A stretch of 38,981 nucleotides of DNA, taken from NCBI GenBank assembly GCA_029777225.1, contig JAKOSR010000065.1, positions 1 through 38,981 of the forward strand. Direction: 5' to 3'. The notes under the pieces are model-generated. The model was not told the DNA's origin. It did not search any database and saw only the letters and a list, made by a program, of their open reading frames with translations. Position 1 is the stretch's first letter; every line of letters starts with the position of its first letter. This document shows positions 1 through 38,981 of the stretch, one piece after another. The translations under genes and the position numbers were made by a program. Source of the DNA: Chloroflexota bacterium (lineage in GTDB: Bacteria > Chloroflexota > Anaerolineae > Anaerolineales > Anaerolineaceae).

Positions 1-941
1 AAGACCCGGTCGCGTTTCAACGTTTGCAGATGGTGGTGGTGGATGAACAGCATCGTTTTGGGGTGGCACAACGGGCGGCCTTGCGCGGCAAGGGAGACAA
101 CCCCCATTTGCTCGTGATGACGGCCACGCCCATTCCGCGGTCTCTGCAATTGACGATTTTTGGGGACCTGGATGTCAGCATCATGGATGAGATGCCCGCT
201 GGTCGGCGACCGATTGAAACCAGCATTGTCCTGCCGGCTGAGCGTGAGCAGGTATATGGCCAAATCCAATCCCAGGTGGCGAAGGGCTACCAGGCATTCA
301 TCATCTATCCACTGGTGGAACAGGGGGACAATGAAGAGAGCAAGGCGGCGGTGGAGGAAAGCGAACGGCTTCAAAAGGAGATTTTCCCGAATTTGCGGGT
401 TGGATTGGTGCACGGCCGGCTGAAACCAGCTGAGAAAGACGCGGTGATGCTGGCCTTTCGCAACAAGGACTATGACGTGCTGGTTTCGACCTCCGTGGTG
501 GAAGTGGGCGTGGATATTCCCAACGCCACCATGATGGTCATAGAAGGCGCGAACCGCTTTGGCCTGGCCCAGCTGCACCAATTCAGGGGGAGAGTTGGAC
601 GCGGCGAAGCCCAATCCTACTGCGTGCTCATCCCGGAGACAGATGACGCGGCTGAAAATGAGCGGCTGAGAGTGATGACCGAAACCAATGATGGTTTTGT
701 GCTGGCTGAAAAAGACCTCTCCCAACGGGGACCGGGGGACTTTTTAGGGACACGGCAGGCGGGTTTCGTGGATTTGAAAATGGCGAACCTGGCGGATACC
801 CGTGTTATCCAAAAAGCACGGGCCATCGCCGAAGAAGTGCTCAAGCAAGATCCGGAGTTGATTTCTGACGAAAACCTGGCGTTACACCAGGCTGTTGATA
901 CTTTTTGGCCATCTCAGGATGGCAATGGAGACATGAGCTAA
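1..941 (+). CDS. recG: ATP-dependent DNA helicase RecG, C-terminal part (5' end outside window)
   Basis: Frame open from base 3: DPVAFQRLQMVVVDEQHRFGVAQR (DEQH box), VMTATPIPRSL, QFRGRVGRG; ends TAA at 939-941. Confidence 0.95.
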   Translation, partial: DPVAFQRLQMVVVDEQHRFGVAQRAALRGKGDNPHLLVMTATPIPRSLQLTIFGDLDVSIMDEMPAGRRPIETSIVLPAEREQVYGQIQSQVAKGYQAFIIYPLVEQGDNEESKAAVEESERLQKEIFPNLRVGLVHGRLKPAEKDAVMLAFRNKDYDVLVSTSVVEVGVDIPNATMMVIEGANRFGLAQLHQFRGRVGRGEAQSYCVLIPETDDAAENERLRVMTETNDGFVLAEKDLSQRGPGDFLGTRQAGFVDLKMANLADTRVIQKARAIAEEVLKQDPELISDENLALHQAVDTFWPSQDGNGDMS

Positions 942-1465
942 TGACACGCGTACTATTCCCTGGCACATTTGACCCAATTCACTTTGGACACCTGGACATC
1001 GCCCGCAGGGCAGCCCGGATGTTCGATGAAGTGGTGGTCGCGGTGTACGACAGACCCCTCAAGACCCTGCTCTTTTCGCCAGAAGAGCGCATCCAGCTGG
1101 TGAGGGAAGTACTGCAGGGGGATGAGAGAATCAGCGTTATCGGGTATTCGGGACTGACGATTAATTTTGCCAAGCAAATCGGCGCGCATGCCATCGTGCG
1201 CGGGCTGCGGGTGTTCTCGGATTTCGAGTACGAATTCCGCATGGCGCTGGCGAATAACCGGCTGGAGCCCGAAATTGACACCATCGCGCTCATCACCACG
1301 GAGAGCAATACTTTCCTGTCCTCTTCCACCGTCAAGGAGATTGCCAGCCTGGGTGGGGATGTCTCGAGCATGGTGCCAGAGAACGTCAGAGCAGCACTGG
1401 CGCGGCGCTTCAGGGAGTTGGACGAAGACGCGAAACCGCGCCCGGAGACCTCCATCAAGGATTAA
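941..1465 (+). CDS. coaD: Pantetheine-phosphate adenylyltransferase
   Basis: MTRVLFPGTFDPIHFGHLDIARRA (T/HxGH nucleotidyltransferase motif), LSSSTVKEIASLGGDVS. ATG at 941 overlaps the recG stop by one base (ORF track start at 905 is too long). Confidence 0.95.
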   Translation: MTRVLFPGTFDPIHFGHLDIARRAARMFDEVVVAVYDRPLKTLLFSPEERIQLVREVLQGDERISVIGYSGLTINFAKQIGAHAIVRGLRVFSDFEYEFRMALANNRLEPEIDTIALITTESNTFLSSSTVKEIASLGGDVSSMVPENVRAALARRFRELDEDAKPRPETSIKD

Positions 1466-1537
1466 CAAGCTTTACCTGAGAAAAGCGCCAAAGAATGATA
1501 AACTTTAAGTCTGAATGATGAGTGATGGAGAGAAATA

Positions 1538-1993
1538 ATGGACATTCTGCATCTTGTGGACCGTCTGGAAGAATTGTTCAATAACAGCAAGCCGATTCCG
1601 CTGACCCGAAATGTCGTGGTGGATGAAAACGCTTTCATGGATATCATCGATCAGATGCGCATCTCCATCCCCGACGACATCAAGAAGGCCCAGCAGGTCA
1701 TCGCGCAAAAGGACCGCATCCTGGCCCAAGCACAGGAAGAAGCTAACCGGACGCTGCTGCTTGCCCGCGAAAAAAGCGAGAAGATGATTGAGAAGAGTGA
1801 GGTCTACCAGGCCGCGCAGGATAGGGTGGCGCAAATTGAAGACCAAGCCCGGAAGAACGCCTCACAAACGCAAGAGGAAGCCGACAGCTACGCCAGGGAC
1901 ATGCTAAGGCGGTTGGAAGCAGAATTGAACCAGGTGTTAATCCAGGTTCAAAACGGCATCCAGGCGCTTGACCAAGAAAACAATTCGGATTAG
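1538..1993 (+). CDS. Coiled-coil protein, ATP synthase b-subunit/DivIVA-like, function unknown
   Basis: 151 aa ORF with long charged heptad-like helix; follows coaD with a plausible RBS (atggagagaaataATG). Confidence 0.75.
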   Translation: MDILHLVDRLEELFNNSKPIPLTRNVVVDENAFMDIIDQMRISIPDDIKKAQQVIAQKDRILAQAQEEANRTLLLAREKSEKMIEKSEVYQAAQDRVAQIEDQARKNASQTQEEADSYARDMLRRLEAELNQVLIQVQNGIQALDQENNSD

Positions 1994-2020
1994 GGCTGCT
2001 TTGGGCGATTGAAGGTGGCT

Positions 2021-4519
2021 TCAGATCACCTTGGGCGATTCATCCGTACCGGTTTGGGCGGTTTTCCTGCTTTTTGACTTGGGTGCCTTATGGGGCTTCG
2101 CGAAAACCGGCGGATTGCTGAGGGACTCAGCCAAAACCTCGTCCATGTGTTCCACGAAAACAATTTTTAGCGTGTCGAAAATCCTGGCGGGCAATTCCTC
2201 CAGGTCTTTCTCATTTTTCCTGGGGAGCAGCACTTTTTTGATGCCGGCCCGATAGGCGGCGAGAACCTTTTCCCGCACCCCACCCACAGGCAACACACGC
2301 CCCCGCAGGGTGATTTCACCAGTCATGGCAACATCGTGCCTGACCGGCACACCCAGGACAGCCGAGGTAATGGCGGTGGCCAGTGTAATCCCGGCGGAGG
2401 GTCCATCCTTTGGAATGGCACCTTCCGGCACGTGGATGTGAACGTCGTATTCTTCAAAGAATCCCTCAGGAATTTGGAACAATTCCGCCCTGGATTTCAG
2501 GTACGAGAGCGCAGCTTGGGCTGATTCCTGCATAATCTCACCAATCTGGCCGGTGATTTGAAGGTTGCTTTTGCCCGGGATGGCCAACACTTCGATTGGC
2601 ATAATCTCGCCGGAACTTTCCGTCCAGGCCATGGCGGTGGCAAGTCCAATTTCGTCCACCAGTTCGGCGTTTTGCTGGAAAAATTCCTGCGGTCCGAGAT
2701 AACCCTGGATGTCCTCTTCGTCGACGCGGGTGGGGATGGGTTTACCCTCGGATTTCAACCGGGCGATTTTGCGCAAAATAGCCCCGATTTCCCTTTCAAG
2801 ATTGCGCACGCCGGCTTCATAAGTGTAGGCTTCGATAACGCGAATCAAGGCGGCATCGGTAAAGAAGATGGGCTCTTCGTCCAGACCGTTTTGCAGCAAT
2901 TGTTCCGGAATGAGAAATTGGCGGGAGATTTCAAGCTTGTCCTCCTGGATGTAACCAGGGAACTCAATTAACTCCATCCGGTCCAGCAAAGCGGGTGGGA
3001 TGGCCGCCGCCGAGTTGGCGGTGGTGATGAACAGCGTCGAGGACAAATCGTAGGGAATATCCAGGTAATGGTCCTGGAAGGCGAAGTTTTGCTCGGGATC
3101 AAGCACTTCCAAAAGGGCAGCTGCGGGATCACCCTGGAAGTCTGAGCTAAGCTTGTCGACTTCATCAAGCATGAAAACCGGGTTAATCACACCGGCTTTT
3201 TTCATGGTCTGTAAGATGCGGCCAGGCAAGGCGCCGATATAGGTTCGGCGGTGGCCGCGAATTTCGGCTTCATCATGCACGCCGCCCAGGGAAACGCGCA
3301 CGAACTTGCGTTCCATGGCCTCGGCGATGGATTGGCCGAGGGAAGTCTTGCCGGTGCCAGGTGCGCCGACAAAGCACAGGATGGGTTGACGGGAGCGCTT
3401 GGGTATTAAACTATGCACAGCCAGGTACTCGAGGATGCGGTCCTTGGCTTTCTTGAGGCCGTAATGATTTTTGTTAAGGATTTCCTCGGCATGAAGAATG
3501 CTCAGATTGTCTGTTGTTTTCTCAATCCAGGGAAGGTCCAAAATCCAGCGGACGTATGTTTGAATCATACCGCTTTCAGGTGAGAGGCTGGGGGTGGTTT
3601 TTAGCCGGCCCAGCTCTTTTTGGGCAGTCTCGCGGGCTTCCCTGCCCAATGGCTTGGTTTCGAGCAAATCCTCCAGGTTGCGGATATCCGGGTCCACCGA
3701 TTTGCTTTCGCCAAGCTGTTTTTGGATTTGGTTGAGTTGCTCCTGCAGATACGCTTCGCGGTGTGATTGGTCCATCTCGCCCTGGACCTGGCTTTGAATC
3801 TCCGCTTCAAGGGACAATAATTGCAGCTTTTCCATCAGGATGGGAAGCAACATGCGGAGACGTTCTGTGCCTTTGATTTCGACCAGCAGGTCGAGACGGG
3901 TCTTATATGGGATTTCCAGCGTGGAGGTGATGAAATCAGCCAGCTGGGAGGGGTTGTCAATATTTTTGGCGAGATTGAGGATGTCATCGCTTAGCTCGCC
4001 ACTTTCTTCAATAAACTGGGCGTAAGCTTTTAGGACCAGGTTCGTCAGCGCGGTGGCCTCCCTGGATTTCCTGGAATTATCACGGGCTACGACGGCAGTG
4101 GCGTATGGCATGTCGTTTTCGACCAGGATTTCCTGGATGTGGACTCTGCGACGGCCCTGCAACAAGCCACTCGCGCTGCCATCATCCTCTGGCACGATTT
4201 GACCTACCGCGATTTCAACGCCGATTGCCAGGTAAGAATCCTTCTCTAGCGGGTCCGGCGAGATGCCAAAGAAAGTGGTATTACTTTCAAAGGCTTTCGC
4301 GACAATATCAAGCGCGCCGCTGCCCTTTTCAAAGTGCAGGGTGGTCATCGCATAAGGGAAAAGCACCGTGTCGTTAATGAAGAGCAATGGCGCTTTCATT
4401 AGGCTGTCCGCTCCTGGTTTTCGGTTTTTCACCTCATGCAAATGACTCATGTCGGCCAGAATTGGCAGTTTGAGGCGGATATCCATGTCGGGTTTAAATG
4501 GAGGGAAATCTTCTTCCAT
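2021..4519 (-). CDS. lon: Endopeptidase La (ATP-dependent Lon protease)
   Basis: Walker [13 protein letters not shown], Walker [10 protein letters not shown], Ser-Lys protease site [14 protein letters not shown] and later K; N-terminal LON domain. Start codon uncertain. Confidence 0.95.
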
Positions 4520-4571
4520 GTGTTCTTCCTATCTCTTGGGCTGGTGATGTTACCACAGAACCACTGAAGGT

Positions 4572-5930
4572 TTACTTCTCCAGGGTGGGCCAGATTGCCC
4601 TGGCAGCCGCGGCAATGAACACACTGCCAGCGACCAGGATGCCTTTTTGACCACCAGCCAGGGAGAGTGCCTGTCGCATGGCTTCTTCCGCGGGGGCAAC
4701 ACCGAGGGTTGGCACCTGGTAGGCACTGACCAACCTGGCCAACTCCTGGGCATCCATGGCACGGGGGTGGGTGGATTGGGTGGTGACGACCATTTCAACC
4801 CGGGGAATAATCTCAGAGAGCATCGCGTCCAATTCCTTATCCGCGGAGACGCCAAAAACCAGGATAATGGGCAGGTCCGGAAAGTACTCGTCGATGGCAT
4901 TGCGCAAAACGCGCATGGAATCGCCGTTATGGGCGGAGTCAATCACCACAGGGGGGTGTTTACGTAACAATTCGAAACGGGCGGGCCATTCAACCTGCCT
5001 GAAACCTTTTTGGATGGCGGTTCTGGTCAGCCGAAAGCCTGCCTGGCGGGCCACATCCAGCGCGGTCAGGGCAGTGGCGGCGTTTTGCACCTGGTGAAAA
5101 CCGAGCAGAGGGAGTGTGAGGAGTAAGGGTGTACGCGCACTGCCACGGAGCTTTTTGAAGGCTGAGTCCTGTTTGAGCAAAATCAACATTTTCTGGGTGC
5201 TCAAGGTGTGGGAGACCTCGTGGTAAGTGTAGGCGCGTTCGACCAGCGTATAGGGAGCACCACGTTCCTGGCTGAGGCGCACGAGCTCCTTTTCCGCTTC
5301 GGGAGCCTGCGGGGCGATAACCACCGGCCTGCCCGGCTTGATGATGCCGCCTTTCTCGAAGGCGATTTCGGTGAGCGTATCCCCGAGTACATTGCGGTGA
5401 TCATAGGAAATGGGCGTAATGACGGACACGAGGGGATCGATGACGTTCGTCGCGTCCAGGCGCCCACCCAGGCCCACTTCAATCACGGCAATATCCACCA
5501 TTTGTTCGGCGAAGAATTGAAAGCACATCGCGGTGGTGAGCTCGAAGGTGGTCACATCAGGCACTTTTCCCGCGATTTGGCGCAAGCCATCCGTGAGACG
5601 CACAAGCTCCTGGCGATTTATTTCAATGCCGTTGACCTTAATCCGCTCGGTAAATTCCTGGAGGTGTGGCGAGGTGTACAAACCAACCTTGTAACCAGCG
5701 GCCTGCAACGCGGAGGCACAAAAGGAGGCAGTGGAGCCTTTGCCTTTGGTGCCGGCAACGTGAATGGATGGGAACGAGCGTTCAGGGTTATCCATCAGGG
5801 CCATGAGTTGGCGCATGCGGTCCAGCTTGAAAAAACGATGCGTGTCGTCCAGGTGCCGCTTCATGCTGAAGTCGACAAAACTGTACAACCAATCGAGAGA
5901 GTCGTTATAAAGCGCGTCCAAAGTTAGCAT
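4572..5930 (-). CDS. folC: Bifunctional folylpolyglutamate synthase/dihydrofolate synthase
   Basis: HVAGTKGKGSTASF, YTSPHL, VEVGLGGRLDATN, DSAHNGDSM Mur-ligase-family motifs. Confidence 0.93.
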   Translation of the reverse strand: MLTLDALYNDSLDWLYSFVDFSMKRHLDDTHRFFKLDRMRQLMALMDNPERSFPSIHVAGTKGKGSTASFCASALQAAGYKVGLYTSPHLQEFTERIKVNGIEINRQELVRLTDGLRQIAGKVPDVTTFELTTAMCFQFFAEQMVDIAVIEVGLGGRLDATNVIDPLVSVITPISYDHRNVLGDTLTEIAFEKGGIIKPGRPVVIAPQAPEAEKELVRLSQERGAPYTLVERAYTYHEVSHTLSTQKMLILLKQDSAFKKLRGSARTPLLLTLPLLGFHQVQNAATALTALDVARQAGFRLTRTAIQKGFRQVEWPARFELLRKHPPVVIDSAHNGDSMRVLRNAIDEYFPDLPIILVFGVSADKELDAMLSEIIPRVEMVVTTQSTHPRAMDAQELARLVSAYQVPTLGVAPAEEAMRQALSLAGGQKGILVAGSVFIAAAARAIWPTLEK

Positions 5931-5956
5931 AATCCGCCTGTCATCGCGATAATTAT

Positions 5957-5985
5957 AATGCTCCAGCCCTCAAGGCTGGAGCATT
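5957..5985. terminator. Perfect 12-bp stem-loop between folC and the upstream TPR/TM gene
   Basis: AATGCTCCAGCC-ctcaa-GGCTGGAGCATT; on the minus strand it is followed by an A/T-rich tract (ataattat). Confidence 0.6.
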
Positions 5986-6017
5986 TGTACGCGTTCGGGA
6001 TGTTCGTGAAAAGTTAA

Positions 6018-7868
6018 TCAGGGCGTGGTCAGGTCCATCATCAGAACGTAACCAATGATGGCAAAAGAGCTGCCCCTGAACTCAACGAGCACGCATTCGC
6101 GGTTGAAGTTGTCAAAACGTCGCTCGGACATGGGCAACAAGGTCAGGGTGGTGCCGGCTGGGATGCGGCCCGTGGCACTATAATTGTCGTAACAATCATT
6201 GCGGGCCCAGACTTCGCGAATGGTCGCAACTGTGATGATTGGGGTTGGGGTCGCGGTGTACGTTGGGGTCGGGGAATAATCCGGCGTGGGAGTCAGGGTG
6301 ACCGTCGGGGTTTGGGTGATAGTCGGCGTGAGGGTGATGGTGGGTGTGCGGGTCACCGTGGGGGTGAGGGCCAGGTTGCGCTCACGAACAGCGTTACTGA
6401 TACCGCGCACGGCCGTGGAGAGGAGCAGGACGAGGAACACCACGGAGAGAAGCAGTCCCAAGCCTCCCAGCAAATAGGTGGGTAGGAAACCGCGCTTGAG
6501 TTCCAGAATTTTCGGGTCCTGGGGGAAACGGCGGCCGGCATCGCGATTGATGCGCAACGCAGCAAGGTTGAAGAAACGATTGCCGTCCTTGAGGGCGTCT
6601 TCCGCGCGTTTGATGGAATCCTCGTGTTTGCCAATTTGTGACTCGAGCTCACTAATCTCGTTTTCCAACGAGAGACTCTGGGAATCGTAGGCGTCCAGCT
6701 TACGCAAAAGGTCAAGGTTTTCACGCGCGCCGGCAACCTTTTGCCTGGCAAGCGAGACGGTGGGTGCGGTGGTGGCATCCTGCTTGAGCCGCAGGGTGTT
6801 ATCGAGGAGCGATTGGATGGTGGCCGGGATCAGGAGGTCAAGGCGGTTGCGAAGCCGGCTGATTTGCGAGATTTCGCCGTATTTCATCCTGACACGTTCA
6901 AGCTTGGCCTTGGAGTCTGCCAGTTTTTCCGGTGGAATCTTGCCGCTGCTGCTGACCACATCGCTGACTTCATCCAGTGCCGCGATGTCGGCGCGCACTT
7001 CCGCGGCTTTGTCGATGTATTCGGGGATGGCCACGGCGCTGGCAGCCGTCTGGATTTTCCCCAGCGCGGTCACTAACTCACCCTGGGAAAGCAAATTGAG
7101 GCCTTCCTTGTATACATCATAAGCCTGCATCTGGTTTTCAAGGTCGTGACGCAGCTCTTCACCTTCGCGCCAGCGCTTGATGCCAGCCTCCTGCAGGTGC
7201 TCGAAGGCCTCGTCAAGATAATTGAGGGCCACCTTATAACGAAAGACGCGCGCAGCACTTTGCGCTTTTCCGTAGGCTTTACCGGCATCGGGCGGGAGGG
7301 CAACTGAAGGAATATTGCCGGAACGAAGGTAATCCTCCGCTTCGGTGTGGTGTTCCTGGGCCCGGGTCCAGGCTGGCTCGAGCTGTAAGACCTTTTCGTA
7401 AAGAGGGATGGCGACCTGGTAATTGCCCTTGTAGAAGGCTTCTTCGGCCTCATCCATCATGCGTTCGGCGTCAGGGTCGTGCGAGGAGGTGAAGAACTTG
7501 CGCAGGGGATCTACACCCAGGCCGCCAGTGTCATCGCTGCCACGGAGGGAACTGCGGGTGATGCGTGGGGCTGCAGGTTCGGCGGGGTTTTGCGGGGCAG
7601 AGGCAGCCGGAGCCTGGTCAATGGCTGATCGGGCGGGTTTGGACGCGGATCCTGCCCCAGCGGCACGCCTGCTGCGTTCACGGCGGAGGTCCCTCAGGAG
7701 CCGGTTGGCATCCTCCAGGTCATCGATGTTGACGTTTTCCGTAATCCGTTTCGTGGCGAGGGCTTCCAGGTAGGTGGAAAGACTGCTTTCCACCTGGGCA
7801 AGTTCTTCGTCACTCGGATTTTCCTGTTCAAGTATCTTGTTGGCCTGTTCAATGAGCTCAGAAATCAT
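6018..7868 (-). CDS. TPR/coiled-coil protein with one transmembrane helix, Thr-Pro-rich linker and C-terminal SH3-like domain
   Basis: TPR-like AEEAFYKGNYQVAIPLYEKVLQLEPAWTRAQ; TM LLGGLGLLLSVVFLVLLLSTAV; TPTVTRTPTITLTPTITQTPTVTLTPTPDYSPTPTYTATPTP linker; C-terminal VWARNDCYDNYSATGRIPAGTTLTLL...GYVLMMDL. Confidence 0.85.
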   Translation of the reverse strand: MISELIEQANKILEQENPSDEELAQVESSLSTYLEALATKRITENVNIDDLEDANRLLRDLRRERSRRAAGAGSASKPARSAIDQAPAASAPQNPAEPAAPRITRSSLRGSDDTGGLGVDPLRKFFTSSHDPDAERMMDEAEEAFYKGNYQVAIPLYEKVLQLEPAWTRAQEHHTEAEDYLRSGNIPSVALPPDAGKAYGKAQSAARVFRYKVALNYLDEAFEHLQEAGIKRWREGEELRHDLENQMQAYDVYKEGLNLLSQGELVTALGKIQTAASAVAIPEYIDKAAEVRADIAALDEVSDVVSSSGKIPPEKLADSKAKLERVRMKYGEISQISRLRNRLDLLIPATIQSLLDNTLRLKQDATTAPTVSLARQKVAGARENLDLLRKLDAYDSQSLSLENEISELESQIGKHEDSIKRAEDALKDGNRFFNLAALRINRDAGRRFPQDPKILELKRGFLPTYLLGGLGLLLSVVFLVLLLSTAVRGISNAVRERNLALTPTVTRTPTITLTPTITQTPTVTLTPTPDYSPTPTYTATPTPIITVATIREVWARNDCYDNYSATGRIPAGTTLTLLPMSERRFDNFNRECVLVEFRGSSFAIIGYVLMMDLTTP

Positions 7869-7904
7869 TGAGGTCCTTTCGAGCCGGGGAAGCCGGCATC
7901 CTGT

Positions 7905-8915
7905 TTATTGTCTTTTCTTTTGCAGGCTTTGCAGCGTTTCTTTCATTTCCCCGGCACTGGAGAAACCGCCATCGAGCGCTTTTTCGAGGAATCGCATCTC
8001 ATCCGCGTTGAGGCGGTTTTGCACGTCAAACGAATAAGAGGCCTTGTAGCGCGTGGGGGCATTGGCGATGTCTTCGGGGCGGTTTGGACCCACAGCAACG
8101 GTGCCAGGGGCCTGTCTGCCGGTGAAGATGTGGTGGAGCGCCCTGGAGCTGAATTGGACCAGGTCAGCCTGCTGGACTTCAGGCGAAAACCTGCCTGGAA
8201 GCCAATGACCGATATTCCAATCAATCATTATTACTTTTTGGCGAAAATCGTTCCAGTAATAGTGCAGGAGTTTATGGTCCAGGTAGGTGGCTCCCTGGCT
8301 GTGGGCTGTTTCGAGCATCCCACAAATTTGCGTTGCGATGTCCAACACTTGTTTCATGCTCAAATTACGCACGAAATTACCGCGGGTGTAGCCGGCATCG
8401 CAAACCAGGTACAGGTTATCTTCCCAGCGGCGCTCAAGGATAAGGAAAGGCAGCCAATCATCGGCCAGGCGTTCCTCGAACTGGTCCAGCACGTCTGTAA
8501 TTTCATCCGGCTCAAAAACGACCAGCCTGCCGGTTATTTTGCTCGCAGCGCCCTGTTCCTCCATTTGCTTTGAAAGGGGGGCGATTTCGGAAGGCCAGCC
8601 GCTTCCGTTGGTTAGTTTAAGGTAACCGGCCTGCAACATCGGGGTTAGGCCATCAAGGCCATGCAAACCTGCCAGGATGTTCAGTTCTTCAAGGAAAAGC
8701 GGCCGGGCATAGGCAATTTTATCGTGGCGCATCACCTTGAAGGCAGGGTCCCTGCGATAGGGTGAGAGGCCGATGGCATTTTTTAGCAGAAATACGCGGG
8801 CACTCGAGCCAGCCGCTTCCGGGATGGCGTAGTCTTGTTGGCCCGCGGTCAACCAGGTATCGAGCGGTTCGCCGAGATAAAGCCCGGTTCGCGCGTCCAA
8901 ATTTAATTCTCGCAT
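7905..8915 (-). CDS. Divergent protein-kinase-like protein (336 aa)
   Basis: AGSSARVFLLKN (G-loop-like), FKVMR (VAIK-like), EELNIL (alpha-C Glu), YLDHKLLHYYW (catalytic loop), VIMIDWNIG (DFG-like). Confidence 0.7.
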   Translation of the reverse strand: MRELNLDARTGLYLGEPLDTWLTAGQQDYAIPEAAGSSARVFLLKNAIGLSPYRRDPAFKVMRHDKIAYARPLFLEELNILAGLHGLDGLTPMLQAGYLKLTNGSGWPSEIAPLSKQMEEQGAASKITGRLVVFEPDEITDVLDQFEERLADDWLPFLILERRWEDNLYLVCDAGYTRGNFVRNLSMKQVLDIATQICGMLETAHSQGATYLDHKLLHYYWNDFRQKVIMIDWNIGHWLPGRFSPEVQQADLVQFSSRALHHIFTGRQAPGTVAVGPNRPEDIANAPTRYKASYSFDVQNRLNADEMRFLEKALDGGFSSAGEMKETLQSLQKKRQ

Positions 8916-8945
8916 GTGTTTTGTTCTCCAAATGGCGGAGCAATT

Positions 8946-11837
8946 TTACCATTTCCGCTGGTCAGGCAAGTCAAAGTAGTCTACATCCCGCTTGGCAAGC
9001 TCGTCAAACCAGGGGAGAAGTGGATGGATGGATTCGATGTTTTTGATTTCGTCGCGGAGGCTGAGACGGCTGCCACTCTTGAGAAGATTGAGATATTGTT
9101 GCTGCCAGTCGCGCACCACAACCCTGCCACGGGTGGGCGGCTGGACCAAACCCTGAAGCTGGACCAAGGCAAACATCAGGTCTCCAGCGCTATTTTGTGC
9201 CAGGCGGGTGCGGGCTAATTCTGGTTGCCGGATGACTTCCAGCGCGTGCAAGGCGGAGCGAAGATAGCGAATGACCTGCAAGAAGGTGTTGTTTATGCCG
9301 CTAAAAAAGGACTGGTTGACCCGCACCAACCAGCGCACGGTCGGATTGGGGGACTGTTCGGATTGTTGCCAGAACCTGAAAAAGGATTCCGATGTGGTTT
9401 CCATTTGGGAGAGCAAATCGAGGGCGAGTTCAGGGTAAAAGCCCTGGTATTCAATCCTGTCCCAATTCCGGTTGAAGGCGGAGAGGGCGTCTTGTGTTTT
9501 AAAGAGGGGTTCCAGGCGAGCCTGTGAACGGTCCACTTTGGGCAGCTGTGCCCAATGTTTTTGTCTGATTTCGCCAAGCAAGGGCAGGACGATGGTGCGC
9601 CAATTCCTGCTGGTTTGGTCCAGTTGCTGGAGCACCAGCCAAGGAGAGTCCGCGTAGTTTACGGTCGGGCTGGTGCTGAGCAGCTGGCCCTGGCGACTAT
9701 CCTTTTGCCAATCCCGCACGTTAGCAAGCACCTGGATGGCCTCTTCGACACGCGCCTGATCCTCCAGGGGAAAATCCGCAGCTTTGAGGTCCATCTCTTC
9801 ATGCACCAAGGCTGAAAAGAGGGAGCCAAAAGCTTCGTGAAGTTGTTTATAGAGGCTGTAAAACCTGGGCAAATGAAGACGAACTTGTTCAAGCCCCTGT
9901 TGGTTGGCTGGCTCCTGCTTGAGAAGCTGGTGGTAGAGGTCGAGAGCCGCCTTTTGGATGGTGTCCAAGGGGCGTTGGCGTTCTTCCTCGGCAGGCGCGT
10001 CCAGGTGGAGGGTGGTGTATTCCAGCCATGGGAAGGGCCAGCTCTCCGCAAGGGCGCGGGCCTGGAGCTGCTCGAGGTCGATTGCCCCTGCCATTTCATC
10101 GACCAGGCTCAGTCCTTCTTCCAGCCAGGGTGGCGTGCCAAGCTCATTTATGACCTCAAGGGGTGTGGCCTGCAGGTTTTTGGCGAAGCACGTGAGGGTC
10201 TCAGAGGCTTGAGGGCCCGCGCGCAAGCGACGCATCCAGGCATCGACATCCTCGAGGTGGTCGAAGATGGTGTACAGGTAATCCATGGTGGGGTCCTGGA
10301 GAAAAAGGTCCCACAAGCTTTGGCGGGTTTTCGGTAAGTCCTCCTCGCCCCAGCTGTGATAAACCGCGCGGATGGAAGCGACCAGGTTGGTGAGCCAGGC
10401 CACCCGCTTGCGGGGTAAGTCGAGCCCATATTCCAGAAGAGCGTTGAGGTCCTGGCGGGCTGTCAGCAACCTGGCGCCGAGGGTTTCTCCGGGGGCAAGT
10501 TCGCGCCAACCCCGCAAGGTAGTGCTTAAGCGTTCGGCCAAAGCCCCCAGCTGCTGGAGAAGGTCAGCATCATCCGGGTTCTGTATCTGCTGGCGGATAA
10601 TGACCACGTGCAAGTTGTCCAGCGCTTCGGAAAGGAGGTCGGGGACGGGACTCAGGTCGGTGCCGGCAGGCAGGGCGGTTTCGCGGATGGAACGTAGCAT
10701 TTCATCGTAATCGGCAAGTCCGAGGTGCAGGTCCTTTAAGAGCCAGGCTGCCTCCGCCCAGCTTTCACTCATAAGGGCCACGAGCAGTTGAGCGAGGGGC
10801 TGGCGGGAATCCTCGCCCTCCATTGAAAGCAACTTTGCCGTAATCAGCCATTTGGGCTCGGTTTTTGCTTCTGCTTGCCCGGCAATCAGGCCAACCACTT
10901 CTTTGGCAGCGGCAAGGTTACCCTGCCCTGCCAACTGCATAACGAGCGTAGCGACGGCCTGGAAAAGTGGCCCAAATTCGACCGTCTGGCCGGCCCTCTC
11001 CAGTTTTGCTTTTGTCTCCAGGGCCAGGCGGAGCATTTGCGCGTCCTGCAGTTCCCGCGCCGCTTTTTTAATCACCAATTCATCTTCAATCACGCGCATG
11101 GAAAGATAAGTCTGCAGGTAATCAACCCGGAATTGGAGTTGGTCGATATCCTGTCCTGAAAGGGTCGCGCCGTTTGATGGCCAACCCACCTGGGTGGCGA
11201 GTTCCGGAGCTACCTGGCTGAAGAGGAGTGTGCCCTCATTAAAGAGCTGTTGGTAATCCACGTAGGGATCCACGGTGGCAGGCAGTGCACTTGGGTCAAA
11301 AAGCAGGCCATTACCCCAGTCAATGAAGGAAAGTTTATCCTTCTCACGCTCCCAAAAGATATGCTCCATCTTGACATCATTCCAAATGACGCCGCGCTGG
11401 TGAACCTGTTTGAGCAGCTCAAACGCTGCGCCCAAGACCTTGAGAACGAGGACCTGGGAAAAGTTGGCTTCCCCCTGGTAAAGTTGCTTTAACAAGGAAG
11501 AGATGGACTCGCCCTGCACCTGTTCACTAATGATGAAGTAATTGGAAGTGTGGGATGTACCCTGGATACTTTCATCCATAAGGAGTGGGGTGTGAATTTG
11601 CAGGCCATTGCGCCTGGCTTCCACACCGCCCAGTTGTTTGAGGATTTGACCTTCACTTTCGATTTGAACAGCCTGGCGCACGATGGTACCCCCGGAGACG
11701 TTCTGCAGGGGTCGCTTGAGAACGCCTGACTGGTCTGCCAGTTCCTGACGTACCCGCAGCACTTCGCCGGCATCTCCTGACCCAATGACCTCGAGCAGCT
11801 GCCAGCTTTTTTCTCTTCCACGTACTGATTTGGCCAT
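8946..11837 (-). CDS. Large protein-kinase-like protein with long helical C-terminal extension (~963 aa)
   Basis: MAKSVRGREKSWQLLEVIGSGDAGEVLRV (Gly-rich loop), GVLKRP (VAIK-like), GVIWNDVKMEHIFW (catalytic loop), LSFIDWGNG (DFG-like). ATG at 11837 preferred over the track start 11888. Confidence 0.75.
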   Translation of the reverse strand: MAKSVRGREKSWQLLEVIGSGDAGEVLRVRQELADQSGVLKRPLQNVSGGTIVRQAVQIESEGQILKQLGGVEARRNGLQIHTPLLMDESIQGTSHTSNYFIISEQVQGESISSLLKQLYQGEANFSQVLVLKVLGAAFELLKQVHQRGVIWNDVKMEHIFWEREKDKLSFIDWGNGLLFDPSALPATVDPYVDYQQLFNEGTLLFSQVAPELATQVGWPSNGATLSGQDIDQLQFRVDYLQTYLSMRVIEDELVIKKAARELQDAQMLRLALETKAKLERAGQTVEFGPLFQAVATLVMQLAGQGNLAAAKEVVGLIAGQAEAKTEPKWLITAKLLSMEGEDSRQPLAQLLVALMSESWAEAAWLLKDLHLGLADYDEMLRSIRETALPAGTDLSPVPDLLSEALDNLHVVIIRQQIQNPDDADLLQQLGALAERLSTTLRGWRELAPGETLGARLLTARQDLNALLEYGLDLPRKRVAWLTNLVASIRAVYHSWGEEDLPKTRQSLWDLFLQDPTMDYLYTIFDHLEDVDAWMRRLRAGPQASETLTCFAKNLQATPLEVINELGTPPWLEEGLSLVDEMAGAIDLEQLQARALAESWPFPWLEYTTLHLDAPAEEERQRPLDTIQKAALDLYHQLLKQEPANQQGLEQVRLHLPRFYSLYKQLHEAFGSLFSALVHEEMDLKAADFPLEDQARVEEAIQVLANVRDWQKDSRQGQLLSTSPTVNYADSPWLVLQQLDQTSRNWRTIVLPLLGEIRQKHWAQLPKVDRSQARLEPLFKTQDALSAFNRNWDRIEYQGFYPELALDLLSQMETTSESFFRFWQQSEQSPNPTVRWLVRVNQSFFSGINNTFLQVIRYLRSALHALEVIRQPELARTRLAQNSAGDLMFALVQLQGLVQPPTRGRVVVRDWQQQYLNLLKSGSRLSLRDEIKNIESIHPLLPWFDELAKRDVDYFDLPDQRKW

Positions 11838-11928
11838 GTTGCCATTATATACCAGCCGGGAAATGTCAAAAGCACGGGGAGAGGGCACGTCAGAAAGCGC
11901 TCTACCGCTGGAACTCTGCCGGTTTACC

Positions 11929-11957
11929 TTGACCGAAATGCATTCAAAGGTTAGGAT
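11929..11957 (+). promoter_or_regulatory. Sigma70-type promoter upstream of serC
   Basis: TTGACC - 17 nt - TAGGAT. Confidence 0.55.
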
Positions 11958-12054
11958 TTTAATAGTTGCAAGCCACGCGGTTACTCACCCTAGCCAGGCT
12001 CATGAAGCTTGCCCAAAATGTGACATCAGATAATTAAAAGGAGATGAGTTCGAA

Positions 12055-13146
12055 ATGATGGAATACGGGCGTATCTACAATTTTTCTGCAGGTCCCAGCA
12101 TGTTACCCCTTCCAGTGCTCGAAGAAGTACGCGACGAATTATTGAATTATCGCGGTTCGGGCATGTGCGTCATGGAAATGAGTCACCGCAGCAAGGTTTT
12201 TGACAACATCATTTGCGAGGCTGAAGCCGACCTGCGCCAACTCATGAACATTCCCTCCAACTACAAGGTTCTTTTCATCCAAGGCGGCGCCACGCTGCAG
12301 TTCGCGGGCATCCCGATGAACCTGCTAAAGAACGGGGTGGCGGATTACATCGTGACGGGCTATTGGTCCAAGAAAGCTTTCAGTGAAGCCAAAAAGTACG
12401 GCAAAATCAACTTACTGGCCAGCAGCGAGGATAAGAACTACAGCTACATCCCTGAGCTCGACGACCTGCCAGTGGCAGCGGACGCGGATTATGTTTACAT
12501 CTGCGAGAATGAAACCATCCACGGTACGACCTACCAGGAACTACCGAACACGAAGGGGAAGGTGTTGGTCTCTGACCAATCTTCCATGTTCCTCTCGCAG
12601 CCATGCAATGTCGCGGATTACGGGCTTATCTACGCCGGGGCGCAGAAAAACGTAGGGCCGGCCGGGCTAGTCATCACGATTATCCGCGAGGACTTAATCC
12701 GCAAAGAATTGGATAACAAGGTGCCCACCTATATCCGCTTTGACACCCACGCGGAAAACAATTCCATGTACAACACCCCCAACTGCTGGGCTATTTACGT
12801 GTGCGGCAAGGTATTCAAGTACCTGCAGAAGCTGGGCGGGCTGGAGGTCATGCACCAAATGAACCTGGCCAAGGCCAAACCGCTCTATGATTTCCTGGAC
12901 GCTAGTGAAATGTTCCGTGGAACAGTCGCCAAGAAATATCGCTCGTTGATGAATGTCCCGTTCGTGACCAAGGACGCCGAATTGGATGCCCAAGTGGTGG
13001 CGGCCAGCAAGGTTGCTGGATTTGACAACCTCAAAGGGCACAAATCGGTCGGTGGTTTACGCGCTTCGATTTACAACGCCATGCCCAAGGAAGGCGTTGA
13101 CGCCCTGGTGGACTTCCTCAAGGATTTTGAGGCAAAGAACATCTAA
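12055..13146 (+). CDS. serC: Phosphoserine aminotransferase
   Basis: YNFSAGPSMLPLPVLEEVRDELLNY, MEMSHRSKVF, FIQGGATLQFAGIPMNLL, YAGAQKNVGPAGL (PLP Lys); start 12055 or 12058. Confidence 0.95.
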   Translation: MMEYGRIYNFSAGPSMLPLPVLEEVRDELLNYRGSGMCVMEMSHRSKVFDNIICEAEADLRQLMNIPSNYKVLFIQGGATLQFAGIPMNLLKNGVADYIVTGYWSKKAFSEAKKYGKINLLASSEDKNYSYIPELDDLPVAADADYVYICENETIHGTTYQELPNTKGKVLVSDQSSMFLSQPCNVADYGLIYAGAQKNVGPAGLVITIIREDLIRKELDNKVPTYIRFDTHAENNSMYNTPNCWAIYVCGKVFKYLQKLGGLEVMHQMNLAKAKPLYDFLDASEMFRGTVAKKYRSLMNVPFVTKDAELDAQVVAASKVAGFDNLKGHKSVGGLRASIYNAMPKEGVDALVDFLKDFEAKNI

Positions 13147-13163
13147 ATCTTACAGATTAAAAC

Positions 13164-13192
13164 ACAGATGCCCGGGTTTTCCGGGCATCTGT
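13164..13192. terminator. Stem-loop between convergent serC and small ORF, probably bidirectional
   Basis: ACAGATGCCCGG-gtttt-CCGGGCATCTGT; T-rich flank (gttttaat) on the minus-strand side. Confidence 0.65.
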
Positions 13193-13203
13193 GATTCTTG
13201 GTT

Positions 13204-13425
13204 CTATTTGGCGGTGTTGATTTCTACTAACACCTTATCAACCATTTCGGGGGTTACGCCGTATTGCTTGACCTGCGGCATGTTGAGCAGGGATTTAAGG
13301 GCCATGCCTTTTGCGAGACCAATCATCGGGTTTTTCGTGATGCCGGGTACGTATTTTTCAAGAATCTCGACCGCTTTTTTATCCTTGAGTAATTCGCCCA
13401 CTTTACTTTCCAATGTAAAAGCCAT
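13204..13425 (-). CDS. Small conserved-looking helical protein (73 aa), function unknown
   Basis: MAFTLESKVGELLKDKKAVEILEKYVPGITKNPMIGLAKGMALKSLLNMPQVKQYGVTPEMVDKVLVEINTAK; RBS-like aggagaatt upstream. Confidence 0.7.
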   Translation of the reverse strand: MAFTLESKVGELLKDKKAVEILEKYVPGITKNPMIGLAKGMALKSLLNMPQVKQYGVTPEMVDKVLVEINTAK

Positions 13426-13519
13426 AATTCTCCTTTAGTATTTTGAAGTTGCTGCACCAATTATAAAACCGAAATATGAAAGAACTATCGGTTCTAAAAG
13501 ATTGGGCGGTGGGAAGAAA

Positions 13520-15043
13520 CTAGGAGTCGCGCTCACGGGCGCGGTACTGGAGCGCTTCGGCGAGGTGGGTGGTGCTGATGGCGGAGTCACCTGCCAAATC
13601 CGCAATGGTTCGGGCCAGCTTGAGCACGCGATGGTATCCCCGGGCGGTGAGCTGAAGTTGTTTCATCGCGGTCTTCATCAGGGAGGTGCAAGCTTCATCC
13701 AGGGGGCAGTAAAGCCGGATTTCCGCGGGAGTCATGTCGGCGTTGGAGACAAGCCGCGTGCCGGTAAACCGTTGGGTCTGGCGTGAACGCGCCGCCTCCA
13801 CACGAGCCTGGATTACCGAGGATGGTTCCCCCTGGCGCTGGCTGCTTAATTTTTGAAAATCCACCCGGGGAACGTGGACGTGGATGTCGATACGATCGAG
13901 GAGTGGACCTGAAATACGCTTCTGGTAATTGGTTATCACGGATGGCGCGCAGGTGCACTGGCGCATGTTATCGCCATAATAACCGCAGGGGCAGGGATTC
14001 ATAGCGCCAATGAGCATGAAATTTGCTGGAAAAGTGAGTGAGCCGTTGGCGCGGCTGATGGTGACAACTTTATCCTCGATGGGTTGGCGTAACACTTCGA
14101 GGATGCGCTGGCCAAACTCGGGCAATTCATCCAGGAAAAGCACGCCACGATGGGCCAGGGAAATTTCACCAGGATGGGGTTGGTTTCCGCCGCCCACAAG
14201 CCCCGCGTGGCTGATGGTGTGATGCGGAGAACGGAAGGGCCGTTGCTGGATGAGCGGAGTTTCCATGGGGAGCATGTCGCAAATGGAATAGATGCGGGTA
14301 ACCTCGAGGGCTTCATCAAGGCTAAGGCGGGGGAGGATGGAAGTTATCGCGCGGGCGAGCAAGGTCTTCCCCGCGCCTGGTGGGCCGGAGAGCAAGACGT
14401 TGTGACCGCCAGCCGCGGCAACCTCAAGCGCCCGTTTGACGTGCTCCTGCCCCTTGATTTCGCTGAAATCAATGCGGGAAAAGAGGGGTGTGTTCGTTGG
14501 GATATCCGCCGCAAGCGCGGGTGCGATAATCGATTCGCCGACCAAATGGGCGTAAAGCGCGGCAAGGGAATCGACCGGGATGACTTCCAGGTCCGGGATG
14601 AGGGCTGCTTCCGCGGCATCCGCGGCCGGGACGAAAAGCCGGCGGTAGCCTTCCTGCCTGGCAAGAGCGGCCATGGCCAGTACACCACGTACATGCCGTA
14701 CGGTACCATCGAGGGAGAGTTCGCCGACCACCAAAGCGCTTTCGAGCGCTTCAGGCGCAACCAATTCTTCCGTGACCAGTACACCCAAGGCAATTGGCAG
14801 GTCGAAGGAGGGACCTTCCTTGCGCACGGAAGCGGGGGCGAGGTTTACCGTGAGTGGTTTGCGGGGGTAGGAGAGGCCGGCGTTCTTGATGGCGGAAAAG
14901 ACTCGCTCGCGGCTTTCCTTGACCGCCTCGTCTGGAAGACCAACGATGGACATCTTTGGAAGCCCCTGACCGTAGTCGACCTCGACTTCCACGACCACGC
15001 CGTCGAGCCCAATTACAGCACAGGAATATACGCGGGCAAGCAT
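13520..15043 (-). CDS. comM: YifB/ComM-family Mg chelatase-like AAA+ ATPase
   Basis: MLARVYSCAVIGLDGVVVEVEVDYGQGLPKMSIVGLPDEAVKESRERV; LLSGPPGAGKTLLARAI; GVLFLDELPEF. Start at 15043 or 15049, not 15316. Confidence 0.93.
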   Translation of the reverse strand: MLARVYSCAVIGLDGVVVEVEVDYGQGLPKMSIVGLPDEAVKESRERVFSAIKNAGLSYPRKPLTVNLAPASVRKEGPSFDLPIALGVLVTEELVAPEALESALVVGELSLDGTVRHVRGVLAMAALARQEGYRRLFVPAADAAEAALIPDLEVIPVDSLAALYAHLVGESIIAPALAADIPTNTPLFSRIDFSEIKGQEHVKRALEVAAAGGHNVLLSGPPGAGKTLLARAITSILPRLSLDEALEVTRIYSICDMLPMETPLIQQRPFRSPHHTISHAGLVGGGNQPHPGEISLAHRGVLFLDELPEFGQRILEVLRQPIEDKVVTISRANGSLTFPANFMLIGAMNPCPCGYYGDNMRQCTCAPSVITNYQKRISGPLLDRIDIHVHVPRVDFQKLSSQRQGEPSSVIQARVEAARSRQTQRFTGTRLVSNADMTPAEIRLYCPLDEACTSLMKTAMKQLQLTARGYHRVLKLARTIADLAGDSAISTTHLAEALQYRARERDS

Positions 15044-15174
15044 GGGCATAAGTTTATGATGCTGGGAGGGAAAAGTCAACGTAAAAACGCGAAATATGCC
15101 TGGAAAAGGCGCCAGGGAGTCTTTCCATGTTAAAATGCATGAGCTTTTGCACCTCAACATCACCGGAGCTAAAC

Positions 15175-18100
15175 ATGAAAATAGATAAGAGACCGACAAA
15201 AGCGGCCAAACGGATTGCCATATTCGCCGCTGTTTTGCTGTTCCTTGGCCTGGCTTTTGGTTCCACCCAGGCCCAATCCACGCCGGGCGGCTGGCTGCCT
15301 TTTGGGGAAAACCCAACCCAAGGCGGGCCAGTGGTGGAGCTGGTCAGCGCCGACGGGAATGAAATTGTGCTGCAGGCCAGTTTTGCAGGCATCGAGTACA
15401 CCACCGTGGAAATTGACGGCAGCAGCTACACTTCCTTGAGTGCAGCGGGATACGACACTGCAGGTGCTGTTGGACAGCCGGCGCTACCCGTGGTCCACCG
15501 CCTGATTGAAATCCCTTATGGCGCGCAGGTGGACATTGAGGTCACCTCGTTGGTCAGCCAGGTCATCAAAATGGATTTGGCTGGATTGCGTTACCCAATC
15601 GTTCCCCGGCAGCCTGCGCAACCGAAATGTGGGGACCCCATCCCCAACGTGGTGCCAGACAGGCTGACTTATCAATCGGCCCAATCAGTGCCACAATCCC
15701 CTGTGACCATCGTAAAGGAAACCATGGTGAGGGGGCACCGACTCATCATGCTGGAAATGGCGCCGGTGCGCTATAACCCCGCCTCGGCTGAGCTGGATAC
15801 CATCTCGGAAGTAAACATCCGGCTCAAACTTACCGGAAGCGATGTAGCCAACACCCTGGTCGAGTTGAATCGTTTGAGCTCAAGCTCGTTTGATGATGTT
15901 TTGAGCGGTTCCGTGATGAATTACAACCTGGGACAAACCTCGCTAGCCAGCAAAACCGGTGAGCGATACCTGATCATCACCGCGAACGCGTATGAAAGCG
16001 CGCTTGCCTCATTTGTGAGCCTGAAGCAAAGCCAGGGGTTTTCAGTCAGCCTGGTCAATCTGAGCACCACGGGGACCGACACGACCAGCATCAAAAATTA
16101 CATCCGTGGACAATACCAGGGCACGACACCACCTGTGTACGTCCTCCTGGTGGGCGATTACAACGATGGCGAAGATTCACTGACCAACTGGCCATTCCGT
16201 TCGTCAGGTCAATCCAGTTACCGCACGGACCTGGAATACTTCACCATGGACGGGAACACTGATTTTGTTCCCGACATGCTGTATGGACGGTTTCCGGTGA
16301 GGGATGTGGTCCAGGTGGGCAACATCACCGCGAAATTAGTGGCTTACGAGGCTGCCAATGGCTCTGAGGTGTGGGTTAAAAAAGCGGAATTTTTAGCCTC
16401 CAACGACAGCAGTTTCTATGATGTGGCTGAAGCGACACATAACTACGTAATTAACACCTATACCCTGCCCAAAGGTTACAGCGGCATCTTCCCGAATAAC
16501 CCACAGCCTGGAGGAGACAAGATTTATGCCATCACGTATGGTGGAACAGGCGCGAACGCGGTCACTTCGATGAATGACGACCGGTCCTTCGTGGTCTATA
16601 GCGGACACGGGGCTTCCACGTTTTGGGATAACCCGCGCGTTACACAAACGGACATCCGCAACCTGACTGGTGTGGCAATCCCCTACATCGGCTCACATGC
16701 CTGCGTGACGGCGGACTTTAACACCAACGAATCCTTTGGAGACACATGGATTGTTGAGCCCGTGAATGGCGCACTCACCTACCTGGGCGCGAGCGACAAC
16801 TCCTATTGGGATGAAGATGACCTCCTGGAGCGGACCATCTTTGATACGCTTTACGCGGACCCGGCGATGGTGAACGTGCCTTCAGTTGGCGCGTTCAGAC
16901 AGGCTGGCCTGCTGGCAGTGGACGATTCGGGCTCCTCGTTGGGTAACTACTACTGGGAGGAATACCACATCTTTGGTGACCCCAGCTTAAAAATTACACT
17001 CAAACCCAAGTATCCTGATTTTAGCGTTTCCGTTACACCTGGCACTGCAAAGGTATGCAACACGGGTAGCGTCCAGGCCGAGGTCAGCCTTGGAAGTCAG
17101 AACAACTTCGCATCCCCGGTGAACCTGAATACCTCCACAGTGACAGGGTTTGGCAGCCAGCTTAACCCTGCTTCGCCCATTGTCCCTCCCAACAGCACTA
17201 CGTTGACCCTAAGCGGGAATGGAACTGCAACGCTTGGAACACAGACTGTGGTTGTGACTGGAACGTCCGGCAGCCTGACCCACAGCGCTGAGCTGGCCTT
17301 GTCTGTTTACCCACAGGTGAGCACCGGGCCACAACTTAGCCAGCCTGGCAACGGGGCCGTGAACGTATCGCCAAAACCAACCTTCAGTTGGGTCGCCATC
17401 CCACAGGCAGAAACCTACACCCTCGAAGTTGCCACGGACGCGGCGTTTACACACGTGGTCATCTCCAAGCCTGGCATCACCACAAGCACCTACACGCCAC
17501 TCAACGACCTGCCCACTGATACCGCGTTTTACTGGCGAGTTTCCGCGGTTAATATTTGTGGATCGGCTGTCAGCGCAGAGGCCTTCAGCTTTACAACACG
17601 CCCAGGGCCTGGCGATTGCCCGGTAGGAACCGTGAAATCGTCCATCTTCGTTGAGGATTTTGAAACAGGAATGGATGGCTGGAGTGAGCAAACCAATAGC
17701 TACTACGGCGTTAAGTGGGAGCTGACCACCGTACGTGCGCTTTCGCCCAGCCACGCGGTTTTGGCCACGGTACCTGAGAAAATAAGCGACCAGCGGCTTG
17801 CCTCGCCTGCGCTGGCCGTTCCACAATCAGCTAACCCGATTTCCCTGATTTTCTGGCACCGGTGGACCTTTGACAGCCAGACTTCCTGCAACGATGGTGG
17901 CATTTTGGAGTCTTCAGTCAATAACGGAACAACTTGGAAAATCGTGCCTGTCACCAGCATCCTGACTACACCTTACAACGGCGTTATTGCCAGTGGAAGT
18001 TATAACCCGATGACGGGAAAAACCGCCTGGTGCGGCACCTCGGACTGGGTGCGCTCCGTGGTGGATTTGGAGAGTTTCAAGGGTCAGACGGTACAATTCC

Positions 18101-18225
18101 GGTTCAGGCTTGGCTCTGGCGTCTTAGGTGCGGCTGAGGGCTGGTATTTGGATGATGTCGCGCTGCAGCAATGCGTGGATCCCGCGTCCATCAACCGCAT
18201 CTTCATGCCATTTATCAATCGGTAG
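15175..18225 (+). CDS. Secreted peptidase C25 (gingipain-like) with C-terminal Ig/fibronectin-like and MAM-like domains
   Basis: Signal peptide MKIDKRPTKAAKRIAIFAAVLLFLGLAFGSTQAQS; ERYLIITANAYESALASFVSLKQSQGFSVSLV; catalytic His VVYSGHGAS and Cys YIGSHACVTADFN; C-terminal VEDFETGMDGWS...GWYLDDVAL. Confidence 0.85.
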   Translation: MKIDKRPTKAAKRIAIFAAVLLFLGLAFGSTQAQSTPGGWLPFGENPTQGGPVVELVSADGNEIVLQASFAGIEYTTVEIDGSSYTSLSAAGYDTAGAVGQPALPVVHRLIEIPYGAQVDIEVTSLVSQVIKMDLAGLRYPIVPRQPAQPKCGDPIPNVVPDRLTYQSAQSVPQSPVTIVKETMVRGHRLIMLEMAPVRYNPASAELDTISEVNIRLKLTGSDVANTLVELNRLSSSSFDDVLSGSVMNYNLGQTSLASKTGERYLIITANAYESALASFVSLKQSQGFSVSLVNLSTTGTDTTSIKNYIRGQYQGTTPPVYVLLVGDYNDGEDSLTNWPFRSSGQSSYRTDLEYFTMDGNTDFVPDMLYGRFPVRDVVQVGNITAKLVAYEAANGSEVWVKKAEFLASNDSSFYDVAEATHNYVINTYTLPKGYSGIFPNNPQPGGDKIYAITYGGTGANAVTSMNDDRSFVVYSGHGASTFWDNPRVTQTDIRNLTGVAIPYIGSHACVTADFNTNESFGDTWIVEPVNGALTYLGASDNSYWDEDDLLERTIFDTLYADPAMVNVPSVGAFRQAGLLAVDDSGSSLGNYYWEEYHIFGDPSLKITLKPKYPDFSVSVTPGTAKVCNTGSVQAEVSLGSQNNFASPVNLNTSTVTGFGSQLNPASPIVPPNSTTLTLSGNGTATLGTQTVVVTGTSGSLTHSAELALSVYPQVSTGPQLSQPGNGAVNVSPKPTFSWVAIPQAETYTLEVATDAAFTHVVISKPGITTSTYTPLNDLPTDTAFYWRVSAVNICGSAVSAEAFSFTTRPGPGDCPVGTVKSSIFVEDFETGMDGWSEQTNSYYGVKWELTTVRALSPSHAVLATVPEKISDQRLASPALAVPQSANPISLIFWHRWTFDSQTSCNDGGILESSVNNGTTWKIVPVTSILTTPYNGVIASGSYNPMTGKTAWCGTSDWVRSVVDLESFKGQTVQFRFRLGSGVLGAAEGWYLDDVALQQCVDPASINRIFMPFINR

Positions 18226-18246
18226 AGATATTCTCAATCCATGGGG

Positions 18247-18274
18247 AAGAGGCCTGGCAACCGCCAGGCCTCTT
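18247..18274. terminator. 12-bp stem-loop after the C25 protease gene
   Basis: AAGAGGCCTGGC-aacc-GCCAGGCCTCTT; no strong U-tract follows. Confidence 0.5.
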
Positions 18275-18389
18275 AAGAACCCCAGGCCGGCATGCTATCT
18301 TTGTTCCTATCTTTATGACATATGGAAACACGCGGGCAGCATCTGCGATAAAATTGGGCGGAAAAAAACTTCATTAGGAAAGCTGCCTT

Positions 18390-20084
18390 TTGTCCATGCA
18401 AAAAAGGATATTCCCCCGGATGACACAATTGGTCATCGCGATTTCACTTGTTCTATCCGCGTGTGCGCAAATACCAGTGAGCACATCCGAACCCGCGCCG
18501 GCGGCGACGCTTGAACCCACAAGCACGCAGGAAACCCCGACAGCGCTGGCCAACGCGACGCCGACCTCCACACCAACTAGCGCGCCAGTGACATTGTGGG
18601 TGAACCCCGCGTTACCAGAGGATTTCAAAAAGCCGCTGCTTGAGCAGAGCAGATACCCTATCTTGACGGACCCGGAAAGCGCGGATCTGCTGGTTTTGGT
18701 CGGAGACGCGGAGGGAAAACCCCTGGGAGAGTGGGTATACGCCTTGGTGGCCCCGTTTGACACGGTCCAGGACGAGGCCAGCGCTGACGATTTGCTCTCG
18801 TTCTGGCAGCAAGGAAGCCCATTTGGCGCGAAGGAGCTTGTGATGGGTGAGGGTACCTACACCATACTGAAGGAGTTGCTTGGGCAACCGGTTGGGATGG
18901 TGAGCCGCCTGCCTGATGAGGAGTTATTGAGCACGTGTTGGGCGACGAAGGGAACCTGGGCAATCATCCCCGTTGGTGCCATTGAACCCAAATGGAAGGT
19001 CATCGCGCTGGACGGCCAGTCGCCTTTGCATAAGGACTTTAATGCCTCAGCTTACGCGCTGAGTGTCCCGTTTGGATTGACCACCAGGAGCGGAAGTGAA
19101 GTGGCTGAGGCGGATGCCGCGTATTTGAGCGGGTTGGTGCCAGAGGGCAACCGGGACGCGACCAAGCTGGCCACGGTCATCCTGACCGGAGTCACCGCGC
19201 TGGTGCGGGCGACGGCCAAGGAAATGGAACTTTACGGGATTACCCGGCCGGGCGAGGTTATCGCGCCGGTCTTGCGCGAAGCGGATATCACCCACATCAG
19301 CAATGAAATCCCGTTCGCCAAGGACTGCCCACCGCCGCGTTGGGTGCAGGAAGAGGGACTGGTTTTTTGTTCTGATGACCGATATATCGCGCTGTTGGAA
19401 GAGGTCGGGACGGATGTGATAGAGCTTACGGGTGACCATTTCCAGGATTGGGGCGCGGAAGCTACCCTACATACCCTGGACATGTACGACGAGGAGGGCT
19501 GGCCATATTATGGCGGTGGAAGAAACATCGAGGAGGCCAAAGCGCCACTCAAGCTGGACGTAAATGGCAACAAGATTGCCTTTTTGGGGTGTAACGCGAA
19601 AGCCGCCGGATACGCGACCGCCAGCGAGACGAACCCGGGTGCCTACCACTGCGACATGGATTACATGACCCAGACAGTGCGGGAGCTGGTGAGCGAAGGC
19701 TACCTGCCGATTGTCACCTTCCAACACGAGGAGTTTTACCGCTGGGAGCCGGTTGAGGAGATGATTAGTGACTTTCAGCGAATGGCGGAAGCCGGGGCGG
19801 TGGTTGTCAGTGGTTCGCAGGCACACCAACCGCATAGGATGGAATTTTTCGGGAACTCGGTGCTGCGTTATGGCCTGGGTAACTTGTTTTTTGACCAGAA
19901 GGGTTGGTATCCTGATTCAGACAAAGCCTTCATCGACCGGCACGTTTTTTATGATGGCAAGTACCTGGGCGTGGAATTGCTGACCGTGCAATTCTTTGAT
20001 TATTCCCAGCCCGTCTGGATGACGCCGGAGGCACGGGCCTCGTTACTCAACCAGCTGTTTTCCAGCAGCGGTTGGGAACAATAA
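18390..20084 (+). CDS. CapA/PgsA-like lipoprotein with long N-terminal extension
   Basis: Lipobox LVLSAC; Thr/Pro-rich linker; CapA-like VILTGVTALVRATAKEMELYGI...READITHISNEIPF, DVIELTGDHFQDWG, TFQHEEFYRWEP, VVVSGSQAHQPHRMEFFGNSVLRYGLGNLFFDQ. Start TTG 18390 or ATG 18396. Confidence 0.8.
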   Translation: MSMQKRIFPRMTQLVIAISLVLSACAQIPVSTSEPAPAATLEPTSTQETPTALANATPTSTPTSAPVTLWVNPALPEDFKKPLLEQSRYPILTDPESADLLVLVGDAEGKPLGEWVYALVAPFDTVQDEASADDLLSFWQQGSPFGAKELVMGEGTYTILKELLGQPVGMVSRLPDEELLSTCWATKGTWAIIPVGAIEPKWKVIALDGQSPLHKDFNASAYALSVPFGLTTRSGSEVAEADAAYLSGLVPEGNRDATKLATVILTGVTALVRATAKEMELYGITRPGEVIAPVLREADITHISNEIPFAKDCPPPRWVQEEGLVFCSDDRYIALLEEVGTDVIELTGDHFQDWGAEATLHTLDMYDEEGWPYYGGGRNIEEAKAPLKLDVNGNKIAFLGCNAKAAGYATASETNPGAYHCDMDYMTQTVRELVSEGYLPIVTFQHEEFYRWEPVEEMISDFQRMAEAGAVVVSGSQAHQPHRMEFFGNSVLRYGLGNLFFDQKGWYPDSDKAFIDRHVFYDGKYLGVELLTVQFFDYSQPVWMTPEARASLLNQLFSSSGWEQ

Positions 20085-20136
20085 GCTTAGCAGGTGTTTT
20101 GGGATAAACATCGACAAGACCCAGAGGAGGAGCAGG

Positions 20137-21339
20137 ATGAGCAAACAAAATAAACGCAAGGGTTTTGCAACAAGGCAAATCCATACGCAGAAGCTGGACC
20201 TCCCAGGAATCAACCCCATCAACCTGCCCATTTTCCAATCCAGCACGTTCGTTTTTGAGAGCGCGGCCCAAGGCGCGGCACGGTTCACGGGGGAGCAGGA
20301 AGGCTATATATACACACGTCTGTCCAACCCGAGCTCTGACGAAGTCGCCCGGACGGTGGCCGACCTGGAGAACGCGGAAAGCGGACTTGCACTCGCCTCG
20401 GGCATGGGTGCTGTTTCGACGTGCCTGTTCTCGGCGCTAAAAAGCGGAGACCACATCCTGGCCGATGAGTACCTCTACAGCGCCACGTACAAGCTGATGA
20501 GTAACGTGCTGCCTCGTTATGGCATCGAGACTTCCTTCGTGGACCTGAATAACCTGGACTTATTGCGCGAAAACCTGCGAGAGAACACGCGTGTGGTCTA
20601 CCTGGAAAGCCCCACCAACCCCGGACTGAAAATCATTGACATCGCAGCTGTGGCTGGAGCGGTGCATGAAGTAAATCCAGAAATCCGTGTGGTTGTGGAC
20701 AACACGTTTTGCACACCTTATTTGCAGCGTCCCCTGGACCTTGGCGCGGATGTGGTGTTGCATTCGGCCACCAAATACCTGAACGGTCATGGCGATGTGA
20801 TTGGGGGTGTACTTTGCGGGAAGATCGACTTTATCAACCGCTGCCGGGATGTGGGTTTGAAGCTCATTACGGGCGCGGTGTTGAGTCCATTCGATAGCTT
20901 TCTCGTAGCCAGGGGATTAAAAACACTGGACATTCGCATGGAAAAGCACTGCAAGAATGCCGCGACGATCGCGAATTTCCTGCATGAGCATCCGAAGGTG
21001 GCCCGGGTGAACTACCCAGGCTTGCCCGATTTCCCAGGTTACGCGGTGGCCAAAAAGCAAATGACCTTGCCAGGTGGGATGATTTCGTTTGAACTAAAAA
21101 CCTCCAGGGAAAAAACTGAGCAATTTGTCAACGGACTGCAGGTGTGCACTCTGGCCGTGAGCCTTGGGGATGTGCAGACGCTGATTGAACATCCCGCCTC
21201 GATGACGCACAAGCTGTTAAGCCGGCAGGAATTGCAGAAGGCCGAAATCACGGACAGCCTGTTAAGGCTTTCCGTGGGTTTGGAAGATGTTGAAGACCTG
21301 TTACAGGATTTGCAATGCCAGTTGGACAAGGTTCCTTAA
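20137..21339 (+). CDS. PLP-dependent trans-sulfuration enzyme (cystathionine gamma-synthase / methionine gamma-lyase family)
   Basis: YTRLSNPSSDEVARTVADLENAESGLALASGMGAV; VVDNTFCTPYLQRPLDLGADVVLHSATKYLNGHGDVIGG (PLP Lys); exact specificity not resolved. Confidence 0.9.
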   Translation: MSKQNKRKGFATRQIHTQKLDLPGINPINLPIFQSSTFVFESAAQGAARFTGEQEGYIYTRLSNPSSDEVARTVADLENAESGLALASGMGAVSTCLFSALKSGDHILADEYLYSATYKLMSNVLPRYGIETSFVDLNNLDLLRENLRENTRVVYLESPTNPGLKIIDIAAVAGAVHEVNPEIRVVVDNTFCTPYLQRPLDLGADVVLHSATKYLNGHGDVIGGVLCGKIDFINRCRDVGLKLITGAVLSPFDSFLVARGLKTLDIRMEKHCKNAATIANFLHEHPKVARVNYPGLPDFPGYAVAKKQMTLPGGMISFELKTSREKTEQFVNGLQVCTLAVSLGDVQTLIEHPASMTHKLLSRQELQKAEITDSLLRLSVGLEDVEDLLQDLQCQLDKVP

Positions 21340-21506
21340 GGATTAAGGTATGGGGGGGATTATTCCATGGAGATATGTGGTTAGGTAATCCTTTCGCGGA
21401 TAGGGTAGGAACTAATCAATAGCGATATGAAATTCTTGGGGGTCTGCGCGTGGTAATTCTGATTTTGCCCAACCGGCGACGATCGGAATTGTCCGCTCAG
21501 TACAGG

Positions 21507-21536
21507 TAAAAAAAACAACCCGGTAATAATACCGGG
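21507..21536 (-). terminator. Rho-independent terminator of tRNA-Glu
   Basis: On the minus strand CCCGGTA-ttat-TACCGGG followed after TTG by T8. Confidence 0.85.
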
Positions 21537-21543
21537 CTGACAG

Positions 21544-21615
21544 TGCCCCTACAGGGATTCGAACCCTGGTTTTAGCCTTGAAAGGGCTGCGTCCTAACCA
21601 CTAGACAATAGGGGC
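21544..21615 (-). tRNA. tRNA-Glu(UUC)
   Basis: Minus strand GCCCCTATTGTCTAGTGGTTAGGACGCAGCCCTTTCAAGGCTAAAACCAGGGTTCGAATCCCTGTAGGGGC: 7-bp acceptor stem, anticodon loop CTTTCAA, T-loop GGTTCGAATCC. Confidence 0.95.
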
Positions 21616-21631
21616 ATGCTTTGAGACCGGT

Positions 21632-21660
21632 ATTCTACCAGAGGAAATTTTTCGGGTCAA
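21632..21660 (-). promoter_or_regulatory. Sigma70-type promoter of tRNA-Glu
   Basis: Minus strand TTGACC - 17 nt - TAGAAT just upstream of the tRNA. Confidence 0.7.
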
Positions 21661-21767
21661 GGTGAAAAACCACCAAAATGGCTATTCCAGTCTTTTTCAT
21701 TTCGTGCATGATAGCTGGGGTATAATATCGCTGTTCTGAACAGGTGCGCTTGCAGGCAATTCCCAGC

Positions 21768-21796
21768 TTGACTCCCAACTGTTCTTGATATATAAT
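21768..21796 (+). promoter_or_regulatory. Strong sigma70-type promoter of rplU-rpmA-rpmE
   Basis: TTGACT - 17 nt - TATAAT. Confidence 0.8.
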
Positions 21797-21906
21797 GACC
21801 TTTCGTTGCCCCGGCGCATTTAGCTGGGGTAAATTGTGTAAACCAACTTTCCCGTTACCGGGCGGTGACACGCCAGGAAAATGGTTAAGTGAAGATTGGA
21901 GAGAAA

Positions 21907-22224
21907 ATGAAATATGCAATTGTTGAAGCGGGCGGTAAACAATACCGCGCCGAAGAAGGAAAGACTCTGACGGTCGACCTTCTGCCCGCGAAAGTCGGCG
22001 AAGCTATATCGCTCGACAAAGTTCTACTTATCGTCGATGGTGATGTTGTGAAGGTGGGTTCCCCGTATGTTGCCGGCGCGAGCTTGAGCACGAAGGTGGT
22101 GGACCACATCAAAGGCAACAAGATTCTCATCTTCAAATACAAACCGAAGATTGCCTATCGCCGGCGCGCCGGTCATCGTCAACAATACACCAGGCTTCTG
22201 GTTGATTCAATTCTTACGGAGTAG
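21907..22224 (+). CDS. rplU: 50S ribosomal protein L21
   Basis: [26 protein letters not shown]...[26 protein letters not shown]. Confidence 0.96.
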
Positions 22225-22229
22225 GTAAC

Positions 22230-22508
22230 ATGGCCCACAAAAAAGGTGGCGGGTCTTCCCGCAACGGCCGCGACAGCGCAGGACAGCGTCTCGGCATCAA
22301 AAAATTTGGTGGTGAACACGTGCTCAGTGGCAACATTCTTGTCCGCCAGCATGGCACCAAGGTCCATCCCGGCTGGAATGTTGGACAAGGCCGTGATTAC
22401 ACATTATTTGCAACCATCGAAGGTTTCGTGAAGTATGAAACCCTTCCTGGCGGTAGGAAAAAGGTCCATGTTTTTGAACAGCCTGAAGGACTTGCGAAAG
22501 GCAACTAA
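22230..22508 (+). CDS. rpmA: 50S ribosomal protein L27
   Basis: [48 protein letters not shown]. Confidence 0.97.
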
Positions 22509-22511
22509 CCC

Positions 22512-22991
22512 ATGAAAACCAAGATTCAACCTAAATACTACCCGAACGCCAAGGTCACTTGCGCGTCCTGTGGCGCGACCTGGACAACCGGTTCCACCAT
22601 TCCGGAAATTCGCACCGAAGTTTGCTCGAACTGCCATCCTTTCTACACCGGACAGCAAGCTCGCATTTTGGACCGCGAAGGCCAGGTGGATCGTTTCTAC
22701 AAGCGTCTGCAGGTTCGTCAGGATTATGTCAACGAACAAAAAACCGCTTCCGAATCACGCACTTCTCTCAGTCGCCCAGTGGCAGAGTTCAAACTGGCAG
22801 CCAGATCCCTGGAAGCGCTTGCCGCCGCTGGTATCACCACCGTTGGCGACGTGCTGGCCCGCCTTGAGGGCGGAGAGAAAGCCTTGTTGGAAGTTGAAGG
22901 CTTCGGACGCAAATCTTTGATTGACCTTAAGAAACAGCTGCGCCAGATGGGCTATGAACTCCCCGCCGCGGCCTCAGAAATTGAAGTGTAG
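22512..22991 (+). CDS. rpmE: 50S ribosomal protein L31 with C-terminal RNAP alpha-CTD-like domain
   Basis: N-terminal Zn-type bL31 MKTKIQPKYYPNAKVTCASCGATWTTGST...VCSNCHPFYTG; residues 87-150 SRPVAEFKLAARSLEALAAAGITTVGDVLARLEGGEKALLEVEGFGRKSLIDLKKQLRQMGYEL resemble alpha-CTD; single uninterrupted frame. Confidence 0.93.
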   Translation: MKTKIQPKYYPNAKVTCASCGATWTTGSTIPEIRTEVCSNCHPFYTGQQARILDREGQVDRFYKRLQVRQDYVNEQKTASESRTSLSRPVAEFKLAARSLEALAAAGITTVGDVLARLEGGEKALLEVEGFGRKSLIDLKKQLRQMGYELPAAASEIEV

Positions 22992-23021
22992 CTTTCAGAC
23001 GACGCATTTTAAAGTAAACTT

Positions 23022-23049
23022 AACAGGCAGGTTATCCTGCCTGTTTTTT
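23022..23049 (+). terminator. Rho-independent terminator after rpmE
   Basis: AACAGGCAGG-ttat-CCTGCCTGTT followed by T-tract. Confidence 0.9.
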
Positions 23050-23088
23050 TATTATCCATAAGCAAATTACAGGATTCGAGGAGCATAT

Positions 23089-23661
23089 ATGAGACACCAA
23101 TACGGATCTGTGGAAGTCATCACCGGTTCGATGTTTTGTGGAAAAACAGAGGAGCTTATTCGGAGATTGCGCCGGGCCACCATTGCCAAACAAAAAGTGC
23201 AGGTTTTCAAACCGGTCATCGATGACCGGTATTCCTACAGCAAAGTTAGGTCCCATTCTGGGGCAGATTTCGAGGCTTTTCCCGTGAATACCTCGGGCGA
23301 AATCCTGGAAAAGTTGGACCCAACAGCAACGGTGGTAGGTATTGACGAAGCGCAGTTTTTTGATGACGGGATTGTGGATGTGGTCAGCGCGCTGGCTGAA
23401 CGTGATTTGCGTGTTATCGTGACCGGACTCGACACGGACTTTCGTGGTGAACCTTTTGGCTGCATGCCTACGCTGATGGCGAAGGCCGATAAACTGGACA
23501 AACTCTCCGCGATTTGCATGGTTTGTGGCGAGCCGGCATCGCGGACGCAACGACTGGTGAATGGTTCGCCGGCCCATTATGACGACCCCATCGTGATTGT
23601 GGGCGCCTCTGAAATGTACGAAGCACGTTGCAGGCGCTGCCACAGCGTTCCGCGGAAGTGA
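23089..23661 (+). CDS. tdk: Thymidine kinase
   Basis: [24 protein letters not shown] (P-loop), [26 protein letters not shown], Zn Cys pairs CMVCG / CRRCH. Confidence 0.95.
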
Positions 23662-23668
23662 GGTAAGG

Positions 23669-24232
23669 ATGGTACAAGCCTGGCAGGATTTCATTGACTT
23701 TACCCTGTTCTCAGAAGAACAAATCCAGGCGCGCATTCGCGAGCTGGGAGAGCAAATCTCACGGGACTACGCCGGAAAAGAGTTGCTTGTGGTCTGCATC
23801 CTGCGGGGCGGGGTGATGTTCACCACCGACCTCATCAAGCAGATTACGGTGCCGCTGGCCGTGGAATTCATGGCGGTTTCGTCCTATGGTGTGGGCGCGC
23901 GGAAATCCGAGGGGGAAGTGCGCATCACGCTGGACCTGAACACCAGTATCGCAAAGAAACATGTTTTAATCGTGGAAGACATCATCGATAGCGGCCATAC
24001 GCTCGCGTCTGTAATTGAACTTCTGAAGACGCGTGACCCGGCCTCGCTATACGTGTGCACCTTGCTGGACAAGTACTCCAGGCGTGAAGTGGAGGTGCCC
24101 ATTCGATACGCGGGCTTTCCAATTGAAAATCATTTTGTCTTCGGTTATGGCCTGGATATGGACGAGTACTACCGAAACCTGCCTTTCATTGGCACTGTGA
24201 ACCTGGATAAGTATGTACCTCCAAGTGGATGA
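23669..24232 (+). CDS. hpt: Hypoxanthine phosphoribosyltransferase
   Basis: VVCILRGGVMFTTDLI, PRPP motif VLIVEDIIDSGHTL; ATG at 23669 preferred. Confidence 0.93.
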   Translation: MVQAWQDFIDFTLFSEEQIQARIRELGEQISRDYAGKELLVVCILRGGVMFTTDLIKQITVPLAVEFMAVSSYGVGARKSEGEVRITLDLNTSIAKKHVLIVEDIIDSGHTLASVIELLKTRDPASLYVCTLLDKYSRREVEVPIRYAGFPIENHFVFGYGLDMDEYYRNLPFIGTVNLDKYVPPSG

Positions 24233-25718
24233 GCGAACCTCCCGCATCCTGCGAACAATCCAGCGATGCAATCCAAACAAGAGCCCGGTCTACCTGGTGG
24301 GTGGGGCGGTGCGGGACCTGGTGTTGGGATTACCCACCCGGGACCTGGATTTTGTCACCGCGAAGGGGTCGATGGCCCTGTCTGCTGCTGCCCGGAAGCA
24401 ATTGGGCGGGGTGGGCTTTACGCTGGATGATGAGCGGGAGACGGCGAGGGTCATCCTTAACCAGGGGAAAGTGGACGAGCTCAGCCTGGATTTTGTGCGG
24501 TTTAGCGGGGAAGACCTGCAGGCTGACCTGAGAGCCAGGGACTTTACCATCAACGCGATGGCATTGGCGTTGGACACTCCCGACCAAGTGATTGACCCGT
24601 TGGGGGGCCTGGAAGACCTGAAGGCTCGCATTTTGCGGGTGGCTTCGGCGGAATCAATGGCGCTGGACCCACTGAGGGTCATCCGCGGTGTACGCATGGC
24701 ACGGGGCTATGATTTGAGCATTGACCCTGAAACTGAGAGGCTTATGCGCGTAGCTACTAAGGGTTTGGGGCGAATCACGGGTGAAAGAATCCGGGATGAG
24801 TTCTTTAAAATACTCGAATTGCCAGGCAAAGCCCGTTCAATCGAACTGATGGACCAGTTGGGAATCGTGGATGAACTTTGGCCGGAATTTAAGGCCGTCA
24901 AGCAAATGGAAGCCATACCCCCGCATACGCATCCACTCTGGAAGCATACCCTTCAGGTCATTTACTACCTGGAAGCCATCATGCAAACACTGGAACCTGG
25001 CGCTGAGGGAATGGGTAGCAGGTACGGGTTGGTGGGTATCGGGGATATTCTTTTTCCCTATCAACAGGAAATTGTACGGCACCTGGAGAGGTCCGGCCCG
25101 AATGGCAGAAGGCGGGAGGAACTGCTTTTCTTAGCCGCTCTTTGCCATGACCTGGGCAAACCTGAAACGCGCTCGGTTGACCAGGAAGGGAAGACCCATT
25201 TCTACCGGCACGCGGAAGAGGGCGTCGCCATCACAGAGGAAATTGGTAACCGATTGAAATTGGCAAACGAGGAAAAGGCCTACCTCGCGAGCGTGGTCGG
25301 CAACCATATGCGATTGCATCTCCTGGCAAACGAACCTGCCAAACCAAGCGACCGGGCGATTTACCGCTACTTCCAAGCTTGTGAGGGCCAGGGAGTGGAT
25401 ATTGCTCTGCTTAGCGTGGCTGACCTCGCAGCCACCTATGAAAACCGTTTGACCTTGGAGAGATTTACACGAGAATTGGTTGTTGTAGTGGACGTGATCG
25501 AAGCCTGGTTTAAGCGAAAACAGCAGGTCATCGACCCGATTCCCTTGCTGAATGGAGACATGCTGCAGCAGGAATTAGGCCTTGCAGCCGGCAGGGAGTT
25601 GGGGTTGGTTTTGCGCCGATTGAAGGAAGCCCAGGCGTCAGGTGAAGTCAACGACCGGGAAGAAGCCCTGGCTTATGCCAGAAAAATCCTGGCGGAAGGC
25701 GAGGCAGGTGAAAGATGA
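24213..25718 (+). CDS. CCA tRNA nucleotidyltransferase / poly(A) polymerase family protein with HD domain
   Basis: VYLVGGAVRDLVLGLPTRDLDFVT, RARDFTINAMAL, RVIRGVRMA; HD motif AALCHDLGKP. Confidence 0.9.
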   Translation: MYLQVDERTSRILRTIQRCNPNKSPVYLVGGAVRDLVLGLPTRDLDFVTAKGSMALSAAARKQLGGVGFTLDDERETARVILNQGKVDELSLDFVRFSGEDLQADLRARDFTINAMALALDTPDQVIDPLGGLEDLKARILRVASAESMALDPLRVIRGVRMARGYDLSIDPETERLMRVATKGLGRITGERIRDEFFKILELPGKARSIELMDQLGIVDELWPEFKAVKQMEAIPPHTHPLWKHTLQVIYYLEAIMQTLEPGAEGMGSRYGLVGIGDILFPYQQEIVRHLERSGPNGRRREELLFLAALCHDLGKPETRSVDQEGKTHFYRHAEEGVAITEEIGNRLKLANEEKAYLASVVGNHMRLHLLANEPAKPSDRAIYRYFQACEGQGVDIALLSVADLAATYENRLTLERFTRELVVVVDVIEAWFKRKQQVIDPIPLLNGDMLQQELGLAAGRELGLVLRRLKEAQASGEVNDREEALAYARKILAEGEAGER

Positions 25719-26473
25719 AAATCAAGCTGGATGAGATGGAGATGGTTTTAGATGACATTGGTTCAGGCAAAGACATCCTTTTGGTGCATGGCCTGGGCCT
25801 TAACCGCGGCATTTGGAGGCCAATCGCGGACCTTTACGGCGACCAGGCGCGTTTTATCCTGCCTGATATGCGAGGGCATGGGGAAAGCAGCCTTGGAAAC
25901 CCTGCGGAAAGCATGGAACAATTCGCGCAGGATTTGGTCCGATTGCTTGACGCGCTGGGGATTGAAAAAGTTGTTTTAGGCGGGCATTCCATGGGGGGCT
26001 ATATCGCGCTGGCATTCGCGGAGCGATACCCGGAACGTTTGGAAGCGCTGGCCATGATCGCGACCAACGCGAGGGCCGACGCGCCACAAAAACGCGCTGA
26101 CCGGCTGGCGGACGCGGAAGAGGTTATGTGTTTGGGGACCGCGCGTTATGCCATAAAACTGGCAGAGCGTTTGTCTGACCAACCAAAAGTCATTGCTGAG
26201 ATGGAAGAAGTCATCGCGGCGACGCCCCCCGAGGGCTTGCGGAACGTGCTGCGGGCCATCGCGGGCCGGCCAAACCGGGCAGCGGTGTTGGCGGGATTGA
26301 GACAGCCATTATTGGTTGTTGCCGGCAGGGAAGACAAAATAAGTAACAGGGAGACTGCTGAGGAGATGCGTGACCTCAACCAGCACAGCCGGCTGGTGGT
26401 CTTTCCCGGAGTTGGACATATGCCCATGTTGGAGGCACCGCTCGCGCTCGGGGCGCTGCTGTTGACGCTTTAG
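25715..26473 (+). CDS. Alpha/beta hydrolase
   Basis: ILLVHGLGLNRGIWRP, nucleophile elbow VVLGGHSMGGYIAL, catalytic His GVGHMPMLE. Confidence 0.9.
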   Translation: MKIKLDEMEMVLDDIGSGKDILLVHGLGLNRGIWRPIADLYGDQARFILPDMRGHGESSLGNPAESMEQFAQDLVRLLDALGIEKVVLGGHSMGGYIALAFAERYPERLEALAMIATNARADAPQKRADRLADAEEVMCLGTARYAIKLAERLSDQPKVIAEMEEVIAATPPEGLRNVLRAIAGRPNRAAVLAGLRQPLLVVAGREDKISNRETAEEMRDLNQHSRLVVFPGVGHMPMLEAPLALGALLLTL

Positions 26474-26482
26474 GAAGGGACC

Positions 26483-27022
26483 ATGACAGAATTGGATTTC
26501 ATTTTCAATCGTCGAAGCATACGAAAATTCACCGAGCAGCCCATCACTGATGAGACCGTTGAGCTGCTGCTTAAGGCTGCCATGGCCGCCCCTTCCGCGA
26601 TTAATTCAAAGCCATGGTCTTTTGTCGTGGTGAGAGACCCTGTAAAGTTGCAGGCCATCCGCGCGGAACTTCTGTTTGGCAAAATGAACGCGCCATGCGC
26701 CATCGCGGTGTGTGGCGATTTGCGAGGATTAAAAACCCAGGTCATCGAACGATTTTGGCAGCAGGACTGTAGCGCGGCCACAGAGAACCTGCTGTTGGCC
26801 GCGACAGCGCTGGGCTTGGGGTCTGTGTGGTGCGGCGTTTACCCATCCCAGACTTTGGTAAAGCGAATCCAAGCCGGGTTGGGATTACCTGAAAAAGTGC
26901 TACCGCTCAACATCGTTTATGTAGGGTATCCGGGGGAGCAAAAGGACCCGCGCACGCAATACAATCCCCAACGTGTATTTCGAGAAAGCTTTGGGCAGCC
27001 CTGGTTAGGGGAGAAGCCTTAG
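26483..27022 (+). CDS. Nitroreductase family protein
   Basis: FIFNRRSIRKFTEQPITDETVELLLKAAMAAPSAINSKPWSFVVV; ATALGLGSVWCGVYP. Confidence 0.92.
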   Translation: MTELDFIFNRRSIRKFTEQPITDETVELLLKAAMAAPSAINSKPWSFVVVRDPVKLQAIRAELLFGKMNAPCAIAVCGDLRGLKTQVIERFWQQDCSAATENLLLAATALGLGSVWCGVYPSQTLVKRIQAGLGLPEKVLPLNIVYVGYPGEQKDPRTQYNPQRVFRESFGQPWLGEKP

Positions 27023-28002
27023 GGCAACCTGCCGGCTTTCCTCAGCAGACTGACTGCGCGAATAGTAAGCCAGGGGCTGGGCTTGGTTTTGGATGGACTG
27101 CCCCAGTTGACCGGGGAGTAGTGCCAGCCTTGCGGGTTGGTAGCCTGGAAGAGCTTTACCTCCGTGGGGAAGCCACCACTGACCAATGGACGGGATTCCA
27201 GCCAAGCCAACGCGGGCTTGCAGCGCGGATCGGCCAGTTTGCCCGCTGCTTCCATTAGCTCCAGTCCGACGAGGACATCGTAGGTCCAGTAGGAAGGGTG
27301 ACGCAGGCGGAGAAAGTCCGGGTTCATCACCTGGCCAGAATGGATTCCAATGAACAGCTGCCGGCTGAGAAAAACCTCCGCCGCGCGGTCAATTGCCAGG
27401 TCCAACGCGGAGTTTGAGCCAGCGTAACCGCGCCAGGCCAACAGTGCCCTCAGCGGGCTCCAGGTTTCCCAGAAGGAAGAATTGGCGGCTTCGGGATGTT
27501 TATCGCAGTTCCATCCCCCATCCGGCCACTGCCAGGCCAGCAGTTTTCCCACAAGCATCTCAGTTCTCTCGTCAACCATGTTCAGCCGGACGGAGCTGAA
27601 AATCGCGTTTCCTTCCTGGCTCGCGCAACGGCGGGTGCGGCCGTCAATTGAATGGATGTGGGAGAGGTGCTTCGCGCTGAGAAGCCAGGTGTAAACCTGT
27701 TCCTTTAAGATTGGAAGCGACGGGTGCGCGAACGGAAAACCCAGCTCCGCCAAGGAAACCAGCGACCAATGCGCGCCGCACCATTTGTGATAGGGGTGAA
27801 TATCCGCGTGCACTTGGGTTAAGGCATTGACAATGGGGGAGGTAGTTAGCTCGGAGGCGGCCGCGGTGAGGGCTTCATTGGAACCGTCCTCTGTGCTGAG
27901 CTTGCGCAAGGCGAAAAACTTCAGGGCAGGGTCTGAGTTGGTGATGAGTGAGTTATGGTAATTCGATGTGGTGCTTGCCATGTGTTTCCTTCCGACGTAC
28001 AT
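27019..28002 (-). CDS. Terpenoid cyclase/prenyltransferase-like alpha-alpha toroid protein
   Basis: QW-like repeat LLAWQWPDGGWNCDKHP, FLSRQLF, ALAWLESRPLVSGGFPTE; convergent with and overlapping the nitroreductase end by 4 nt. Confidence 0.65.
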   Translation of the reverse strand: MYVGRKHMASTTSNYHNSLITNSDPALKFFALRKLSTEDGSNEALTAAASELTTSPIVNALTQVHADIHPYHKWCGAHWSLVSLAELGFPFAHPSLPILKEQVYTWLLSAKHLSHIHSIDGRTRRCASQEGNAIFSSVRLNMVDERTEMLVGKLLAWQWPDGGWNCDKHPEAANSSFWETWSPLRALLAWRGYAGSNSALDLAIDRAAEVFLSRQLFIGIHSGQVMNPDFLRLRHPSYWTYDVLVGLELMEAAGKLADPRCKPALAWLESRPLVSGGFPTEVKLFQATNPQGWHYSPVNWGSPSKTKPSPWLTIRAVSLLRKAGRLP

Positions 28003-28197
28003 GGGACTAACCTTATTGTATCCACCTCTACCGAAAATGAGTACAACTTGACCAAGAATACCTGACTGACCTTACACAACCGTTGGGCGGCGGTATTTTA
28101 GCCGTTGTTAATGGTAAAATTATCAATTGTGAAAATTACTGTTGCCTGATAATCGTCCAGGGAACTTCTCATAACCAGATAGATTAATGGAGGATCA

Positions 28198-31041
<2,844 letters not shown>

Positions 31042-31060
31042 GCAAGCAGAAGTGTTTGAA

Positions 31061-31091
31061 TAAGAGCGGTCGCACGACCGCTCTTATTTTT
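31061..31091 (+). terminator. Rho-independent terminator after ppdK
   Basis: TAAGAGCGGTCG/CGACCGCTCTTA hairpin followed by TTTTT. Confidence 0.88.
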
Positions 31092-31275
31092 ACCCAGGAA
31101 AGTATAACAGAAGGTCACCAGCCGGGAAAAAAGGCCGTAAAAACGCATTCAAATGTTAAACGCAGGGAATTTACTTGAGTCGGTTTGAGGCGCCACCATC
31201 CACGCACAACCTTGCTGTTACCCAGGGCAGGGTCGCGGAGGATATGGGCGTGGGTTGGTGGGAAAGGGCGTGGGC

Positions 31276-33744
31276 TTATTCGCCATAAATGAGCGCGTAT
31301 TTGTAAAAAATCTCCACAATGACACGGATATAGGTCCGGGTTTCGAGGAATTGGACGGTGCCCAGGAAGACGTCCGGGTCTTCGCCCGATTTCTCTTTCC
31401 ACTGGAACGCGCTGCCAGGTCCGCCGTTATAGGCAGCCAGGGCGGCGTAGATATCGTCATCAAAGACGAAGAGCTGGCGAGCCAGGTAATTGGCACCAAG
31501 TTCCAGGCTGTAATAGGGGACTGCCAGGTCGGCGGTGACGAAATTGGGTGGGAAGCCAATTTCACCAGCAATTTGGGCAGCTGTGGCGGGCATAAGCTGC
31601 AGCAGACCGCTCGCACCGGCCGAGGAAAGCGCGTGGCCTTCAAAGCCGCTTTCCTGCTTTATGAGGCTGAACAAGAGCAGCACAGGAAGGTCATACTTTT
31701 CCGCGGCGGCCTGCACCCAGGGCAGGTAATACAAGCCATACTGGACATAAGCCAGCAAAGGGGGAAGGTTGGGCGATATTGGATCGCCTTCATAACCGGC
31801 GAGGATTGAAATCGTCTTGCTACACTCGATGGCCGATTTGTAATAGCCACGGTCTAGAAAGAATGCCATCAAGCGAAAGGTATCGACAGCATCGTTCAGA
31901 TTATCATTGCGCAGCGACTCAAATTCGTCGCTGGCGGATTGGTAATATCCCAGGCGGTCATACTCGAGACCCCGCACCATCCGGGAATCCTGGAACAACG
32001 CCGAGCTGTATTCCAGGTTCACGCCAATTGGGATGTTGAAGGAGCGGCGGAACCAGGTGACCGCGGTTTGAAGTTCTTCGCTGAGGTTGACTTCCAGGTT
32101 GAGCTGAGCTGGAGACGCGAACGCTGGCTGGTTATTGATGAGTTCCCCCGCGCGCAGGGCGTAGTATCCGCCGGGGTCGCTCTGGCCAGCGGCCTGCCAG
32201 TAAGCCTGTGCCTGGTCGACATTGCCTTGCGCCTGGCTAACCTTGCCAAGCCAGAGCTGTGCCGCCGCAGTCTCCAATGGTACGGTGGCGAGCAGGGTCG
32301 CGCGGTTGAAGTCATCCGTGGCTTCCTGGAGCTTCCCTAAACGGAAGTAGATGATTCCACCGAAGAGGAGCCCATTAAAAGCTTCTTCAGCGGACGGGAA
32401 TTCGATGCCGATACGAGACCACGTTTGGGCGGCAAGTTCGTCCTTGTCGTCCAGCAGGTAATAACGGCCGGCGGTCCAGAGCAAGCCGGGGGCGTAGGCT
32501 TCCATATGCTGCTCGGCGACGAATGCCAGGGCGGTGTTGGTGGCCAGCGTCAGCTGTCCCATGTAAGCGTTTTGGGTGGTGATGATTTCTTGGATGGAAT
32601 CGAGGCGGTACTGGCTCTCAGGATAATCCGTAATGATTTGATTCCAAAGCGTAATCGCCTGCTTGTCCTCCGGCATACCGCCCAAGGCATTGGCATTGGT
32701 ACGCTCCAGCGAACCGAGGCCGGCTTTTTCCACCCCCATGGCCTGAACAGCCAAAGCTTTGTAATACAAGGCTGTATCCACACTCGCGCCATCAGCAGCA
32801 AGGTATCTATCCAGGGCCTCAATCGCGAGGTTGTTCTGACCGACGTTGTAGTTGATGATTCCACGCTGAAGTTCATCCACCACTTGGCCGGCTTCAACCA
32901 GGGCTGCCAGCGCTGAATACGCGTCGTAAGTTTGGGGATAATTGGCGACAGCGTCCTGGTAGGCGGCATAACCTTCTTCGGTTCGGTTCTGGACGATGAG
33001 CAAGCGGCCCATCAACAGGTCAATTTGAGCTTTCGTGTAAGGGCTCTCACTCTTGTGATACATCTCCTGGTAGATTTGCAGGGCATCATCAGGTTTGTCG
33101 AGCTTCTCGTAGAGATTGGCCACCTTGAGTGCCGTGGAGATTGTCCCGCTGAGCGAGGGGGAGAGGTATGCCTGGCGGTAAGAATCCAAAGCCTGCTGGT
33201 CATCACCCAGTCGGGCGTAGACATCGCCCATGCTTTCGTACACCTGGGCATCCAGCACGCCCGGCCTCGCGTCGAGGTAGGCCTGGTACTCCTGCAGGGC
33301 CTGGTCGAATAATTCCTGTCCTGTGTAGATGGTGGCCAGAAGGAAATGAGCGCGGGCAGCGGGGAGGCTATCGGGATGGGTGATTAGCAGGGCTTTGAAG
33401 GTGTTGGTGGCCTGGAAGGGGTCACCCTGCTTGAGCCAGGCCAGCCCCTGCCCGAACACCGCGGCGGCCTGGAGCTCGTTTGAACTGGCTGCGGGTGGGG
33501 CGGCGAAGAGGTCATACGCCTCGGAGAAATCACCAAACGAAAGCGCGAGGTCAGCTTCCTTAATGCGTGCTTCAGGCAGTGGGGTGGCTTCCGAGATAAC
33601 AGCGGTGGGGGCATTGGTTGGCGTAGGTGGTTGCGGCGTGGGTGTGGATTCCTGGCTGAGCTGAATGCTGGGGGAAACGCAGCCGCTCAAAAGCAACAGC
33701 GCCATCATGACCAGGATTAACTTCCGTATCGGGTTGACTTTCAT
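31276..33744 (-). CDS. Lipoprotein lytic transglycosylase (SLT domain) with TPR-type superhelix
   Basis: MKVNPIRKLILVMMALLLLSGC lipobox; SLT LFSLIKQESGFEGHALSSAGASGLLQLMPATA...AALAAYNGGPG; TPR-like repeats. Confidence 0.92.
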   Translation of the reverse strand: MKVNPIRKLILVMMALLLLSGCVSPSIQLSQESTPTPQPPTPTNAPTAVISEATPLPEARIKEADLALSFGDFSEAYDLFAAPPAASSNELQAAAVFGQGLAWLKQGDPFQATNTFKALLITHPDSLPAARAHFLLATIYTGQELFDQALQEYQAYLDARPGVLDAQVYESMGDVYARLGDDQQALDSYRQAYLSPSLSGTISTALKVANLYEKLDKPDDALQIYQEMYHKSESPYTKAQIDLLMGRLLIVQNRTEEGYAAYQDAVANYPQTYDAYSALAALVEAGQVVDELQRGIINYNVGQNNLAIEALDRYLAADGASVDTALYYKALAVQAMGVEKAGLGSLERTNANALGGMPEDKQAITLWNQIITDYPESQYRLDSIQEIITTQNAYMGQLTLATNTALAFVAEQHMEAYAPGLLWTAGRYYLLDDKDELAAQTWSRIGIEFPSAEEAFNGLLFGGIIYFRLGKLQEATDDFNRATLLATVPLETAAAQLWLGKVSQAQGNVDQAQAYWQAAGQSDPGGYYALRAGELINNQPAFASPAQLNLEVNLSEELQTAVTWFRRSFNIPIGVNLEYSSALFQDSRMVRGLEYDRLGYYQSASDEFESLRNDNLNDAVDTFRLMAFFLDRGYYKSAIECSKTISILAGYEGDPISPNLPPLLAYVQYGLYYLPWVQAAAEKYDLPVLLLFSLIKQESGFEGHALSSAGASGLLQLMPATAAQIAGEIGFPPNFVTADLAVPYYSLELGANYLARQLFVFDDDIYAALAAYNGGPGSAFQWKEKSGEDPDVFLGTVQFLETRTYIRVIVEIFYKYALIYGE

Positions 33745-33813
33745 ACTGAACTTATAACGGAGCACGGATTGATTGTCAACCGGGCACCGGCCTGTTGGAC
33801 AGGGAAAGTAAGC

Positions 33814-34560
33814 TTAGTCTGACCTGAAGTTTTCCAGCACGTGGGGGATGGTGGCTCTGATTAGCGAAAACGCGCGATGGAAAGCAGGCAAAGGTTCAGC
33901 TTTTGTGCCCTTAGCCGTGGAGGGGTCATCGAAGCCGATGTATTCCCGTTTCGATGAATCCAGCCAGGCGGGACAGGCTTGCCGGGCACTTTCGTCGAGC
34001 GTGATGACCAGGTCGAAGAGAGCGTTTTCGAATTCGCCTACCGGCTTCGGTTCGCCCTGGTGGAAAATGCCATTTTCCTCCAAAACCCCCATGACCAAGG
34101 GATGAACTTCAGCACCTGGTTGGATGCCGGCACTAAAGGCAACCCACTTTTCCCAGCAATCATTGTTGACGATGGCTTCAGCGAACTGGCTGAGGGAAGT
34201 GTTGGTGGCGCAAAGAAAAAGCACCTTCTTACGCTCATCCAGCGATTCGTCATCCAAGGATTTGGATTGCGGACCGAGGATTTCGCACCCGGTTGGGCAG
34301 GCAGCCAGCTGTTCGTTTTCGAAGGCTCCGTCCTGCATGGCCAGGAGCAATTCCCGCGCCTTGAGCTCGTCAGCCTTGTTGACGAGGACCTGAACCAAAC
34401 CCAAACCGCCCTCGGTGAAACCGTAGATACTGCCCAGCGCTTCACCCGACAGAATGGTGGGGATATTTTGGGCTTCAAGAAAAGACTTGATGAGTTCGGC
34501 CTGCAGGCGCCCCTTGCAGTTATAGACTGGCACCGTGGGGTCTGTGTAGTGTGGGCTCAT
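33814..34560 (-). CDS. DUF2007-like domain fused to a low-molecular-weight protein tyrosine phosphatase/arsenate reductase-like domain
   Basis: N-term TVPVYNCKGRLQAELIKSFLEAQNIPTILSGEALGSIYGFTEGGLGLVQVLVNKADELKARELL; C-term KVLFLCATNTSLSQFAEAIVN...FDLVITLDESARQACPAW...FDDPS; ATG at 34560 overlaps ndk stop. Confidence 0.82.
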   Translation of the reverse strand: MSPHYTDPTVPVYNCKGRLQAELIKSFLEAQNIPTILSGEALGSIYGFTEGGLGLVQVLVNKADELKARELLLAMQDGAFENEQLAACPTGCEILGPQSKSLDDESLDERKKVLFLCATNTSLSQFAEAIVNNDCWEKWVAFSAGIQPGAEVHPLVMGVLEENGIFHQGEPKPVGEFENALFDLVITLDESARQACPAWLDSSKREYIGFDDPSTAKGTKAEPLPAFHRAFSLIRATIPHVLENFRSD

Positions 34561-35006
34561 TCGTAGGTCCATTTTTCGGTGTCGCGTTGCCAGGCCACGA
34601 GTTCCTCAGGCTTGAACCACAGGGCGATTTCGGCCGCGGCGTTTTCAGGGGAATCGGAGGCATGCACCAGGTTGTAACGCGCCTGAAGGGCATAATCGTG
34701 GCGGATGGTACCAGGGTCGGCTTCAGTTCCCCGGGTTTTCCCGACGGTCTGGCGGATGGCTGCAATCGCATCCGGGCCTTCCCAGACCATGGCCATCACT
34801 GGGGAGGCAGTGATGAACTGGATGAGGGCATCGTAAAACGATTTGCCCGCGTGAACCGCATAGTGCGCGCTGGCCAATTCGGGGCTGACGAGCAAAAACT
34901 TCGCGGCAATCAACCTCAGGCCGCGGTCCTCAAAACGGGTGATTATCTTGCCAATCAAGCCACGTTGTACGCCATCAGGTTTTACCAAAACCAAAGATCT
35001 TTCCAT
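34557..35006 (-). CDS. ndk: Nucleoside diphosphate kinase
   Basis: MERSLVLVKPDGVQRGLIGKIITRFEDRGLRLIAAK; active-site NLVHASDSPENA. Confidence 0.96.
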   Translation of the reverse strand: MERSLVLVKPDGVQRGLIGKIITRFEDRGLRLIAAKFLLVSPELASAHYAVHAGKSFYDALIQFITASPVMAMVWEGPDAIAAIRQTVGKTRGTEADPGTIRHDYALQARYNLVHASDSPENAAAEIALWFKPEELVAWQRDTEKWTYE

Positions 35007-35025
35007 TGTTCCTCTTTTACGGGGT

Positions 35026-35739
35026 TTAGTCAGCGGGTGATGGAGGGGTCACATCCCCTTGAAGGGTGGTGTACGTTTGCCATAAAACCTGCCGGTCCAC
35101 GTCCAGTGTCAGGTAAGCACGCATCTGGCGGGAGGCAGCCGCACGGAAGGTTGGATCACCGCCGTTGGCCTCGATGACGGATTGCAGGGCAGCCAGGTCA
35201 TTTGAGTCCAGCATCGCGCGGAACTGACCGGTGGAAAAAATATGCGGTTCGGTCGTTTCCGGGGTGTCAATGCTTGGAGAGACCTGCGTTACGGGAAGTT
35301 CAACCAAAGGCAGGTCAGTGTTTAGCGCGTCGGTTTCAACATCCAAGGGCGTAGACGCGTTGTCCGTTAGCGGCAGAGGCTCAGAAACGGCGGACAAACC
35401 TTCAGGATTGTTGGTTTCCGCCTGCCACACGCCCGCGTCCAACGAGCGGCCTTCCATTGGCAGAGGCTGTTCAATCTCACCTGGTGTTTCTGCATCCAAC
35501 TCGGTGGGGATGGGTTGGGTGCCGCCGGCGTCTACTGGCGCGGATGAGCTTGCGTTGTTTTCCTCACGGGCAAAATCCAAGAGCCAGGTAGGGATGCCAT
35601 CCGTCGGCCCTTCCTGGGGCGCGGAGAGGACAACTTTCTGGGTATCGTCGCTTGCGGCTGGGTCACCTGCCGAGACGCTGACAGGTTGGGTGCTTGTCAG
35701 CGGGATGGGTTGAGTGTCCTCGTCGGGGTTGGCCGTCAT
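35026..35739 (-). CDS. Hypothetical protein, low-complexity acidic Thr/Pro-rich N-terminal two-thirds
   Basis: Begins directly after rpoD and ends 20 nt before ndk; no recognised domain. Confidence 0.7.
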   Translation of the reverse strand: MTANPDEDTQPIPLTSTQPVSVSAGDPAASDDTQKVVLSAPQEGPTDGIPTWLLDFAREENNASSSAPVDAGGTQPIPTELDAETPGEIEQPLPMEGRSLDAGVWQAETNNPEGLSAVSEPLPLTDNASTPLDVETDALNTDLPLVELPVTQVSPSIDTPETTEPHIFSTGQFRAMLDSNDLAALQSVIEANGGDPTFRAAASRQMRAYLTLDVDRQVLWQTYTTLQGDVTPPSPAD

Positions 35740-35741
35740 GC

Positions 35742-36944
35742 TCAGTCCCCCAGGTAGTCACGCAATTTTCGGCGGACGCTGGGATGACGCAGGCGGGTGA
35801 GCGCCTGGGCTTCAATCTGGCGCACGCGTTCACGGGTGACGCCCATCTTGCGGCCGACTTCCTCAAGGGTGTAGGCCTGGCCGTCCAGCAAGCCATAACG
35901 CAATTGCAGAATACGGACTTCGCGGGGGGGAAGGCTGTTCAGAACCTCTTCGAGGTGTTCACGCAGGAGATTGTAGGTGGCGGTATCATCCGGCGGCGGG
36001 GCTTCATCGTCTTCGATGAAATCACCGAGCACGGAATCTTCTTCATCATCGGTTGGCGTCTCAAGGGAAAGCGGCCGGCGAGCCACCTGGATCATGTTTT
36101 CCACTTTCTTGGGTGGCACTTCCAGGCGTTCGGCCAACTCTTCCACGCTGGGGTCACGCCCGAGTTGTTGGGTCAACTGGTGTTGGACGCGCAGGAGTTT
36201 ATTGATTTGGTCGCCCATGTGGACAGGAACACGGATGGTGCGGCCCTGGTCGGCAATCGCGCGGGTGACAGCCTGGCGAATCCACCAGGTGGCATAGGTG
36301 CTAAATTTATGCCCGCGGGTATAGTCAAACTTCTTGGTGGCACGGATGAGGCCGATGTTGCCTTCCTGGATGAGGTCCAGGAAATTGACACCACGGCCCA
36401 TGTACTTTTTGGCCACGCTGATGACAAGGCGCGAATTGGCGGTAATCAGATGCTCACGGGCTTCCCAACCATCTTCAATGGCCTTGCGGAGTTCCTGCTT
36501 TTTCTTTTCGCTCAGGTTGCCCTTGGCAAGCTCCTCGCGGGCCTGGCGTCCTTTTTCGATACGCTGGGCCAGGAGCTTTTCTTCCTGGATATCGGAAAGC
36601 AGGGGGACGCGGCTGACTTCCTTGAGGTACAAGCCAATCGTATCGTCTGTATCGATATTGGCCAGGTCGTCGATTTGCCTGGTTTCTTCAATCGTTTCCA
36701 CGAGTTCATCGTCGCTTGGCTCTTCGCGTTGGCTGGTTTCCTCCGTGTAGTTAATACCGGCAGAGAGGAGCGCGGAATAAGCTTCTTCCAGCTGATCGAG
36801 GTCCTGTTCCGCGTCAGGGAAAAATTGGAGGATGTCATCATAGGTGACATAGGTTTTCTTCCGGCCATATTCCAACAACCGACCAAGGGCGGAAGAGTCC
36901 TGGTCTTCGTCCATCATTGTTTTGTTATTATTGATTCTTGCCAT
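35742..36944 (-). CDS. rpoD: Primary RNA polymerase sigma factor (RpoD/SigA)
   Basis: Region 2 [57 protein letters not shown]; region 4 [30 protein letters not shown]. Confidence 0.96.
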
Positions 36945-37028
36945 TCGCTGATTTATTGACCTTTTTTTGAGTTTTCACTAATCGCACTCCAATAGATTAC
37001 AATATTTTGGACCGAAATACAAGTATTT

Positions 37029-37056
37029 TTGAAAATTCACATAAATTTCATATGAT
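37029..37056 (+). promoter_or_regulatory. Possible sigma70-type promoter
   Basis: TTGAAA - 16 nt - TATGAT in the rpoD/membrane-protein divergent intergenic region. Confidence 0.35.
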
Positions 37057-37212
37057 CTCACAAAAACGCGGGTCAAGCGTGCCGGGAAGCGGCTGAAGAA
37101 TGATGGCCTAACCCAGGTGCGTGGGAATGGAGGTAGAAGGGTTTGTTTGACCCTCGGCTGGCTTACAGGTAGAATTCGCGTCGAAGAAATCTGAGAGAAA
37201 AGGCAAGTTGCT

Positions 37213-38436
37213 TTGTTAAAGAAGACTGCCAATTATTGGCTACCAATCCTGGTCATCGCGCTCCTGGTGGGAGGCGCACTTTTGAGTTTGCGTTTGACCG
37301 AAAAGTACCCCACGTGGGATGAATTCGCGCCACGCTGGACTGCCGCCCGGCTATGGTTGCGGCAGGGCGTCTCGCCATATTCCGATCAAACCCACCAGGA
37401 GACCCTCAATATCCTCTCGGATTACAACCTGAAGGCCTCACCGCAGACGCAAGGCTATTTTACCGACCTCGCTTTTTACCTGTTTTTTTTCCTTCCTTTC
37501 AGCCTAATTAGCTTCCCAGTGGCGCGCGCCATCTGGATGACGCTGGTGGCGGCTTCAATTGTTGTCTCGGTATACGTCAGCATCGACCTGGCGGGTTTGA
37601 AGCTGAGCGTGTTGGCCAAGTTACTGTTTTGCCTGTTGGTACTGGCGTGGTATCCCTCCATCAGGCTCATCCTGAGCGCGAGCCCGTTGCCGCCATTTAT
37701 CCTGATGGTGCTGGCTGCCTGCGCGCAGGCTGTGAAACGCAAAGGGACCAGCGCCGGTGTGTTTTTCTTCCTGGCTGCCGGCATGATACCCCTCAGCCTA
37801 CTGCTCGTCGTCTTTTTTGTGATTTGGTATGCCACCCGGAGGGACAACTCTCTGCTTAGTATTTACCTGGTGGGCATCGGATTTTTGTTGCTGTCGTCGC
37901 TCATTCTGTTCCAAAACTGGCTGGCAGAGTGGTTTGCCCGCCTAATCGCGTTGACCCAGGGATTGGAGTGGATTGACACCCCGCTTATACGCCTTGGCGC
38001 CCTGTTGCCGGGCGCGGCGAACCAGCTGAGCCTCATCCTACATGTTGTGGTGTTTATTTATCTCTTGGTGGAATGGTATGGCATCCCTTCGCTGGACACA
38101 CGCGGTCTCTTGTGGAAGCTGATGCTCACCATAAACCTGCTCTACCTTTTCAACTTGAGTTCTGAAATAGCCTACTTGATTTTGTTGTTGCCGGCTTTGT
38201 TTACATTATTTAGGTACTTAATGGAAAAATGGCAGTTATTTGGTAAAATAATTGTTTGGATTGCTTTTATCGCACTCATCCTGTTTTATTGGAGCAAAAG
38301 CCAGCCACAGCCGCAATGGTTGTTCAAGGAACCCTCAAGCATCGTCCTGATGTTGCCGGCGGTGACCCTGATTGGATTGCAATGGTTCAGATGGTGGGCG
38401 ACAAAAAGTCCGTTAGCCAGAATTAAGAATCAATAA
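37213..38436 (+). CDS. Polytopic membrane protein, GT87/DUF2029-like
   Basis: 407 aa, about ten hydrophobic segments; KYPTWDEFAPRWTAARLWLRQGVSPYSDQTH resembles the first extracytoplasmic loop of GT87 mannosyltransferase-like proteins; TTG start. Confidence 0.7.
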   Translation: MLKKTANYWLPILVIALLVGGALLSLRLTEKYPTWDEFAPRWTAARLWLRQGVSPYSDQTHQETLNILSDYNLKASPQTQGYFTDLAFYLFFFLPFSLISFPVARAIWMTLVAASIVVSVYVSIDLAGLKLSVLAKLLFCLLVLAWYPSIRLILSASPLPPFILMVLAACAQAVKRKGTSAGVFFFLAAGMIPLSLLLVVFFVIWYATRRDNSLLSIYLVGIGFLLLSSLILFQNWLAEWFARLIALTQGLEWIDTPLIRLGALLPGAANQLSLILHVVVFIYLLVEWYGIPSLDTRGLLWKLMLTINLLYLFNLSSEIAYLILLLPALFTLFRYLMEKWQLFGKIIVWIAFIALILFYWSKSQPQPQWLFKEPSSIVLMLPAVTLIGLQWFRWWATKSPLARIKNQ

Positions 38437-38454
38437 TATTGGAGGCATTATCCC

Positions 38455-38981
38455 ATGGCAAAGAAGCGTTTGGGTGTATTAACTGGGGGCGGTGACGTCC
38501 CTGGTCTTAATATCGCGATCAAATCCGTTGTGCTCAACGGTGTGGCAGATGACTATGAAGTCATAGGCATCCGTCGTGGGTGGGGTGGGTTGTTGAATTA
38601 TGAAATTGACAATCCCGCGACGCATGAAGAATACATTCGCGAGCTAAATCCGCTGGTTGTTCGCAGGGTTGACCGCACGGGTGGCACTTTTTTGCACACC
38701 TCCCGCACCAATCCGAGCAAGGTGCGCCCCAAGGACACCCCGGAATTCCTGCTGAATTCCAAGCTGGGAAAGGTCATTTCAGAGGATGGCACCAAGGATT
38801 ACACCGACCATGTTTTGAAGGTGCTGGACCACCTCAAGCTTGATTCATTAATATCCATCGGCGGGGACGACACGTTGTCTTACTCCGCGCGATTATGCAA
38901 GGAAGGTTTCCCGATGGTTGGCATTCCCAAGACCATGGACAACGACGTGCTGGGCACGGATTACTGCATCGGGTTTTCAAC
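38455..38981 (+). CDS. 6-phosphofructokinase, probably PPi-type (3' end outside window)
   Basis: MAKKRLGVLTGGGDVPGLNIAIKSVV; SLISIGGDDTLSYSARL; GIPKTMDNDVLGTDYCIGFS; runs off the window, so absent from the ORF track. Confidence 0.93.
   Translation, partial: MAKKRLGVLTGGGDVPGLNIAIKSVVLNGVADDYEVIGIRRGWGGLLNYEIDNPATHEEYIRELNPLVVRRVDRTGGTFLHTSRTNPSKVRPKDTPEFLLNSKLGKVISEDGTKDYTDHVLKVLDHLKLDSLISIGGDDTLSYSARLCKEGFPMVGIPKTMDNDVLGTDYCIGFS

Follow-up and report, generated by a model that had tools for sequence, protein, structure and literature searches.

We identify here three genes that form a conserved unit in bacteria of the class Anaerolineae. They encode two divergent kinases, KIN1 and KIN2, and a protein with a TPR-like core, a predicted transmembrane (TM) helix and an SH3b-like C-terminal domain. 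In the 38,981-nt stretch of Chloroflexota DNA that was analyzed, referred to as a whole as the window, all three genes are on the minus strand (Table 1). With moderate confidence, we propose that the trio constitutes one membrane-coupled phospho-signaling module, in which the TPR-SH3b protein would act as a receptor or scaffold for two cytosolic kinases.

Table 1. Positions of the trio and its parts in the window
Feature	Position	Strand	Description
KIN1	8946..11837	minus	963 aa; N-terminal kinase domain, then long helical body; Pfam Pkinase; orthologs at all trio loci
KIN1 kinase domain	11307..11801	minus	residues 13-177; K41, E62, D154, H159, D173
KIN1 catalytic loop to DFG-like motif	11310..11384	minus	WNDVKMEH ... 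IDWGN, residues 152-176
KIN1 helical body	8949..11207	minus	residues 211-963; fast-evolving, 28-38% identity in genus
KIN2	7905..8915	minus	336 aa; divergent kinase
KIN2 catalytic loop DHKLLH	8262..8279	minus	residues 213-218; D, K and H invariant in 18 rows
TPR-TM-SH3b protein	6018..7868	minus	616 aa
Ser/Thr/Pro-rich disordered linker	7488..7646	minus	residues 75-127; length variable
TPR-like helical core	6504..7487	minus	residues 128-455
Predicted transmembrane helix	6417..6473	minus	residues 466-484; hydropathy and AF2 helix 462-500
Thr-Pro repeat stalk	6246..6365	minus	residues 502-541
SH3b-like C-terminal barrel	6021..6236	minus	residues 545-616; invariant C559 and C592
12-bp hairpin between trio and folC	5957-5985	minus	candidate transcript end without U-tract

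An earlier, sequence-only reading of the window had described these three open reading frames, and we recovered them with the same coordinates and lengths, together with the short gaps between them (30 nt between KIN1 and KIN2, 36 nt between KIN2 and the TPR gene). In about 50 species, the frames are conserved and uninterrupted, far above chance expectation. As the start of KIN1, homolog comparison led us to prefer the ATG at 11837 to an upstream GTG at 11888 because most homologs have the same first residue. A divergent serC (12055-13146) is located upstream of KIN1, and folC and lon are downstream of the TPR gene on the same strand; these were named by eye from their translations, and orthologous neighbors occur in the genus. 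Also named by eye from its translation, recG is at the start of the window, and positions 15127-18225 encode a large secreted protein that by eye has the look of a gingipain-type (C25) peptidase.

The shared strand and short gaps suggest that the trio is an operon. A promoter scan upstream of KIN1 returned nothing above chance. The hairpin that had been thought to close the unit holds as a stem, which is stabler than shuffled sequences (z -3.7); it has no U-tract and was not scored as a terminator. In the gap between the TPR gene and folC (window 5931-6017), sequence-unrelated stems are present in four other species (L101, L135, L146 and L150). They are clearly above shuffles in L101 and L150 (z -3.8 and -3.2) and weakly so in the two others (z -1.8 and -1.9), and the stem of L146, one of the weak pair, is the only one with a U-tract (six U). 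Taken as a group, the hairpins fit a transcript end before folC without proving one.

Among 101 relatives, 29 have all three genes, 70 have none and two have KIN1 only. The genomes with a strong match to KIN2 and those with a strong match to the TPR protein are the same 29, and KIN1 occurs in those and the two others; presence in the family is patchy. In one of the KIN1-only genomes (G008), a contig end falls inside KIN1. The other (G011, locus L104) belongs to the window's genus. Its KIN1 is broken into two frames and adjoins a DegV-like gene, neither KIN2 nor the TPR gene is matched anywhere in the genome, and we read this KIN1 as a decaying or misassembled copy.

A collection scan returned 56 loci, all titled Chloroflexi, Chloroflexota or a taxon within Anaerolineae. 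Wherever the flanking sequence suffices, the order KIN1, KIN2 and TPR on one strand is maintained with one exception, and the intergenic gaps of the split form are mostly 6-50 nt. At L164, of a Brevefilum MAG, and at L199 (both Brevefilum C14-21), approximately 5 kb with four other open reading frames lies between KIN1 and KIN2. This is the only interrupted linked case and offers a natural test of the importance of adjacency. Neighborhood analysis across Anaerolineae shows that the trio co-occurs, and orthologs are not scattered within the window's family. The surroundings differ by clade: serC, folC and lon in the window's genus, yebC and ruvA upstream in a Brevefilum-like group, and PPK2 and metallo-beta-lactamase genes in A. 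thermophila. We rejected a larger conserved operon because the neighbors beyond the trio change between clades. No phosphatase or other signaling gene adjoins the trio in the contexts read.

KIN1 and KIN2 are a single polypeptide of approximately 1000 aa in 14 full-length proteins, or 17 with partial ones, from at least 14 species. This natural fusion argues strongly for joint action of the two kinases. Split forms constitute one clade (100/100), and fused forms are not clearly one clade. Beyond the family, genes for KIN1 (1290-1454 aa), KIN2 (~377 aa) and a TPR-SH3b protein (741-815 aa) are found side by side in the distant families f60, f62, f64 and f69, where the KIN2 of f69 was located by search at the expected place. 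In family f34, there is one strong match each for KIN1 and the TPR protein, and the genes are at different loci in the genomes read. A TPR ortholog at E 1e-187 or better was present in all 13 searched genomes with KIN1 and KIN2 (11 of f34, one of f69 and one of f70) and absent from all four searched genomes without KIN2. That the three genes occur together even where they are unlinked is the strongest argument for a joint function of their products. Along with conserved gene order and natural fusion, this co-occurrence upholds the earlier proposal of a dedicated module of two kinases and a membrane protein. No match fell outside the class in a sample of the phylum, for which the number of other classes is not shown.

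The patchy presence in the family, together with matches of KIN1 to PADLOC PD-T4-6 models (up to 2.5e-9), could point to an anti-phage defense module. We consider this very improbable: the PADLOC matches are confined to the kinase domain, as many kinases would give, the neighbors in the genus are housekeeping genes with no defense genes adjoining in the contexts read, and the trio extends across the class, each of its genes forming one clade. Identity of KIN1 with the PD-T4-6 defense kinase was rejected, given that the match lies within residues 6-181 of 963 aa and the neighbors are housekeeping genes. PD-T4-6 and MAD6 are similar to the proteins described here in the kinase domain but not beyond it, and the trio lacks a defense context.

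Both KIN1 and KIN2 belong to the kinase superfamily. The N-terminal kinase-like domain previously assigned to KIN1 matches Pfam Pkinase over the cutoff (residues 13-177; 33.0 bits versus 31.7). For KIN2 of the window by itself, Pfam gives no match; in an alignment of 18 KIN2 rows, 10 match Pfam Pkinase (best 3e-11), and the profile of this alignment matches M. tuberculosis PknB among PDB entries (1.7e-8), which substantiates the description of KIN2 as kinase-like. We also examined an AF2 model of the natural KIN1-KIN2 fusion of Anaerolinea thermolimosa (L170, 998 aa). The model has a mean pLDDT of 89.5 and kinase-type secondary structure at both ends, with approximately 400 helical residues between them; its pTM is 0.58 and the domain arrangement is not reliable. 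Its best structural match is PknB, with a TM-score of 0.71 by target length, where either domain may be the matched one. The kinase folds anticipated from the sequence are supported by sequence profiles and by the modeled fold of the fusion.

The key residues of the superfamily are Lys72, Glu91, Asp166, Asp184 and Asp220 in PKA numbering (PMC1821047). The residues K41, E62, D154 (the HRD Asp), D173 (the DFG Asp) and D194 of KIN1, which are invariant in 16 diverse rows, and K60, E77, D213, D232 and D251 of KIN2 map to these positions; the exception to the correspondence is a His at the PKA N171 equivalent. In KIN2, G36, K215, H218 and N234 are also invariant, like the above, in 18 rows, and the glycine loop GSSARV keeps a single Gly. 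The canonical Hanks motifs HRDxKxxN and DFG are absent, with WNDVKxxH and DWG in KIN1 and [Y/F]xDHKxxH and DWN in KIN2. The motifs W-N-D-V/I-K-x-x-H and I-D-W-G-N of KIN1 are present in 44 of 44 close-group rows. KIN1 proteins of distant families have YNDVD or HNDVD, without the Lys after the catalytic Asp, and one distant KIN1 has Gln instead of His at the position equivalent to PKA N171. The two other Pkinase matches of the window's genome retain Asn and DFG.

In WaaP, H168, a His at this Mg-ligand place, coordinates the second Mg2+ (PMC6147952), and the replacement of the Mg-binding Asn by His in KIN1 and KIN2 is thus compatible with catalysis. The same likeness to WaaP (PMC6147952), the weak match of KIN1 to the Pfam Kdo/WaaP family (E 0.01, and E 0.001 in a distant ortholog) and the weak matches of fused KIN1 proteins to APH lend something to an alternative that we regard as unlikely, namely that KIN1 and KIN2 act not on proteins but on an envelope molecule or another small acceptor, as WaaP does on heptose, and that the TPR-SH3b protein localizes them to the membrane. 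The WaaP/Kdo kinase family (PF06293; PMC6147952) has in common with the kinases studied here the His for the second Mg-binding Asn and a kinase-like fold; unlike WaaP, KIN1 of the window's group retains the Lys that follows the catalytic Asp in protein kinases, and there are two kinases and a TPR partner. Scores for this family are below its cutoff of 21.3 bits, at 15.7 for KIN1 and 19.0 for the best ortholog, whereas Pkinase is the better match throughout and PknB ranks first by profile and by fold. To our knowledge, WaaP has no extra helical body, second kinase or TPR partner, which also counts against an envelope-molecule kinase.

It is quite improbable, in our estimation, that catalysis is confined to one of the two kinases and that its partner serves as an allosteric activator or a structural element; the noncatalytic role would fall either to KIN1, whose body is variable, or to KIN2, whose glycine loop is minimal. 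The invariant Lys, Glu, catalytic Asp and DFG Asp in both proteins would be unusual for a dead kinase, even though the single loop Gly of KIN2, the WND in place of HRD in KIN1, the loss of the Lys after Asp in distant families and the fast evolution of the KIN1 body are in keeping with such a division.

KIN1 and KIN2 had been described as paralogous or partner kinases. Partnership is supported by the natural fusion and by co-occurrence, but close paralogy is not. In a tree with six canonical kinases, KIN1 (94/90) and KIN2 (100/98) are recovered as two distinct clades, and each of these includes near as well as distant members. The canonical kinases group with KIN2 (94/90), and therefore close paralogy is not supported and we rejected KIN1 and KIN2 as sister paralogs. 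The His substitution is common to both, and comparison of the two profiles indicates kinship at the level of the superfamily (probability 95.6).

Outside the kinase domain, KIN1 has no family match. The very long helical C terminus predicted earlier holds for the approximately 400 aa of the body that are homologous to the fused form and all helical in the fusion model; the last ~300 aa of the window KIN1 are without counterpart there. The distant KIN1 proteins at L189, L191, L193, L194 and L195 are 1290-1558 aa long, with a body of more than 1000 aa without known fold. According to hhalign, the C terminus of distant KIN1 resembles the TPR protein (probability 98), a likeness that may reflect helical repeats in general. 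Within the genus, the TPR core has a mean identity of 80% to the window, followed by KIN2 (72%), the SH3b domain (64%), the KIN1 kinase domain (58%) and the KIN1 body (28-38%). Constraint in the module is strongest on the TPR core, as expected of a docking surface, and variation is greatest in the KIN1 body.

The layout attributed to the third protein, with TPR-like, TM, Thr-Pro and SH3-like parts, is supported by several lines of evidence. TPR_2 matches are found in 19 of 28 family members (best 1.1e-9); orthologs exceed the Pfam TPR cutoff, and the window protein does not reach it (20.3 versus 27). Hydropathy identifies one strongly hydrophobic segment (466-484). In an AF2 model, TPR-like helices, arranged in pairs, occupy residues 122-447, a helix at 462-500 passes through the membrane segment, residues 75-127 and parts of 502-541 are disordered, and a six-stranded barrel is formed at 545-609. 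Pfam SH3_3 matches the same place in four distant orthologs, three of them above the cutoff, which places the domain among SH3 barrels (PF08239); for the window protein, this assignment is based on the barrel model and a weak profile match to SH3_3 domains, which runs along the length of the window domain (probability 25%, E 7.5e-4; shuffled controls, E at least 0.016). C559 and C592, invariant among orthologs, would fit a disulfide in an outer domain. The TPR/TM/SH3b layout is also visible in f34 and f70 orthologs. In the TPR gene of A. thermolimosa IMO-1 (L170), a run of N in the Thr-Pro linker leaves the C-terminal domain unreadable.

In the mechanism that we propose for a membrane-coupled module, the TPR-TM-SH3b protein would be receptor and scaffold in the membrane. 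Its topology would expose the SH3b domain outward on the Thr-Pro stalk, where it would bind an envelope ligand, and would leave the large TPR core in the cytosol, in contact with the two soluble kinases that it would hold. Ligand binding by SH3b would be signaled via the single TM helix to the TPR core. KIN1 and KIN2 would act as an obligate pair, as a single polypeptide in some species, and upon engagement of the outer domain their activity would be directed at each other, at the scaffold or at a downstream protein as substrate. Counting against a module of this kind, both active sites are atypical (HRD to WND in KIN1; His for Asn), distant KIN1 has lost the Lys that follows the catalytic Asp, the SH3b match of the window protein is weak, the trio is patchy within its family and no phosphatase or other signaling gene lies beside it in the contexts read.

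Elsewhere in the genome, the only PP2C_2 match (L219, 7389-8405 of contig C134) is beside a response-regulator-like gene and unlinked to the trio; its product is a candidate opposing phosphatase. Canonical kinases with C-terminal hydrophobic segments are encoded at L220 (112-1275) and L221 (6136-7164), the former adjoining, by eye, an mraZ-like gene and cell-division genes.

By profile and fold, the closest kinase domains are those of the PASTA Ser/Thr kinases (PknB, PrkC and StkP), and the proposed logic common to both would be a membrane-linked kinase with an outer sensing domain. PASTA kinases contain the kinase, the TM segment and PASTA repeats in one protein. Unlike these, the system described here has separate kinases and receptor, two kinase families, an SH3b-like outer domain and His for Asn, and Pfam gave no PASTA match in KIN1, KIN2 or the TPR protein, which places the trio outside the PASTA kinases. 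A Synechocystis protein with a kinase inside and SH3b beyond a TM segment (PMC1262709) has the same parts on the two membrane sides; it is a single polypeptide with a single kinase, for which no TPR part is described, in contrast to three genes and two kinases here. Kinase and TPR are also combined in PknG of M. tuberculosis, and 2pzi is among the structural matches of the fusion. PknG is soluble and carries its TPR part within the kinase protein. Models in Pfam, NCBIfam and PADLOC give partial matches and none describes the trio, and no description of it was found in open-access papers. The parts are of known kinds; what appears to be new is the way they are combined, along with the two kinase families and the signature of the active site.

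In conclusion, the sequence-only reading is partly supported: the module, the kinase folds and the TPR/TM/SH3-like architecture stand, and close paralogy of the kinases does not. More tentatively, the trio could represent an undescribed class-wide signaling system of Anaerolineae, in which two different kinase families, both with a His Mg-ligand, would pair obligately for catalysis on a TPR-SH3b receptor in the membrane, as a counterpart in three parts to envelope sensing by PASTA kinases. Sequence defines the module well enough for direct testing, as two kinase families with non-standard active sites and a receptor-like partner. The natural fused form will be helpful for structural work, and the module is present in a cultured strain, A. 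thermolimosa IMO-1. Anaerolineae are common in digesters and sediments, and their signaling is little studied. In these bacteria, the module would amount to a membrane kinase receptor whose parts are distinct proteins.
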